Positions 1 to 64,000 of a DNA stretch of 64,000 nucleotides are shown here, in pieces (positions within the stretch are counted from its first letter, which is position 1; every line of letters begins with the position of its first letter). The stretch comes from Geobacter sp. FeAm09. GTDB taxonomy: Bacteria > Desulfobacterota > Desulfuromonadia > Geobacterales > Pseudopelobacteraceae. The notes below the pieces were generated by a model. That model saw nothing but the letters and a program-made list of their open reading frames with translations, had not been told where the DNA came from and did not search any database. The stretch spans positions 3,280,001 to 3,344,000 of the forward strand of contig NZ_CP042466.1 of NCBI RefSeq assembly GCF_008330225.1. The letters are read 5' to 3'. A program made the position numbers and the translations under genes.

Positions 1-112
1 GACGGAGCGCGCCCGTTCGCGCTCCTGTCGGCGGGCCGCCGCCTCCGCCGCGATACGCAACCGGGCAGCCGTTCCGGGCGTACGGATTCGGTATATTGCA
101 ACGACACACATG
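1..112. other. Non-coding left edge
   Basis: No supportable gene or site is visible between the window edge and the nuo operon terminator. The open frames here are GC-driven and lack ribosome binding sites. Confidence 0.5.
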
Positions 113-149
113 AAAAAAGGGCGGTCCCACAGTGCGGGGCCGCCCTTTT
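113..149 (-). terminator. Intrinsic terminator of the nuo operon
   Basis: Read on the minus strand there is a stem GGGCGG/CCGCCC (arms at 140-145 and 119-124) whose loop region adds CCC/GGG pairing. A run of six T (113-118 complement) follows directly. It lies just past the nuoN stop codon. Confidence 0.85.
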
Positions 150-172
150 CATTGCGTACGTGCAACCGGCGA

Positions 173-1630
173 TCAGATCAGCTTGACCGCCTGTTCGGCG
201 AGTTGGAGAACCACCGACGGCACGATGCCGGGGACCAGCGTACCGGCCACGGAAATGAGCAGGGAGAGGGCGATGGGCGCGCTGACCCGGGTCCACTCGA
301 AATCCTCGGTCGGCTCCTTCATGTACATGTAGACCATCACCCGCAGGTAGTAGTACACCGAGGCGGCGCTGTTGAGAACGCCGAGCACGGCCAGCCAGAT
401 ATACCCCTTCTGGACGGCGGCGGAGAAGAGATAGAACTTCCCGATGAAGCCGGCCGTGGGGGGGATGCCGGCCAGGGAGAAGAGGAACACCGACATGGCC
501 ACCGCCAGGGCGGGGTGCTTGAAGCCGAGCCCGGCGAAGTCCATGACGTTGCCGTTGGCTTCACCCTTCTTGCCGATCAGGATGATCACGGCAAAGGCGC
601 CGATGTTCATGAAGGCGTAGGAGAGCATGTAGAACAGGATGCCGGCGGCGCCGGTGCCGTTGCCGGCGGCGAAACCGACCAGGGCATAGCCGGCGTGGGC
701 GATGGACGAGTAGGCCAGCATGCGCTTGATGTTATCCTGGCGCAGGGCGGTGATGTTGCCGACCGTCATGGTCAATACGGCCAATACCCACAGGAGCTGG
801 CTCCATTCGATCTGCAGGGTGGGCAGGGCCACCAGGAAGATCCGCAGGGCGGCGGCAAAGCCGGCGGCCTTGGGACCGGCCGACATGAAGGCGGTCATGG
901 GGGTCGGGGCCCCCTCGTAGACGTCGGGAGTCCACATGTGGAACGGCGCGGCCGCCACCTTGAAGGCAAAACCGGTCAGCATCAGCAGCATGCCGGCCAG
1001 CAGCATGATATTGGCCGAAGGCACCGTCATCTGCCCCACGACTGCGGCGATTTTGGTGATGCGGGTGGTGCCGGTGGCACCGTAGGTCAACGCCATGCCG
1101 TAGAGCAGAAACCCGGTGGAAAAGCAGCCCAGCAGGAAGTACTTGAGCCCGGCCTCGTTGGATTTCAGGCTGGCGCGGTTGAAGCCGGCCAGGACGTACA
1201 GGGCCACCGACATGACCTCCAGCCCCAGGAAGATGGTCATCAGGTCGGTTCCCGCCGCCATGAGCATCATCCCCACCACGGTGAACAGGATCAGGGGGTA
1301 GAGCTCGCCGTGGTTGCACCCTTCCCGCTCCATGTACTGGTCGGAGATCAGGATCGCCAGGCCGGCCGAGATCAGGAAGATCATCTTGAAGAAGGTGGCG
1401 AAGTTATCCTGGACAACCGACCCGCTGAAACTCTCGACCGGTGCGCCCCAGCCGGCGCCCACCAGTACCCCCGCCGCCAGAACGCCGACGAAACTGATGT
1501 ACCCCAGGTAGGACTTCTGGCCGCTGGGAACAAAGACGTTGATCAGCAGCAGGGCCATGGCAAGCACGGAGAGGAATATCTCCGGCAGGATTGGGGTCAT
1601 GTTGACGGCTGGAATAGTAATCATGTCCAT
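173..1630 (-). CDS. nuoN: NADH-quinone oxidoreductase subunit N
   Basis: Antiporter-like membrane subunit of complex I, part of the proton-pumping arm. The 485-residue product is almost entirely hydrophobic helices, as expected of NuoN. The family signature around residues 221-244 contains FAFKVAAAPFHMWTPD with the channel Lys at about 224. A conserved Glu lies at about 138 (GLEVMS) and a second Lys at about 253. It is the last gene of the nuo operon and is followed by the intrinsic terminator. The start codon ATG at 1630 fits a normal-length N-terminus; no defect is seen. Confidence 0.97.
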   Translation of the reverse strand: MDMITIPAVNMTPILPEIFLSVLAMALLLINVFVPSGQKSYLGYISFVGVLAAGVLVGAGWGAPVESFSGSVVQDNFATFFKMIFLISAGLAILISDQYMEREGCNHGELYPLILFTVVGMMLMAAGTDLMTIFLGLEVMSVALYVLAGFNRASLKSNEAGLKYFLLGCFSTGFLLYGMALTYGATGTTRITKIAAVVGQMTVPSANIMLLAGMLLMLTGFAFKVAAAPFHMWTPDVYEGAPTPMTAFMSAGPKAAGFAAALRIFLVALPTLQIEWSQLLWVLAVLTMTVGNITALRQDNIKRMLAYSSIAHAGYALVGFAAGNGTGAAGILFYMLSYAFMNIGAFAVIILIGKKGEANGNVMDFAGLGFKHPALAVAMSVFLFSLAGIPPTAGFIGKFYLFSAAVQKGYIWLAVLGVLNSAASVYYYLRVMVYMYMKEPTEDFEWTRVSAPIALSLLISVAGTLVPGIVPSVVLQLAEQAVKLI

Positions 1631-1663
1631 CTAGGAAATCCTCCGGTCGGTTGACTCGTGTCG

Positions 1664-3280
1664 TTACTTGACTTCATTCGGTTCGGCGACAGCCGGTGCG
1701 GCCTGTTCAAATGCCGGCGGCGCAGCCATCCCGGGCACCATGGGATGCCCGGCGGGTAATCCCTGCATGGCCGGCATCTGTCGGGCGGACATGCCGAGGG
1801 GCTTGGTTTGGGCAACCAGCTTCTGGACGGCCGGGTTCATCTTCTCGATGAACGGGTTGGGGTAGACGCCCATGATGAAGATCAGGGCGATGAGCGGCAC
1901 CATGATGGCGATCTCCCGGGCGTTCAGGTCGGTGAGCGTCTGGTTCTTGGGATTGTCCAGCTCGCCGAACATGACCCGCTGGAACATCCAGAGCATGTAG
2001 ACGGCCGAGAGGATCACGCCGCTGGAAGCGATCACCGCCCACCAGCGCAGTTCGCTTTCGAAGGAGCCCAGAAGTATCAGGAATTCGCCGACGAAGCCGT
2101 TGGTGCCGGGCAGACCGATGGAGGAGAGGGTCACGATCATGAAGATGGTGGCAAAGATCGGCATCTGCTTGGAGAGGCCGCCGAAATCGGTGATGAGGCG
2201 GGTGTGCCGGCGTTCATAGATGAAGCCGACGATAAGGAACAGCGCGCCGGTGGAGACGCCGTGGTTGAGCATCTGCAGCATGCCGCCGGTGATCCCCTGG
2301 GTATTGAAGGCAAAGACCCCCAGCATGACGAACCCCAGGTGAGCCACCGAGGAGTAGGCCACCAGCTTCTTCACGTCCTCCTGCACCATGGCCACCAGGG
2401 CGGCGTAGATGATGCCGATCACCGCCAGGGTGGCGATCAGCGGCGTGAACCGGTGGGCGGCATCGGGGAACAGCGGCATGGCAAAACGCACGTAGCCGTA
2501 GGTACCCATCTTCAGCAGGATGGCGGCCAGGATGACCGAACCGGCCGTGGGGGCCTCGGTGTGGGCATCCGGCAACCAGGTGTGCAGCGGGAACATGGGG
2601 ACCTTGATGGCGAAGGCCAGGGCGAAGGCCAAAAAGAGCCAGGTCTGGGTCGCCGGGTCAAGCCGCAGGTCGAAGAACTGCAGCAGGCCGAAGTTGCTGA
2701 AGCCGGCATCCAGCCCCTTGAAGTAGAGGAAGATCAGGGCAACCAGCATGAGCAGCGAGCCGACCATGGTGTAGATGAAGAACTTGATGGCGGCGTAGAT
2801 CTTGTTCTTGCCCCCCCAGATGCCGATGATGAAGTACATCGGAATCAGCATGACCTCCCAGAAGATGTAGAAGAGGAACAGGTCCAGGGAGATGAAGGCC
2901 CCCAGCATGCCGGTTTCCAGGAGCAGCAGGCAGATCATGTACTCCTTGACCTTTTCTTCCACGGCGGTCCAGGTGGAGAGCACGGCCAGCGGCATGATGA
3001 AGGTGGTCAGGATGACGAGCCAGAGGCTGATGCCGTCGATACCCACGCTGTAGCGCATGACGAACGGGCCGGCGGCGATCCAGGGCGCGTTCTCCAGGAA
3101 CTGGAACTCGGCATTGCTCTGGAAGCCGGTGAGGATCGGCAACGACACCAGGAAGGTCACCACGGTCACCGCCAGGGCGACGCCCCGCAGCACCCCCTTG
3201 CTGTCCTTGGGGATGAACAGCAGCAGCAAGACACCCAGTATCGGCAGGAATGTCGTCAGGCTCAGTAGGTGGTTACTCAT
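1664..3280 (-). CDS. nuoM: NADH-quinone oxidoreductase subunit M
   Basis: Second antiporter-like subunit of the complex I membrane arm, 538 residues. The catalytic-type Glu is at about 142 (FWEVMLIPMY) and the proton-channel Lys at about 226 in AIKVPMFPLHTWLPDAH. The C-terminal 40 residues are a Met/Pro/Ala-rich tail that extends past the usual NuoM end. This tail looks lineage-specific and probably lies outside the membrane. It sits 33 nt upstream of nuoN and 36 nt downstream of nuoL in the same operon. Confidence 0.97.
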   Translation of the reverse strand: MSNHLLSLTTFLPILGVLLLLFIPKDSKGVLRGVALAVTVVTFLVSLPILTGFQSNAEFQFLENAPWIAAGPFVMRYSVGIDGISLWLVILTTFIMPLAVLSTWTAVEEKVKEYMICLLLLETGMLGAFISLDLFLFYIFWEVMLIPMYFIIGIWGGKNKIYAAIKFFIYTMVGSLLMLVALIFLYFKGLDAGFSNFGLLQFFDLRLDPATQTWLFLAFALAFAIKVPMFPLHTWLPDAHTEAPTAGSVILAAILLKMGTYGYVRFAMPLFPDAAHRFTPLIATLAVIGIIYAALVAMVQEDVKKLVAYSSVAHLGFVMLGVFAFNTQGITGGMLQMLNHGVSTGALFLIVGFIYERRHTRLITDFGGLSKQMPIFATIFMIVTLSSIGLPGTNGFVGEFLILLGSFESELRWWAVIASSGVILSAVYMLWMFQRVMFGELDNPKNQTLTDLNAREIAIMVPLIALIFIMGVYPNPFIEKMNPAVQKLVAQTKPLGMSARQMPAMQGLPAGHPMVPGMAAPPAFEQAAPAVAEPNEVK

Positions 3281-3316
3281 GAATTCATGCTCCTTTATGC
3301 AAATTGCAAGTGTCGT

Positions 3317-5326
3317 TTACTTGAAGACGTAGTAGCCGAGGATCACCACCACACCGAAAGCCATGGACCAGGCGTAGTTGTAGATGAGGCCGGACTGCAG
3401 GAAACGGAACACGCCGCTGAAGGCCATCACCACATTGGCGACGCCGTTGACCACCCCGTCCACCACCACCACGTCGAACCCTTTCCAGAGGAAGCGCCCC
3501 AGCGCCTTGCAGGGGTTGACGAACAGGTAGTCGTACAGCTCGTCGATGTACCACTTGTTGTAGACGGCGCGGTGCAATGCCGGGAACGCGGCCACGAACC
3601 GTTTGGGCAGCTCCGTGTTCTTGACGTACATGGTGAATGCGACCGTGATGCCGAAGAGCGCGATCAGGACCGACAGCCCCATCAGGCCCCACTCCAGGGC
3701 GGCGCTGTGGTGCTGGGCGCCATGGGCCGCATGCTGCGCCAGGTATTCTTCCGAATACTTGAAGACCGGCTCCAGGTAGTGCTCGAAATAGTTGGGGATG
3801 CCGCCGAAGAGCTCGCCGATCACCTTGGGCAGGCCGATGTAGCCGCCCACCACCGACAGGGCGGCCAGCACGATCAGGGGGATGACGATCACCATGGGCG
3901 ACTCGTGCAGGTGATCCTTGGCCTTGGGGGTGATGCGGCACTCGCCGAAGAAGGTCATGAACACCAGGCGGAACATGTAGAAGGCGGTCAGGCCGGCGGC
4001 CACGGCGCCCATGCCCCACAGCAGGTAGTTCAGCTCGCCGTGGTGCGGGTTGGAGAAGGCCTGCCAGAGGATCTCGTCCTTGGAGAAGAAGCCGGAGAAG
4101 CCCGGTATGCCGGCAATGGCGATGGTCGCCAGCAAAAACGTCAGGAAGGTCAACGGCATCTTGGATCTCAGCCCCCCCATGTTGCGCATGTCCTGAGCGT
4201 CGTCGTGGGAGTGGACATGGTGCAGGGCGTGGTGCATGGAGTGGATCACCGCGCCGGAACCGAGGAACAGGCAGGCCTTGAAGAAGGCGTGGGTCATGAG
4301 GTGGAAGATGCCGGCGGCAAAGGCCCCGGTCCCCATGGCCAGGAACATGTAGCCGAGCTGGGAAACGGTCGAATAGGCCAGGACCCGCTTGATGTCGTTC
4401 TGGGCCGTGCCGATGGTGGCGGCGAACAGGGCGGTACATCCGCCGATCACGGCCACCACCATGAGGGTTTCCGGGGAGCGGATGAACAGGTAGTTCATGC
4501 GGCCGATCATGTAGACACCGGCGGTGACCATGGTGGCGGCGTGGATCAGGGCGGAAACGGGGGTCGGGCCTTCCATGGCGTCCGGCAGCCAGGTGTAGAG
4601 CGGGATCTGGGCCGACTTGCCGGTCGCCCCCAGGAAGAAGCAGAGGGTGACCACGGTGATGATGCCGCCGGTGGGCAGGAGATGGGAGTTGGCGGCCAGT
4701 TCCGTGAACTTGATGGTCCAGACGTTGTGGGTCTGCCCCAGGTACCAGTAGAGGGTGAAGGTGCCCAGCAGGAACCCGAAGTCGCCGACGCGGTTCATGA
4801 CAAAGGCCTTCTTGCCGGCGTCGCCGGCCGACTTCTTGTGGAAGTAGTAGCCGATCAAGAGGTAGGAGCAGAGGCCCACGCCCTCCCAGCCGACGAACAT
4901 CAGGAGCAGGTTGTTGCCCAGCACCAGGAGGAGCATGGAGAACATGAACAGGTTCAGGTAGGCGAAGAAGCGGTAGAACCCTTCCTCGCCGTGCATGTAA
5001 CCGATGGAGTAGACATGGATCAGGAAGCCGACGCCGGTGACGATCATGATCATCACGCAGGAGAGCGGGTCGATCAGGAAGGCGATGTCGGCATTGAAAT
5101 TGCCGGAGGTGATCCAGGTGAACACCTTGACATTCGCCACCCGTTCCTCACCCGGCAAGGACAGGAGCGCAAGTATGGTCTTGCAGGAAACGAAGAACGA
5201 GCAGAGCACGGCAAGCGCGCCGATACCGCCGATGACGGTTTCGTTCTTGATCTTTTTCCCCAAAAGGCCGTTGATCAGGAAGCCGATGAAGGGGAAGAGC
5301 GGGATCAGCCATACGTTGTCAAACAT
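3317..5326 (-). CDS. nuoL: NADH-quinone oxidoreductase subunit L
   Basis: Largest antiporter-like complex I subunit, about 669 residues from the ATG at 5326. That start is preferred over one seven codons upstream because it has AAGGAGTC just ahead. Conserved Glu at about 148 (GWEGVG) and Lys at about 237 (GKSAQIPLYTWLPDAMEGPTP) mark the proton path. The C-terminal region contains the hydrophobic helix that anchors the long lateral helix of the family. Operon position nuoK-nuoL-nuoM is canonical. Confidence 0.97.
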   Translation of the reverse strand: MFDNVWLIPLFPFIGFLINGLLGKKIKNETVIGGIGALAVLCSFFVSCKTILALLSLPGEERVANVKVFTWITSGNFNADIAFLIDPLSCVMIMIVTGVGFLIHVYSIGYMHGEEGFYRFFAYLNLFMFSMLLLVLGNNLLLMFVGWEGVGLCSYLLIGYYFHKKSAGDAGKKAFVMNRVGDFGFLLGTFTLYWYLGQTHNVWTIKFTELAANSHLLPTGGIITVVTLCFFLGATGKSAQIPLYTWLPDAMEGPTPVSALIHAATMVTAGVYMIGRMNYLFIRSPETLMVVAVIGGCTALFAATIGTAQNDIKRVLAYSTVSQLGYMFLAMGTGAFAAGIFHLMTHAFFKACLFLGSGAVIHSMHHALHHVHSHDDAQDMRNMGGLRSKMPLTFLTFLLATIAIAGIPGFSGFFSKDEILWQAFSNPHHGELNYLLWGMGAVAAGLTAFYMFRLVFMTFFGECRITPKAKDHLHESPMVIVIPLIVLAALSVVGGYIGLPKVIGELFGGIPNYFEHYLEPVFKYSEEYLAQHAAHGAQHHSAALEWGLMGLSVLIALFGITVAFTMYVKNTELPKRFVAAFPALHRAVYNKWYIDELYDYLFVNPCKALGRFLWKGFDVVVVDGVVNGVANVVMAFSGVFRFLQSGLIYNYAWSMAFGVVVILGYYVFK

Positions 5327-5389
5327 GTAAGACTCCTTATTATGCAATCGTTAAACGTTGTCTGCTTTCCGGTCGATGCGAGGGCCCTG

Positions 5390-5692
5390 CTACCACTTCA
5401 TGAGGTTGATGTCTTCCACGTCGATTGATTCCCGGTTGTTGTAGAAGGCGATCATCAGGGCCAGGCCGACGGCGGCCTCGGCGGCGGCGACGGTCATGAC
5501 GAAGAAGACGAAGATCTGGCCGTCCAGGTTGCCCAGGTGGCGGGAGAGCGCCACGAACGTCAGGTTGACCGCATTGAGCATCAGTTCGACGCACATGAAG
5601 ATGACGATGGCATTCTTGCGGGTCAGCACGCCGATGGTCCCGATGGAGAAGAGGATGGCGCTCACGATGAGGTAACTGTTCAGGTTTTCCAT
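5390..5692 (-). CDS. nuoK: NADH-quinone oxidoreductase subunit K
   Basis: Small three-helix membrane subunit of complex I, 100 residues. The two membrane glutamates known to be needed in this family are present at Glu36 (CVELMLN) and Glu72 ([10 protein letters not shown]). Length and spacing match the family exactly. It lies between nuoJ and nuoL in the operon. Confidence 0.96.
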
Positions 5693-5706
5693 GTATATGC
5701 CCTCTG

Positions 5707-6210
5707 TTAGAGTTTTTTCTTTGCCAGGATGACCGCGCCGATGATGGCCACCAGGAGCAGGATCGAGGTGATCTCGAAGGGGAGCAGGAAGGTGGTGAAC
5801 ATCTCGCGGCCGATCAATTCGGTGTGCCCCTGCTGCCGGATCATGTCGCCGGTCAGCGGCCCGTTGGGCATGGCGACGCGGCTCTTCACGATGATGAAGG
5901 CGGTGTTGATCAGGGTGAAGAAGCCGATGATGGAGCCCAGCACGATCTTGTGGGAGTGCCTCTTGGTTGCGTCAACCCTGATGTTGAGCAGCATGATGGT
6001 GAACACGATCAGGACCATGATGGCACCGGCGTACACCATGACCTGTACGGCGGCCATGAACGGCGCATCCAGCATGACGTAGTAGGTCGCCAGGCAGAAG
6101 AAGGTCATGACCAGTGCCAGGGCGCTGTTGATCGGGTTCTTGCAGGTGATCACCAGCAGCGCCGACACGATGGCCACCAGCGTGATGATGAGGAAGAAAA
6201 GGGTTTCCAT
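5707..6210 (-). CDS. nuoJ: NADH-quinone oxidoreductase subunit J
   Basis: Complex I membrane subunit J, about 167 residues with five predicted hydrophobic helices and the family segment [20 protein letters not shown] choose the ATG at 6210 because AAAGGAGTGAGTCGC places a good ribosome binding site about nine bases ahead. A GTG three codons upstream would overlap that site. It begins 14 nt after the nuoI stop codon. Confidence 0.95.
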
Positions 6211-6223
6211 GCGACTCACTCCT

Positions 6224-6628
6224 TTATTTCTTTTCTAAGAGGCGTTCCTTGGCATAGACGAAGTCCGAGCGGTGGTAGTTGGCCAGTTCGAACTCGTCGG
6301 TCATCCTGATGGCGTCCACCGGGCAGGCCTCGACGCAGTAGCCGCAGAAGATGCAGCGCAGCAGGTCGATCTCGTACCGGGCCGCGTACTTGTCGTGGTT
6401 GGCGTCCTCGCCCGCCTCGACCGTGATGCACTTGGCCGGGCAGACCGTGGGGCAGAGATAGCAGGCCACGCACTTTGCCCGGTCATGGGAGACGTTGAGG
6501 GCGTGCAGCCCCCGGAAACGCTCGGCGACCTTGGGGCGCTCGGTCGGGTACTGCAGGGTGACCGGCTTCTTGAAGAGGTGCTCCAGGGTGATTCTCAGAC
6601 CGTTTATGATCGGCGTAATCGGATTCAT
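6224..6628 (-). CDS. nuoI: NADH-quinone oxidoreductase subunit I (bis-[4Fe-4S] ferredoxin)
   Basis: Ferredoxin-like subunit that relays electrons from NuoG to NuoB. The 134 residues hold two complete [4Fe-4S] motifs: Cys53, 56, 59, 63 and Cys92, 95, 98, 102. The hydrophobic N-terminus contacts the membrane arm. It lies in the canonical position between nuoH and nuoJ. Confidence 0.97.
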   Translation of the reverse strand: MNPITPIINGLRITLEHLFKKPVTLQYPTERPKVAERFRGLHALNVSHDRAKCVACYLCPTVCPAKCITVEAGEDANHDKYAARYEIDLLRCIFCGYCVEACPVDAIRMTDEFELANYHRSDFVYAKERLLEKK

Positions 6629-6671
6629 GATTCCATCCTTGTTCTTGGAATTACGTGGTGTCGTATGCCTC

Positions 6672-7739
6672 TTAGTTTATGAAGTAGCCGATGATGCCGG
6701 TGGCCACGATATTCAGCAGGGAGAGCGGCAGCAGGACCTTCCACCCCAGGTGCATGAGCTGGTCGTAGCGGTAGCGGGGCAGCGTGGCGCGGATCCACAT
6801 GCAGACGAACATCAGGAAATAGACCTTGGCCACGAAATAGACCGGTCCGAGCAGGGGGACGGCGGTGGCCATCGGGCCGTTCCAGCCGCCCAGGAAGAGG
6901 GTGGTGGTCAGGGCGCAGACCGTCACCATGTTGGCGTATTCCGCCATGAAGAACATGGCGTACTTCATGCTGGAGTACTCGGTGCAGAAGCCGGATACCA
7001 GTTCGGTCTCCGCCTCCGGGAGGTCGAAGGGGGTGCGGTTGATCTCGGCCAGGGAGCAGATGAAGAACATGACCGCCGCCAGGGGTTGCTTGAAGGCGTA
7101 CCAGCCGAACCCGCCGTACGCCGACTGCTGGTTGACGATCTCGTTCAAGGACAGGGTGCCGGAGAGCATGAACACCGACACGATGGCCAGTCCGGCCGAA
7201 AGCTCGTAGGAGATCATCTGGGCCGAGGCGCGCAGGCCGCCCATGAGGGAGTACTTGCTGTTGGACGCCCAGCCGGCCAGGACGATGCCGTACACCCCCA
7301 GGGAGGACATGGCCAGGATGTAGAGGACGCCGACGTTGATGTCGAAGACCCGGCCTGCGGCCGTGTCGAAATAGCTGGCGATCTGCAGCGGGATCTTGTA
7401 CCCCCCCACCTCGATGACGCCGCCGAAAGGGATGACCGCAAAGGTGATGAAGGCGGGGATGAGGGCGACCAGCGGCGCAAGAAGGAAAGCGAAGGTGCTC
7501 GCCTGGCTCGGGATGATCTCTTCCTTGAAGAAGAGCTTGACCCCGTCGGCGATCGGTTGCAGCAGGCCGTGCCAGCCGGTACGCATCGGTCCCAGGCGCA
7601 CCTGCATGTGGCCGATGATCTTGCGCTCGGCGTAGGTGGCGTAGGCCACGGTCAGGAGCACGAAGACAAATGCCACAAGAACCTTGGCGACCATGGCGAC
7701 GTAGTACATCATCGGCAGTCCTAAAATCTCGATTCCCAT
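6672..7739 (-). CDS. nuoH: NADH-quinone oxidoreductase subunit H
   Basis: Membrane subunit H forms much of the quinone chamber. The 355-residue product has about eight hydrophobic helices, the family AERK segment at 37-40, the loop QVRLGPMRTGWHGLLQPIAD at 46-65, and the charged loop NRTPFDLPEAETELVSGF in the second half. All are diagnostic of NuoH/ND1. It follows nuoG in the operon. Confidence 0.97.
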   Translation of the reverse strand: MGIEILGLPMMYYVAMVAKVLVAFVFVLLTVAYATYAERKIIGHMQVRLGPMRTGWHGLLQPIADGVKLFFKEEIIPSQASTFAFLLAPLVALIPAFITFAVIPFGGVIEVGGYKIPLQIASYFDTAAGRVFDINVGVLYILAMSSLGVYGIVLAGWASNSKYSLMGGLRASAQMISYELSAGLAIVSVFMLSGTLSLNEIVNQQSAYGGFGWYAFKQPLAAVMFFICSLAEINRTPFDLPEAETELVSGFCTEYSSMKYAMFFMAEYANMVTVCALTTTLFLGGWNGPMATAVPLLGPVYFVAKVYFLMFVCMWIRATLPRYRYDQLMHLGWKVLLPLSLLNIVATGIIGYFIN

Positions 7740-7792
7740 CTGTCCCTCTTTTCTTGCGAGTATGAAATAAGTCCGAGAACGTTGGTGTCAGG

Positions 7793-10260
7793 CTACTTGG
7801 TCACGGTCACCCAGGTGACCGGCGCGCCGCTCCAGACCTGGTTGATGGCGGCCGCACCGAAGTGGTACGGGCTGAACAGCACCCCTTCGGGCATGCGCGG
7901 GGTGATCCTGGCTTTCAGCCTGGTCGCCCCGGAGGCGGAGGCCACGTTCACCAGGTCGTTTTCCTGGATCTTCAGCCTGGCGGCATCCCCGCGGGAGAGT
8001 TCCACGTACCCTTCGGGACAGACATACATGGGGCCTTCCCCGAACTGGGACAGGGTGCCGTTATGGTACAGGACGCTGCCGGTGACCAGGGCCAGCTTGC
8101 CCGCCGCCGGCTCGACGGCGGCGGCCGTGGGGGCGACGAACGAGGCCGAGACGGCCACCGGCGCAAAGGCGCCCGTCTCGCCCAGGGAGGCGTAGGACAG
8201 GCCGGCGTATCCCGGGACCGAGGCCGCAATCTCGCCGAACACGGCTGCCGGTGTGGCCGGGGCCTGCCCGCCCAGCCTGGCTATCAGGGCACCGAAGATC
8301 TCGAAATCGGTGCGGCTCTGGCCGATCTTCCCGATGGCCGGCGTGATGTGCTGGACCCGCCGGTCGACGCTGGTGAAGGTCCCTTCCTTTTCGGCAAAGG
8401 AGCAGGCGGGCAGCACCACGTCGGCCATGGCCGCGGTCTCGGTCATGAACAGGTCGGCAACCACCAGGAACTCCACCTTGTCCAGGGCGGCCGTGACGGC
8501 GGCCCGGTCCGGGTAGGAGGTCACCGGGTTCTCGCCGGCGATGAACAGGGTCTTGATCGCGCCGCTGACGCAGCCGGCCATGATCTGTCCCGCATTCAGG
8601 CCGCCGGTGGCGTAGAAGCCCATGTCCACGGCACCCTGGCTGTTGTTCTTTTCGGCCATGCAGAGGACGCCGCTCCCCTCCATGCCGAGCTTGCCGGTCA
8701 GGATGGCCAGGTTGGCCACGGCGCTGGCCAGGTCGGCGTTGTGCCCCGGATAGGCGTTGCCGATGGGGAAGAGGATCAGCGCCTTTTCGGCCGCGGCATA
8801 GTCGGCGGCAAGCTGTTTGATGGCGTCTGCGCTCAGGCCGCTCTGCCCGGCGACGGCATCGGGGGTGAAACCGGCCAGCGCCTTTTCCAGGTCGGCATAA
8901 CCGGGGATGGCTGCGGCGGTGCCGGCGGCCAGCTTTTCATCCAGGATGGTCTTGGCCAGGGCGTTGATGACGGCGATCTCGCTGCCGGGGGTATGCACCA
9001 GGGTCCGGGCGTCGGGCAGCTTGGAGAGCTTGCCCCGCTTGTCCGAGAGGATGTTCAGCCGGGCGCCCTTGTTCTTGACCGCCATGTTGATCTCGAAGCC
9101 GATCACCGGGTGGGTTTCGTAGCTGTCGGTCTTGATGACCAGGAGCAGGTCGCTCTTCTGGATGTCCGGAATGGTCGCGGGGGAGGCCGCTGCCCCGAAG
9201 CTTCTGGCGAAGCCCTCGGTCAGGGCGGCATGGGCGTAGCCGGCCGAGTGGTCGTAATTGGCCGAACCGGCGGCCGCCATCAGCCGCTTGAACAGCACCA
9301 ACTCCTCGTTGGTCAGGCGCGGCGTGGCCAGGGCGGCAGCCGCTGCGCCGGCGCCCTGCAGACGGGCGGCGACCAGGTCCAGGGCCTCGTCCCAGGTCGC
9401 TTCGGCCAAGGCGCCGTTCTTGCGCACCAAGGGGGTGGTCAGGCGCTTGTCCGAATTGATGAACTGGTAGCCGAACCGGCCGCGGCAGCAGAGCTGGCCG
9501 TTGTGGAAGCCCTGGTTCTCGTCGTAGACCGTGGTCAGAACCTTGTTGTCCTTGACCCCCAGGGTCAGGTTGCAGCCGGTGCCGCAGTAGCTGCACACGG
9601 ATTTTTTGTTGGTGAGGGCCCAGAAGCGCGCCTTGAACTTGAAGGGGCGGGCCAGGAGCGAGCCGACCGGGCAGACGGAGACGCAGGAGCCGCAGAACTC
9701 GCAGTTGAGCGCGCCTTCGAACTCGCAGCCGATCTTGGTTTCGATACCGCGGCTGATGAAGGTCAGGGCGCCGAAGGAGACGATCTCGTCGCAGATGCGG
9801 GCGCACTTGCCGCACAGCACGCAACGGTTCATATCCCGCTCGATCAGCGGGTTAGAGTAGTCGATCTCGTGGTGGAACTTCTCGTCGCTGAAGCGGTTGG
9901 CATTCACCTGGTATTCATAGGTCAGGTTCTGCAGGTCGCAGTCCCCCCCTTGTCGCACACCGGGCAGTCGATGGGGTGGTTGAGCAGCAACAGTTCCAGC
10001 ACCATCTTGCGGGCCTTGATGATGTCCGGGGTCGAGGTGCGGATGATCATCCCCTCGGTGACCGGCGTGGTGCAGGCCGGGATCTGCCGCCCCTTCATCT
10101 GTTCCACTTCCACCAGGCACATGCGACAGGCGCCGAAGGGTTTCAGCTTCTTGTCGTGGCACAGGATCGGGATCTTGATCCCGTTGATCTTTGCGGCGTC
10201 GTAAATGGTGGAGTTCTTGGGAGCCGTAACCTGCTTGTCATCTATCGTCAGATTTACCAT
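7793..10260 (-). CDS. nuoG: NADH-quinone oxidoreductase subunit G, apparent one-base frameshift
   Basis: Iron-sulphur/molybdopterin-fold subunit of the complex I peripheral arm. The N-terminal 2Fe-2S domain has Cys34, 45, 48 and 63, followed by His95, Cys99 and Cys102. The frame is then lost at the C7 tract 9943-9949 (G7 on the coding strand). Adding one G restores the expected CDKGGDCDLQ (Cys108) and an uninterrupted protein of about 822 residues. The second part carries CxxCxxC cluster sites (CVLCGKCARIC and CEFCGSCVSVCP) and a molybdopterin-oxidoreductase-like domain. As written, the reading frame ends at 9922. A sequencing error is the likeliest cause, since loss of NuoG would disable the whole operon. 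Confidence 0.9.
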
Positions 10261-10302
10261 CTCAACCTCTGTCAGTGAGTTTGACTCTGTAAGAAACCGG
10301 TT

Positions 10303-12078
10303 CTATTCGATCGCCATGAAGCGGCAGGCGTCATAACAGGACTTGCACTTGGTGCATTTTTCCTGGTCCAGGAAAGCGATCTGCCCCTTTTCCCAGACAA
10401 TGGCATCCACCGGGCAGGCCTTCTTGCAGGCCCCGCACTTGACGCACTTGTCTTCCACGACCTGCCACAGGAGCAGCTCCTTGCAGCAGTTGGAGGGGCA
10501 CCGCTTGTCGTTGATGTGGGCCTCGTACTCGTGGCGGAAATAATTGATGGTGGAGAGGATCGGGTTGGGAGCCGTCTGGCCGAGGCCGCACAGGGAGGCC
10601 TTCTTGATGGCTGTGCCCAGGTCCAGGAGGGTGTCCAGGTCGGACGGTTCGCCCCGTCCCTCGGTGATGCGCTCCAGGATGTCCAGCATGACCTTCAGGC
10701 CGATGCGGCAGGGGACGCATTTGCCGCAGGATTCCATCCTGGTGAAGGAGAGGAAGAAGCGGGCCACGTCCACCATGCAGGTGGTCTCGTCCATGACGAC
10801 CAGACCGCCGGAGCCCATCATGGCGCCGGCCTTGATCAGGGAGTCGTAGTCCACCGGGGTGTCCAGGATCTCGCCGGGAATACAGCCGCCTGAGGGGCCG
10901 CCGGCCTGGACCGCCTTGAACTTGCGGTTGTTGAGGATGCCGCCGCACACGTCGTAGAGCACCGAACGGACGGTCATGCCGGCCGGGACCTCCACCAGAC
11001 CGGTGTGCTTGACCTTGCCGGTAACGGCGAAGATCTTGGTCCCCTTGGTGGTCTCGGTGCCCAGCGAGGCGTACCAGGCAGCGCCCTTGTTGATGATGTG
11101 GCGGACGTTGGCGAAGGTTTCCACGTTGTTGATGTTGGTCGGCTTGCCCCACAGACCGCGCACGGCCGGGAACGGCGGACGGGGGCGGCTCATGCCGCGC
11201 TGCCCTTCGATGGAGGCCATGAGGGCGGTCTCCTCGCCGCACACGAAGGCGCCTGCCCCCATCTTGATGCGCATGTCGAAGTTGAGGCCCCACCCCTTGA
11301 TGTTCTGCCCCAGGTATCCCTGCTCGTAGCAGACATCGATGGCGCGCTGGAGCCGCTGCACGGCCAGGGGGTACTCGGCGCGGACATACACGTAGCCGAA
11401 GTCGCAGCCGATGGCATAGGCGGCGATCATCATGCCTTCGATGATGCAGTAGGGGTCGCCCTCCAGGAGCGAGCGGTCCATGAACGCGCCCGGGTCCCCT
11501 TCGTCGGCGTTGCAGATCAGGTATTTGTGATCGCCGGGAGAGGCCTTGCAGAAGGACCATTTCATGCCGGTGGGGAAGCCGCCGCCCCCACGACCGCGCA
11601 GGCCGGACTTCTTGACCTCTTCGATGACCTCTTCCGGCTTCATGGTCGTGATGCACTTTTCTATGGCCTTGAAACCGTCCTCCTCCAGGAAGGCATCCAG
11701 CGACTCGGGGTTTATCTGGCCGCAGCCGGACATGACGACCCGCATCTGGGCATCGACGAAGGTGTTGTAGTACGGCTTCGCCTTCCGCTTTTCCAGGACC
11801 GTCTTGGCGACGATATGCTCGTTGACGAGTTGTTCGACCTCTTCCGGCTGAACGAAGTCGTAGGTGACCCGCCCCTGCTCTTCGGTAATGATGTCCACCA
11901 GGACGTCATTGGCGCACAGGCCGCGGCAGCCGGTGTGGATGACCTCACAACGCTTGCCCACCACGGCGTCGACGCCCTTTTCCTGGAGCACCCGGCGAAA
12001 TTCAGCCTCGACCTTTTTCGCTCCGGCCGAGATACCGCCGGTCCCTTGACATATCAGAATCTTTATTGCTTCGCCCAT
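10303..12078 (-). CDS. nuoF: NADH-quinone oxidoreductase subunit F, long form with extra Fe-S domains
   Basis: NADH-binding flavoprotein of complex I. Residues 161-171 (RGRGGGGFPTG) are the FMN/NADH glycine-rich loop, and a CGKCVPCRIG motif supplies the [4Fe-4S] site. At 591 residues it is longer than the usual 430. It has an N-terminal thioredoxin-like [2Fe-2S]-type domain (Cys10, 51, 55) and a C-terminal bis-[4Fe-4S] ferredoxin domain (CVKCGACKKACP, CTKCKSCYDAC). This arrangement resembles HydB/HymB subunits of electron-bifurcating hydrogenases. The neighbouring nuoE still encodes a separate 24 kDa subunit. Confidence 0.94.
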   Translation of the reverse strand: MGEAIKILICQGTGGISAGAKKVEAEFRRVLQEKGVDAVVGKRCEVIHTGCRGLCANDVLVDIITEEQGRVTYDFVQPEEVEQLVNEHIVAKTVLEKRKAKPYYNTFVDAQMRVVMSGCGQINPESLDAFLEEDGFKAIEKCITTMKPEEVIEEVKKSGLRGRGGGGFPTGMKWSFCKASPGDHKYLICNADEGDPGAFMDRSLLEGDPYCIIEGMMIAAYAIGCDFGYVYVRAEYPLAVQRLQRAIDVCYEQGYLGQNIKGWGLNFDMRIKMGAGAFVCGEETALMASIEGQRGMSRPRPPFPAVRGLWGKPTNINNVETFANVRHIINKGAAWYASLGTETTKGTKIFAVTGKVKHTGLVEVPAGMTVRSVLYDVCGGILNNRKFKAVQAGGPSGGCIPGEILDTPVDYDSLIKAGAMMGSGGLVVMDETTCMVDVARFFLSFTRMESCGKCVPCRIGLKVMLDILERITEGRGEPSDLDTLLDLGTAIKKASLCGLGQTAPNPILSTINYFRHEYEAHINDKRCPSNCCKELLLWQVVEDKCVKCGACKKACPVDAIVWEKGQIAFLDQEKCTKCKSCYDACRFMAIE

Positions 12079-12114
12079 AACGCTTTGTCCCCTGCTGGAA
12101 TGGTTGAGTCGGTT

Positions 12115-12627
12115 CTATTTCATCGGCCGCTGGTTGTATTCGGCAATTATGTCGTCCACCCTCTGGACCGTCATCTTGCCGAAGGTGTCGTCGTTGACCA
12201 TGGCCAACGGCGCCATGCCGCAGGCGCCCAGGCAGGCGACCTTCTCGAAGGTGTAGCGCAGGTCCGGCGTGGTCTCGGCATGGCCGATGTGCAGTTTGTC
12301 GAAGAAGGTTTCAACGATACGCGGAGCGCCCGAAACGTGGCAGGCGGTCCCGACGCAGACCCGGATGATGAACCGGCCGCGGGGTTTCAGGTGGAACTGG
12401 GCGTAGAAGGTGAGGACGCCGTAGATCTGGCTGGGGTAGACGTTCAACCGCTCGGCGACATGGTCGGCGACCTTGCGGGGCACATACCCGTACTCGTCCT
12501 GAACCCCTTGCAGGACCGGCATGAGGTTGCCCGGCAGGTCGATGTATTTGTCGATAACCTTGTCGGCTATGGAGAGGTCTACTTCCGGTTCCTGCTCTTC
12601 AGCCTGTTGCGCAACAGCTTCACTCAT
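12115..12627 (-). CDS. nuoE: NADH-quinone oxidoreductase subunit E
   Basis: Thioredoxin-fold [2Fe-2S] subunit paired with NuoF in the NADH dehydrogenase module. The four ligands are Cys91, Cys96, Cys132 and Cys136 (CVGTAC and CLGAC). The 170-residue length is normal. It lies directly upstream of nuoF in the operon. Confidence 0.96.
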   Translation of the reverse strand: MSEAVAQQAEEQEPEVDLSIADKVIDKYIDLPGNLMPVLQGVQDEYGYVPRKVADHVAERLNVYPSQIYGVLTFYAQFHLKPRGRFIIRVCVGTACHVSGAPRIVETFFDKLHIGHAETTPDLRYTFEKVACLGACGMAPLAMVNDDTFGKMTVQRVDDIIAEYNQRPMK

Positions 12628-12700
12628 TCGCGCCGTCTCCTTTGAATCTGGTTTCCCTGCGGAAACAATTCGTTTCTCCTCCAGAGCTTCCGGATGGAAC

Positions 12701-13873
12701 CTATCTGTCTATTTCGCCAAGAACGATGTCCAGTGTTCCGATTACCGCCACCAGGTCGGCGATCATGGCCCCCTTGGCCATCTTCTCGATGGCCTGGAGG
12801 TTCACGAATGAAGGGGGGCGGATCCTCATGCGGTAAGGCTTGGAACTGCCGTCGCTGACGATGTAGAACCCCAGTTCGCCCTTGGGGTTCTCGACCCCCT
12901 GGTAGACCTCGCCTTCCGGCATGGGGTACCCTTCGGAGGCGATCTTGAAGTGGTGGATCAGCCCTTCTATGGAATTGTAGACGTTTTCCTTGGGAGGGTA
13001 ACAGACCTGCGGACAGTCGGCCAGCACCGGACCGGGCTTGAGGCGGTCGAGGGCCTGGGTGATGATCTTGCAGGCTTCGCGCATCTCCACCAGGCGCACC
13101 TTGTAACGGTCGAAGGTATCGCACTTCTCCCCCACCGGCACCTGGAACTGGTAGGTCTCGTACCCGGAGTAGGGGTCGTCGCGGCGCAGGTCCCAATCCA
13201 CGCCGGAGCCGCGCAGGGCCGGGCCGGTGATGCCCATGTCGATGGCATCCTCGGCCGAGATCACGCCGTTGCCCACCGTGCGCTTGAGCCAGATCGGGTT
13301 GGTGGTCAGAAGCCCCTCGTACTGGTCCAGGTAGCCGGGCATGGCAGCGACGAAGTCGCGCACCTTCTTCTCGAATTCGGGCGGCACATCCATGGAGAGT
13401 CCGCCGGCGCGGAAGAAGTTGGAGGTCATGCGGGCGCCGGAGATCAGCTCGTAGATCTCCATGACCACTTCGCGCTCGCGGAAGGCGTAGATGAAGACCG
13501 TCATGGCGCCGATGTCGAGGGCGTGGCAGGCGACCCAGACCAGGTGGGACTCCAGACGCGTCAACTCGGCCATGATGACCCGGATGGTCTGAGCCCGCTC
13601 GGGCACCTGGATGTCCAGCAGCTTTTCGACCGCCAGGATATACCCCAGGTTGTTGTGCATGGGGGCCAGGTAGTCGAGGCGGTCGGTCAGCGGCAGTACC
13701 TGGTGGTAGGTACGGTGCTCGGAGAGTTTCTCCACCCCGCGGTGCAGATAGCCGATGTCCGGGGTGATCTTGGTGATCACTTCGCCGTCCAGTTCGAGAA
13801 CGAGCCTGAGGACCCCGTGGGTACTGGGGTGCTGCGGCCCCATATTCAGCGTCATCTTTTCCGTAGTAGCCAT
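12701..13873 (-). CDS. nuoD: NADH-quinone oxidoreductase subunit D
   Basis: The 49 kDa-type subunit that, with NuoB, forms the quinone-reduction site. The N-terminus carries LNMGPQHPSTHGVLRL and the C-terminus ends IVLGEIDR, both hallmark NuoD segments. The length of 390 residues is standard. NuoC and NuoD are separate genes here, unlike the fused enterobacterial NuoCD. Confidence 0.97.
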   Translation of the reverse strand: MATTEKMTLNMGPQHPSTHGVLRLVLELDGEVITKITPDIGYLHRGVEKLSEHRTYHQVLPLTDRLDYLAPMHNNLGYILAVEKLLDIQVPERAQTIRVIMAELTRLESHLVWVACHALDIGAMTVFIYAFREREVVMEIYELISGARMTSNFFRAGGLSMDVPPEFEKKVRDFVAAMPGYLDQYEGLLTTNPIWLKRTVGNGVISAEDAIDMGITGPALRGSGVDWDLRRDDPYSGYETYQFQVPVGEKCDTFDRYKVRLVEMREACKIITQALDRLKPGPVLADCPQVCYPPKENVYNSIEGLIHHFKIASEGYPMPEGEVYQGVENPKGELGFYIVSDGSSKPYRMRIRPPSFVNLQAIEKMAKGAMIADLVAVIGTLDIVLGEIDR

Positions 13874-13921
13874 ATATCGCCTCTTCTGTGATCGTGGATA
13901 CGAAGTACGTTGTGCGTGAAC

Positions 13922-14410
13922 TTACGACAGGCGGCCTTTATAGGGTTCCCGGTCCGGCCCCTGGAGCGGGTAGTCCTTGCGCAACGGATGGCCTTCCCAG
14001 TCGGGGGTCATCAGGATGCGGCGCAGGTCGGGGTGGTTGTCGAAGGTGATGCCGAACAGGTCGTAGACCTCCCGCTCCAGCCAGTTGGCCGTGGCCCACA
14101 CCTGGGTCGCGCTCTCGATATGGCACTCCGCCTCGGAAACGGCGGTCTTGATGCGCAGCCGGTCCTTGTTGGGGATGGAGTAGAGCTGGTAGACCATCAT
14201 GAAGCGCTCTTCCTTCTTGCCCAGGTAGTCAACCGCGGTCACATCCGTGAGCAGATTGTACCGAAGGGCCTGCTTCAGAAAGGCAAGAACGGCCAGAAGG
14301 TCTTCCTTCTTGATCGTTACCGTCACTTCACCCCGAAACTCGACGACCTCGATGATGGAGGAGGCGAACTTTTCCTGCAACTTGACTACTGCGCGATTGT
14401 TCTCTGCCAT
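13922..14410 (-). CDS. nuoC: NADH-quinone oxidoreductase subunit C
   Basis: The 30 kDa-type subunit of the complex I peripheral arm. The signature WLEREVYDLFGITFDNHPDL is present, with the C-terminal motif HPLRKDYPL. The product has about 162 residues from the ATG at 14410, which has AAGGG about nine bases upstream. An in-frame ATG three codons earlier (14419) is also possible. It lies between nuoB and nuoD. Confidence 0.95.
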   Translation of the reverse strand: MAENNRAVVKLQEKFASSIIEVVEFRGEVTVTIKKEDLLAVLAFLKQALRYNLLTDVTAVDYLGKKEERFMMVYQLYSIPNKDRLRIKTAVSEAECHIESATQVWATANWLEREVYDLFGITFDNHPDLRRILMTPDWEGHPLRKDYPLQGPDREPYKGRLS

Positions 14411-14460
14411 GGCATCCAACCCTTTGTCTGGGATTTGATATATTCAGTGTACCCGGTGAC

Positions 14461-14976
14461 TTACGCGGCAGCCGACTCGATCCGGTTACCCAGGCCGATG
14501 GCGGAGCCAAACGAGTTCTTGTCGTGCATGATCTTGTCCTGCAGCTTCATGAGGCCGTACAGGAGCGCCTCGGGGCGCGGCGGGCAGCCCGGGATATAGA
14601 CATCCACCGGCAGCGCCTCGTCGATCCCCTGCACGACGCTGTAGGTATCGAAGATCCCGCCCGAACAGGCGCAGGCGCCCATGGCGATGACCCATTTCGG
14701 CTCGGGCATCTGCTCGTAGACGGTCTTGATGACCGGCAGCATCTTCTTGGTCACCGTGCCGGCGATGATGATGCAGTCGGCCTGCCGGGGGGAGGCGCGG
14801 AAGATGATGCCGAAACGGTCGAGGTCGTTATGGGAGGCACCGGTGGCCATCATCTCGATGGCGCAGCATGCCAAGCCGAAGGTCATGGGCCAGATGGACG
14901 ACTTCCTGGACCAGTTGACGAGCGCATCCAGGGACGTGGTTATGATGTTGTCGCCGAGCGGATTGTCTACTCCCAT
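14461..14976 (-). CDS. nuoB: NADH-quinone oxidoreductase subunit B
   Basis: Carries the terminal [4Fe-4S] cluster N2 that reduces quinone. Ligands Cys37 and Cys38 (LACCAIEM), Cys102 (GACACSGG) and Cys131 ([10 protein letters not shown]) are all present in the 171-residue product. The ATG at 14976 has GGAGCAC upstream and overlaps the last ten bases of nuoA, suggesting translational coupling. Upstream in-frame codons read into nuoA and lack homology, so they are excluded. Confidence 0.96.
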
Positions 14977-15323
14977 TCCAGTGCTCCTTTTTTCCATACA
15001 TAAATATAGCCGACGAAGAGGATGACGATGAAGGTCCCCATCTCGATCAGGCCGAACACGCCGAGCTTTTTGTAGAGGATCGCCCACGGGTAGAGGAACA
15101 CGGCCTCGATGTCGAACAGGATGAACAGCATGGCGATCAGGTAGAACTTGATCGAGAAGCGTTCCCGGGCCGTGCCGACCGGCACGCAGCCGCTCTCGTA
15201 CGGGGCCAGCTTGACGGGAGAAGGCTTCTTCTGGCCGATGAGCGAGGACAGGACGATGGAAACCAGCCCGAACAACACGGCGACTATGACCAGGAGAAGT
15301 ATGGGAAGATATGCACCAAGCAT
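14967..15323 (-). CDS. nuoA: NADH-quinone oxidoreductase subunit A
   Basis: Small three-helix membrane subunit, 118 residues. The family segment [20 protein letters not shown] between the first two helices is clear, and a Glu-containing second helix ([15 protein letters not shown]) follows. It is the first gene of the nuo operon, with AGGAGGG upstream of the ATG. Confidence 0.96.
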
Positions 15324-15371
15324 CGGAAACCCTCCTAATTACTTGCGGTATACTGTATACAAAACGTTGTC

Positions 15372-15400
15372 AAAATAGGTTATTTGATTTTCTTTGTCAA
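15372..15400 (-). promoter_or_regulatory. Candidate sigma-70 promoter of the nuo operon
   Basis: On the minus strand TTGACA (15400-15395) is followed after 17 bases by TATTTT (15377-15372). It lies about 50 bases upstream of the nuoA start codon. A second TTGACA occurs at 15373-15368 without a well-spaced -10. The sequence GTATACaGTATAC (15360-15348) between promoter and gene is a repeated palindrome and could be an operator. Confidence 0.55.
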
Positions 15401-15489
15401 GCAGATTTTTCCCCCGCTCCAGGGCGGTGAAAAATAGTCGCCCGACCTCCACAACATATTAAAATTCAACTAAAAATGCCTCTTTGAGA

Positions 15490-15519
15490 TTGACACAAAC
15501 CGGGGTCGTGTGCTATTCA
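15490..15519 (+). promoter_or_regulatory. Candidate sigma-70 promoter of hemL
   Basis: TTGACA at 15490-15495 is separated by 18 bases from TATTCA at 15514-15519. This lies about 55 bases upstream of the hemL ATG and points away from the nuo operon. Confidence 0.5.
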
Positions 15520-15573
15520 AAACAGCCCATTGACAAGCTCATTTCAAAATAAAGTACGAGGGGGCCTTCCACC

Positions 15574-16860
15574 ATGAACCATACCCGTTCCAGCGCGCTC
15601 TTCCAGCAGGCCAAGGCAGCAATCCCCGGCGGCGTCAACAGCCCGGTCAGGGCGTTCAAGTCCGTGGGAGCCGATCCCCTTTTCATCAAAAAGGCGGCCG
15701 GAAGCGCCATCTTCGATGAAGACGGCAACGCCTTCGTGGACTATGTCGGCTCCTGGGGGCCGATGATCGTGGGGCACTGCCACCCGCAGGTGATCGAGGC
15801 GGTCAAGCGGACCATGGACAACGGCGCCAGCTTCGGCGCGCCCACGGAGCAGGAAACCGTCCTGGCCGGCATGGTGATCGAGGCGGTCCCCTCCATAGAG
15901 ATGGTGCGCATGGTCAGCTCCGGGACCGAGGCCACCATGAGCGCCATCCGCCTGGCCCGCGGCTACACCGGGCGGGACAACATCCTCAAGTTCTCCGGCT
16001 GCTACCACGGCCACGCCGACTCCCTGCTGGTCAAGGCCGGCTCCGGCGCGGCCACCTTCGGCGTGCCCGACTCCCCCGGCGTGCCTGCGGATTTCGCCAA
16101 GCATACCCTGACGGCGGAATACAACTCCCTCGAATCGGTCAGAACGCTGGTGGCCGAGAACAAGGGCACCATCGCCTGCATCATCGTGGAGCCGGTGGCC
16201 GGCAACATGGGAACCGTCCCCCCGCGGGAGGGATTCCTGGAAGGGCTGCGGGAGATCTGCACCAACGAGGGGATCATCCTGATCTTCGACGAGGTCATGT
16301 CCGGTTTCCGGGTGGCCTACGGCGGCGCCCAGTCCCTGTTCGGCGTCACCCCCGACATGACCACCCTGGGCAAGATCATCGGCGGCGGCCTGCCGGTGGG
16401 CGCCTTTGGCGGCAAGCGCGACATCATGGAAAAGCTCTCCCCCTCCGGCGGCATCTACCAGGCCGGCACCCTCTCCGGCAACCCCCTGGCCATGTCGGCC
16501 GGCATCGCGACCCTGACCCTGCTCAAGCAGCCCGGCTTCTACGACAAGCTGGAAGAGAAGAGCCGCCAGGTGGCGGAGGGGATCGCCGCGGCCGCCAAGG
16601 CGGCCGGCTACCCGATCTACTCCACCCGGGTCGGCAGCATGTTCTGCGCCTTCTTCAGCAGGGGCGAGGTCCACGATTGGCCCACCGCCGCCGCCTGCGA
16701 CACCAAGGCGTTCGCCACATACTTCCTGGCCATGCTGGATGAGGGGATCTACTTGGCGCCGTCCCAGTTCGAGACCGCCTTCGTGTCGGCCGCCCACAGC
16801 GAGGCCGACATCGAAAAAACCATCGCCGCCGCCGCGAAATGCTTCCGGCTGATCGCCTAG
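15574..16860 (+). CDS. hemL: Glutamate-1-semialdehyde 2,1-aminomutase
   Basis: PLP enzyme that converts glutamate-1-semialdehyde to 5-aminolevulinate, the first dedicated precursor of haem in the C5 pathway. The 428 residues show the family landmarks [10 protein letters not shown] (19-28), the SGTEA phosphate-binding loop (116-120), FDEVMSGFR with Asp239, and the PLP Lys at about 267 in [14 protein letters not shown]. Upstream GAGGGGG acts as the ribosome binding site. The gene is divergent from nuo. Haem supply fits an organism rich in c-type cytochromes. Confidence 0.97.
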
Positions 16861-16954
16861 GTCAAACGTCATTCTGTTATTTTGTTTGACATCATGAGCG
16901 CTGCCATGCTAAGGAATACCGATTTTGGTATCCACTTTGGGCGGGGGCTCTGTT

Positions 16955-17197
16955 ATGGATCGTGACAAGCGCGATCTGCTCAAAAGCCTGTCCATGGTGT
17001 CCAGCATGGGCATCTCGGTCGTCCTGGCGATCGGGATCGGCGTCTGGTTCGGCCTGACGCTCGACCGGTGGTTCGGCACCAAGCCGTGGTTCTTTTATAT
17101 CTTTTTGTTTATCGGGATTGCGGCCGGTTTCAAGAACATCTACGTGATAGCCGGCAGGGAGATCCGCAGGGATGACGACAGCGATCAACGAAGATAA
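16955..17197 (+). CDS. atpZ: AtpZ/AtpI-family F0 assembly protein
   Basis: Short membrane protein of about 80 residues with two hydrophobic helices separated by a loop (TLDRWFGTKPWFF). This is the pattern of the AtpZ/AtpI-type proteins found at the head of F0 operons. I start at the ATG at 16955 (MDRDKRDLL), after GCGGGGGCT. The function is probably c-ring assembly or ion homeostasis; this is inferred from family and position. The 3' end overlaps atpI by 26 nt. Confidence 0.75.
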   Translation: MDRDKRDLLKSLSMVSSMGISVVLAIGIGVWFGLTLDRWFGTKPWFFYIFLFIGIAAGFKNIYVIAGREIRRDDDSDQRR

Positions 17198-17555
17198 CCT
17201 CTTCGCCGTCATCATCAAAGGGAGCCTCGCCCTGTTGGCGGTTCTGAGCATCGGGGGATTCGCCCTCTTTTCGCTCAAGACCGGCATGGGCATCCTGGCG
17301 GGAGGCGGCATCGCCATCGCCAATTTTGCCTGGCTGCGCAACGTGCTCCAGCGCATCCTCGGCCTGATGCCGGCCAAGCCGAATCTCTACGCCCAAATCC
17401 GGTTCGTGGGCCGCATGGCCGTCACCGGGCTGGTACTGTACGTCGTCATCACATCGGGATGGTTCTCGCTGGCAGGGCTGCTGGTGGGACTGTCCGTCAT
17501 CGTTGCCAACATAATCGCACTTTCAATATACGGTGCCCTGCGCACGGGAGGTTAG
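17172..17555 (+). CDS. atpI: ATP synthase subunit I
   Basis: Hydrophobic 127-residue protein with four predicted helices, typical of ATP synthase subunit I, which helps assemble the c-ring. It overlaps the end of atpZ and is followed immediately by the ribosome binding site of atpB, so it is part of the F0 operon. Confidence 0.75.
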
Positions 17556-17559
17556 CTCC

Positions 17560-18249
17560 ATGGTTCACCCCTTACTGTTCCTCGAATTTTTCCGCAAACT
17601 GCTGGCGCCGCTGCACGTCAGCGAGGCCAGCGCCGACGCCATCGCCTACACCTGGCTGATCATCGTCCTGCTTCTGGTGCTTTCCGTGCTGGCCACGTCG
17701 GCGCTCAAAGCGGTCCCCGGCGGCCTGCAGAACTTCATGGAAGTGGTTGTCGGCGGCATCGAAAACATGATCGTCGAGACCATGGGCGAACATGGCCGTC
17801 CCTACTTCCCGCTCATCGCCACCCTGGCGATCTTCATCCTGGTCTCCAACCTGACCGGCCTGATCCCGGGCTTCTTCCCCCCCACGGCCAACATCAACAC
17901 CACGGCCGCCTGCGCCGTGATCGTCTTTCTCTCGACCCACGTGGTCGGGATCAAGCACCACGGCCTGCACTACCTGAAACATTTCATGGGCCCCATCGCC
18001 TGGCTGGCCCCGATCATGTTCTTCATCGAGGTCATCGGCCACCTGAGCCGTCCGGTTTCCCTCACCCTGCGTCTCTTCGGCAACATGAACGGCCATGAAC
18101 TGGTCCTGATGATCTTCTTCGGCCTGGCTCCCTTCCTGGTGCCGCTGCCGATGATGCTCATGGGCGTGCTGGTCTCCTTCATCCAGGCCTTCGTTTTCAT
18201 GCTTCTGGCCATGATCTATATCCAGGGGTCGCTGGAAGAGGCACACTAG
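17560..18249 (+). CDS. atpB: ATP synthase F0 subunit a
   Basis: Ion-channel subunit of the F0 sector. The 229 residues end with the family helix pair containing the essential Arg in [14 protein letters not shown] and the C-terminal [17 protein letters not shown]. The ATG at 17560 follows GGGAGG. The open frame extends nine codons upstream but those codons overlap atpI and lack a binding site. The next gene is the c subunit; no b subunit is encoded here. Confidence 0.96.
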
Positions 18250-18290
18250 GCGGCGGTCCTTTTCCGCCCTGGCTGCGTAAGTCTTCGGAT

Positions 18291-18421
18291 TCGTTTGTGC
18301 GGCGTAGCGCCCGGCCTTCGCAGCCAAAGCTGCTTCGGCGGAGTAGGCCTGCTACGCCTCCGCAGGGCATTCTGCGGGTGCAACGATCTGGCTATTTTTG
18401 AACAACCTGGATGTTCAACAG
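18291..18421 (+). repeat. Interspersed repeat family A, copy 1
   Basis: Lies in the 240 bp gap between atpB and atpE. The core runs GTGCGGCGTAGCGC ... GCTACGCCTCCGCAGGGC and the right end is TATTTTTGAACAACCTG then TTCAACAG. The left half is nearly identical to the reverse complement of the copy at 27738-27862, and the right half matches the copies at 34290 and 42321. The inner arms are inverted repeats (GCGTAGC/GCTACGC), so it would fold into a hairpin in RNA. Confidence 0.85.
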
Positions 18422-18489
18422 TCTTTTAAGAGTTTATAAGATCCTATACTGTTTAGGATAACTACCCACAGAAGAGAGGAGAAGTAACA

Positions 18490-18765
18490 ATGAGCTTTTT
18501 CACAATGTGCGTTCTGGCAGCAGGCATCGGCATGGCACTGGGTACCCTGGGCACCGGCATCGGTCAGGGCCTGGCAGTTAAAAGCGCCGTTGAAGGCGTT
18601 TCCCGCAACCCCGGCGCTTCCGGCAAAATCCTGACCACCATGATGATCGGTCTGGCCATGATCGAGTCCCTGGCCATCTACGCCCTGGTTGTCTGCCTGA
18701 TCATCCTGTTCGCCAACCCCTACAAAGAAATCGCCACCAAACTGGCCGAAACCGTCGCCAAGTAA
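18490..18765 (+). CDS. atpE: ATP synthase F0 subunit c
   Basis: Two-helix proteolipid of the F0 rotor ring, 91 residues. The ion-binding Glu59 lies in GLAMIESLAIYALVV. Gln26 (GIGQGLAV), Ser60 and Tyr64 occupy the positions that help bind sodium in Na+-type c subunits, although the Thr after the Ser is replaced by Leu. AGAGGAGAAG precedes the ATG. Genes for F1 and the b subunit are absent, so they are presumably elsewhere. Confidence 0.97.
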   Translation: MSFFTMCVLAAGIGMALGTLGTGIGQGLAVKSAVEGVSRNPGASGKILTTMMIGLAMIESLAIYALVVCLIILFANPYKEIATKLAETVAK

Positions 18766-18790
18766 GTTCTTCCGGCAGCGGCAGTAACAG

Positions 18791-18830
18791 AAACAGAAAA
18801 GGGCATCCCGTCGGATGCCCTTTTCTGTTT
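18791..18830 (+). terminator. Strong bidirectional-looking terminator after atpE
   Basis: Perfect 18-bp arms AAACAGAAAAGGGCATCC (18791-18808) and its complement (18813-18830) enclose a CGTC loop, with TTTT inside the 3' arm and T-rich sequence after it. It separates the F0 operon from the convergent gene set ending at 19030. Confidence 0.9.
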
Positions 18831-18901
18831 CGTTCGCCTTTAAACCGTGCTCTCATCAGTCTGCTCAAAATAGCCGGCTCGCCGCACCCACCCCTCGCGA
18901 A

Positions 18902-18946
18902 ACCCCTCACTCGGCCTTTGGCCACCCTCTCCCAGAGGGAGAGGGC
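18902..18946. repeat. REP-like palindromic repeat, copy 1
   Basis: CCCCTCACTCGGCCTTTGGCC followed by ACCCTCTCCC and its complement GGGAGAGGG. The same sequence with minor changes occurs at 22930-22975. Similar strings are widespread in GC-rich bacterial genomes. It lies between convergent genes. Confidence 0.75.
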
Positions 18947-19029
18947 AATGGCATCCCTTCCCCTTTAGGATGAGGGCCACGAAGGCGCCCACCGCACCCG
19001 GGACGAAAGCCGGATGGCTTTTAACCTGG

Positions 19030-19809
19030 CTATTCCTCTTCCTTCAAGACTCCTTGCGCCTCGTTCGAGGCCCCGCTCTCGGCGATCCCGCCCCACGGCA
19101 TGCGCACCACCGCCCGGACCGCATAACGGTAGACGGTCTTGCGTTCCAACCCCGAATCGACGTACGTGGTATCCGCGAGCGGCGCCTTGTTCAGCGGGAG
19201 ATAGGGCATGGGTTCGTCCCGGGCGGCGCGGTACACGTTATACCCCACAAAGGTACCTTCCTCGGGCGGAATGGCCACGAATTCCAGCTTGATCTCCGTG
19301 GGTGCCGGCAGGACCTGGAGCACGGGGGGAAGCGGCTGCAGCGTCACCCGCACGCGCACCGGCGCCGAGCTTGCCCCCACGGAGTTGTCCCGGGCAAAGG
19401 GGACCACGTAGTAGCTGTAGGCGGTATTCCTGCGCGTCTCGCCGTCCAGGAGCACCATCCTGTTGCCGTACACCTGGGTGGCGTCGGGCAGGTCGAGATA
19501 GAGCTTGCGAAAGAGCCGGAAATCGTCGGTACAGGCGGGACAGTCGGGCTGCTGCGGCGACGCCTCCACCCGCTTGAAGATGGTGACGCCGGCCAAATCC
19601 CTCAGGGACCGCCCGGCCATGTCCTTGTCCGGCAGATCAAAGGCGATCTTGACGCTGGAGCCGCTCTGGTTCGCGGTCAGGGACGACACGGCGGCCGGGA
19701 CCAGCATGTCGGGATAGAGCAGCGGCCCCTTCTTCCCACACCCGGCAGCCAACGACGCCAGCATGAAGAACAGCAGAAAACGAACGCCCACGCGCACCTC
19801 GGTACCCAT
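19030..19809 (-). CDS. Lipoprotein with LptM-like N-terminus and fibronectin-like domains
   Basis: The signal sequence ends in the lipobox LAAGC (Cys24), and the mature start CGKKGPLLYP resembles the LptM/YifL lipoprotein motif. The remaining 230 residues look like two fibronectin type III-type beta domains (YSYYVVPFARD and VYRYAVRAV are typical strand patterns). Its ATG overlaps the end of the GspB-like gene by one base. The chain argH-ATPase-GspB-lipoprotein is probably one transcript. The role is unknown; outer-membrane or envelope attachment is inferred. Confidence 0.7.
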   Translation of the reverse strand: MGTEVRVGVRFLLFFMLASLAAGCGKKGPLLYPDMLVPAAVSSLTANQSGSSVKIAFDLPDKDMAGRSLRDLAGVTIFKRVEASPQQPDCPACTDDFRLFRKLYLDLPDATQVYGNRMVLLDGETRRNTAYSYYVVPFARDNSVGASSAPVRVRVTLQPLPPVLQVLPAPTEIKLEFVAIPPEEGTFVGYNVYRAARDEPMPYLPLNKAPLADTTYVDSGLERKTVYRYAVRAVVRMPWGGIAESGASNEAQGVLKEEE

Positions 19810-20547
19810 CTATTTTGCCGCTGCCGGCAAGCCGGTGGCGACCAGATACACCTCGAATGTTCCGGCACCGGAGCTGAAACGGACCCGGTTCTGGAGAATT
19901 CCCACGATCCTGGCGCCGGAAACCGTATCCCCTTCCTTCAGGAGAAAGCCGTTCACCACCGCCCGGGACGCCCCGCGATGTTCCTGCCAGGCGATGCCCG
20001 ACACCTTGATGTCCGCGGGAGCGGGAACGAGGGCTGTGGCGGCGGGCCGGGCCGGCTCCGCGGGGGCGGGGACGGCTGCGCCCTCCTCGGCGGCCGGGGC
20101 GGCAGGCTGTGCCGGCTTGGCAACCGGGGGACGCCGGGGCGCCTGCGCTGGTTTGGCCGCCGGCGGGGGCGACACGACCTTCCGGGGAGCGGCCGCCGGA
20201 GGCGGCCCGGGCGGCGGAACGGGCGCCGCCGGCTTGGCGGGGAGCGCCTGCGGCACCGCCGGCTGCGGTGGCATCGGGGGCGACGGCGGGACCTGGGCCA
20301 GGGGCGGGGCAACGGCATGCCGCTTCGCCCTCCCCTTGCCGTCGTGCAGGAACAGGAAGGTGGCCCCGAAGGTGACGAGCGACGCCAGCAGCACCAGCCC
20401 CAGGATGAGGGGCCAGTTGCGGCGCTCCTTGTGGGGGGCCGAGCCGGTTTTGAACAGTTCCCCGGCAATATTGACCATGCCGGTACCGCGGGCCTTCCGC
20501 TCCTTCTCGCTCTCCAGCTTTTTCAAGGCATCTAGGATATAACTCAT
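19810..20547 (-). CDS. GspB-like general secretion pathway protein
   Basis: Begins MSYILDALKKLESEKERK, the conserved cytoplasmic start of GspB/ExeB-like proteins. A membrane helix follows at about 44-66, then a Pro/Ala-rich periplasmic linker to about residue 165, and a C-terminal domain (ASRAVVNGFLLKEGDTV, VRFSSGAGTFEVYL) of the PilP/GspB type. In Aeromonas-type systems GspA and GspB form a complex that helps assemble the secretin. Its partner ATPase is the next gene upstream. No other type II secretion gene is present in the window. Confidence 0.8.
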   Translation of the reverse strand: MSYILDALKKLESEKERKARGTGMVNIAGELFKTGSAPHKERRNWPLILGLVLLASLVTFGATFLFLHDGKGRAKRHAVAPPLAQVPPSPPMPPQPAVPQALPAKPAAPVPPPGPPPAAAPRKVVSPPPAAKPAQAPRRPPVAKPAQPAAPAAEEGAAVPAPAEPARPAATALVPAPADIKVSGIAWQEHRGASRAVVNGFLLKEGDTVSGARIVGILQNRVRFSSGAGTFEVYLVATGLPAAAK

Positions 20548-20557
20548 GGATTTCCGT

Positions 20558-21421
20558 TCACTTTCCTGGGAAGAGCAGTCCGGTGATTCGTTCCCACAGT
20601 CCCCTGCGGGGGGCTACGGCCCCGGCTTCGGCAATGACCCGGGCAGCGATGTCCGGCGTCACCGTCAGGCTTTCCCGCGTCCAGGCCAAAAGCAGCGCCT
20701 GTTCGCAGGCAACGTTGATCAGGCGGGGGATACCGCCCGAGAAGCGGTAGATCCGTTTCACCGCGCCAGGGGTGAAGAGCCCCGGGATGCGGCTGCCGGA
20801 AATCTTGACGCGATGGCTGATATACTCCGTCGTATCGTCGAGCCCCATGGGCGACAGCCGGCAGCGCACCGTGATCCGCTGGTTGAGCTGCCGCAGGTCG
20901 TGGCGGTTGAAGACGTCGTCCAGCTCGGGCTGACCGGCCAGGATGATCTGGATCAGCTTGTCCTGCTCCGTCTCCAGATTGGAGATGAGGCGCACCTGTT
21001 CCAGGACCTCCGGCGCCAGGTTCTGGGCCTCGTCGATCACCAGCACCAGGGTGCGGCCTGCGGCATTCTGCTCCAGGAGGTAGCGGTTGAGGGCCTCCAG
21101 GTAGGCGAAACTGTTCTTTTCAACGGGCTCGATGCCGAAATCGCGGCAGATGCTGGCCAGGAGCTGCTCGCCCGAGAGGCAGGGGTTGAAGATCAGGGCG
21201 CTCTTGTACTTTTCCGGATCGAGTTGCGACAGCAGGGTGCGCAGCACCGTGGTCTTGCCGGTTCCCACCTCGCCGGTCATGGCGATGAAACCGGCATGGC
21301 TGTCGATGCCGTACAGGAGGTGGGCGAACGCCTCCCGGTGGTTGCCGCTCAGGTAGATGAAGTGGGGATTGGGCGTGATGGTAAACGGTTTTTCGCTGAA
21401 GCCGAAAAAGTCACAGTACAT
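20558..21421 (-). CDS. ExeA/GspA-like AAA ATPase
   Basis: A 287-residue AAA ATPase starting MYCDFFGFSEKPFTITPNP, the typical start of ExeA/GspA and MSHA-type ATPases. Walker A is GEVGTGKTT at 50-58 and Walker B is LVLVIDEAQNL at about 121-131. It lacks the C-terminal transmembrane and peptidoglycan-binding parts of full-length GspA, so it is the short cytoplasmic form. It sits 6 nt downstream of argH and 10 nt upstream of the GspB-like gene. Confidence 0.82.
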   Translation of the reverse strand: MYCDFFGFSEKPFTITPNPHFIYLSGNHREAFAHLLYGIDSHAGFIAMTGEVGTGKTTVLRTLLSQLDPEKYKSALIFNPCLSGEQLLASICRDFGIEPVEKNSFAYLEALNRYLLEQNAAGRTLVLVIDEAQNLAPEVLEQVRLISNLETEQDKLIQIILAGQPELDDVFNRHDLRQLNQRITVRCRLSPMGLDDTTEYISHRVKISGSRIPGLFTPGAVKRIYRFSGGIPRLINVACEQALLLAWTRESLTVTPDIAARVIAEAGAVAPRRGLWERITGLLFPGK

Positions 21422-21427
21422 CGGACG

Positions 21428-22804
21428 CTACTTTCCCTCTCGCGCGGTGCGGATTTCACTCTCCACCCGGGCCCGGGCGGTGCCGCCGGGCACATTGCGG
21501 GCATTGACGCTGGCTTCGACGGTTATGGCCCCGAAGATGTCATTGTCGATCTTGGCCGAAAACAGTTGCCACTCGGCCAGGGAAAGCTCGATGATGTCCA
21601 TCTCGTTCTCCACGCAGTAGGCCACCGCCTTCCCCACCACCTCGTGGGCGTCGCGGAAGGGCAGCCCCTTGCGCACCAGGTAGTCGGCCACGTCGGTGGC
21701 GGTGGAGAAACCGTAACCGGCGGCACTGCGCATGGTCTCCCCGTTGATCCGCATCTCCCTGATCATGTCGGCGAAGATCTTGAGGCTCCCCTTGACCGTG
21801 TCGATGGTGTCGAAGAGCGGCTCCTTGTCCTCCTGCATGTCCTTGTTGTAGGCCAGCGGCAGCGACTTCATCACCGTCAGAAGCGCCATCAGGTTGCCGT
21901 AGACCCTGCCGGTCTTGCCCCGCACCAGTTCCGGCACGTCCGGGTTCTTCTTCTGGGGCATGATGGACGAGCCGGTGCAGAAGCCGTCCGACAGCTCGAT
22001 GAACTTGAACTCGCTGGTGGACCAGAGGATCAGCTCCTCGGAGAAGCGGGACAGGTGCATCATCAGGATCGACGACGCGGCCAGGAACTCCAGGGCGAAA
22101 TCCCGGTCCGAGACCGAGTCCAGGGAGTTGCGGGTGATGGTGGGGAAATTCAGTTGCTCGGCCACGTACTCCCGGTCGATGGGGAAGGTGGTGCCGGCCA
22201 GGGCGCCCGCCCCCAGGGGGAGCACGTTGACCCGCTTCAGGCAGTCCTCCATGCGCCCCTTGTCGCGCTTGAACATCTCCACGTAGGCCATGAGGTGGTG
22301 GCTGAACAGGATCGGCTGGGCGGTCTGCAGATGGGTGAAGCCGGGCATGATCACGTCCAGGTTCGCCTCGGCCTGCCCCAGCAGGGCGTCGATCAGCAGG
22401 TCCAGGTAGGTGGAGATAGCCACGATCTCGTCCCGCAGGTAGAGGCGGATGTCCAGGGCCACCTGATCGTTGCGCGAGCGGCCGGTGTGCAGGCGCTTGC
22501 CCGCCTCGCCGATCTTGGTGGAGAGCCGCGCCTCGATATTCATGTGGATGTCTTCCAGGGCGATGGAAAAGTCGAACTCGCCCGCCTCGATCTGTTGCAG
22601 GATCTGCTGCAGGCCGTGGACGATCTGCTCCACATCCTCCATGGGGATGATCCCCTGCTTGCCCAGCATGCGGGCATGGGCGATGGAGCCCCGGATATCC
22701 TGGTGGTAGAGGCGCTTGTCGAACTGGATCGAGGCGGTGAACTCCTCGACGAATTTATCGGTGGGCTGGGTGAAGCGGCCGCCCCACAGCTTGTCTTTGG
22801 ACAT
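21428..22804 (-). CDS. argH: Argininosuccinate lyase
   Basis: Final enzyme of arginine synthesis, splitting argininosuccinate into arginine and fumarate. The 458 residues contain [14 protein letters not shown] and the fumarase/aspartase signature [12 protein letters not shown]. Length is typical. It lies downstream of argG but the two are separated by the oppositely oriented mqsRA pair, so it probably has its own promoter. Confidence 0.97.
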
Positions 22805-22929
22805 GGTATCTCGGTTCCTCGTGCGTGGAAGTAAAGTTGATGACGGGCGCTACTATACGTGAAAAATGGATAAAATCAAAGCGGAGAGTCTTTTTGGGTG
22901 GATGACGGTGGGCGATAGAGCGAAGGGGC

Positions 22930-22975
22930 ATCCCCTCACCCGGCCTTCGGCCACCCTCTCCCGGAAGGAGAGGGT
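22930..22975. repeat. REP-like palindromic repeat, copy 2
   Basis: CCCCTCACCCGGCCTTCGGCC followed by ACCCTCTCCC and GGAGAGGGT. It matches the repeat at 18902-18946 and sits in the gap between argH and mqsR. Confidence 0.75.
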
Positions 22976-22994
22976 GGTACTGTGCTTAAAAAAC

Positions 22995-23023
22995 TTGTTT
23001 TCAACACCACTATGGTGTAAGTT
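22995..23023 (+). promoter_or_regulatory. Candidate mqsRA promoter and operator
   Basis: The inverted repeat ACACCA-CTA-TGGTGT (23004-23018) sits in the spacer between a weak -35 (TTGTTT, 22995-23000) and a weak -10 (TAAGTT, 23018-23023). The placement fits an autorepression operator for the antitoxin. The Escherichia coli MqsA operator has a different sequence, so this is inference. Confidence 0.45.
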
Positions 23024-23028
23024 TTAAC

Positions 23029-23346
23029 ATGGCCGAAAAACGGAAGCCCACATATGATCTTGATGCGTTTAAGGCCGTATTTGCAAGTACCGAAAGACTT
23101 GCCGTCACAGGTACAGCGCTACGCGGGGCCGCTTCGCTTGGATTCGGCAAAGCCGAAATAGTGACCACCATTCAGAGTATGAAGCGAGGTCATTTCTATA
23201 AATCAATGACATCCTATGCCGATGCCCGACAATGGCAGGATGTCTATCACGTACCCTCCCCAGTGGGGATGATTTATGTGAAATTTACCGCCGACGTCGT
23301 CACAGAGTTTTTGTTGTTGTCGTTTAAGGAGAAAGATAATGACTAA
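23029..23346 (+). CDS. mqsR: MqsR-family mRNA interferase toxin
   Basis: A 105-residue protein with the MqsR pattern: RKPTYDLDAFKAVF near the start, GFGKAEIVTTIQSM in the middle, and HFYKSMTSYADARQWQDVYHVP, in which the Lys and Tyr correspond to the catalytic region of this RelE-fold RNase. It should cleave mRNA, mainly at GC-containing sites, when free of antitoxin. It overlaps mqsA by eight bases. The pair is more AT-rich than its neighbours and lies within the arginine cluster on the opposite strand, suggesting transfer. Confidence 0.9.
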   Translation: MAEKRKPTYDLDAFKAVFASTERLAVTGTALRGAASLGFGKAEIVTTIQSMKRGHFYKSMTSYADARQWQDVYHVPSPVGMIYVKFTADVVTEFLLLSFKEKDND

Positions 23347-23752
23347 TCCCGTCTGTCCTGAAACAGGTGCACCGATGTATCGCGGCGTGCGTCCTATGAC
23401 TCTAGCCTACAAAGGGAAGAACGTCACTTTCGATATGCCTGGCTGGTATTGTGACCAATCAGAGGAGAGTATCCATACCAGCGAGGACATGAAAGTTTCC
23501 GACCGGATGTTAAACCGTCTCAAGGCACAAGGCGAGGGTTTGCTTGAGCCGGAAGAAATTCGGCGTATTCGTAAAAAACTTCATCTCTCGCAGGAAGCCG
23601 CAGGACTTTTAATCGGTGGTGGTCCGAGGGCTTTCCAAAAATATGAGAATGGAGACTTGGTGCCGAGTCGGGCTATAAGTAGTGCTCTCGCTTTGTTAGA
23701 TCACGATCCAGAGTCTTTATCGGTACTTGAGATACGGAGTAAAGCTGCTTAG
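23339..23752 (+). CDS. mqsA: MqsA-family antitoxin
   Basis: Antitoxin partner of MqsR, 137 residues. The C-terminal half holds an HTH-XRE-type DNA-binding domain (RKKLHLSQEAAGLLIGGG, FQKYENGDLVPS, about 78-110). The N-terminal half corresponds to the zinc-binding domain. Only Cys6 and Cys38 remain at the two CxxC positions, the second Cys of each pair being Thr and Ser. It may therefore not bind zinc the way the Escherichia coli protein does. It is translated by overlap from mqsR. Confidence 0.88.
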   Translation: MTNPVCPETGAPMYRGVRPMTLAYKGKNVTFDMPGWYCDQSEESIHTSEDMKVSDRMLNRLKAQGEGLLEPEEIRRIRKKLHLSQEAAGLLIGGGPRAFQKYENGDLVPSRAISSALALLDHDPESLSVLEIRSKAA

Positions 23753-23873
23753 TCTTCTTGGAATCAAATGGGGAGTGTCCCTATTTAGCCCATAAAAAAT
23801 GAATAATGGAGACGCGGCCCTTCAGCAGTTTCTCTATAACCTTTTGCAGACTGCAATGGACTGGAAACAGCAA

Positions 23874-23898
23874 AGGGGCATAACATAGTCATGCCCCT
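23874..23898 (-). terminator. Terminator of argG
   Basis: Arms AGGGGCAT (23874-23881) and ATGCCCCT (23891-23898) form a perfect 8-bp stem. On the minus strand it is followed by TTTGCTGTTT. It lies about 40 bases past the argG stop codon. Confidence 0.7.
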
Positions 23899-23935
23899 CC
23901 GTGTCCAACAGACAGCCTGTACCGGAAGAAAAACC

Positions 23936-25165
23936 CTATTTCTTCCGGTTGGCCTGCATCAGCGACCTGATCCGGAGCCGGAGCGAATTGATCTTGATGA
24001 AGCCCTCCGCATCGGCCTGGTTGAAGACCTGATCCTTTTCGAAGGTGGCGAAATCCAGGTTGAAGAGCGAATCGGTATCGGACTTGCGCCCCACGGTGCG
24101 GCAGAGTCCCTTGTACAGCTTGACGCGGGCCACGCCGTTGACGCACTTCTGGGAATCGTCGATGAGGGTCTGGAGCATCTGGCGCTCGGGGGAGAACCAG
24201 TAGCCGCCGTAGACCTGGCGGGCGTACTCGGGGATGAGGCTGTCGCGGATACGCAGGACTTCACGGTCCATGGTGATCTGCTCCACCGCCGAGTGGGCTT
24301 CGCGCAGGATGGTGCCGCCGGGGGTCTCGTACACGCCGCGGGACTTCATACCCACCGAGCGGTTTTCCAGCAGGTCCACCCGGCCGATGCCGTGCTGGCC
24401 ACCCAGGAAGTTGAGGTGGGCCAAAAGCTGGGCCGGCGTCATCTGCTCGCCGTCTACGGCCACGGCGTTGCCGTTCCTGAACTCGATCTCCACGTACTGG
24501 GGCTTGTTGGGGGCCTTTTCCGGCGCCGTGGTCAGCACGTACATCTCTTCGGGCGCCTCGGCCCAGGTGTCCTCCAGGATGCCCCCCTCGAAGGAGATGT
24601 GCAGCATGTTGCGGTCCGAGGACCAGGGGCGCTTCTTGGTGACCGGGATCGGGATGCCGTTCTTCTTGGCGTATTCGATCAGGGCCTGGCGGCTGTTCAG
24701 GTCCCACTCGCGCCAGGGGGCCACGACCTTGATGGCGGGATTGAAGTGATAGTAGGCCAGTTCGAAACGGACCTGGTCGTTACCCTTGCCGGTGGCCCCG
24801 TGGGAGACGGCGTCGCACTTCTCCTTGGCGGCGATCTCCATCTGGCGCTTGGCGATCAGCGGCCGGGCGATGGAGGTGCCCAGCAGGTAGTGCCCCTCGT
24901 AGATGGCGCTGGCGCGGAACATGGGGAACACGAAATCCCGCACGAACTCTTCCCGCAGGTCGTCGATGTACACCTTGTCGGCACCCGTGGCCAGGGCCTT
25001 CTCGCGGATCGGCGCCAGTTCGTCCCCCTGCCCCAGGTCGGCCGAAAAGGCGACCACCTTGCAGCCATACTCGTTCTTGAGCCACTTGAGGATGATGGAG
25101 GTATCCAGGCCGCCCGAATAGGCCAGGACGATCTTCTTGATTTCCTGCTTCTGAGTTTTTGCCAT
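23936..25165 (-). CDS. argG: Argininosuccinate synthase
   Basis: Joins citrulline and aspartate with ATP. The PP-loop [15 protein letters not shown] near the N-terminus is diagnostic, followed by [10 protein letters not shown] and [10 protein letters not shown]. The 409-residue length is normal. It follows the small ORF at 25184 within the argBDFG run on the minus strand. Confidence 0.97.
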
Positions 25166-25183
25166 GTCACTTCTCCCTCTGAA

Positions 25184-25399
25184 TTATGTATGTTGGTCCT
25201 TCATAAACTTGTCCCGAATCCGCCGGGATTTCTCCGGCATGGTCGCGTGGAAAAACTCCGCCATCATCTCCAGTCGCCGCAGCTTGTCCTCCACCGGCAT
25301 ACTGCGATACTCCTGGATCTGCTCCCGTGTCCGGTAGTAGAGGAGAGGAGGATTCTCACCCGGTTCATTCATCTTTGATTTGCCTGAGATAGTAGACAT
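25184..25399 (-). CDS. Small conserved-looking protein between argF and argG
   Basis: A charged protein of 71 residues, or 62 if it starts at 25372. The sequence YYRTREQIQEYRSMPVEDKL and LRRLEMMAEFFHATMPEKSR suggests two amphipathic helices and no membrane segment. I prefer the ATG at 25399 because AGGA lies eight bases ahead. It ends 18 nt before argG, so it is probably cotranscribed. I do not recognise the family and assign no function. Confidence 0.6.
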   Translation of the reverse strand: MSTISGKSKMNEPGENPPLLYYRTREQIQEYRSMPVEDKLRRLEMMAEFFHATMPEKSRRIRDKFMKDQHT

Positions 25400-25485
25400 C
25401 CACCCTGTCCTGTGGCCTGCCGGCCTCCTCTGTAACAGTTTTTGTATGAATTCCCTAAGAAACGTCGATTTTCCGTCAGTCCAAG

Positions 25486-25574
25486 GCGCCCAACGGAACC
25501 CGCGGAGGCGTGGCAGCGCCACGTCGCACAAGGAGTTCCCGCAGGGCAACGCCGGCATGGCGGAAAAGCGGCGT
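25486..25574 (-). repeat. Interspersed repeat family A, divergent copy 2
   Basis: Contains GCGGAGGCGTGGCAGCGCCACG and TCGCACAAGGAGTTCC, a degenerate form of the core seen at 42321-42454. It ends with CAACGCCGGCATGGCGGAAAAG, which is identical to the right end of the copy at 27738-27862. It sits directly after the argF stop codon on the minus strand. Confidence 0.7.
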
Positions 25575-25576
25575 TT

Positions 25577-26488
25577 CTACCCCATGAGTGTCGCCATGAT
25601 CGCCTTCTGCACATGCAGCCGGTTCTCGGCCTCGTCCCACACCACCGAATTTTTCCCTTCGATGACCGAGTCGGAGATCTCCTCGCCGCGGTGGGCGGGG
25701 AGGCAGTGCAGGACGACGGCGTCCGGCTTGGCCAGAGCCAGCAGGGCATCATCCAGGCAGTAGCCGGCAAAGGCCTGCTCCCGCTCCTTCTGCTCCGCTT
25801 CCTGTCCCATGCTGGCCCACACGTCGGTGTTGATCACGTCGGCCCCCGCCACCGCCGCCTTGGGATCGTCCGTCACGGTGATCCGGCCCGGGGCCTTGGC
25901 CTCGGCCCAGGCCAGCACCGTCTGGTCCGGCCGGTAGCCGGCCGGACAGGCCAGGGCCAGGTCGAAGCCGAAGATGGCCGCCGCCTCGATCCAGGTGTTG
26001 GCCATGTTGTTGCCGTCCCCCACCCAGGCGAACTTCAGTCCCTGGTAGCTGCCCTTGTGTTCCACAACCGTCAGGAGGTCGGCCATGATCTGGCAGGGAT
26101 GGAACAGGTCGGTCAGGCCGTTGATCACCGGCACGGAGGCGTAGCGGGCGAATTCGTCCACGATCTCCTGGCCGAAGGTCCGGATCATCACGCCGTCGCA
26201 GTAGCGGGACATGACCCGTGCCGTATCCCTGATCGGCTCGCCGCGCCCGATCTGGGAATCCTTGTTGGAGATGAAGAGGCCGTGGCCCCCCAGTTGGAAC
26301 ATCCCCACCTCGAAGGAGATGCGGGTCCGGGTGGAGGACTTTTCGAAGATCATGGCCAGGGCCTTGCCGTCCAAAAGCCGGTGGGGGACGCCCTGTTTCT
26401 GCTTCGCCTTCAGCTCCCGCGCCAGGGTCAGCATGCCGTCGAGTTCTGTCTTATTGTAATCGTGCAACGCCAGAAAATGCCGCGCCAT
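25577..26488 (-). CDS. argF: Ornithine carbamoyltransferase
   Basis: Makes citrulline from ornithine and carbamoyl phosphate. Motifs present in the 303 residues are SSTRTRISFEVG (carbamoyl phosphate), FHPCQIMADLLT and HCLPAHRGEE (ornithine site). Length and motifs are standard. It begins 12 nt after the argD stop codon, so the two are cotranscribed. Confidence 0.97.
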   Translation of the reverse strand: MARHFLALHDYNKTELDGMLTLARELKAKQKQGVPHRLLDGKALAMIFEKSSTRTRISFEVGMFQLGGHGLFISNKDSQIGRGEPIRDTARVMSRYCDGVMIRTFGQEIVDEFARYASVPVINGLTDLFHPCQIMADLLTVVEHKGSYQGLKFAWVGDGNNMANTWIEAAAIFGFDLALACPAGYRPDQTVLAWAEAKAPGRITVTDDPKAAVAGADVINTDVWASMGQEAEQKEREQAFAGYCLDDALLALAKPDAVVLHCLPAHRGEEISDSVIEGKNSVVWDEAENRLHVQKAIMATLMG

Positions 26489-26500
26489 TCTTTCCTCCGT

Positions 26501-27697
26501 TTATGCCTCGACCTCGGCCAGAATGCCGTCGAGGATTGCGATCATCTGCGTTATTTCCTGCTTGGTGACCACCAGTGGCGGCACGAAGCGCAGCACCGTG
26601 TCGTGGGTCACGTTGAGCAGAAGGCCCTTGACGTGCCCCTTCTTGACGATCTCGGCGCCGGGGATGGCCAGACTCATGCCGATCATCAGGCCGATGCCGC
26701 GCACCCCCTTGACAAAGGGATACTTCCTCCCCAGGGTTTCCAGTTCGCCCAGCAGGTACTCGCCGATCTCCTCGGTGCGGTTGAGGATCCCCTCTTCCAG
26801 GATGGTGCGCACCGTGGCGATGGCCGCCGCGCAGACCAGCGGGTTGCCGCCGAAGGTGGAGCCGTGGGTGCCGGGTACAAAGGCTGCGGCAAACTCGTCC
26901 CGGGCCAGCATGGTGCCGATGGGCGCACCGCCGGCCAGGGCCTTGGCCAGGGTCATGATGTCGGGGAGCACGTCGAAGTGTTCGTAGGCAAAGAGCTTGC
27001 CGGTACGCCCCATGCCCACCTGCACCTCGTCGAAGATCAGGATCAGGCCGTGCTGGTCGCAGATGCGGCGCACCTCGCGGAAATAGCCGGGCGAAGGGAC
27101 GTTGACGCCCCCCTCCCCCTGGATCGGCTCCAGCATGACGGCGCAGGTGTTGGGCGTGACGGCCGCCTCCAGGGCGGCGACATCGTCGAAGGGGACGTGC
27201 TTGAAGCCGTGCAGCAGCGGATCGAAGAAGCGCTGCACCTTCTCCTGTCCGGTGGCGGAGACGGTGGCCATGGTGCGGCCGTGGAACGACTCGGCGGCGG
27301 TAATGATCTCGTAGCGTTCGGGACCGAATTTGTCGCGGCTGTACTTGCGGGCCAGCTTGATGGCCGCCTCGTTGGCCTCTGCCCCGGAGTTGCAGAAAAA
27401 GGCCTTGTCGGCAAAGGAATGGCTGCACAGAAGCTCGGCCAGTTCGATCTGCTGCGGGATCTGGTAGTAGTTGGAGCAGTGGATCAGCTCGGCGGCCTGT
27501 TTCTGCAGGGCCGCGACCACCGCGGGATGGCAGTGCCCCAGGTTGTTGACCGCGACCCCGCCGAGGAAATCGAGGTATTCCCTGCCGTCGGCATCCCACA
27601 GGCGACACCCCTCTCCCTTCACCGGCACGATGGGGTAGCGTCCGTAGGTCTTCATGATGTATTTATCCGATTTTTCAATCCATTGTTGTGTGTTCAT
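26501..27697 (-). CDS. argD: Acetylornithine aminotransferase
   Basis: Class III PLP aminotransferase of 398 residues that converts N-acetylglutamate semialdehyde to N-acetylornithine. It shows FLGGVAVNNLGHCHPAV near the start, FCNSGAEANEAAIKLAR in the PLP region, ILIFDEVQVGMGRTGK, and the PLP Lys in TLAKALAGGAPIG. Context within the arg cluster supports ArgD rather than another class III enzyme. Confidence 0.95.
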   Translation of the reverse strand: MNTQQWIEKSDKYIMKTYGRYPIVPVKGEGCRLWDADGREYLDFLGGVAVNNLGHCHPAVVAALQKQAAELIHCSNYYQIPQQIELAELLCSHSFADKAFFCNSGAEANEAAIKLARKYSRDKFGPERYEIITAAESFHGRTMATVSATGQEKVQRFFDPLLHGFKHVPFDDVAALEAAVTPNTCAVMLEPIQGEGGVNVPSPGYFREVRRICDQHGLILIFDEVQVGMGRTGKLFAYEHFDVLPDIMTLAKALAGGAPIGTMLARDEFAAAFVPGTHGSTFGGNPLVCAAAIATVRTILEEGILNRTEEIGEYLLGELETLGRKYPFVKGVRGIGLMIGMSLAIPGAEIVKKGHVKGLLLNVTHDTVLRFVPPLVVTKQEITQMIAILDGILAEVEA

Positions 27698-27737
27698 TGC
27701 ATTTCCAATCTATGAAAAGCGATTTTTTCGTCAGGCC

Positions 27738-27862
27738 CAGGCGATCGAGGGATGACGAGGAGACGTAGCAGGCCTACTCCGCCGAAGCAGCGTTGGCTGC
27801 GAAGGCCGGGCGCTACGCCGCACGAGGAGGACCGAAGATCAACGCCGGCATGGCGGAAAAGG
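27738..27862 (-). repeat. Interspersed repeat family A, copy 3
   Basis: Fills the gap between argB and argD. The stretch GTAGCAGGCCTACTCCGCCG through GGGCGCTACGCCGCAC is almost identical to the reverse complement of the copy at 18291-18421. The distal end CAACGCCGGCATGGCGGAAAAG is shared with the copy at 25486-25574. Confidence 0.85.
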
Positions 27863-27868
27863 CGCTTT

Positions 27869-28750
27869 TCATTTCACGATTTCCGTGCCTATGCCGCCAT
27901 CGGTAAATATCTCCAGCAGCACCGCGTGCTCCACCCGGCCATCGATGATGTGGGCCTTCTTGACCCCTTCGTTCAGGGCGTCGGCGCAGCAGACCACCTT
28001 GGGGATCATGCCGCCGGTAATGGCCTCTTCCTCGATCAGGCGGTGCATGTCGGCCACGGCGATGCTGCCGAGCAGGGTGCCGCTCTTGTCCTTGACCCCT
28101 TCGATATCGGTCAGGAGGATCAGCTTCTCGGCGTTCAGGGCCGCCGCCACCCGGCCGGCCACCAGGTCGGCGTTGATGTTGTAGCTCTCCCCTTCGGGCC
28201 CGACCCCCACCGGCGCGATCACCGGCAGATATCTCCCGCTCTCCAGGGTCTTGATCAGGTCGGTGTTGACCTTGACCACGTCCCCCACATAGCCGATGTC
28301 CACCGTCTCGTGGGAGCCGTCCTCCGTCTTGATCTCCTGGAGCAGCTTTTTGGACAGAAGCAGGGTGCCGTCCTTGCCGGAAAGCCCGACGGCGCGGCCG
28401 CCGTGCTGGTTCAGGTAGCCCACGACCTCCTTGTTCACCTGGCCGACCAGCACCATCTCCACCACCGACATGGTTTCCGCGTCGGTGACCCGCATGCCGC
28501 GGACAAATTCGGAGACGATCCCATAGCGCTTGAGGGTCTGGTTGATCTGCGGGCCGCCGCCGTGCACGATGACCGCATTGATCCCCAGGGACTTGAGCAT
28601 GATCACATCCAGGGCAAAGGATGCCTTCAGCCGCTCGTCGGCCATGGCATGACCGCCGTACTTGATGACGAACGTCTTTCCCGAAAAACGCCTGATGTAC
28701 GGCAGCGCCTCCATCAGCGTATTGGCCTTCCCTATCAGGTGTTCCATCAT
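27869..28750 (-). CDS. argB: Acetylglutamate kinase
   Basis: Phosphorylates N-acetylglutamate in arginine synthesis. The amino acid kinase motifs are present: [10 protein letters not shown] near residue 27, [17 protein letters not shown], and [11 protein letters not shown]. The 293-residue length is typical. An N-terminal helix ([18 protein letters not shown]) of the kind found in arginine-inhibited kinases is present, so feedback control by arginine is plausible. It is the first gene of the arginine cluster here. Confidence 0.96.
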
Positions 28751-28778
28751 GGCGCGTACCTTGATCCCTCAATAAATA

Positions 28779-28806
28779 AAACTGCCGACCGTAAAGGAGG
28801 CAGTTT
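28779..28806 (-). terminator. Terminator of the receiver/kinase gene
   Basis: AAACTGCC and GGCAGTTT (28779-28786 and 28799-28806) form an 8-bp stem. On the minus strand it is followed by TTATTTATT. It separates the alaS-kinase unit from argB. Confidence 0.75.
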
Positions 28807-28834
28807 ACCGTAAAGCAGGCAAAATCTCAAAAGG

Positions 28835-29947
28835 TTATTGCAAGGGCAACGTCACCGTGACCGTGCTCCCCTGCTGCGGCACGCTGTCGATGGTGATGGA
28901 ACCGCCATGCTGGCGCACGAACTCGCGGGCGTAGAACAGCCCCAGCCCGAAGCCCCGCACCTGGCCGGCATTGTCCGGGTCTGCCTGGTAGAACTTCTCG
29001 AAGACCTTGGACAACTCGTCGCGGGGGATGCCGATGCCGGTATCGGCGACGGCCACGTGCACAGCGTCTCCGGTGCTGCGCAGCGTGATGGACACCTGCC
29101 CGGTTTCGCCGGAAAACTTGTAGGCGTTTTCTATGACCTGCTGAAAGGCGAAGGTGATCTTCCCCCGGTCAAGCTGCAGCACGGGCAGGGGCGATGGGTG
29201 GAACTCCGTCTCGATCCCCTCCTTGCGCTCCGACGCCCCGATGACCTCCACCAGGATGCTGTTCAGGTCGCACGGCTCCAGGCTCAGTCCCTCGCGTCCC
29301 TCCATGACCTTGCTGAAGGAGAGCAGGTCCGACACCAGGCGTCCCAGATACTCGACCTCGTTGTTGACGAGCTTGATATTCTGGCGGAATATCTGGTCGT
29401 TCTGATCGTAGATCCCCCTTTCCACGTTCTGGAGAAAGAGCGAGATGGCGGTGATCGGCGTACGCAGCTTGTGGGAGATGAGGGAGAGGAAGTTGCTCTT
29501 GAAGCGGTCGAGCCGTTTGAGGCTGGCCAACTCCTCCCTGAGCCGCTTCCTGGCCAGGGACTTTTCTACGGCGGTCCTGAGCTGCAGCAGGTTGAGGGGC
29601 TTGTTGATGAAGTCGTCCGCCCCCTCCTTGAGGGCATTGAGGATGATCTCCTTCTGGGAAAACCCGGTCATGATGATCACGACCGCGTTGGGGTCCAGGC
29701 TCTTTACCTGGCTGAGCAGGTCGATGCCCGACCCCCCCGGCATCATCACGTCGGCCAGGATCAGGTCGCAATGTTCCTGCTGATAGAGTTGCAGCGCCTC
29801 TGCGCAATTGCCGGCCTGAAGGATGCGATACTCCTTGAGGACCTTTTCGCACAGTTCGCGGATAACCTGCTCGTCGTCCACGATAAGGACCGTTTCCGGC
29901 TTGTTCGACGGCTGGAGGCCCTCGTTATGCTGCATCTGCAAAGTCAT
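28835..29947 (-). CDS. Receiver domain-histidine kinase hybrid
   Basis: A soluble 370-residue two-component protein. An N-terminal receiver domain (about 18-135) has DD at 24-25, the phosphoacceptor Asp66 in LILADVMMPGGSG and Lys116. A HisKA domain has His159 in FLSLISHKLRTPITA, and a HATPase domain contains DTGIGIPRDE and GFGLGLFYAREFV. There is no membrane helix and no output domain, so it probably receives phosphate and passes it to an unlinked regulator. It starts 25 nt after alaS and may be cotranscribed. Confidence 0.9.
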   Translation of the reverse strand: MTLQMQHNEGLQPSNKPETVLIVDDEQVIRELCEKVLKEYRILQAGNCAEALQLYQQEHCDLILADVMMPGGSGIDLLSQVKSLDPNAVVIIMTGFSQKEIILNALKEGADDFINKPLNLLQLRTAVEKSLARKRLREELASLKRLDRFKSNFLSLISHKLRTPITAISLFLQNVERGIYDQNDQIFRQNIKLVNNEVEYLGRLVSDLLSFSKVMEGREGLSLEPCDLNSILVEVIGASERKEGIETEFHPSPLPVLQLDRGKITFAFQQVIENAYKFSGETGQVSITLRSTGDAVHVAVADTGIGIPRDELSKVFEKFYQADPDNAGQVRGFGLGLFYAREFVRQHGGSITIDSVPQQGSTVTVTLPLQ

Positions 29948-29972
29948 GTTGCGACCTGTTCACCCGTTCGGA

Positions 29973-32609
<2,637 letters not shown>

Positions 32610-32648
32610 GGGTCTCCTCATATGCAACAGCAATGGTAATTTTGGTTT

Positions 32649-33131
32649 TCAGTCAATTACTTCAGCTTTCAAAATCTTCATGATCGCCCCGAGCCCGAAA
32701 CCGCGGCGCTGCAGGAAGGCGACGACCCGGCGCCGCTCCCGGTCGTCGGCCGCGGGAAAGGAGAAGCCGGGGAACCTGCGTTCCATGACGGACCGCAGGT
32801 CGTCCTGCTCGTCGCGCTCCTGGCGCAGGCGTCCCAGCGCCTCCTCCACCAACTCGGCCGGCACCCCGTGGCGGCGCAGCTCCTGGCGCAGACGCGGGCC
32901 GAAAAAACGGCCGCCGTTCACCGCCGTCTCGGCGAAACGCTCGGCAAAACGGCGATCATTGAGCCACCCCTGGCTCTCCAGGCGGGCCACCGCCCCTTCA
33001 ACCGTCCCTTCGTCGAATCCCCGCCGCGCCAGCTTCCCGCGCATCTTCGCCGTCGTGTAATCCCGTGCGGCAAGGAGCTTCAGCCCATCCTGAAAGGCCC
33101 GTTCCGGGGACGCCGGTTCAGAATTTTTCAA
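32649..33131 (-). CDS. recX: Regulatory protein RecX
   Basis: RecX binds RecA filaments and limits their activity. The 160-residue product has the three-helix repeats of the family (YTTAKMRGKLARRGFDEG, ESQGWLNDRRFAERFAE, LRQELRRHGVPAELVEEAL). It overlaps the 3' end of the pilT-family gene by 14 bases, so the two are coupled. Confidence 0.93.
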   Translation of the reverse strand: MKNSEPASPERAFQDGLKLLAARDYTTAKMRGKLARRGFDEGTVEGAVARLESQGWLNDRRFAERFAETAVNGGRFFGPRLRQELRRHGVPAELVEEALGRLRQERDEQDDLRSVMERRFPGFSFPAADDRERRRVVAFLQRRGFGLGAIMKILKAEVID

Positions 33132-34272
33132 TGTCGAGCTTCCGCGGCTCGCCGGCCTCGTCCTCCTGGGTCTCGAAGCTTTCCCAGGATGCGTCCGAGG
33201 TCGAGGAGATGCCGGACACCTTGAGGGCGAAATCGTCCGGGTTCGTGCTCTGGCGCAAGGCCTCGTCGTAGCTGATCAGGTTCGTGGTGTAGAGCTTCAT
33301 CAGCGACTGGTCGAAGGTCTGCATGCCGTAGGTGACGAATCCCTGGGAGATGGCATCGTGGAGCTGCTTGGTCTTTTCCTTGTCGTCGATGTACTCCTTG
33401 ACCCTGGCCGTACCGAGCATGACCTCCACGGCCGGGACGCGCCCCTTGCCGTCGGCCCGCGGCACCAGCCGTTGGGAGATGACCCCCTTGATGATGCCGG
33501 ACAGCTGGATGCGCACCTGGCGCTGGTGGTACGGGGGGAACACGCCGATAATGCGGTTGATGGTCTCGGCCGCATCCATGGTGTGCAGGGTGGACATGAC
33601 CAGGTGGCCGGTCTCGGCGGCGGTCATGGCCGTTTCGATGGTTTCGTAATCGCGCATCTCGCCCACCAGGATCACGTCCGGGTCCTGGCGCAGGGCCCCC
33701 TTGAGCGCCGCAGAGAAGCTCGGCGTGTCGGTGCCCACCTCCCGCTGGCTGATGATGCTCTTGTTGTCGCGGTGGAGAAACTCCACCGGGTCTTCGATGG
33801 TGATGATGTTGGCGGTACGGTTCTGATTGATGAAATCGATCATGGCCGCCAGGGTGCTCGACTTCCCGGAGCCGGTGGTGCCGGTCACCAGGATCAGGCC
33901 GCGCTCCTCCTGGCAGATCTTCTTCAGGACCGGCGGCAGGTTCAGGCCGTCCAGCGTCGGTATGGTGAAGGAGATGGTACGGAAGACCATGGCCACCGTG
34001 CCGCGCTGACGGTAGGCGCTGACCCTGAAACGCCCCAGCCCCGGCACGGCATAGGCCAGGTCCACTTCCGAGTTCTCCTCGAACAGGCGGCGCTGGCGGT
34101 CGTTCATCATGGCCTGGCACATGTCCACCACCACATCCGGCGAGAGGCGCTGGGTGTTGGGAATGGGGTGCAGCCGCCCGTCGATGCGCACGATGGGGGG
34201 CAGGCCGGTTTTGATATGGATATCCGAGCCCTTGGCCTTGACGGCGATAGTCAGAATTTCGTCCAGATCCAT
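33118..34272 (-). CDS. pilT: PilT-family type IV pilus retraction ATPase
   Basis: Secretion-superfamily hexameric ATPase of 384 residues. Walker A GTTGSGKS is at 131-138, the Asp box TIEDPVEF at about 158-165, Walker B ILVGEMRD at 201-208, and the His box STLHTMDAAETINRI at about 227-241. The AIRNLIRE motif typical of canonical PilT is not seen near the C-terminus. There the sequence reads LHDAISQGFVTYGMQTFDQS, closer to PilU-type proteins. It probably powers or modulates pilus retraction. The position between recA and recX is unusual outside this lineage. Confidence 0.9.
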   Translation of the reverse strand: MDLDEILTIAVKAKGSDIHIKTGLPPIVRIDGRLHPIPNTQRLSPDVVVDMCQAMMNDRQRRLFEENSEVDLAYAVPGLGRFRVSAYRQRGTVAMVFRTISFTIPTLDGLNLPPVLKKICQEERGLILVTGTTGSGKSSTLAAMIDFINQNRTANIITIEDPVEFLHRDNKSIISQREVGTDTPSFSAALKGALRQDPDVILVGEMRDYETIETAMTAAETGHLVMSTLHTMDAAETINRIIGVFPPYHQRQVRIQLSGIIKGVISQRLVPRADGKGRVPAVEVMLGTARVKEYIDDKEKTKQLHDAISQGFVTYGMQTFDQSLMKLYTTNLISYDEALRQSTNPDDFALKVSGISSTSDASWESFETQEDEAGEPRKLDIEKF

Positions 34273-34289
34273 GCATGCCTCCGCAAAGA

Positions 34290-34424
34290 AGGTTGTTGAA
34301 AAACAGCCATCTCGCCGCCGTCCTCGAAAGCCCCTTCGTGCGGCGTAGCGCTGCTACGCCTCCTCGGGTCTTCCTGCGGGTGCGACGATCTGACTATTTT
34401 TGAACAACCTGTGTTTTCAACAGC
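34290..34424 (+). repeat. Interspersed repeat family A, copy 4
   Basis: Full-length copy in the pilT-recA gap. The left end is GGTTGTTGAAAAACAGCCATC then TCGCCGC, the core is GTGCGGCGTAGCGCTGCTACGCC, and the right end is GACTATTTTTGAACAACCTG then TTTTCAACAGC. The ends are near-complementary (GTTGTTGAAAAAC against TTTTTGAACAAC). It matches the reverse complement of the copy at 42321-42454 along its whole length. Confidence 0.9.
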
Positions 34425-34490
34425 TTGTCAGAGGTCGTTCGCAAACAACTGCCGTGAGTGCCGCGCCCGGATTTGCGGTAGATTTGACCT

Positions 34491-34552
34491 GGCCGATTGA
34501 GCAAAACCGCAGGCGTAGCAGCTCAACGCCTACGGATTTTGCGATTGAGGCC
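34491..34552. repeat. Long imperfect palindrome downstream of recA
   Basis: GGCCGATTGAGCAAAACCGC then AGGCGT (34491-34516) pairs with ACGCC, TACGGATTTTGCG and ATTGAGGCC (34526-34552), with interruptions. It is distinct from the nearby family A repeat, although both carry a GCGTAGC centre. It may act as the recA transcription end signal, but it has no clean T run. Confidence 0.65.
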
Positions 34553-34587
34553 GGGGCAAAGATGCCGTGAAGACGGGATGCGGCTTT

Positions 34588-35589
34588 TTATTCGGCGGGG
34601 GCCGGTCCCTTGACCAGCGCCATCAGCTTCCCTTCGATCTCGGCCAGGGTCTCGGGATGTTCGGTCAGCCAGGTGCGGGAATTCTCCCGGCCCTGGGCGA
34701 TCCGCTCCTTGCCGTAGGAGAACCAGGCACCGCTCTTTTCGATGATCCCCTTGTCCACCGCCAAGTCCAGTACGTCGCCGGTTCGGGAGATGCCTTCGCC
34801 GTAGAGGATGTCGAACTCGACCTCCTTGAAGGGTGGGGCAACCTTGTTCTTGACCACCTTGACGCGGGTGCGGGAGCCGATCACCTGGTCCCCCTGCTTG
34901 AGGGTGGCGATCTTGCGGATATCCATGCGCACCGAGGCGTAGAATTTGAGTGCGTTGCCGCCGGTGGTCGTTTCGGGGTTGCCGAACATGACGCCGATCT
35001 TCATGCGGATCTGGTTGATGAAGATCACGCAGCAGTTGGATTTGCTGATGATGCCGGTCAGCTTGCGCAGGGCCTGGGACATGAGGCGCGCCTGGAGCCC
35101 TACGTGCGAGTCCCCCATCTCCCCCTCGATCTCGGCCTTGGGGACCAGGGCCGCCACCGAGTCGATCACCAGCACGTCGATGGCGCCGCTGCGCACCAGG
35201 GTTTCGGCGATTTCCAACGCCTGCTCGCCGGTGTCGGGCTGGGATACCAGCAGGTCGTCGGTCTTGACCCCCAGCTTGCGGGCATAGCCGATGTCCAGGG
35301 CGTGCTCCGCATCCACGAATGCCGCGATGCCGCCGGTCTTCTGGGCTTCCGCCACGATATGCAGCGCCAGGGTGGTCTTGCCCGAGGATTCCGGACCGTA
35401 GACCTCCACCACCCGGCCGCGGGGGACCCCGCCGACTCCCAGGGCCATGTCCAGGGATATGGCGCCGGTCGAGATCGCCTCCACGCCCGGCAACACCTCG
35501 TCATTGCCCAAACGCATGATGGCGCCCTTGCCGAACTGTTTCTCGATCTGGCTCAGGGCCAGTTCAATCGCCTTGTTTTTTTCCTGCAT
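34588..35589 (-). CDS. recA: Recombinase RecA
   Basis: DNA strand-exchange protein and SOS co-protease. Walker A GPESSGKT is at 65-72. Other core motifs are [28 protein letters not shown] and the L2 region [19 protein letters not shown]. The C-terminal tail is short, giving 333 residues. No LexA-like box was recognised upstream of the ATG by eye. Confidence 0.98.
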
Positions 35590-35849
35590 GGTTGCATGTC
35601 TCCTGAAAGTGGGATGAACGTGGATGAATGGGGGTTGCTACGGTATCATATCCGGCGCTTTTCCCGCAAGGATTTATCCTTGAAACGGCAGTCAAGCCAC
35701 GGGACCGCAAAGGCGTCGGGAACAGGGCGAATTCATTGCCAAAACCATTCGTCGAAAGGGTGGATCACCCATGCCCCCGGATGGATGCGCCGTGCGCTTT
35801 CGTCACCTGTAGGTGCCCGGGGCCGCCGTGGCACATACTTTCCCCCGGT
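35590..35849. other. Intergenic region between cinA and recA
   Basis: 260 bases holding the recA promoter region on the minus strand. An inverted repeat TTTCCCCCG/CGGGGGAAA overlaps the cinA stop codon near 35840-35862 and may help end the cinA transcript. No gene is supported. Confidence 0.4.
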
Positions 35850-37100
35850 TCACGGGGGAAACGGGCTGCCGTCCGCCAGATAGCGCCGCAGCCAGTCCAG
35901 GGCCGTCCAGGCGGTCAGGGTGCGCACGTCATCCCGGTCGCCCCCGAACCTGAATCCCCTGGTCCAGCAGCCGTCCGGCGCCGCCAGGGCGATGAAGACC
36001 GTGCCCACCGGCTTGTCCGCCGTGCCGCCGTCCGGCCCGGCGATACCGGTCACGGCCAGCCCCACATCGCTCCCCGCCGCAGCGCGCGCCCCCGTGGCCA
36101 TGGCGGCGGCGCACTCGGGGCTGACCGCCCCCCGGGTATCCAGGATCTCCCGAGGCACCCCCAAGAGGCGTTCTTTGGCACCATTGCTGTAGGTCACCGC
36201 CCCTTCCAGGAAAAAGGCGGAACTGCCCGGCACATCGGTGAGCCGCTTGGCGATCAGGCCGCCGGTACACGATTCGGCCAGGGCCAGGGTCAGGCCGCGC
36301 CGGCCGAAGAGCCCGGCCACGGCCTGCTCCATGGTTTCATGCCCTTTGGAAAAAACCGCGCTGCCCAGCCGCTCCCGTACCAGTGCCACCGCATCCTGGA
36401 GACAGGTTCGAGCCGCGGTCTCCGTATCCCCGTCGGCCCGCAGGGTCACGCGTATCCAGGGGAAGGTGACGCAGATGCTCATCCGCAGTGCATGGTTGCC
36501 GGCGAAGGCCCCCTTGAGCAGCCCGTCCACCTCCGGTTCGGAAAGGCCGTAGACGTTCAGGAACGAAGAGAGGATAACCTGCCGGTGCATCACCCGTTCG
36601 CAGAGAAAGGGCAGCACCGTCTCGCTCAGCATCCGCTCCATCTCGGAGGGGACGCCGGGCAGGAAAAAGAAAAAACACCCCCCGTGGATGAAATGGAAAC
36701 CGCAGGCGGTCCCGGTCGGGTTGGGGATGATCGTCGATTTGGTGGGGATCATGGCCTGCCGGTCGGAGGCGTGCCCTCCCCCCAGCTTGGCGGTGAAACT
36801 GCGGATATGCTCCTTCAACTCCTCGTTGACCACCAGGCGCCGGCCGGTGGCATGGGCCGCGGCCAGGGCCGTCACGTCGTCCACCGTGGGCCCCAGGCCG
36901 CCGGTGACGATGACGGCGTCGCTCTTCAGGGCGAGTTCATCCAGGGCCTCGCCGATATCCGGCTCCGAATCCCCCACGGCCATGTGGCGCAGCACGCGAA
37001 GGCCGCATTCCAGCAGCTGCCCGGCAATGTGCCCGGCGTTGGTATCGGTCACCTCGCCGCAGATCAGCTCGCTGCCGATGCTCAGGGTGGAGATCCTCAC
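35850..37100 (-). CDS. cinA: CinA-family protein (NMN amidase / ADP-ribose pyrophosphatase-like)
   Basis: Two-domain protein of about 416 residues. The N-terminal MoCF/COG1058 domain has [21 protein letters not shown] and [13 protein letters not shown]. The C-terminal PncC-like domain has [21 protein letters not shown] and [21 protein letters not shown]. Family members act in pyridine nucleotide salvage and are often linked to recA. I start at the GTG at 37100, which follows GGAGGGGAGG and overlaps the larC stop as GTGA. Confidence 0.92.
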
Positions 37101-38284
37101 GACGCCTCCCCTCCGACATGTCGCCACGCCACCACCTGCTCCATGACCTCACGGCAGGGGATGCCCCGTTCCCGGGCGATGCGGCGGCAGTCCTCGTATT
37201 CCGGGGCCGCCCGCAACAACTGCCCGCCATCGAAGACCAGCTTGAAACGCACGGGGCCGAAGGGGGTCTGGCACTCCTCCAGCCGCCGCTCCAGAATGAT
37301 GCGGCCGACGGCGTAGTGGCGCAGGCCGATGGCCGAGGTCTCGGTCAGCACCAGGCGCGCCAGCTTCTCCAGCCCCTCCGGCCGGCAGAGGAAGGAGAGC
37401 TGCGTTGCCGGGCGGTTCTTTTTCATCTGCACCGGCGTGAAGAACACATCCAGCGCCCCCTCGGCCAAAAGCCGCTCCATCACGTATCCCAGGACCTCAG
37501 GGGTGGAGTCGTCGATATTGGTCTCGGCCACCACCACCGGGTCGCCGCCCCCCTGTTCCTTGTCAGCCGTGCCGAGAAAGGCCCGCAGGATGTTGGGGCA
37601 ATCGGCGAAATCCTTGCCGCCGGCGCCGCTGCCGATCCGTTCCAGGCGCATGGCCGGCATCTGCCCCGTCCCTGCGGCCAGGGCGGCGACAACCGCCGCG
37701 CCGGTGGGGGTGACCCGCTCACCGGCGCCGCAGTCGCCATGCACGGCCAGGCCCTGCAGCAGGTGGGCCGTGGCCGGGGCCGGCACCGGCAGGCGGCCGT
37801 GGGCGGTCTCCACAAAGCCGCCCCCCAGGGGCAATGCCGCGGCATGAACCTCCGCAACGCCCAGGTAATCGAGGCAGATGGCGGTGCCGACGATATCGAC
37901 GATGGAATCCACCGCCCCAACCTCATGGAAGTGGACCTCTTCGATAGCTACGCCGTGCACCGTGGCCTCGGCCTCGGCCAGGCGGCGGAAGATGCGCCGC
38001 GCCCGTTCCCTGACCGCATCGGCAAGGGGGCTTTCGGCAATCATGGCGTCGATGCCGCCGTAGTGGCGGTGGCTGTGGTGGTCGTGCACGGCCACGTCGA
38101 ACTTCAGCGCCGGGATGTGGCGCCGTTCGGTGCGGCGGGCTGAGAGGGCGTAGGAACCGGGGGGGAGCGGGAGCTTGGCCAGCTCGGTCTGCAGGTGTGC
38201 CAACGGCACCCCCAGGTCCAGGAGCGCCCCCACGGTCATGTCGCCGGAGATGCCGGCGTGGCAGTCGAAGTAGACGATGGTCAT
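37097..38284 (-). CDS. larC: Nickel-pincer cofactor biosynthesis protein LarC
   Basis: A 395-residue LarC/DUF111 protein that starts [23 protein letters not shown] and contains the His-rich stretch [10 protein letters not shown], typical of the family. LarC inserts nickel into the pincer nucleotide cofactor of lactate racemase-type enzymes, using CTP. larB lies directly upstream with a single base between stop and start. No larA or larE is in the window, so the enzyme that uses the cofactor must be elsewhere. Confidence 0.92.
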
Positions 38285-38285
38285 G

Positions 38286-39035
38286 TTATACCCGATTGAT
38301 CAGGCTCGCGGCGCAGGCCGCGCCGAAACCGTTGTCGATGTTCACCACCGTGACCCCCGCGGCGCAGGAGTTGAGCATCCCCAGAAGCGCCGCGATGCCG
38401 CCGAAGGCGGCGCCGTAGCCGATGGAGGTCGGCACCGCGATGACCGGCTTGTCCACCAGCCCGCCCACCACCGAGGGGAGCGCCCCCTCCATGCCGGCGA
38501 CCACGATGATCACCGAAGCGGCGGCAAGCTCTTCGCGCCGGGCCAGCAGGCGGTGGATGCCGGCCACGCCCACGTCGTAGACGTGCTCGGCCTCGTTGCC
38601 CAGAAAACGGGCCGTGACCAGCGCCTCGGCCGCCACCGGCAGGTCGGAGGTCCCGGCCGAGATCACCAGGATCGTGCCCCTCCCCCTGATCTCCGCCGGC
38701 CGCTGTTCCAGGGTCAGGCACCGGGCATTGGCGTGGTACAGGGCGCCGAAAAAGGTCCGCTGGATCCGCTGTGCCTTGTCCGCATCGATCCGCGTCACCA
38801 GGACGTTGCTGCCGTTTTCCGCCATGGCGCCCATGATGTCGATGATCTGCTCGTCTTTCTTCCCTTCGCCGAAAATGACCTCGGGCATGCCCTGGCGCAA
38901 CTCCCGATGGTGATCCACCTGGGCGCACCCCACGTCCTGGAACGGCAGGTGCCGCAGGCGCTCAAGGGCCTCCTCCACCGGGACGGCCCCCTCCTTGACG
39001 GAGTCCAGCAATAGTTTCAGTTGATCGGGTGTCAT
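38286..39035 (-). CDS. larB: Pyridinium-3,5-biscarboxylic acid mononucleotide synthase LarB
   Basis: PurE/AIR-carboxylase-like protein that carboxylates nicotinic acid adenine dinucleotide in the first step of the nickel-pincer cofactor. The C-terminal half shows ISAGTSDLPVAAEAL, EHVYDVGVAGIHRLL, VVAGMEGALPSVVGGLV and PTSIGYGAAFGGIAALLGML, all family landmarks. The ATG at 39035 has GAGAGG nine bases ahead; an upstream in-frame ATG lacks such a site. It forms an operon with larC and cinA and is divergent from the LysR gene. Confidence 0.92.
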   Translation of the reverse strand: MTPDQLKLLLDSVKEGAVPVEEALERLRHLPFQDVGCAQVDHHRELRQGMPEVIFGEGKKDEQIIDIMGAMAENGSNVLVTRIDADKAQRIQRTFFGALYHANARCLTLEQRPAEIRGRGTILVISAGTSDLPVAAEALVTARFLGNEAEHVYDVGVAGIHRLLARREELAAASVIIVVAGMEGALPSVVGGLVDKPVIAVPTSIGYGAAFGGIAALLGMLNSCAAGVTVVNIDNGFGAACAASLINRV

Positions 39036-39253
39036 GGTTGCGTTACCTCTCGAATCTATGGTTATACACCACGCCCCCAACGCTTTCCACCTGAAATTTC
39101 CGCAAATTGCGACAAGAGACCTCCGGGGTTCCCCGGGGAAAAGGCTGCGGATAAAACTGTTGATGCAGGTCCGGCTATTGGTTTACTGTTATACCCGGTC
39201 CGGGAAACCCGGCGGCCCAGGCCGGCGGGAATAGGGCGGACCGGCGAGTCGCC

Positions 39254-40143
39254 ATGATCATCGACCCCTTGTCACTCAAGCTGTTCGTCGCCATCGTGGA
39301 AGAGGGCACCATCGCGGGGGCGGCGCAGCGGGAGCACATCGCCGCCTCGGCCGTCAGCAAGCGCATCAGCGAACTGGAGGAAGGCTTCGGGACCCCGCTG
39401 CTCCGCCGGACGAACAAGGGGGTCGCCCCGACCGATGCCGGGATCACCCTGCTGCAGCTTGCCCGGGAGGTGCTCCACGATCTGAACAACCTCTACATGC
39501 AGATCAGCGAATATTCCAGCGGTGTGCGCGGCCACGTCAGGCTGTGCGCCAACATCTCGGCCATCAACCAGTTCCTGCCGGCGGAGATCCGGTCGTTCAC
39601 GGACCTGCACCCCCGGATACACGTGCACCTGGAGGGTGCGATCAGCGAGACCATCATGAAGTCCGTCGCCGAGGGGGGGCGGACGTGGGCATCATCACCA
39701 TGGGGACCCACCGCCAGGACCTGGAGTTCCTGCCGTACCACTCGGACCAGCTCATCGTCATCACCCCCAAGGATCACCCCCTGGCCCGAAAGCGGGCCGT
39801 CTCCTTCCGGGAGACCCTGGAGTTCGATTTCGTCGGTCTGACCGTGGGGAGCGCCCTCCACAACCAGGTCCTGCGGGCCGCACAGGAACTGGACCGGACC
39901 CCCAAGCTGCGCATCCAGGTGAACAGCTTCGATGCCCTCTGCCTCATGGTGGAGGCCGGCCTGGGTATCGGGATCGTGCCCAAGGGCGCCGCCAAGCCCT
40001 ATTTCAAAGGGCTGCGCATCCGTCCCGTGCCCCTCGATGAACCCTGGGCCCACCGAGAGCTGAAGCTCTGCGTCCGCTCCTATGGTGCCCTGCACGCCGC
40101 CGCCCGGCTCCTGGTGGATCACCTCAGGCAACCGGCGGCATAG
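39254..40143 (+). CDS. LysR-family regulator, apparent one-base frameshift
   Basis: The N-terminal winged-helix domain is intact (LKLFVAIVEEGTIAGAAQRE, ASAVSKRISELEEGFGTPLL). The effector-binding domain continues in another frame (DVGIITMGTHRQDLEFLPYH). The break is at the G7 tract 39673-39679; adding one G gives SVAEGGADVGIITMG and a full protein of 296 residues, a normal LysR length. It is divergent from larBC-cinA and upstream of leuC, so either could be its target. As written, translation stops at 39841. Confidence 0.85.
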
Positions 40144-40147
40144 GCTT

Positions 40148-40172
40148 TTGCCATCGCCGTTCGCGATGGCAA
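40148..40172 (+). terminator. Hairpin after the LysR gene
   Basis: Perfect 10-bp arms TTGCCATCGC and GCGATGGCAA enclose a CGTTC loop just past the regulator stop codon. There is no T run, so it may be a processing or weak termination structure. Confidence 0.45.
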
Positions 40173-40252
40173 CGTCACCAGATACTGCTTTTATTGGCGA
40201 AAAGAATAAGGTATACAGGAAACCATTACAGATTTGAGCGAGGTATGAACCC

Positions 40253-41536
40253 ATGGGTAAAACCACAGCGGAAAAGATCTTTGAGGCGCACCTGGTCGAG
40301 GAACCGTTCCCCGGCACCAAGGTGCTGAAACTGGACGTGGTGCTGTGCCACGAAATCACCACCCCCATCGCCATCGACGACCTGGTGCGGCGCGGCAAGG
40401 ACCGGGTCTTCGATCCGTCCAGGATCAAGGCCGTCATCGATCACGTCACCCCCAGCAAGGACAGCAAGACCGCGACCCAGGCCAAGATCCTGCGCGACTG
40501 GTCCCGTCGCCACGGCATCAAGGACTTCTTCGATATCGGCGCCAACGGCGTCTGCCACGCCCTGTTCCCGGAAAAAGGCTTCATCCGCCCCGGCAACACG
40601 GTCATCATGGGCGACTCCCACACCTGTACCCACGGCGCGTTCGGCGCCTTTGCCGCCGGCATCGGCACCACCGACCTGGAGGTGGGCATCCTGAAAGGGG
40701 TCTGCGCCTTCCGTCAGCCCAAAACCATCAAGTTCAACGTCACCGGCGCCCTGCCCAAGGGGGTCTACGCCAAGGACGTCATCCTGCACATCATCGGCCA
40801 GATCGGCGTCAACGGCGCCACGGACCGGGTGATGGAGTTCCACGGCGACACGATCAGCGCCATGTCCATGGAATCCCGCATGACCCTGTGCAACATGGCC
40901 ATCGAGGCGGGGGGCACCTCCGGCATCTGCCAGCCCGACGCCACCACCGTGGAGTTCCTCTGGCCCTTCATCCAGAGGGAATTCGCCTCCAAGGAGGCTG
41001 CGCTGGCCGACTACTCCCGGTGGGCCGCCGACCCCGACGCCGAGTACGACCAGGTGATCGCAATCGACGTCACCACGCTCCAGCCCATATCCACCTTCGG
41101 CTACAAACCGGACCAGGTCAAGTTCGTGGCCGACCTGCCGGACACGCCGCTCGACCAGGTCTACCTCGGCTCCTGCACCAACGGCCGCCTGGAGGACCTG
41201 CGCATCGCGGCGAACGTGCTGAAGGGGAAACGGATCGCCCCCACGGTGCGCGGCATCCTCTCGCCAGCCACGCCGAAGATCTACCAGGATGCCCTGCACG
41301 AAGGGCTGATCGACACCTTCATGGCGGCCGGGTTCTGCATCACCAACCCCACCTGCGGCGCCTGCCTGGGGATGAGCAACGGCGTCCTGGCCGAAGGCGA
41401 GGTCTGCGCCTCCACCACCAACCGCAATTTCATGGGGCGCATGGGCAAGGGGGGCATGGTGCACCTCATGTCGCCGGCCACCGCGGCGGCCTCGGCCATC
41501 GAAGGAAAGATCGCCGACCCACGGAAGTATCTGTAA
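40253..41536 (+). CDS. leuC: 3-isopropylmalate dehydratase large subunit (LeuC, HacA-like subfamily)
   Basis: Aconitase-family large subunit, 427 residues, typical of the two-subunit prokaryotic/archaeal LeuC type. The [4Fe-4S] ligands lie in GDSHTCTHGAFGAF, YLGSCTNGRLEDLR and NPTCGACLGMSNG. The expected reaction is isomerisation of 2- to 3-isopropylmalate in leucine synthesis. Close relatives include homoaconitase and 2,3-dimethylmalate dehydratase, so substrate is inferred. GAGG lies nine bases before the ATG. Confidence 0.88.
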   Translation: MGKTTAEKIFEAHLVEEPFPGTKVLKLDVVLCHEITTPIAIDDLVRRGKDRVFDPSRIKAVIDHVTPSKDSKTATQAKILRDWSRRHGIKDFFDIGANGVCHALFPEKGFIRPGNTVIMGDSHTCTHGAFGAFAAGIGTTDLEVGILKGVCAFRQPKTIKFNVTGALPKGVYAKDVILHIIGQIGVNGATDRVMEFHGDTISAMSMESRMTLCNMAIEAGGTSGICQPDATTVEFLWPFIQREFASKEAALADYSRWAADPDAEYDQVIAIDVTTLQPISTFGYKPDQVKFVADLPDTPLDQVYLGSCTNGRLEDLRIAANVLKGKRIAPTVRGILSPATPKIYQDALHEGLIDTFMAAGFCITNPTCGACLGMSNGVLAEGEVCASTTNRNFMGRMGKGGMVHLMSPATAAASAIEGKIADPRKYL

Positions 41537-41562
41537 ACATAAAACCGTACAAGCGAACACCT

Positions 41563-41691
41563 GCCACAGAGACACAGAGCACGGAGGAGACCTGACATCA
41601 AATACCAGACGTGCACTTCCAGCCGTTCCAGTATGTTAGAGCCATATCAGTTTTGGTTTTGACGTCCTCTGTGTCTCCGTGTCTCTGTGGC
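41563..41691. repeat. MITE-like element with long terminal inverted repeats
   Basis: Left arm GCCACAGAGACACAGAGCAC then GGAGGA (41563-41588); right arm TCCTCTGTGTCTCCGTG then TCTCTGTGGC (41665-41691). The outer 13 bases are perfectly complementary and the rest nearly so. The 76-base centre has no coding potential. It lies inside the leuC-leuD gap. CACAGAGACACAGAG strings of this kind recur in many proteobacterial genomes. Confidence 0.8.
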
Positions 41692-41735
41692 GGATTTAAA
41701 ATTTTAGAGAATTTATCTTTCAAGGAGTTGACCAT

Positions 41736-42263
41736 ATGAAAACATTCGGAGGCCCGGCCCTCTTCCTCGACCGTTCCGACATCAACACCGACGAGATCAT
41801 CCCGGCCAAGTACCTGACCGAGATCACCAAGGAAGACCTGAAACCCTACATCCTGGAAGACCTGAAGCTGCCCGGCTTCGACCCCAAGGGGCCGAAAACG
41901 AAAAACGCCCGGGTGGTCGTCTCCCGCGCCAATTTCGGCTGCGGTTCGTCCCGGGAGCATGCCCCCTGGGTGTTCGAGGTCAACGGCATCACCGCCGTGA
42001 TCGCCGAGTCCTTTGCCCGCATCTTCCGCCAGAACATGTTCAACTGCGGCATGGCCGCCATCGAGCTGCCCAAGGCGGATCTGGACCTGATCTTCTCCCA
42101 CGCCGGCGATGACGATGCCGCCATCAGCATCGACATCGAGGCCCAGAGCCTGACCATGAGCGGCGGCGGCAAACAGAAAACCTTCGCCTTCGACCTCTCC
42201 CCCTTTGACAAGGCCCTGGTGCTGGCCGGCGGCTGGGTCGATTACGCCGACAAGAACTACTGA
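41736..42263 (+). CDS. leuD: 3-isopropylmalate dehydratase small subunit
   Basis: Swivel-domain partner of LeuC, 175 residues. Motifs include DRSDINTDEIIPAKYL and ANFGCGSSREHAPW, which contacts the substrate. AAGGAG lies just ahead of the ATG. The gene is 199 bases from leuC, an unusually wide gap for this pair, caused by the inserted inverted-repeat element. Confidence 0.9.
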   Translation: MKTFGGPALFLDRSDINTDEIIPAKYLTEITKEDLKPYILEDLKLPGFDPKGPKTKNARVVVSRANFGCGSSREHAPWVFEVNGITAVIAESFARIFRQNMFNCGMAAIELPKADLDLIFSHAGDDDAAISIDIEAQSLTMSGGGKQKTFAFDLSPFDKALVLAGGWVDYADKNY

Positions 42264-42290
42264 TCCAGCGCCATCATCCCCCCATCAACG

Positions 42291-42315
42291 AAAAAGCCCC
42301 GCCAAAAGCGGGGCT
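42291..42315 (-). terminator. Terminator of the DUF3187 gene
   Basis: AGCCCCGC and GCGGGGCT (42295-42302, 42308-42315) form the stem. The five A at 42291-42295 give a U run on the minus strand. It lies between leuD and the convergent DUF3187 gene and could also stop leuD transcripts. Confidence 0.75.
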
Positions 42316-42320
42316 ACAAG

Positions 42321-42454
42321 CTGCTGAAAAACTCAGGTTGTTCAAAAATAGTCAGATCGTCGCGCCCGCAGAAGGCCCTGCGGAGGCGTAGCTGCGCTAC
42401 GCCGCACAAAAGGGACTTCGAGGACGCGGCGAGATGGCTGTTTTTCAACAACCT
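42321..42454 (-). repeat. Interspersed repeat family A, copy 5
   Basis: Full-length copy in inverse orientation to the one at 34290-34424. Read on the minus strand it runs AGGTTGTTGAAAAACAGCC, CATCTCGCCGCGTCC, GTGCGGCGTAGCGCAGCTAC, then GACTATTTTTGAACAACCTG. It occupies the 3' untranslated region of the DUF3187 gene. Confidence 0.9.
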
Positions 42455-42461
42455 CCCGGAC

Positions 42462-43472
42462 TCAGAACTGCTTGCTCACCCCCAGGTGAAAGGCCACATC
42501 CGGCGCGGTGGCGACCGCCACGTCCTCGGAAACGCCGATGTCGAGCCGGTAATCGCCCGGGAGCCTGATCGCCCCGCCGGAGACCAGCATGAAGGATGGC
42601 TTGGAGAGCTCATCCAGGTCGCTCCCCCGGTAGAAGGCTGTATGGGCGTTGAGCTGGAACTTGAAGGAGACCCGCGACCAGGGTCCCCACCCCAGGCCGA
42701 CGGTGCCGAAGCCGACCAGGTGCTGCTGCTGGTCGCGCAGCACATCTCCGTCGCTCATGGCCATCCCCCCCACGGAGCCGAAGACCCCCAGCGCCCCCCA
42801 TTCGGTGAAGTTGTTCATGCTGCCGCACAGGGCCAGGCTGGCATCGGTGCTGCCGCTGCCCCGCAGGGAATTGCTGTCGCCGCTGGGCAGCTTGAGGGCT
42901 GCCCGCAACGCCAGGCTGTCGTGGGATTCCCCGTCCCGCGCCTCGTAGAGCTGCATGCCCGCTGTCAGGCTGATATCGCCGAGGCCGGAGCCGGCGTGGT
43001 CCATCTTGAGTTTCTGGACGCCGTCCTTGGTATAGCTGAAGAGCAGCCGCCCTTTCGGGGCACTGTCGCGCCCCCCCTGGGGCAGGCCGAAAAACTTGTG
43101 CCATTCGACGATGAAACTGTCCAGAAAGCCGCCGCCGTAGAGCACATAGGGGATCTCCACCCCCGCGTCGAAGCGTCCGCCGAAACCGCGGCGGGCCGCC
43201 AGGGTCCAGCGGTAGGATTCGCCGTCCAGGTGGATCTGCTCGCGGGAGGTGGCGCTGACGGTGTAGTCGCTGGCAACATCCTGCACCAGGCTGACCACGG
43301 TCTGCCCGGAGGGGACGACCGTGGCCTCCGACTGCGCGGGAAGCCCGAAGATCTGTACGAGCGGACTCTGATTGACGGTGCGGAAGGGGGTGATCTCCAT
43401 GTCTTCGGCCGCAGCCGGCCCGGCCACGGCCAACAGCAGGAGCAGGGACGCCGCCAGTATTCTGTCATTCAT
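42462..43472 (-). CDS. DUF3187-type outer-membrane protein
   Basis: Exported 336-residue protein with a signal peptide (cleavage after AAAED or nearby). Alternating beta-strand patterns run to a C-terminal Phe (FHLGVSKQF), typical of outer-membrane barrels. The overall pattern fits DUF3187 proteins, whose function is unknown. Its start overlaps the chemoreceptor stop by eight bases, so the two genes are translationally coupled. Confidence 0.75.
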
Positions 43473-45162
43473 AACTTACCACCCCTTCACCCGCTTCGGC
43501 ACCCGTCTCGCCGCGGTGCTGGTCGATCACCCCCGTCAGGGCCGTGACGGCCCCCAGAATCCTCCGGGTTTCCGAGGTATTGGCCGAGATCATGTCGTCC
43601 ACCTTGCACACGGCTTCAACCGCCTTTTCGGCAACGACCAACTGGCGGTAGACGTTTTCCTTCAGCCCCTTGGTCCGCTCGTTGTGCTCGATGACCCCTT
43701 GCAGATAGAGACGGTTCTCCCTGGCCTGCTCCTGGGCCGTCATATTGATGCGCTGGGCCAGGTCCCGCATGTGCTCCAGGTTTCTGACGATCAGGTTGGC
43801 CCCCTCCTGCTGGTTTTCCGTACTCAGGGTGATCTGCTGGACCCGCTCCAGATTCTTTTCGGCCTCTTCGGTGATCCGCTGGATGCCGACCGTCTGCTCC
43901 GCCGCTTCGGCGGCAATCCGTGCCACCATGTGGGAGGCCTCGTCGGCGCTCTTCTCGATCTTCACCAGGGCGTCGTTGGCCAGGGAAGAGATCTTCACCC
44001 CCTCCTTGACCTTGTCTTTCCCCTGGGTTACCGAACGCTGCACCGCGGCGGTTTCCTTCTGGATATTGCGCACCAGTTCCTCGATCTCCCGCGTGGAGGC
44101 CGAGGTGCGGGAGGCCAGGGAGCGGACCTCCTCGGCGACGACGGCAAACGCCCGCCCCCGCACGCCGGCCTGGGCAGCAATGATCGAGGCGTTCAGGGAG
44201 AGGAGCTTGGTCTGCTCCACCACCTCCTGGATGACGTTGAGGAATTCCCCCACACGGGCCGAATACCGCGAAAGACGGTTGATGGCGTCAAAGGATTCCA
44301 CATTGCTCTTTTCGATCTCCTGCATTGCCCGGAGCGTGGCGGCCATGTTCCGCAACCCGTGCTGGGCCTGCTCGCGGACGTTTTCTGAAGCCAGGGCGCC
44401 GCGCTCGGCATTGTTGCGCACCTTGGCCTGGGAAACGCTGATCTGGTTGATGGACGAGACGGTCTCCTCCGTCGAGGCGGACAGGCCACGGATATTATCG
44501 GCGATCTCCCTGATGGCGCGAACCATCTGCTCGATGGAACTGGAGGTCTCGATGACGAAACTGGAGTACTGGTTGATATTGTCGGCAATGCCGTCGGTGG
44601 TCGTGCTCATCTTGGTGGACAGGCTTTCCTGCTCGGCACTGCGCCCCGACAACTCGTCGATGTCCCCGATCACCGTGGCAAAGGCGCCGTCCATGCTCTC
44701 CATGGCGGTCACGGCATCGCGCACCTGGACCAGTTCCTTCTCATCGCTGATGGACAGGCTGTGCATGACGACCTTGAGGTTTTCCTCCGCCGCGACGATC
44801 TGGGCCAGAAGCTGCCGGTGCTCGCATAAGCGCGCGTCCAACATCTCCAGGACAAAGCTGCTGCGGGACATGAGGGATCTCAGGTCGTCGTTTTCCTCCA
44901 CATAGCCGGACAACTCGCCGGCAAGGCCGAGCTTTTCCACCATGGCGAGCTGTTCGCGGCGGGCGGCGGCAACCCCCCCGGCCACAATCCGGGCACACGC
45001 CAGCGAACTGAAGAGCGCCGTAACAACGACGGCGGCAATGGCCGGGACGCCACCGCCTCCGGCCGCCATCAGGCCGCACGCCGCCACGATCGCCACAACC
45101 AGTGAAACGACCACCATCCTGCCATTGATTGCCGACAAGCTTGCCTGCCGTTCGTCAGACAT
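43465..45162 (-). CDS. Methyl-accepting chemotaxis-like protein without a periplasmic sensor
   Basis: 565 residues from the ATG at 45162 (AAGGGTGGG ahead). Two membrane helices at about 16-35 and 41-60 are joined by a short Gly-rich loop, leaving no periplasmic ligand domain. A long coiled-coil follows, with the signalling hairpin [24 protein letters not shown] and the tip region [15 protein letters not shown]. It probably senses cytoplasmic or membrane state. It is cotranscribed with the outer-membrane protein gene downstream. Confidence 0.88.
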
Positions 45163-45180
45163 ATAATGCCCACCCTTGCG

Positions 45181-45229
45181 AAACGATGTGAAGTTCATCG
45201 TTTTTATCATGCCGACCACGGGCTGTCAA
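45181..45229 (-). promoter_or_regulatory. Promoter and inverted repeat upstream of the chemoreceptor gene
   Basis: On the minus strand TTGACA (45229-45224), a 17-base spacer and TAAAAA (45206-45201) resemble a sigma-70 promoter. The perfect inverted repeat AAACGATG-TGAAGTT-CATCGTTT (45181-45203) begins at the -10 and could bind a regulator or form a 5' hairpin. Confidence 0.45.
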
Positions 45230-45397
45230 CGAATGAGGAGCAAACAATATCTTTAATTTCAAAGGGATGGAAAAAAAACAGCGCCGTGTGCCCGCACCGT
45301 CGGACAACCCCGCGACAGGGCTTCAGCAATGCTTGATTTTTTTGTGCACCGGTGCGATACTGACACAACTATTTACCGAATGTTTTAGGAGGATCAC

Positions 45398-45589
45398 ATG
45401 TTTGGATTTGGCATGCCCGAACTGATAATCATACTGGTCATCGTTCTGGTCGTATTCGGCGCGGGGAAGCTTCCCGAAATCGGCGGTGCCCTGGGTAAGA
45501 GTATCCGCAATTTCAAAAAGGCGTCCGAAGGGAAGGACGAGATCGAGATCAAGCCCAAGAAGGAGGGCGAGGACGACAAAAAAGCCTGA
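45398..45589 (+). CDS. tatA: Twin-arginine translocase subunit TatA/E
   Basis: A 63-residue Tat subunit: a short N-terminal membrane helix (about 6-22), the conserved [14 protein letters not shown] hinge, an amphipathic helix, and a charged Lys/Glu-rich tail. It exports folded, cofactor-bearing proteins. AGGAGG lies before the ATG. It is a single-gene unit with its own terminator; tatB and tatC are not nearby. Confidence 0.93.
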
Positions 45590-45620
45590 TGGCGGTTTGT
45601 CGGTCCCGAATGAACTACCA

Positions 45621-45655
45621 AGGGGGAAAGGCCTGATGCCTTTCCCCCTTTTTTT
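45621..45655 (+). terminator. Intrinsic terminator of tatA
   Basis: A 12-bp stem AGGGGGAAAGGC/GCCTTTCCCCCT with a CTGAT loop is followed by a T run (45649-45655). A near-ideal rho-independent terminator. Confidence 0.92.
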
Positions 45656-45679
45656 CTCCCCGTTTTCCCAGGACGGAAA

Positions 45680-46984
45680 CTAGGACGCCAGGTATTCGGC
45701 GATCTTCTCCGCAAGCGTGCTGTAGATGCGGCGGCACTCGTTCTCGTCCTTCTCCAGCAGCGTGACGCGGAACCCCTGCAACGGGGTGGAGAACGAGGAG
45801 AGCGGCACGACGCAGATGCCGGTTGCCGCCAGGATATGGTAGACGAAGCGCTTGTCCGGGGAGACGCCGGGCTGGTTGACCAGGCCGTTCACCAGGTCGC
45901 GCACCTCGCTGTTGGCGATGGGGACCGACTGGCGGTTGGTCAAAAGCCCCTCCTTGAACGCCACGGCCATGTAGAATGCGCCGTTGGTGCGGTTGACCTG
46001 GAGCTGTGGCACCTCTTTGAGGAAGTCGTAGGTAATGTTGCTCATCTTCTCGTAGCTGGCGATGCGCTCCGCCAGGTAGCCGGCGTAGCCGGGGTGCTGC
46101 ATGATGGTGGGAATCACGGTCTGGGGCAGGGTCGTGGAACAGACCTCGTTCATCTTGCTGGTGAGGATCAGGTTGACGTATTTCTGGAACTGCTTGTCCT
46201 CGTGGCCGTTGTAGACCTCGATCCAGCCGCAGCGCGAACCGGGCCAGGGGAATTCCTTGGAAATCCCCTTCAACGAGATGGCCGGAACATCGCCGATCAC
46301 GTCGCAGATCGGCACGGCGGTTTCGCCGTTGTACACGATGTTCGTGTAGACCTCGTCGGCGATGATGAACAGGTTGTGCTCCCGGGCCACCGCCACGATC
46401 TCGCGCAGCGTCTTCTCGGTATAGACCATGCCGGTGGGATTGTCGGGATTGATGATCATGATGGCGCAGATGTTGGGATTGTACTTGATATGGTTGCGCA
46501 GGTCATCCAGATCGGGATACCAGTTGTCCTCGGGCTTGAGCCGGAAGAGGGCGGGAGCGGCATGGGCATGGCCGATCTCCCCCAGGGTATGGGTCGTGTA
46601 GGAGGGGGAGGGCATCAGCACGCGGGCCTCGGGGCGCAGGCAGCCATAGATCTTGGCAATGGCGTCCCCCAGGCCGTTGAAGAAGATGATGTCCTCCGGG
46701 GTGATCTGGGCTCCGCCGCGCCGGTTGGTCATGTCGCAGATGAACTCGCGGGTTTCCAGCACGCCGCGGGTGTGGCAATAGCCCCAGGTGGCATCGTCCG
46801 CCACCGCCTTGGCCACGATCTCCTTCATCCAGGCCGGGATCGCCTCCCCTTTGACGATCGGGTCGCCGATATTCTCCCAGTTGATCTTCACGCCGTGGTT
46901 TTGCAGCTTTTCAGCCACGTTGACAATATTGCGGATCTCGTAGGTCAACTCCCCCGTCCCGGGGCTTACCAGATCGATACGCAT
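45680..46984 (-). CDS. PLP-dependent class I aminotransferase (possible alanine aminotransferase)
   Basis: A 434-residue fold-type I aminotransferase. PLP contacts are Asn182 (INPDNPTG), Asp210 and Tyr213 (IIADEVYTN), Lys243 in SKEFPWPGSRCGW and Arg251. The family includes alanine, aspartate and aromatic aminotransferases; the sequence alone does not fix the substrate. The Ala-rich leader peptide directly upstream suggests control by alanyl-tRNA charging, and hence a role in alanine synthesis. This is inference. It is a single-gene unit. Confidence 0.85.
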   Translation of the reverse strand: MRIDLVSPGTGELTYEIRNIVNVAEKLQNHGVKINWENIGDPIVKGEAIPAWMKEIVAKAVADDATWGYCHTRGVLETREFICDMTNRRGGAQITPEDIIFFNGLGDAIAKIYGCLRPEARVLMPSPSYTTHTLGEIGHAHAAPALFRLKPEDNWYPDLDDLRNHIKYNPNICAIMIINPDNPTGMVYTEKTLREIVAVAREHNLFIIADEVYTNIVYNGETAVPICDVIGDVPAISLKGISKEFPWPGSRCGWIEVYNGHEDKQFQKYVNLILTSKMNEVCSTTLPQTVIPTIMQHPGYAGYLAERIASYEKMSNITYDFLKEVPQLQVNRTNGAFYMAVAFKEGLLTNRQSVPIANSEVRDLVNGLVNQPGVSPDKRFVYHILAATGICVVPLSSFSTPLQGFRVTLLEKDENECRRIYSTLAEKIAEYLAS

Positions 46985-47077
46985 AGCTGTCTCCTCTCAA
47001 TGTATAGGTACATGCATCTCTATCATCGCAGTCATTCCCGCCTGGCCGCGAACGGGGCGGCCAGGCGCGACACAAAC

Positions 47078-47108
47078 AAAAAAGCCGCGGGCTTCTCTGC
47101 CCACGGCT
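47078..47108 (-). terminator. Attenuator terminator in the aminotransferase leader
   Basis: On the minus strand AGCCGTGGGC-AGAGAA-GCCCGCGGCT is a 10-bp stem (one G-T pair) followed at once by TTTTTT. It lies after a leader ORF and about 95 bases before the aminotransferase ATG, so it would end transcription before the gene unless prevented. Confidence 0.85.
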
Positions 47109-47148
47109 GGTAAAGGTATTCCGATCATATTCATGATCACCGGGCAGA
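47096..47148 (-). promoter_or_regulatory. Candidate antiterminator of the aminotransferase leader
   Basis: TCTGCCC (47148-47142), formed by the last sense codons of the leader peptide, is complementary to GGGCAGA (47102-47096), which is the 5' arm end and loop of the terminator. The two pairings cannot coexist. A further 6-bp hairpin GATCAT-GAAT-ATGATC (47138-47123) lies between them. A ribosome at the leader stop codon (47139-47137) would cover the antiterminator arm. Confidence 0.7.
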
Positions 47149-47223
47149 ACTCACTCCAGCGGCGTCGCTCGCCGCGGCGCTGATAGCTCGTGCTGCTGCA
47201 ATGGCGGTCATCATGGTAAACAT
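47137..47223 (-). CDS. Alanine-rich leader peptide
   Basis: A 28-codon ORF reading MFTMMTAIAAARAIS then AAASDAAGVSSAR and a stop. Eleven of 28 residues are Ala, clustered in the middle. Start candidates are the ATGs at 47223, 47214 and 47211; none has a good Shine-Dalgarno and the promoter predicts a nearly leaderless RNA. The stop codon abuts the antiterminator arm, as in classical amino-acid attenuators. It is too short for conservation to be judged here. Confidence 0.65.
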   Translation of the reverse strand: MFTMMTAIAAARAISAAASDAAGVSSAR

Positions 47224-47232
47224 AGGTTTTTT

Positions 47233-47262
47233 TCTATACCACACCCAACCTGTGAGCGTCAA
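47233..47262 (-). promoter_or_regulatory. Promoter of the leader-aminotransferase unit
   Basis: TTGACG (47262-47257) and TATAGA (47238-47233) are separated by 18 bases. Transcription would begin near 47226, only a few bases before the first leader ATG. The -35 overlaps the stop codon of the upstream gene. Confidence 0.7.
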
Positions 47263-47885
47263 TGTTTTTGTGAGCCGGGGTCCAGGCCCACGGAGATCAA
47301 AAGCCGCCCATCCTCATCCCGCCAGCGCAGCCAGCCGAGGGTGCTCTGGTCCGGCATGGCCAGCGCCCAGTCGCCGTCCAGCTTGACGACCCTGAAAGGC
47401 TGCTTCGCCAGCGCCGGCAGCGCCAGAGGCAGCTTGCCCGGTTGCCGGAATATCTGGTAATACTGCTTGCGCAGTCCGGGCAGCAACCGGCACGACCGCC
47501 CCTTCAGCATGGTGTTCCACGACTGGAAAGCCCCCCGTTGCCGCGGTTCCAGCCACCCCTGTCGGCCCGCGTCGTCATAGGCAACCCGCAACCACTCCCC
47601 TTTGCGGGCCGTCACGATCAACGGCACCCCGGAAGCGTTTCCCGTGAAGAGCCACTCGTAGGAAGGTGGGCGGCCGCTGTCCAGGGCCCCCATGCGCCGG
47701 ACGGCCGGCTCCTCGTACAGATAAAGCGGCTCCTGCCGGCTGCCGTCTCCGCCGTGCTCGACCGCCAGGAGCAGGACGCCGATGCCGCTGTACGGGCGCA
47801 TCTGCTGCTGGGAAATCGCCGGGCTGGCCCCCAGAAGCAGCAGGGCCAGCGCCAGGGCGCAACTCTTCATCGCCGAGAGCCTCAC
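47259..47885 (-). CDS. Exported protein with SH3-like region, unknown function
   Basis: A 208-residue protein with a signal peptide ending near ASPAISQ. The segment PLIVTARKGEWLRVAYDDAGRQGWLEPR has the pattern of a bacterial SH3-type domain. No membrane helix follows the signal, so a periplasmic location is expected. It overlaps the start of the WbuC-like gene by four bases and may be coexpressed. I do not recognise the family. Confidence 0.7.
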   Translation of the reverse strand: MRLSAMKSCALALALLLLGASPAISQQQMRPYSGIGVLLLAVEHGGDGSRQEPLYLYEEPAVRRMGALDSGRPPSYEWLFTGNASGVPLIVTARKGEWLRVAYDDAGRQGWLEPRQRGAFQSWNTMLKGRSCRLLPGLRKQYYQIFRQPGKLPLALPALAKQPFRVVKLDGDWALAMPDQSTLGWLRWRDEDGRLLISVGLDPGSQKH

Positions 47886-48352
47886 CTTGTGAAGAGTTCT
47901 CTCAGCCGTTCCAGATACGCAGGCGCTCCGGGCTCATCATCGCCGGGCGCCCACGCCGCCTTCTCGGCGTCGCCGAGCGGCAGGTAGGGTCCGGCCTTGG
48001 CCTCGTAGAAGACCGTTCCCGGCTCGAGGCTCACCGCCGTATGATAGGTGCCGGAGGGGATGTCGGCGGCAAGGGTGCCCTGTTCCCGCGAGAGCAGGAC
48101 CGTTTCCGCAACGGCCCCGTCGTCGGCAAAGGTGACGATGCCCAGCGTGCCGCTCATCAGGATGAAGGCCTCGTCTTTCTCCGGGTCCAGGTGGCGGTGG
48201 GGGCGGATGTACGTGGCCGGTTCGACGGCATTCAGGAGGCGATGGCATCGGGACTCGTCACGGCGATGGATGTTGTGATTCTTGCGCAGGCGCGGGGAGG
48301 TGCGGGCTTGTTCGGAAAGTTGGCGCAGCAGGTCGGTGGTGACTATCTTCAT
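47882..48352 (-). CDS. WbuC-type cupin protein
   Basis: A 156-residue cupin of the WbuC family. It begins with a helical segment (LLRQLSEQARTSPRLRKNHN) and the metal-binding cupin motif follows in PHRHLDPEKDEAFILMSG and YHTAVSLEPGTVFYEAKAGP. Family members are often near O-antigen or surface polysaccharide genes, but none is present here. The precise role is unknown. Confidence 0.82.
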   Translation of the reverse strand: MKIVTTDLLRQLSEQARTSPRLRKNHNIHRRDESRCHRLLNAVEPATYIRPHRHLDPEKDEAFILMSGTLGIVTFADDGAVAETVLLSREQGTLAADIPSGTYHTAVSLEPGTVFYEAKAGPYLPLGDAEKAAWAPGDDEPGAPAYLERLRELFTR

Positions 48353-48538
48353 CTATCCCCTTCTCCATGATTCGCAAGGCCTGCGTCCCGCCGCAACCAC
48401 AGAGGCGGGCAGAAGAAACCTCAACAGGGATGAAGGGGATACACCGGATAAAAATCATCCTGCGCATCCCCTCCACACCTGTTGAAAACCTTGTTTTTTT
48501 ATCTTGCGCCTCAGCGGCGCCGTTTCAAGGACTCTGGC

Positions 48539-48892
48539 TCAGCGATCCACCAGGGCGAGCTGGTTTCCGTCAAAATCGGCGACCACCGCCATCTTGCCCC
48601 AGGGGCTCGACTCCAGCGGCTCCACGAAGGTCACGCCGCCGACCCGCAAGGATTCGCACAGCGCCTCGATCCCTTCAACCCGCAGGGTGATGCCGGTATG
48701 GCGTCCCACCAGCCGGCGGGCATCTTCGTGCAGCGCCAGGGACACGCCCAAGGTGGCGGGCGCCCCGGGAAAGAACTCCATCATCATCTCGCTCTGCCCG
48801 GCAACCGGCAGGCCGAGCAGCTCGGCGTAGAACCGTTTGGCCTTGGCCAGATCGGTGACGAAGACCACGACATTTTTCATCGTTACGGCCAT
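48539..48892 (-). CDS. VOC-family (glyoxalase/bleomycin resistance-like) protein
   Basis: A 117-residue single-module vicinal oxygen chelate protein, starting MKNVVVFVTDLAKAKRFYAE. Later strands (RHTGITLRVEGIEALCESL, GKMAVVADFDGNQLALVD) fit the fold. Such proteins usually dimerise around a metal. The substrate is unknown. It lies 27 nt downstream of hemE. Confidence 0.85.
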   Translation of the reverse strand: MAVTMKNVVVFVTDLAKAKRFYAELLGLPVAGQSEMMMEFFPGAPATLGVSLALHEDARRLVGRHTGITLRVEGIEALCESLRVGGVTFVEPLESSPWGKMAVVADFDGNQLALVDR

Positions 48893-48919
48893 GAAAACCC
48901 CTTTTCCCCCGATGGCCGG

Positions 48920-49945
48920 TCAGGCCTTCTGCGACAGCCGGTGCACGCACTCCACCATGTGGATGGCGTTCTCCGGGGGGACCGTCGGCAGGATACCGTG
49001 CCCCAGGTTGAAGATGTGCCCCGGCCGGCCGGCGTTTTCGTCCAGGACCCGCTTGACCTCCGCCTCGATGACCTCCTTCGGCGCGTAGAGCACGGTCGGG
49101 TCCAGGTTCCCCTGCACCGCCATCCCCTGGCCGAGCACGTCACGCGCCGTGCCCAGGTTCACGTGCCAATCCAGCCCCATGACGTCGCCGCCGGCCTTTT
49201 TGACCGATTCCAGCATGGCGCCGGAGCCTTTGACGAAGTGGATCACCGGCGTTTCCAGCCGGTTGAGGCCGTTAATCAGCTTGGTGGTATAGGGAAGGAC
49301 ATAGGTTTCGTAATCCGACGGCGACAGGATGCCCCCCCAGGTATCGAATATCTGGATGGCCTGGGCCCCGGCCTTGATCTGGGCGTTGAGATATTCCATA
49401 TCCATCATGGTGATTTTTTCCATGAGGGCCGCATAGACATCGGGCGCGGCGTACATCATACGCTTGATCTGGGCGAAATCCTTGGACCCCTTGCCTTCCA
49501 CCATGTAGCAGGCCAGGGTAAAGGGAGCACCGCCGAAGCCGATCAACGGCACCTTGTTGGCCAGCTCACGGCGGAGGATCCTGATGGTCTCCAGGACGTA
49601 GGGCACGTCCTGCTCCATCTGCGGGATGCGGAGCTGCTCCACGTCGGCCATGCTTCTGACCGGGTGTTCGAACACCGGCCCCGGCACGAAGTCCAGCTTC
49701 ATCCCCATCGGTTCCACCGGCGTGAGGATGTCGGAGAACAGGATGGCGGCGTCAACCCCCAGGATGTCCACCGGTTGGATGGACACCTCGGCCGCCAGTT
49801 CCGGCGTTTTGCACAATTCAAGGAAGGTGCATTTCGAGCGCACCGCCATGTATTCCGGCAGGTAGCGGCCCGCTTGGCGCATCAGCCAGACCGGCGTACG
49901 GTCCACCGGCTTACCCCAACAAGCATCGAGAAAACGTGTATTCAT
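48920..49945 (-). CDS. hemE: Uroporphyrinogen decarboxylase
   Basis: Decarboxylates uroporphyrinogen III to coproporphyrinogen III in haem synthesis. The N-terminal signature PVWLMRQAGRYLPEY and the second signature GFGGAPFTLACYMVEG are present in the 341 residues. The catalytic Asp lies in ILFSDILTPVEPMG. With hemL at 15574 it is the second haem gene in the window. It is first in a short minus-strand unit with the VOC gene. Confidence 0.97.
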   Translation of the reverse strand: MNTRFLDACWGKPVDRTPVWLMRQAGRYLPEYMAVRSKCTFLELCKTPELAAEVSIQPVDILGVDAAILFSDILTPVEPMGMKLDFVPGPVFEHPVRSMADVEQLRIPQMEQDVPYVLETIRILRRELANKVPLIGFGGAPFTLACYMVEGKGSKDFAQIKRMMYAAPDVYAALMEKITMMDMEYLNAQIKAGAQAIQIFDTWGGILSPSDYETYVLPYTTKLINGLNRLETPVIHFVKGSGAMLESVKKAGGDVMGLDWHVNLGTARDVLGQGMAVQGNLDPTVLYAPKEVIEAEVKRVLDENAGRPGHIFNLGHGILPTVPPENAIHMVECVHRLSQKA

Positions 49946-50060
49946 ATCATCTCCCTGAACGTGATGACTGCAGGTAAAACTGTAAAATAGAGGGGGATTT
50001 TAGTTCGACACCACCGGAAAAGTCAAATCAATTTGCGGTTGCGCCGCCCCGGGGCGCCAA

Positions 50061-50273
50061 TCACCGCTCTCCCTCCACCAGAAAGAAATGGCCATTCAGC
50101 TCCACCCGGTCGCCGGGGCGGAGCTTGCGCCCCCGGCGCACTTCGACGGCGCCGTTCACCCGCACCAGTCCCTCCCCGATGATCAGCTTCGCCTCTCCGC
50201 CCGACCCCACGGCGTTGACCGCCTTGAGAAAGCTGTCCAGCTTGATGTGCTCGCCCGTAATCTGAAAAGACAT
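50061..50273 (-). CDS. S4-domain RNA-binding protein, YbcJ-like
   Basis: A 70-residue single S4 domain: HIKLDSFLKAVNAVGSGGEA, LVRVNGAVEVRRGRKLRPGD, VELNGHFFLVE. The start at 50273 (MSFQITGEHI) is preferred because GGGAAAGGGA lies ahead; the upstream open frame has no such site. Family members bind structured RNA; the target is unknown. Confidence 0.8.
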   Translation of the reverse strand: MSFQITGEHIKLDSFLKAVNAVGSGGEAKLIIGEGLVRVNGAVEVRRGRKLRPGDRVELNGHFFLVEGER

Positions 50274-50516
50274 GTATCCCTTTCCCGCCGCCCCGGACGG
50301 CACGCGCGGCGCCAGATGCGACAAAAGGCGAAAGCGGGCGCCCGGAGGGCATTCGAATGTATCTGTATCCGGTGTATCTTGAATATGGAGCGACTCAGGA
50401 GGCTCCACGCGTCTTGGAGTATACCATAGCGCGGTTTTCGTAAAGAGTACAGGAGAGACCGTCATGGGGCGCAGGCACATGAGGCTGCCGCAGCCCCATA
50501 ACCGGGTATCTCCCGG

Positions 50517-50858
50517 TCATCCCCCGGGAAATCCGTACCGGGTGCCGGCGCCATCATATCTGAAAAACTCCAAGGTCTTCCGTGCGTTATCCAGTTTCTG
50601 CCGGAGTATTCTCAATTCGTCCACCGTATAAACCGCCCTTCCTTTGGCAATTTCATTTTGCAGCCTCTCGATCCGCTGTTGAAGCGTATCAAAACCATTG
50701 CCGCACTTGACGGCAAGCAGCAGGCACTCATCCTTTGCCGGGCCGGACTCCTTCTCCCCACCACCCGGGGAGCCGCCTTCACCACCACCCAAGACCGAAC
50801 CTTCGCTGCATGCCATTATGGCTGCCGCCAGGACAGGAATAAACCGTAACCGTCTCAT
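50517..50858 (-). CDS. Small lipoprotein, KDECLL family member 1
   Basis: A 113-residue protein with a signal ending in an AIMAC lipobox (Cys17). A Gly/Ser/Glu-rich spacer follows, then a helical domain with KDECLLLAVKCGNGFDTLQQ and IERLQNEIAKGRAVYTVDEL. Two Cys in this domain could form a disulphide. The domain is clearly homologous to that of the next gene (50983-51306), so this is a tandem duplication. The family is not recognised; a coiled-coil envelope role is inferred. Confidence 0.75.
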   Translation of the reverse strand: MRRLRFIPVLAAAIMACSEGSVLGGGEGGSPGGGEKESGPAKDECLLLAVKCGNGFDTLQQRIERLQNEIAKGRAVYTVDELRILRQKLDNARKTLEFFRYDGAGTRYGFPGG

Positions 50859-50894
50859 GATGGGCCTCCAGGACTCTTGATCCTCACCAAAAAC

Positions 50895-50929
50895 AAGAGG
50901 CTGTACAGCGTGATGCCGTACAGCCTCTT
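50895..50929. terminator. Hairpin between the KDECLL paralogues
   Basis: Perfect 12-bp arms AAGAGGCTGTAC and GTACAGCCTCTT surround an 11-base loop, with T on the plus side and T-rich sequence on the minus side (TTGTTTTTGG). It likely ends the 50983-51306 transcript. Confidence 0.8.
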
Positions 50930-50982
50930 TCGTCCGTTGCTTACCGGGTTACCGGGGGGCGGGGCTCCTGCCGCTGCCACGT

Positions 50983-51306
50983 CTAACCGCCGCTGTTTTC
51001 GTTGATAAGCTCGAATTGCCTGTTGTAATCATCCACCTGTTCCCTCAGTTTCTGCAGCTCTTCCGACGTGTACACGTCCGTTCCCCGGCCGATTTCCCTG
51101 TTCAGTCGATCAATCCGTTCCTGGATGGAATCAACGTCCTTCCCGCAGTTCATGGCAACCAGCAGGCATTCATCCTTCGTCCCTTCCTGCGCCTGCGGAA
51201 TCTGCGACTCCATTGATCCCATGTTTCCTTCATCGGCAAGGATCGGCACAGCCGAAAAGAGCATAGATGCCGCGATTATGGTCATCGTTCTCGCTATGCT
51301 GTTCAT
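50983..51306 (-). CDS. Small exported protein, KDECLL family member 2
   Basis: A 107-residue protein with a signal peptide (cleavage near PILADEG) and no lipobox. The mature domain KDECLLVAMNCGKDVDSIQE and IDRLNREIGRGTDVYTSEEL aligns with the lipoprotein encoded downstream at 50517-50858. One paralogue is lipid-anchored and the other soluble. The two Cys are conserved. No function can be assigned. Confidence 0.75.
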   Translation of the reverse strand: MNSIARTMTIIAASMLFSAVPILADEGNMGSMESQIPQAQEGTKDECLLVAMNCGKDVDSIQERIDRLNREIGRGTDVYTSEELQKLREQVDDYNRQFELINENSGG

Positions 51307-51599
51307 GGCTTACCTCCTCTCAACTTGTTGGTACTTCTTATGGTTGTATAGTACCCAATCCGATTTTAAATGTAAATGACTTTGATTGTTATTTTCAATT
51401 AATCCCATTCCCCGGCACTGCACCGTAATACCCTGACACGCACAGAGGGGGCGCGCGTCATTCGCGTGCCCCCTCCCCTTTGCCGCCATTACAGCGTCAT
51501 TGTTTACGCCCCACGGGCACCCGACTGCCGAGCCTGCGCCAATCTTTCCAGTATACTCTCAATAATTATTTTAAACAGGCTATTATCTGGACAAATTGA
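51307..51599. other. Intergenic region with an unassigned hairpin
   Basis: Contains the promoter region of the KDECLL gene at its left and a GC-rich hairpin at 51446-51474 (AGGGGGC/GCCCCCT arms extended by GCGCG pairing), followed by CCCTTT. No gene is seen. Confidence 0.4.
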
Positions 51600-51602
51600 T
51601 GC

Positions 51603-51800
51603 TATACTATAATCAGCAGGAAGGAAGTACAAACCAGGGAAAGGAGGCTTACTACTTTATGGAAGACACTCCGCCGGGCTGGTTTCCGAAATAGAAGGCG
51701 CAGGTACCCCGATTGCAGCACACATCGGGTAACAGCTTGAAAAGCGATCAAAGACACACCCAAAAGAGAAGCCCACCGAACGACATGGTGGGCTTTTCAT
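51603..51800 (+). ncRNA. Candidate structured non-coding RNA, unclassified
   Basis: A -10-like TATACTATAAT (51603-51613) precedes about 180 bases without coding signals. Stems visible are AAACCAG/CTGGTTT (51631-51637 with 51679-51685) enclosing GGAG/CTCC (51643-51646 with 51669-51672), and TACCCCGAT/ATCGGGTA (51705-51713 with 51724-51731). It ends with an intrinsic terminator AGCCCACC/GGTGGGCT plus TTTT (51770-51797). The gene downstream is on the other strand, so a stand-alone RNA is more likely than a riboswitch. It does not match the c-di-GMP, TPP, cobalamin, 6S or SRP patterns I know. Confidence 0.5.
51770..51797 (+). terminator. Terminator of the candidate RNA
   Basis: 8-bp stem AGCCCACC/GGTGGGCT with an 8-base loop followed by TTTT. 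Confidence 0.8.
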
Positions 51801-51825
51801 CTGCCGGGAAGACTGTCCGAGCTTA

Positions 51826-51856
51826 AAAAAGAGCCACGTCACGCGACATGGCTCTC
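51826..51856 (-). terminator. Terminator of the Ala/Lys-rich protein gene
   Basis: On the minus strand AGAGCCA and TGGCTCT form a stem and are followed by TTTTTT. It lies about 25-55 bases past the stop codon of the gene at 51882. Confidence 0.85.
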
Positions 51857-51881
51857 TCTATTTGAACTGCTGAAAAGTGAA

Positions 51882-52115
51882 TTACTTGGCAGCAGGAGCA
51901 GCTTCGGCAGCAGGGGCGGCTTCTTTCTTTTCGGCTTTGGCTTTTTTGGCTTTCTTCGCTTTTTTCGCCTTCTTCACTTCCTTTTTGGCAGCAGGAGCGG
52001 CTTTTTCGGCCGGAGCGGCAGGGGCGGCCGGAGCAGCGGCGTCAGCAGCAAAAACGACGGCAGAGAAAGACAGGGCAACGATTGCGGCTACGATAGTGGA
52101 AAGAACTTTTTTCAT
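51882..52115 (-). CDS. Small exported Ala/Lys-rich low-complexity protein
   Basis: 77 residues from the ATG at 52115, which follows GAGGAGATC. A signal peptide (MKKVLSTIVAAIVALSFSAV) is followed by a mature part made almost only of Ala, Pro, Lys and Glu, with repeated KKAKKAKKAKKAK units. Such a basic, disordered chain could bind nucleic acid, lipopolysaccharide or acidic polymers. The signal resembles that of the next gene upstream (52433-52756). Function unknown. Confidence 0.75.
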   Translation of the reverse strand: MKKVLSTIVAAIVALSFSAVVFAADAAAPAAPAAPAEKAAPAAKKEVKKAKKAKKAKKAKAEKKEAAPAAEAAPAAK

Positions 52116-52432
52116 TTTAGATCTCCTCGTTCGGAAATGTGGTGCTGCCAAGGACATTGCAGAACGGGTGCCAATACCAAAAAATTCATATCATACTGCA
52201 ATCAAAGAGATAATTTGTCGAGGCGCCCAAAGTCGCCGGAAAAGCGCACCTCGTATAAGCCCGCCGCCACCTTGAATGAGGTATCCGCCCATCCTCGCCG
52301 AGTGCCCCGGCCCCGGTCCGGACGCTGCCGCCCGTTACGGGGCGTTCACCGGCTTGAGCGGTGGCACCCGCCCGGTAACGGGCGCACCGGCGGTAGGCGC
52401 TGTGGGGCATGCGGCTCCCTGCGGGGATCAGG
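52116..52432. other. Intergenic region with a nested inverted repeat
   Basis: Between two small exported-protein genes on the minus strand. It holds 10-bp arms CGCCCGTTAC/GTAACGGGCG (52329-52338, 52375-52384) around an inner CACCG/CGGTG hairpin (52347-52363). This could be a terminator for the 52433 gene or a 5' leader of the 52115 gene. No coding sequence is supported. Confidence 0.45.
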
Positions 52433-52756
52433 CTAACATCCCGCCGTTTTCTTGAAGATCTTGCTGCTGTTCTTGCCGCCTTCCTTCTCGAACTTGCAGC
52501 GGATCTCGTCGCCTTCGACGATACGTTTGTCCTTGAACTTGTCCAGGGTCAGGTCGTCGGTAACCACGATGGTTACGCTTTCGCCGCTCTTATTGTCCTT
52601 GAGGGTTGCCGTAGCCGATTTGCCGTCGGCGGCCATTTCGATTTTGGAGATGACGCCGACCATCTTGACATCTTCCGCACTGGCGGTGGACACGATCGTC
52701 AGGGTGGTGAACGCCAACAAGGCCGCCATGACGACGGCAGAGAGAACCTTTTTCAT
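52433..52756 (-). CDS. Small exported protein, unknown
   Basis: A 107-residue protein with a signal peptide (MKKVLSAVVMAALLAFTTLT, cleavage near STASAED). The mature part is a compact beta-rich domain (VKMVGVISKIEMAADGKSAT, ESVTIVVTDDLTLDKFKDKR) ending KIFKKTAGC. The pattern resembles small OB-like periplasmic proteins, but I do not recognise a family. AGGAGC lies ahead of the ATG. Confidence 0.75.
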   Translation of the reverse strand: MKKVLSAVVMAALLAFTTLTIVSTASAEDVKMVGVISKIEMAADGKSATATLKDNKSGESVTIVVTDDLTLDKFKDKRIVEGDEIRCKFEKEGGKNSSKIFKKTAGC

Positions 52757-52898
52757 ATGCTTGCTCCTTTTACGATGTGTGGTTCCGTGCCCCGCTAGCC
52801 GGGATCAATTCGGGCCGGCAAAAAAACCGGGGGAGTGGGAGGCACGGTTCCACTCCCCCGGTGTGCTGCCCGCATCATGCGCGGGCATTTCGAACCTG

Positions 52899-54593
52899 TC
52901 AGAAATGCACCTCGAAGGTCGCATACACGTTATGGGCGTATTCCAGCGGGGTGGTGGTCATCATCTGGCCCTTCACCTCGGAGATCTTGACCGGTGCGCC
53001 GACCCAGTTGTTGCTGCCGGTGTATTCGAAGTCGTAGTACTGGTACCCTACGCGGAAAAAGGTCTTGCTGAAGTAGGAGGAAACCGGTTTCAGGTTCAAC
53101 TCCTGGATAACGTACCCTTCATACACGTTGCCGCGGGTTCCGACCTTCGAGGTCCACATGTCGTCGGCGGCAGGGGCAAAGGTGATCCAGTCCTTGGAGC
53201 CGTGATTGTACTCGAAGCCCAGCTTGGTCTTCGACGGCAGGTCGTAGCGGACGCCGGCGGATACGGCCCAGCCGGTTTTGCTGGTCGGGGCCTCAGGATT
53301 GAAGAAGCCGCCGCTCATGAGCCCCTGGAAGCCGAACTGCGCGGAAACGTTGCTGTTGGGATGGGTGACGCTCAGGGCGGCGTCGGTGAAGAAGTTCAGG
53401 TCGCCCGGGCCGACCTTCTTGAGCGTGCTCATGGCACCGGCGCCCCACCAGTCGATATCGCCCAGGTTGGTTTTCGGCGCGGTGCTGCCGAAGTAGGTGT
53501 TGCTCATGGTCGGGGCATCGAAGATATTGAAGCCGCGGTTCCACTGCAGCCAGACGCGCAGCGGGTCGGTATCGACCGGGATCACGGCGATGCCGAGCAT
53601 GTCGGTATCGGCGATGGAGTTGCTGGGGGTCGAACGGAAGCCGCTCTCGAAGCCGCGGCCGTAGCAGACCTTGGCGTAGGCGCCGGGGAGCATTTCGATG
53701 TCCGGGGCATAGCCGATGGTCATACCGTCAAAGGCATAATCCACCAGGAGCGACGGGGTGCCGCCATTGCCCGGGCGTTCGTTGTTGAGACGCAGGTTGC
53801 TGGGGGCGCCGTTGGTGGAGGGGCGACGCCCGACCGAGAACCAGAGCGGCTGGTCGGCGATATTGCTCCAGGTGGCGTAGGCCCGGTCCACGTCCAGGTA
53901 GCTGCTGGAGGGGACATGGCCGAGGGTGCCGTCGAACACGCCGACGCGGTCGGCAAAGTAGGGGGCGGAGTTGCCGTTGGTGACGGCCTGGTCGTCCTGG
54001 GAGCCGAAGACCTTGTACATGACCAGGCGGGTAGTGACCGTCACGTCTTTGGTGGCCTTGACGTGGAGGTCCAGGCCGAGCCGGTTGGTGTAGAGGGTGG
54101 CGTTCTCCGGTTTGTAGGAAGGAACCGTTACCGCGTAATTGCCCAATCCTTGCAGCATGGCCTGGTTTGCTCCCAGAAAGGCAAGGGCCTGATTGTAGGT
54201 CTTGACGTTTGCCATAGCCTGGGAAAACGACGTCATCCCGGCAATGGCACCGGCCCACTGCTGGGTGGCGGCAGCATCGCCCGCCGCCACGGCATTGAAA
54301 TACCCCTGCTGCATCTGGCTTTGGGCGTTGCTGAACGTGGCAGTCACGTCGGTAAACGGTTTGGTGCGGCCACTCAGGTAGTCGTAGCGGAAGCGGTAAT
54401 CCCCGCCGATGGTCAGCCATCTGCCGATGGATTTGTCCTCCACCTTCTTGACCGAACCCTTCAGGGTTTCGATCTCCTTGTACAGTTTGTCGACCTTTTG
54501 CAGCAGCTCCTCATCGGCGGCCTGCGCCGGGAGAGGCAGGCTCATCCCCGCAACCAACCCGGCCAAAAGCATGGACAGCATTCTGTTCTTCAC
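52899..54593 (-). CDS. DUF3373-type outer-membrane protein
   Basis: A 564-residue exported protein starting at a GTG (54593) after GGAGGAG. A signal peptide ends near PAQAADE, a short coiled-coil (EELLQKVDKLYKEIETLKGS, about 28-50) follows, then a long beta-barrel-like region (GGDYRFRYDYLSG, VRYDLPSKTKLGFEYNHG, YQYYDFEYTGSNN). The C-terminus VYATFEVHF ends in Phe. DUF3373 proteins are common in Geobacter and may act as porins. It is divergent from the two cytochrome genes. Confidence 0.82.
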   Translation of the reverse strand: MKNRMLSMLLAGLVAGMSLPLPAQAADEELLQKVDKLYKEIETLKGSVKKVEDKSIGRWLTIGGDYRFRYDYLSGRTKPFTDVTATFSNAQSQMQQGYFNAVAAGDAAATQQWAGAIAGMTSFSQAMANVKTYNQALAFLGANQAMLQGLGNYAVTVPSYKPENATLYTNRLGLDLHVKATKDVTVTTRLVMYKVFGSQDDQAVTNGNSAPYFADRVGVFDGTLGHVPSSSYLDVDRAYATWSNIADQPLWFSVGRRPSTNGAPSNLRLNNERPGNGGTPSLLVDYAFDGMTIGYAPDIEMLPGAYAKVCYGRGFESGFRSTPSNSIADTDMLGIAVIPVDTDPLRVWLQWNRGFNIFDAPTMSNTYFGSTAPKTNLGDIDWWGAGAMSTLKKVGPGDLNFFTDAALSVTHPNSNVSAQFGFQGLMSGGFFNPEAPTSKTGWAVSAGVRYDLPSKTKLGFEYNHGSKDWITFAPAADDMWTSKVGTRGNVYEGYVIQELNLKPVSSYFSKTFFRVGYQYYDFEYTGSNNWVGAPVKISEVKGQMMTTTPLEYAHNVYATFEVHF

Positions 54594-54987
54594 GGTCTCC
54601 TCCTTTTTGTGTGTACTGTGGCGGCACGCGACGCGCCGCCGTTTTCCCGTTCCACTGCGCGGTTTACGGCCAGTTTCGCCTTCCCCCCCCTTCCCGCGTG
54701 TCTGGCCCCCTTGAACTTTTTTTGCCGCATTGTATCATTTTATATGAATAGTGAAACATTTCTTTAAGTGTATATATAAAATGTTGAATTAAGCAAAAAA
54801 AATGCCCATAATGTGGACCGCTCCCCTTTACATTGCAACATATTGATATTTGAATATTTATGATGGTGCGGCGGCAGTCGGAGGCGTACCGCCATCCGGC
54901 ACGAGCCGTGAAAGCGCTGCCGCCTTTTCCCCGACACCGGTGAAACCACCGGGCCACCACCCATAACCCGTCGTGAGGAGGTGCTTG
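54594..54987. other. Divergent regulatory region between DUF3373 gene and cytochromes
   Basis: 394 bases, with an AT-rich central part (54720-54860) likely to hold promoters on both strands. On the minus strand TTGCTT-16-TATACA is one candidate. On the plus strand the proximal part (54870-54928) folds into GGCGGCAG/CTGCCGCC arms with internal hairpins followed by TTTT, just upstream of the first cytochrome. Confidence 0.45.
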
Positions 54988-56736
54988 ATGAACATGTCGG
55001 CAATGAGCCTGGCGCTGGTGCTCTGGATTCTTGCCCCTCTGACCGCCTGGCCCCTGGACAGTTGCCGGGAATGCCACGAAGACGGTCAGACGATGAAAAA
55101 ACTGGGATATCCCGGTTTTACGGTCACGCAGAAAGAGGTGGCAGCCCAAAGCGGTATGCCGGCCACCTGCAGCGATTGTCATCGGGGCAACCCGTCCACC
55201 CGCGTGCCGGGCGAGGCCCATCGGGGCATGGGGCGCCTCATGCCGGTGGCCCGGAAAGGCTTCGCCGTCATGACCAGTCCCCGCAGCTACCCGCTGGAAT
55301 TCGGCGCCGCCCCCGCTTCCCGCCTGATCGTCAGTACCGACAAGGGGGGGAAGAAGGTCAGGGACGCCTCGGTGACCGCGCTCCTCTACCATGACAAGCG
55401 GGGCGACACCCTGTCGCAGAATTTCGCCATGATGGAACAAACCTGCGGCGCCTGCCACCAGCAGGAGTTTGCCGAATTCAGCCGCAGCACCATGGCGCAG
55501 AACGGCAAGCAGAGCCAGTACGGGGGGTGGCTTGACGTTGAGCGCGGGCCGCACAACTGCGGCCCGTGGTTCGAGGGGAACGTGAGGGCGATGCGGGGGG
55601 CAACGGCGCAGCCATTCAGCGACCAGGCCGCCGCCCTGGGGCAGAAGAGTTGCAGCACCTGCCATGTGGGGTGCCTGGACTGCCACTACGCCCCCCAGCC
55701 CAAAAGCGGGACCGACCCGGCCAAAGGCGTGCACACCTTTGTCAAGACCCCCGCGCCGGAGAGCTGCTACGGCAACGGCCGCGCTTCGGTCTGCCATGCC
55801 GGGCCGGAGGACCGCCGCCGCGGCGCCGGGTACTTCGGCGGCAGTTTCTCCTTTCCCGAAGGTGGAACGCCGGATGTCCACGTGGCCGCCAAGGTCGGCT
55901 GTCTCGATTGTCACGAAAGCAGCAAAAGCAATCCCGCCATCGGCCACGCCATGGTCAGGCGCCAGGCCCGGGACTCCTGTGTCCGCTGCCACGGGGAGAT
56001 CGTCAGGAACCATGCCGCTTCCCGGCACAGAAACCTGACCTGCGAAGCCTGCCATATCCGCAACGTGGGGGGCTACCAGGGGACCTACTGGGGGCCGGGC
56101 AAGCTGGCCGGCGCAGCAACCCCCTATTTCAAATTCAAGGCCTATTACGGGATCATGGCCGATCCTTTTCTGATCAAAGACCAGAAGGGACGCTGGATTC
56201 CGGTCAAACCGTTCCCCATGGCGGTCATGAACCAGACCTCGTCCCCCTTCAAGCCGGGGCTGCACTGGCGTTTCCCCGTTGACCTTCCCGACCTGAAACG
56301 CACGGACGACGCCTGGGCCTATGTGGGGCTTTTCGACGGCCTGCCGGAGAACAACAAGGCCCTGCTCTGGATCCAGTTGGACAAGTTGTCCCACAAGTAC
56401 GGCAAAAGCCGCGGCTGCGACTCCTGCCACGGCGACCTCCGAGGCGTGCAGCGCCAGCAGGTGGCCTGGGAGTACAGCGATCCCGGCGCACTCCCCTTCA
56501 CCGGCAGCCACGAGGTGCTGGCCGACGCGAGCGGCCTGTTCATCCGCGCCATCCGTTCGGAGAAGATCGAACTCGAACCGGGGTACACCCTGTCGGCCCT
56601 GGCCCCCTGGGTCTACCTGAAGGATGCGTGGCAAGTGAAGGGGGATTTCTCCCTCCCCCCCATCAGGGACCGGAAGGGGTATGCCGCGGTGAAGGCAGAC
56701 GCCGCGATGGCCGGGAAGCGCCATATTAGCCACTGA
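54988..56736 (+). CDS. Periplasmic multihaem c-type cytochrome (nine CxxCH)
   Basis: 582 residues from the ATG at 54988 (GAGGAGGTG ahead). A signal peptide precedes the first haem site at residues 26-30. Nine CxxCH motifs occur: CRECH, CSDCH, CGACH, CSTCH, CLDCH twice, CVRCH, CEACH and CDSCH. An additional Cys-x8-CysHis segment (CYGNGRASVCH) could be an unusual tenth site. Spare His residues are available as distal ligands. It is presumed to carry electrons in the periplasm. The gene next to it also encodes a multihaem cytochrome. Function is not assignable to a named family. Confidence 0.88.
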   Translation: MNMSAMSLALVLWILAPLTAWPLDSCRECHEDGQTMKKLGYPGFTVTQKEVAAQSGMPATCSDCHRGNPSTRVPGEAHRGMGRLMPVARKGFAVMTSPRSYPLEFGAAPASRLIVSTDKGGKKVRDASVTALLYHDKRGDTLSQNFAMMEQTCGACHQQEFAEFSRSTMAQNGKQSQYGGWLDVERGPHNCGPWFEGNVRAMRGATAQPFSDQAAALGQKSCSTCHVGCLDCHYAPQPKSGTDPAKGVHTFVKTPAPESCYGNGRASVCHAGPEDRRRGAGYFGGSFSFPEGGTPDVHVAAKVGCLDCHESSKSNPAIGHAMVRRQARDSCVRCHGEIVRNHAASRHRNLTCEACHIRNVGGYQGTYWGPGKLAGAATPYFKFKAYYGIMADPFLIKDQKGRWIPVKPFPMAVMNQTSSPFKPGLHWRFPVDLPDLKRTDDAWAYVGLFDGLPENNKALLWIQLDKLSHKYGKSRGCDSCHGDLRGVQRQQVAWEYSDPGALPFTGSHEVLADASGLFIRAIRSEKIELEPGYTLSALAPWVYLKDAWQVKGDFSLPPIRDRKGYAAVKADAAMAGKRHISH

Positions 56737-56757
56737 AATAATATTCATAAATTTGTA

Positions 56758-56785
56758 TTGACATATATATAGTATTTTGTATATT
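56758..56785 (+). promoter_or_regulatory. Promoter of the octahaem cytochrome gene
   Basis: TTGACA (56758-56763), a 16-base AT-rich spacer and TATATT (56780-56785). The predicted start is only about 20 bases from the ATG at 56814, so the gene can be expressed apart from the cytochrome upstream. Confidence 0.7.
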
Positions 56786-56813
56786 TGTGAAAATTTCTGT
56801 CTCGGAGGGGACC

Positions 56814-58187
56814 ATGAATCTCAAGTTGTTGGCAGCGGCGGCAGTACTGTGGGGGCTATCCGGCATCGGCCAGGCGGCGGAGCATCCCGGGCGCGACTAC
56901 ATCGAAAAGAACGGGTACAAAGGTCCCGCCACCTGCGAAGAGTGCCACCAGGGGACCGCGCGCAAGTTTCTGGAAACGGTCCACTGGAAGCACGCATCAA
57001 AGGTGGACAACGTGGACAACCTGGAAGCCGGCAAGGAATACGGCATGAAAAACCGTATCTACACCATGTGCAACGGCAACGACATCGTCAACAACCTGAA
57101 GGAGATCCCGGTGAACGCCGCGGGCAAGACCAAGTACACGGGATGCAACACCTGCCATCCGGGAAACCACCTGAGCGATGTGGGGAGCACGGGTCCCGAA
57201 GCCGAGGCGGCCATCGACTGCCTGATCTGCCATTCATCGGCCTACGATTTCAGCAACCGCAAACCGTACAAGGATGACAAGGGGCGGATCGTCATGGGGC
57301 AGGACCGCAGCACCAAGGCGGCACTGGCCATTGCCAAGCCCAGGGTCAAAAACTGCATGGTCTGCCACGAAGCGGCCGGCGGCGGCGTCTATATCAAGCG
57401 CGGCTTCGCCTTTACCGCGGCGAACGATGTGCACGCCGCCAAGAAGATGGAATGCGCGGACTGCCACAAGGCCAGGGATCACCGTTTCCCCACCGGCTAT
57501 GACCCCAACAACTGGGCCAATGACGGCACCCGGCTGACCTGCACCACCTCCGGCTGCCACCCGGAGCGCCCCCACAAGGATGACGACTACAACCGCCATG
57601 CGGCGCGGATCGCCTGCCAGACCTGCCATATCCCCAGGACCGGCGGGGCGAGCGCCAAGGATTTTACCAAGTGGGAAAAACTGGCCAACGGATTTTACGA
57701 GCCTGCAACCCTGAAGAAGGAAGCCAACGAGACGGTCCCGGTGTACGCCTGGTATAACAGGACCGTCCGGAATGAGCCCCATTTTATCGGCCCCAAGGGG
57801 AGCAGGGGGGACGCGGCCAGCAAGATCTACCCCTTCAAGATCTTCCAGGGCAAGGCCTACTACGACAAACTGACCGGCAACCTGCTTTCCATGGATTTCG
57901 CCCAACCCATGGCCAACGGCGACACCCTGGCCGGGGTGGCCTCGGCGGCCAAAACGCTGGGGATCAAGAAGTACCAGGCGGAGCCGGGCTGGCAAACCGT
58001 CTATTTCTCCAGCAGCCACCTCGTGACCAAGACCAAGGCGCTCAGTTGCGAGAATTGCCACATCGTCAACGGCGTGCTGAACTTCCGCGCCCTCGGTTAC
58101 AGCGAAGCGGAGGTCGCGAAGCTGACCTCTCCGGAATTGTATCTGGAGAAGATGCTCAAGAAGCAGCGCGAGAACGACGATTTCTAG
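56814..58187 (+). CDS. Octahaem c-type cytochrome, OTR-like
   Basis: 457 residues after a GGAGGGG site. The signal peptide ends near IGQAAEHPG. Seven CxxCH sites (CEECH, CNTCH, CLICH, CMVCH, CADCH, CQTCH, CENCH) and one Cys-x4-CysHis (CTTSGCH) give eight haems. Order and segments such as HAARIACQTCHIPRTGG resemble octahaem tetrathionate reductase-type proteins, which reduce sulphur or nitrogen oxyanions in vitro. Physiological substrate is unknown. It follows the nine-haem cytochrome by 77 bases. Confidence 0.85.
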   Translation: MNLKLLAAAAVLWGLSGIGQAAEHPGRDYIEKNGYKGPATCEECHQGTARKFLETVHWKHASKVDNVDNLEAGKEYGMKNRIYTMCNGNDIVNNLKEIPVNAAGKTKYTGCNTCHPGNHLSDVGSTGPEAEAAIDCLICHSSAYDFSNRKPYKDDKGRIVMGQDRSTKAALAIAKPRVKNCMVCHEAAGGGVYIKRGFAFTAANDVHAAKKMECADCHKARDHRFPTGYDPNNWANDGTRLTCTTSGCHPERPHKDDDYNRHAARIACQTCHIPRTGGASAKDFTKWEKLANGFYEPATLKKEANETVPVYAWYNRTVRNEPHFIGPKGSRGDAASKIYPFKIFQGKAYYDKLTGNLLSMDFAQPMANGDTLAGVASAAKTLGIKKYQAEPGWQTVYFSSSHLVTKTKALSCENCHIVNGVLNFRALGYSEAEVAKLTSPELYLEKMLKKQRENDDF

Positions 58188-58522
58188 GACACCGATGTCG
58201 TGAAAAACCGGGGAAGCTCCGTTGCTCCGGCGGCTGGCCGGGCGTTGCGTGCCCGCTGATGTCATCGCCTGCCGCCGCTTCCCGAAGCTGGCCGGCTCGG
58301 AAACGAGCCTTGTTCGACACCTATGGCGCTCAAATGGGGAAACAATGTGCAACGCTTTTGTTGCGGTTGACTTCTCCCAAGCTCAGTGCCATGGTCTGGC
58401 AACCTTCATTTGTATGCCGTACCAGACCCCCCAGGCGATCAGCCCGCCTGGGGGGTCTCCTATTAGCCAATCCCGGTGAGCGCACTTGAGGGAAAACCAC
58501 ACCGTAGCGAGGCCGCATTCCT
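58188..58522. other. Intergenic region after the cytochromes
   Basis: 335 bases. A perfect 13-bp palindrome AGACCCCCCAGGC/GCCTGGGGGGTCT (58434-58446, 58456-58468) with a 9-base spacer could end transcripts from either side, but lacks a T run. The preceding GC-rich part (58200-58300) shows short hairpins and no supported ORF. Confidence 0.45.
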
Positions 58523-58783
58523 GTGACCATTACCCAGCTTGTAGAACTGATCCGGCATATGGAGGAAGAACACAACTTTTTCAACCGAAAGCCAGGACAA
58601 CGGGTGGTGAAACAGCTAACCCCGCACATCAGCATGCGGGGCGCCGCCAGGGTGGTTGGGGTGGATTTACAGGGTTACGGCTGGGAAAAAACCTTTGGCT
58701 GCGGGGAAGACCGCCACGATTCACCCCTGTCGTTGTACCATGCGATCATGGCTTTTCTGGATGCGGCCGACGGAGAAAGCTGA
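58523..58783 (+). CDS. Small protein of unknown function
   Basis: An 86-residue protein starting at GTG (58523), with GCGAGG about ten bases upstream. It begins TITQLVELIRHMEEEHNFFN and ends PLSLYHAIMAFLDAADGES, with helical ends and a central stretch MRGAARVVGVDLQGYGWEKT. No signal or membrane helix. A terminator lies 150 bases downstream. I do not recognise it. Confidence 0.55.
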   Translation: MTITQLVELIRHMEEEHNFFNRKPGQRVVKQLTPHISMRGAARVVGVDLQGYGWEKTFGCGEDRHDSPLSLYHAIMAFLDAADGES

Positions 58784-58932
58784 GATCGCCGCGCGCTGCA
58801 TGTGGGGTGGCAAGGCCGGGACAACCACATATTCACAAGTAAGGATACTTTGTGCAAGTCACTGTTTTAATTGACTTACATCATGCCCGATGACATACTT
58901 CCATCTCCTCCTTCAATTGTGTGGCTGCACCA

Positions 58933-58963
58933 GGCCCCTTGGGAATTGCAGTCCCAAGGGGCC
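58933..58963 (+). terminator. Intrinsic terminator
   Basis: GGCCCCTTGGG and CCCAAGGGGCC form an 11-bp stem with a 9-base loop, followed by GTCTCTTTT. It is downstream of the 58523-58783 gene and before the convergent selB. Confidence 0.85.
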
Positions 58964-59038
58964 GTCTCTTTTCTGCAGCCTCCCCCGATCATATCGTTGC
59001 GGCAGCAATGGCGTAAAACCGCTTTTCTCCCCATGCCG

Positions 59039-60954
59039 TCATCTTCTTAAAATGCGCAACCCCCCCACACGGATCGTAAGCTTTTCACTATCGAAATATT
59101 CAAGCAGGGGGATCAGATATTTGCGTGACAGACCGGTAACAGCGCGGTATTGGGGGGGGTTATTTCACCGTTGTCTTTCAGGAGGGATACCAGTTTGTCC
59201 CGTAAGCCGCTCAAGACCTCACCCGAATAGAACAAATTATCGGAGACCCGTACCGCAGCGCCGTTGCGCGTCAGCATGGCCATGGTATCGCGGACACACT
59301 TCTCGTCGCACCGGAAGCGCTCCATGATCTCCTTGACGGTAGGGGCTTCGATGCCCTTCTCCTGGAGAAACGACGTAATGGCCTCGCCCCGGTTGACGGC
59401 AGAACTTGCCGGACGCGAGATCTGCCCGGCCGGTTTCACAATATCCCGGTCGGGAAGCAGCTTGCCTTCGTGCTCCAACGCAAGCAGCAGCGGGGTATAG
59501 AAGCGCTGGTCGCTCCTTTGCGGCAGACGTGTTTTGAGCTCTTCCTTTCCTATCCCGCTTTTCAGCGGATTGGCCGTCACATAGGTGGTCACCGCGTCCA
59601 GCAGCACCTTTTTGAGCGTTGCAAAGGCCCCCCGTCCCAGCAGGATTCTCGGTTCGCGGGACATTTGGACGATGTCGCCGGCGGACAGCAGCGCCGCGAG
59701 TGCTGCTTCAGCCGCTTTCCGGGGGATACCGGCCCGCAGCAGGACATCTTCGAACGCAATTCCGGACAGCAGGCTCTGCCCAACGAGCAACGAGATGATG
59801 CGCTGGTGTTCCCGGTTGTCCAGGGAAGAGAGCAGTTGCACGGCTTCTCCGTTCCGCCGCCGGCGCCGGGGCGGAAAGGGGTCGAGCACCACGCCTCCCC
59901 CCACGGTCGCGGCAGGCGACGCGGTGCGCAGGATATAGCTGTCGCCAGAAACCAGCAGCACCGGTTCATTCAGGCGCAATTGCACGTATGCGCTCTCCCC
60001 GGGCTGCAGGGTATTGCGGTCCAGCAGGATTACCTGGGCCTGCACTTCATACGTGGCCGAATGAAGACGTACGCAGGCCCGGTGTTTCAACTCGCGGGAC
60101 GCCGCCGCCAGATAGTCGAGGCGGGCATCCACGATCCGGGTTGTCCGGAACACGCCGCGGGGCGTGACCACATCCCCCCGATGCACCTCATCCAGGTCCA
60201 CGCCTTGCAGGTTGACCGCCAGGCGCTGGCCGGCCAGGCCGTTATCGACCGTGCACCCATGGGCCTGTATGCTGCGCACCCGCCCCTCTCTGCCCGTGGG
60301 CAGCACTGCCAACTCGTTTCCTACGGCAATCTCCCCGGACAACAAGGTGCCGGTCACCACCGTGCCGAAACCGGCCACGGTAAAGACCCGGTCTACGGGC
60401 AGGCGGAAATGCCCTTCGCGCCGTTTTCCGGAAGCAATGTCCGCCAGGAGTGCCAGCTCTCCCTTCAGCGATTCGAGGCCCGCGCCGGTGCGCGCCGATA
60501 CCGGTACGACCGGGGCGTTTTCCAGGAAACTGCCGGCCACGAATTCCCGTACCTCTTCGGTGACAAGCTCCAGCCATTCCCTGTCCACCATGTCGCTCTT
60601 GGTCAGGGCCACCAGGCCGCTTTTGACCCCCAAAAGCCGCAGGATATCCATGTGCTCCCGCGTCTGGGGCATGATCCCCTCATCGGCGGCGATCACCAGC
60701 ATGACCATATCCATGCCGCCGACGCCAGCCACCATGGCGCGGACAAACTTTTCATGCCCCGGCACATCGACTATCCCGAATCTGATCTCCCCGGGAAGTT
60801 CCAGGTGGGCAAACCCCAACTCAATGGTAATGCCCCGTGCCTTTTCCTCCTTGAGCCGGTCGGTGTCGATGCCGGTCAAGGTCCGCACCAGCGAAGTCTT
60901 GCCGTGGTCGATGTGGCCTGCCGTGCCGAGTATGAGGTGCTTCATGGGCTGCAT
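59039..60954 (-). CDS. selB: Selenocysteine-specific elongation factor SelB, apparent frameshift near the C-terminus
   Basis: GTPase that delivers Sec-tRNA to UGA codons with a SECIS hairpin. The G domain has [27 protein letters not shown] and TKSD; domains II-III and the C-terminal winged helices follow ([20 protein letters not shown]). At the G8 tract 59152-59159 the frame shifts and would stop at 59113. Adding one base gives [20 protein letters not shown], then [20 protein letters not shown] and ILRR, a typical SelB end with the stop at 59039 and about 638 residues. A tRNA-Sec gene lies about 0.8 kb upstream. Confidence 0.9.
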
Positions 60955-61048
60955 CCCCGGATAAAGAACGAAATGTCCGACGCGGGTTCATTGAAAATCG
61001 TAACGACCGCGTGACGGGTGCCGCGCCCCCCACCCGGTGCATTCCCGA

Positions 61049-61234
61049 TCATTTTTCCATCTTTTGGCGATATATGTGACATGACTCAAAATTGCCGCCG
61101 CAAAACGTGATGATGTTGGCGATCGTTCTGCTGGATATGATGTAGCAATAGCATTCGGGGGAAGGCTCCTGGACGAAATCGCAGAGCAAAGGCTGATCTG
61201 CTGCGACGTTGGGATTTTTTTGCGGGAGCGTCAT
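61049..61234 (-). CDS. Small cysteine-rich protein
   Basis: 61 residues with five Cys: LCDFVQEPSPECYCYIISSR and ITFCGGNFESCHIYRQ. The spacing (Cys18, 28, 30, 45, 52) suggests a metal- or cluster-binding knot. Similar short proteins with a CGGNF-x2-C-x-IY ending occur in deltaproteobacteria as far as I recall, but I know no function. It starts 17 nt after the hemerythrin-like stop codon; no strong Shine-Dalgarno is seen, so the start is tentative. Confidence 0.6.
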   Translation of the reverse strand: MTLPQKNPNVAADQPLLCDFVQEPSPECYCYIISSRTIANIITFCGGNFESCHIYRQKMEK

Positions 61235-61251
61235 TGGTGTGTACCCACATG

Positions 61252-61680
61252 TTACGTGGCCAGAAAATCAGCCAAGACGCGGTCATGCGTCTCGATATGT
61301 TCAAGCCAGAGTTGGCGAATGGCACTCAACTCCGCGGCTGATACCTGCCGTCCTTCCCGGAAACGGTGACGCAATTCGGCAGTTTTGGCGCAGACGGACT
61401 GGTGGCTCCGGCCATGCTGCATGGCCTGGGGGAAGTCCACGGCAGCCATGGAGGCGTTTTCACTGCCCACATGCTCCAGGACGGCGTCCAGCAGCAGATC
61501 GAAGTCTGCCCTCAAATCTTTTTCAGGCTGCCGGAGAAGTTGCGAAAACAGGGCGTCCAGAGGGTCTATGATGTTTTTGTACCGGCTGTCGCAGGTGGAC
61601 GCCCTTACAGCAAGATGTTTGGTTGCAACGTGAATGTCGGAAAAGGGTTGCTTACGTTGTCTATAGTCAAAAGATTCCAT
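61252..61680 (-). CDS. Hemerythrin-like protein lacking the first His ligand
   Basis: 142-residue four-helix protein of the bacteriohemerythrin type. Di-iron ligands seen are His70/Glu74 (HVGSE), His89/His93 (HGRSH) and His128/Asp133 (HIETHD). In the first helix the usual D-x-x-H reads Asp31-Ser-Arg-Tyr34, so one iron ligand is missing or replaced. Oxygen or NO binding may be altered. It is followed by the small Cys-rich gene. Confidence 0.78.
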   Translation of the reverse strand: MESFDYRQRKQPFSDIHVATKHLAVRASTCDSRYKNIIDPLDALFSQLLRQPEKDLRADFDLLLDAVLEHVGSENASMAAVDFPQAMQHGRSHQSVCAKTAELRHRFREGRQVSAAELSAIRQLWLEHIETHDRVLADFLAT

Positions 61681-61795
61681 AGCCGGCTGTTCTCATACCA
61701 AAATTTGGGGGGATTTCTCCCCCCCATTGCATGAAGGAGGCTCATTTTATGAGCCTTGTGAAGCCATTTTTTAAGCGGCAGCTCACGGTCAGGCT

Positions 61796-61893
61796 TGGCG
61801 GAAGCACATGGGAATCGAACCCACCAGGGAGATTTCTCATCCCCCTCACCGGTTTTGAAGACCGGGCCACCCACCAGCGATGGTAGTGCTTCC
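61796..61893 (-). tRNA. selC: tRNA-Sec (UCA anticodon)
   Basis: A 98-base tRNA on the minus strand, with an 8-bp acceptor stem GGAAGCAC/GTGCTTCC, discriminator G and encoded CCA (61798-61796). The anticodon loop CTTCAAA reads UGA. A long extra arm (GGGGGATGAGAAATCTCCC) and the T loop GTTCGATTC are present. These are hallmarks of bacterial selenocysteine tRNA. selB is nearby on the same strand; selA and selD are not in the window. Confidence 0.97.
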
Positions 61894-61930
61894 GTTGTAA
61901 GCCAGGCTGCCACCTTCCCAGCAGTTGCCA

Positions 61931-63538
61931 TCAGGCCAGACGGAATTGCCCGACAAGCCCTTTTAGTTCATCGGCCAAACCGGACAGCTTGTCGGCGGCC
62001 TCGGTGGATCTATGGGCCGATTGGGCCGTCACCTGTATGACGTTAGTAATCTGATGCATGTTATTGCTTATTTCACGACTGGTTGAGCTCTGTTCCTCGG
62101 CTGCCGTGGCAATCTGATTTATCTGCCCGGTCACTTCGTTGACTTGGTCGAGGATTTGTTGCAAGGCGCTCCCCGATCGTGAGGCCTCAACAGTTCCCGC
62201 TTCCACCTCTCGCACTCCCTCTTCCATGGAGTCAACCGCCAGTTTGGTTTCGTTTTGTATAACCCGTATCATCTCGGATATTTCTTTGGTCGCGCGGGTC
62301 GTTCGCTCGGCAAGAGCCCGGACCTCATCGGCGACAACGGCAAAACCACGTCCCTGCTCCCCGGCTCTAGCGGCCTCGATGGCTGCATTGAGTGCCAGTA
62401 GGTTGGTCTGATCAGCGATCTCCTCGATGGTACCAACAATGGCACCTATTTCGTCGGAACGCGTTCCCAACCCTGCGACCTGACGCGCCGTTTCATGAAC
62501 CCTGACGGCAATTTGCTGCATGTTGCCAACCGTCAGCATGACAACCTCAGAACCATTGGAGGCCAGTTGGCTGGCATGGTGCGAATTCCCGGCAGCGGCA
62601 TTGCAATTGTCGGCAATATCATGGGAGGTTGCCGCCATTTCTTCACCCGCCGTTGACACAATGGCAGCCTGGGAGGCCACCTCTTCGGTGCCGGCAGCGA
62701 TTTGAGCGGCCATATCATGCAACCCAGCGGATGCGGAAGCCACATCATGGGTGCTTCCGGCGACCCTGAGCATGACCGTTTGAAGCTTATCGACAAAACG
62801 GTCAAAATAGCCTGCAGCCTCGCCGATTTCATCGTTTGCCGTAATGTTCAACCTGACCGTCAGATCTCCTTCTCCCAGGGCAATATCGTGCATCATGGTC
62901 ACCATCCGCCCCAAGGTCTGCAGCGCCTTGCGGACAAGCATGAAGGATATGAGCGAAAAGACCGATGCAAGAATGGCGGCTACGCCCGCGATGATATATT
63001 TCAGGTGGTCATAAACAGCCAGATATTCTTTCTGCTTTTGCCCCACATAAATAATTCCGACGACCTGCCCTGCCGCATTTTTTAATGGATCGTAGGCGGC
63101 GAACTGGGGAATACCATCAATCAATATTTCTCCCCGATGCCGTTTTCCCTGTTTGACGACCGTCTCGTAAACGGCACCGATAAGCTTCTTGCCTACGGCA
63201 CGGCTGCCATCTGGGTTCAACTTAGTGGTGGCCACGCGGATATCGTCCATGAATATCGTGACCTCTACACCAAAGAGCTCCTTAACTTTGTCCGGCAGTT
63301 CAGAATTGTTATTGAGAACATAACTACCCTGCATGAGCTTGCCATCGGCGACCCGTAATTCACCACCTCCTTTCAATTTCAACAATTCGCGAAAGACATT
63401 CATGCAGACATCCATATCCATTGCGGATTGATGCTTAAGCTCTTTTTGCATTTCATAAAGACACAGAGATGACGATGCCGCTACAGACATCAACACAATC
63501 ACTACATTGGCTATTATGAATTTATGGCTCAATTTCAT
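61931..63538 (-). CDS. Methyl-accepting chemotaxis protein with single-Cache-type sensor
   Basis: 535 residues from the ATG at 63538. TM1 at about 8-26, a periplasmic sensor of about 150 residues ([20 protein letters not shown] and [20 protein letters not shown] fit a Cache-3-like fold), TM2 at about 181-203, HAMP, then the signalling domain with [20 protein letters not shown] and [16 protein letters not shown]. It should sense a small periplasmic ligand. Upstream in-frame codons lack homology. It precedes tRNA-Sec on the same strand. Confidence 0.92.
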
Positions 63539-63863
63539 AGTGTCAGTCACCGGCGCATGAGTTTTAACAACGTGTAATTTTGGAACTATTCTAACAGACC
63601 CACTATCTCGTCGGCTCCATGTTTGGCTCAAGGCACCAATGTTTCATCGATAAGAGATTGGGGAAAGCGAGAGAGACTGGCAACGATATATCGGTCACGA
63701 AGAGGTGCCTGAGACACATATTCACTATATATAACGTGTCATAGACAACGGTTGAATGTTTGTTCAGTCGTCCTGATCTTACCGCAATCGGGCACTTCTG
63801 CTGTGTAGAGTATTTGAGAGTGACTCTATGTACATGAGTCACTCTCAAATATATTAATACCCG
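63539..63863. other. Intergenic region upstream of the chemoreceptor
   Basis: 325 bases. It contains the terminator hairpin at 63812-63850 and an AT-rich stretch (63700-63760) that could hold the chemoreceptor promoter. An 81-codon open frame spans the terminator and is judged spurious. Confidence 0.45.
63812..63850. terminator. Perfect 15-bp hairpin between the barrel gene and the chemoreceptor
   Basis: ATTTGAGAGTGACTC (63812-63826) pairs perfectly with GAGTCACTCTCAAAT (63836-63850) around a 9-base loop. It lies 13 bases past the stop codon of the minus-strand barrel gene and would end that transcript. Confidence 0.85.
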
Positions 63864-64000
63864 CTAAAATACATATTGAAGAACCAATCGCGTCGTATAC
63901 GGATTATCAGGATCCGTAGCTGAATTATTAGTATCTTTGACAGAATTTTTGTAATAACCACCTAAAAATACATATGCTGCCTGTACTTTTGCACTAAGAT
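63864..64000 (-). CDS. Outer-membrane beta-barrel protein, C-terminal fragment (runs off window)
   Basis: The last 44 codons of a gene whose start lies beyond the window. The sequence LSAKVQAAYVFLGGYYKNS, VKDTNNSATDPDNPY, then TTRLVLQYVF ends in an aromatic residue after alternating hydrophobic residues, the signature of the last strand of an outer-membrane barrel. It is more AT-rich than most genes here. Family cannot be named from this piece. Confidence 0.75.
   Translation of the reverse strand, partial: LSAKVQAAYVFLGGYYKNSVKDTNNSATDPDNPYTTRLVLQYVF

What the first reader, a model, noticed from the sequence alone, without database searches (positions are those of the whole stretch)
47078..47262. 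Alanine-rich leader peptide with antiterminator/terminator stems ahead of an aminotransferase
Seen: promoter TTGACG-18-TATAGA, a 28-codon ORF with 11 Ala codons, a stop codon abutting TCTGCCC, complementary GGGCAGA inside a strong intrinsic terminator, then the aminotransferase. Known: amino-acid biosynthetic operons in other bacteria use this layout for ribosome-mediated attenuation. Inferred: low Ala-tRNA stalls the ribosome at the Ala codons, the antiterminator forms and the gene is read through. I recall no described alanine attenuator of this kind. It would also point to alanine as the product of the aminotransferase.
Basis: partly seen in the sequence, partly recalled or inferred. Interest (0 to 1): 0.85.

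Follow-up and report, generated by a model that had tools for sequence, protein, structure and literature searches.

The report
Alanine-sensing gene switch in Desulfuromonadia
Just before a gene for a probable alanine-making enzyme, these bacteria carry a tiny alanine-rich reading frame and an RNA stop signal that together look like a switch turning the enzyme on when alanine runs short, a kind of control I did not find described for alanine.

Summary
On the minus strand at 47262-47075 lie a promoter, a 28-codon ORF with 11 Ala codons, and a strong terminator (z -5.05), ahead of an AlaA-like aminotransferase (NF005334). Of 141 upstream regions of the orthologue in the same order, 101 have all three parts; one more is cut by its contig end and one leader lies before an inserted gene. 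The three-part signature occurs nowhere else in 1.2 Mb of control sequence. In 20 chosen genomes of 13 other families of the class, all 20 have an Ala-rich frame before the same gene. None of the 141 regions keeps the stem without the ORF. A second lineage shares only a run of 4-5 Ala codons. Best reading: ribosome-mediated attenuation sensing Ala-tRNA. The ORF starts 7-9 nt after the -10 box in 42 of 49 loci, so the leader mRNA is probably leaderless here. Weak point: in the main lineage, antiterminator pairing is hardly stronger than recoded peptides give (p = 0.06). Translation, regulation and alanine formation are unmeasured. Ten searches of open-access papers found no alanine attenuator.

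The parts
47257..47262 (-). -35 box TTGACG
   Evidence: TTGAC at the corresponding place in all 101 leaders accepted
47233..47238 (-). -10 box TATAGA
   Evidence: ATG follows 9 nt later here, 6-9 nt later in 44 of 49 loci with the promoter in the contig
47137..47223 (-). leader peptide ORF, 28 codons, 11 Ala; probably starts within a few nt of the transcript's 5' end
47185..47199 (-). region 1: GCA GCA GCA CGA GCT (Ala Ala Ala Arg Ala), includes the invariant CGA
47159..47175 (-). internal hairpin GCGGCG/CGCCGC within the Ala codons
   Evidence: conserved stem in alignment A1; mostly invariant, so weak covariation evidence
47142..47148 (-). region 2: TCTGCCC, antiterminator strand at the end of the ORF
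47083..47108 (-). intrinsic terminator hairpin AGCCGTGGGCAGAGAAGCCCGCGGCT; its 5' arm and loop (GGGCAGA, 47102-47096) are region 3
   Evidence: changes on both sides in 7 of 10 pairs of the aligned stem
47075..47082 (-). U tract of the terminator
45680..46984 (-). aminotransferase, NCBIfam NF005334 (PRK06855), AlaA/AlaAT-like; controlled gene

Best explanation
It is a ribosome-mediated transcription attenuator that senses alanine. RNA polymerase starts a few bases before, or at, the leader ATG (inferred from promoter spacing). A ribosome translates the Ala-rich leader (inferred from codon-level conservation). With enough Ala-tRNA the ribosome runs to the stop codon and covers region 2, so the terminator (3:4) forms and transcription ends before the aminotransferase (inferred). 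When Ala-tRNA is short the ribosome stalls on an Ala codon in region 1 or the middle of the ORF. Region 2 is then free and pairs with the terminator's 5' arm (2:3), the terminator cannot form, and the gene is read (inferred; simple folding models agree). The gene product is most likely an alanine aminotransferase (pyruvate + glutamate to alanine), so the loop is a negative feedback on alanine. Shown by sequence: the parts, their order, their conservation and their joint loss.
For: Leader at 101 of 141 orthologue upstream regions in the order by one rule, plus G120_C8 with the promoter cut by the contig end, and G001, where a leader sits before an inserted gene. 99 of 101 peptides have at least AAA; GCN is 35% of codons in frame against 6% and 4% in the other two frames. 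Several Ala columns vary synonymously. A divergent lineage (Geomonas and kin, 21 of 101) keeps only a run of 4-5 Ala. Other families: 20 of 20 read have an Ala-rich frame before the aminotransferase (20 of the 66 genomes outside the order with a model match, chosen for spread of families and mostly good scores). ORF and terminator are lost together. Terminator covariation. Antiterminator: a run of at least 5 pairs, G-U counted, in 33 of 37 main-type loci and of 4 in the other four; compensatory changes incl. a three-strand change in L026 and one in L011. In the Geomonas type the stalled-state fold energy and the 2:3 duplex are in the best 10% of shuffles in 13 of 13. Folding: terminator arm more often paired upstream with the ribosome at Ala codons than at the stop in 35 of 37 and 13 of 13. 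Enzyme nearest to P. furiosus 1xi9 and E. coli AlaA 4cvq among solved structures; no alanine dehydrogenase by TIGR00518 in the genome; no second close relative in the genome.
Against: Synonymous recoding of the leader gives nearly as strong 2:3 pairing in the main type (mean -12.9 against -12.4 kcal/mol, p = 0.06; 4 of 37 loci in the best 10%; own against swapped partners p = 0.20). In the stalled-state folds only 5 of 37 (arm pairing) and 2 of 37 (energy) main-type loci are in the best 10%. In the Geomonas type the arm-pairing measure does not exceed shuffles either (1 of 13), and those 13 loci are close kin. Site A of the antiterminator does not exceed column shuffles; site B does so modestly (20-46 of 500 as high). 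In the main type modelled antitermination is already high before the Ala codons (0.75), so it does not single them out there. 36 of the 137 regions with at least 400 nt upstream are without a leader at the expected place (35 if the displaced one of G001 is set aside). Leaders G126 and G017 lack AAA. No expression data.
Confidence: 0.87

Rival explanations
1. Nascent-peptide arrest: the ribosome stalls because of the peptide sequence (ARAIxAAA) or a small ligand, not because Ala-tRNA is scarce.
For: Within the main type the peptide core R-A-x-x-A-A-A is nearly invariant, and CGA is conserved to the nucleotide.
Against: The Geomonas-type peptides share only the Ala run; the C-terminal parts differ between families, and variants L048 and G065 end in other residues after the first Ala run.
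Confidence: 0.05
2. The Ala codons are a by-product of a GC-rich RNA structure (a structured RNA or riboswitch-like element); translation is not needed.
For: Strong nucleotide conservation of CGAGCT and GCGGC/GCCGC; recoding tests do not show clear extra antiterminator pairing beyond the peptide.
Against: GCN is confined to one frame, which has a start and a stop; synonymous changes at Ala columns; gaps just before the Ala run in the Geomonas type are of three bases; no Rfam match to the element nor to the leaders of five relatives.
Confidence: 0.04
3. A general sensor of slow translation, like the recoded trpL reporters, rather than an alanine-specific one.
For: In the main type the modelled antitermination is high for stalls at any early codon.
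Against: Ala is the residue enriched in both leader types and in the other families, and the gene behind the leader is an AlaA-like aminotransferase (in G001 after an inserted gene).
Confidence: 0.04

Closest known systems
Leader-peptide attenuators of amino-acid operons (trp, his, leu, thr, ilv, phe of enterobacteria; recalled)
   Same: Short ORF rich in codons of the product amino acid, then mutually exclusive antiterminator and terminator, then the biosynthetic gene.
   Different: The amino acid is alanine; the controlled gene is a single aminotransferase; the ORF has up to 14 Ala codons; in this order the ORF starts almost at the predicted 5' end of the transcript.
Leaderless trpL attenuator of Sinorhizobium (recalled)
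   Same: Leader ORF begins at or near the first base of the transcript.
   Different: Senses Trp; different sequence and gene.
Alanine T-box upstream of alaS in Firmicutes (recalled)
   Same: Transcription control by charging of tRNA-Ala.
   Different: T-box RNA binds the tRNA directly without translation; no T-box match here.
trpL reporter with Trp codons replaced by two Ala codons (PMC5039519, passages read)
   Same: An attenuator with Ala codons.
   Different: Man-made, built to remove Trp dependence and report translation inhibitors, not alanine.

Membership tests
Ribosome-mediated (leader-peptide) transcription attenuator | short ORF enriched in the codons of one amino acid, between promoter and gene | tested here: met
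   window, and 101 of 141 regions; Ala enriched in one frame only
Ribosome-mediated (leader-peptide) transcription attenuator | intrinsic terminator between ORF and gene | tested here: met
   required by the rule; not found where the ORF is absent
Ribosome-mediated (leader-peptide) transcription attenuator | antiterminator strand at the ORF end, complementary to the terminator 5' arm | tested here: met
   all 37 main-type loci have a run of at least 4 pairs, 33 at least 5, G-U counted; seen in the 4 Geomonas-type loci folded
Ribosome-mediated (leader-peptide) transcription attenuator | selection on that pairing beyond what the peptide or composition imposes | tested here: inconclusive
   main type p = 0.06, 5 and 2 of 37; other families 8 of 19 in the best 10%; Geomonas type 13 of 13 by energy and duplex but 1 of 13 by arm pairing
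Ribosome-mediated (leader-peptide) transcription attenuator | ORF is translated and read-through rises when the amino acid is short | not testable with these tools
   needs experiment
T-box or other catalogued RNA regulator | match to an Rfam covariance model | tested here: not met
   no match at gathering score; only a chance-level sRNA match, E 0.37, on the opposite strand
NF005334 / PRK06855 aminotransferase | score above the curated cut-off | tested here: met
   742 bits against 443
NF006230 alanine aminotransferase (PRK08363) | score above the curated cut-off | tested here: not met
   199.5 against 534 bits
Alanine aminotransferase (activity) | forms alanine from pyruvate | not testable with these tools
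   nearest solved relatives 1xi9 and E. coli AlaA 4cvq are only a hint

The most novel reading that the evidence does not exclude
An ancient, class-wide alanine attenuator, the first for this amino acid, that in one order works on leaderless mRNA and carries a built-in timing element: the CGA codon of the CGA-GC(N) pair, fixed in 80 of 80 anchored Geobacterales main-type leaders and with CGAGC in all 20 loci read from other families, would slow or place the ribosome just before Ala codons and so set the switch point.
Probability: 0.25. Interest if true: 0.75.

Novelty: new variant of a known kind. Interest (0 to 1): 0.64.

Why it matters
Alanine is not among the amino acids that I recall as being under leader-peptide attenuation. 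If true, this adds it, gives a likely function to a family of aminotransferases named only by number, and shows how many bacteria of the metal-reducing class Desulfuromonadia may control alanine. The repeated clean losses, the second leader type and the apparent change between leaderless starts and starts with a ribosome site make it a good natural series for asking how attenuators evolve.

Tried and rejected
Second copy of the leader elsewhere in the genome: the model R1 gave only weak extra matches (25 bits and less); the one in the window (51946-51823, -) is the Ala/Lys-rich end of a protein plus a terminator. Of 19 regions read around weaker matches in other genomes, 15 were chance matches of that general kind (ends of longer frames plus a terminator) and four true leaders (L094, L104, L111, L112). 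The leaderless loci do not carry the leader further up: all 31 then classed as leaderless (one of them, L017, with only 41 nt upstream) were searched whole with R1; their matches were weak (21 bits and less) and none lies upstream of the gene.

Paralogy as the reason for missing leaders: the tree of 80 rows (L078 left out as too short; L017 counted as leaderless) puts leader-bearing and leaderless rows side by side, needing at least 10 changes by well-supported branches. Arginine as the sensed amino acid: rejected because L058 and L059 have no Arg, nor has the L077 leader read from its own promoter. RNA-only explanation and arrest peptide: see rivals. Antiterminator tests by synonymous recoding, partner swap and shuffling: negative or borderline in the main type, mixed in the Geomonas type. 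In one search the Geomonas control shuffled only the stretch after the stop, which misses region 2 where the ORF runs on past it; one search replaced it. In one search the recoding used codon use of Geobacterales genes, not of those families. In one search the promoter distance of 6-10 nt and a loose -10 match (2 of 6) were part of the rule, so the spacing is taken from one search, which had no distance rule; there the choice of promoter or ATG was wrong for some loci, and four (L019, L022, L056, L075) were set by hand.

Literature: ten searches found no alanine attenuator; open-licence PMC only, so most subscription papers are not covered. Read as passages: PMC5039519, PMC2965389 (its main text has neither 'alanine' nor 'Geobacter'), PMC9200625 (unrelated secretion motif). 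The others were seen only in search listings.

Full report
What is there. On the minus strand upstream of an aminotransferase gene (46984-45680) the window has TTGACG (47262-47257), an 18-nt spacer, TATAGA (47238-47233), an ORF from 47223 to 47137 that reads MFTMMTAIAAARAISAAASDAAGVSSAR, and a hairpin at 47108-47083 followed by TTTTTGTTTG. The terminator folds at -21.3 kcal/mol, z -5.05, with none of 200 shuffles as good. TCTGCCC near the stop codon is complementary to GGGCAGA in the hairpin's 5' arm and loop.

The gene. The protein scores 742 bits against NCBIfam NF005334 (cut-off 443), described only as a pyridoxal phosphate-dependent aminotransferase, and far below the cut-off of the alanine aminotransferase model NF006230 (199.5 against 534). 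Its closest solved relatives by sequence are a P. furiosus transaminase (1xi9; organism recalled) and E. coli AlaA (4cvq, glutamate-pyruvate aminotransferase AlaA). The genome has no alanine dehydrogenase by TIGR00518, a search that rings in 8 of 14 control genomes, and no other close relative of this protein (best other match 27% over part of the length). The next gene, a tatA-like one, is convergent, so the aminotransferase is probably transcribed alone. Alanine as its product is likely but not shown.

Conservation in the order. Searches cover 141 genomes of the same order; 136 have the aminotransferase (E <= 1e-100), at 142 places. I examined 141 upstream regions (140 fetched, and the window; the fragment G087:C1 was left out). 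By one rule (ATG ORF of 14-60 codons with at least 4 Ala, a TTGAC-type -35 with a loose -10 ending 6-10 nt before the ATG, terminator behind it) 101 have the leader and 40 do not. Of the 40, G120_C8 has ORF and terminator with the promoter cut by the contig end; G110, G022 and G132_C59 have only 41, 121 and 218 nt upstream; G001 has a leader upstream of an inserted gene. None of the 141 keeps the attenuator hairpin without the ORF: the terminator-like matches of G111 and G004 are other, weak stems. In G003 a promoter of the same kind stands directly before the gene with no leader between. In the tree of 80 orthologues the leader is present in nearly all the deeper rows of the order (not L064, nor the outlier L080) and missing in scattered rows, mostly of one clade, with at least 10 changes forced by well-supported branches.

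Chance. On both strands of 80 orthologue loci and the window (1,217,380 bases), 7631 short ATG ORFs were tested. 382 are Ala-rich, 107 have the promoter, 373 a terminator; all three coincide at 59 starts in 48 sequences, each at this leader and none elsewhere.

Codons. In the 101 leaders GCN makes up 35% of codons in frame, 6% and 4% in the other frames; 95 of 101 have the highest value in frame. 99 of 101 contain AAA; the other two (G126, G017) have AA. Ala columns at +4, +6 and +10 from the CGA anchor vary among synonymous codons, while +1 (GCT) and +5 (GCG) hardly do. Over the 50 leaders of the first set, Ala codons are GCA 145, GCC 115, GCG 100, GCT 67, against a GCC-dominated use (53%) in the genes of the main type. 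In the Geomonas-type leaders (21 of 101; e.g. MYTNSVTSRGSVHAAAAARPF) nothing of the peptide but a run of 4-5 Ala is shared with the main type, and the gap just before the run is of three bases.

Start of the leader mRNA. With the first ATG after the best promoter taken, 44 of 49 loci have 6-9 nt between -10 box and ATG, 42 have 7-9 (in L046 the promoter is beyond the contig end). Transcription usually starts about seven bases after the -10 box (recalled), so the ORF should begin at or within about three bases of the 5' end. This is an inference; no 5' ends were mapped. In many of the other families there is a purine-rich, ribosome-site-like stretch before the ATG instead (seen by eye, not tested).

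RNA. The terminator covaries: 7 of its 10 aligned pairs have sequences with both sides changed. For the antiterminator two registers exist at the end of the ORF. Every one of 37 main-type loci has a run of at least 4 pairs in one of them, 33 at least 5, G-U counted. Sliding the partner drops paired cells from 80-83% to 28-59%. Compensatory changes occur: L026 changes all three strands together (GTGGACAG, CTGTCTGC, GTCCAC), and L011 changes GGGCAG to GGGCGG with CTGCCC to CCGCCC, at a position outside the terminator stem. But register A does not exceed column shuffles (416-497 of 500 as high) and register B only modestly (20-46 of 500). Recoded peptides pair almost as well (p = 0.06; 4 of 37 in the best 10%), own partners are no better than swapped ones (p = 0.20), and the stalled-state folds stand out in only 5 and 2 of 37. 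The window itself and its two nearest relatives are among the better ones (3-6% of recodings as strong). In the Geomonas type, with everything between the stalled ribosome and the terminator shuffled, 13 of 13 loci are in the best 10% by fold energy and by 2:3 duplex, but 1 of 13 by probability of arm pairing; these loci are close kin and not independent (which replaces the poorer control). In other families, 8 of 19 tested loci are in the best 10% of recodings, 6 in the best 5%.

Ribosome model. With the transcript cut just after the terminator's loop and everything up to 12 nt past the A-site start taken as covered, the terminator arm is paired upstream with mean probability 0.75 for stalls at Ala codons (main type: those at least 8 codons from the end) and 0.56 at the stop in the main type (35 of 37 higher), and 0.73 against 0.50 in the Geomonas type (13 of 13). 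In the Geomonas type it is only 0.45 shortly before the Ala run, so the model picks out the Ala codons there; in the main type stalls before the run also give 0.75. Without a ribosome it is 0.67 and 0.61. These are equilibrium folds, not a kinetic model.

Beyond the order. In 277 genomes of the class (the order included), the gene is in 252 and model R1 matches at E <= 1e-4 in 153, 66 of them outside the order (counted); some matches at this level are chance, as one search shows. I read 20 of those 66, chosen from 13 families and mostly among the better scores. All 20 have the aminotransferase downstream (17 by motif, 3 read), all have an Ala-rich frame, 17 with AAA (up to 14 Ala of 35), and all 20 contain CGAGC. 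For some the start codon is uncertain (GTG or TTG taken for G164, G232, G234, G244), and for G254 and G185 the ORF picked is probably too short. In L276 and L277, for example, region 2 has another sequence than in the order (TGTCCATTGCCTT opposite AAGGCCATGGGCA) but is again complementary. The 46 other matches, and families without a match, were not read.

Unexplained. CGA is the Arg codon in 80 of 80 anchored main-type leaders (the anchor itself asked for CGAGC or CGAGT; the 21 not anchored are all of the Geomonas type), though only 3.5% of Arg codons in the genes, and CGAGC is in all 20 loci outside the order. I did not test systematically for a pairing partner. A slow codon that places the ribosome is one possibility.

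Verdict. An alanine-sensing leader-peptide attenuator is by far the best reading. The kind is known; the amino acid, the gene and the class-wide family are, as far as the searched open-access literature goes, new.

Noticed in passing
leader at 47190-47185 (-) and related leaders: The CGA codon before a GCN codon is fixed in the main-type leaders of the order, and CGAGC in all 20 loci read from other families, although CGA is a rare Arg codon in the genes; reason unknown.
   Followed up: partly
L094 (G001:C101): A gene of about 316 codons lies between the Ala leader and the aminotransferase, so the leader seems to head a two-gene unit.
   Followed up: partly
L003, L218 and other leaderless loci: ORF and terminator have been lost cleanly many times, mostly within one clade; in several of these loci the SH3-like protein gene upstream now ends close to the aminotransferase.
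   Followed up: partly
window 52115-51882 (-): Small Ala/Lys-rich protein ending in APAAK with a terminator just behind it; it matches the leader model weakly by chance, and similar protein ends were hit in several relatives.
   Followed up: no
window 47067-47039 (-): A second strong hairpin (CGCCTGGCCGC...GCGGCCAGGCG) without a U tract, between the terminator and the gene; by eye not present in the relative L001.
   Followed up: no
window 61893-61796 (-): Selenocysteine tRNA gene.
   Followed up: no
L048, L199 (G065), L225 (G126), L247 (G013): Leaders with frameshifts or early stops that keep the first Ala codons but lose most later ones; L048 and L225 visibly keep the RNA around region 2.
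   Followed up: partly
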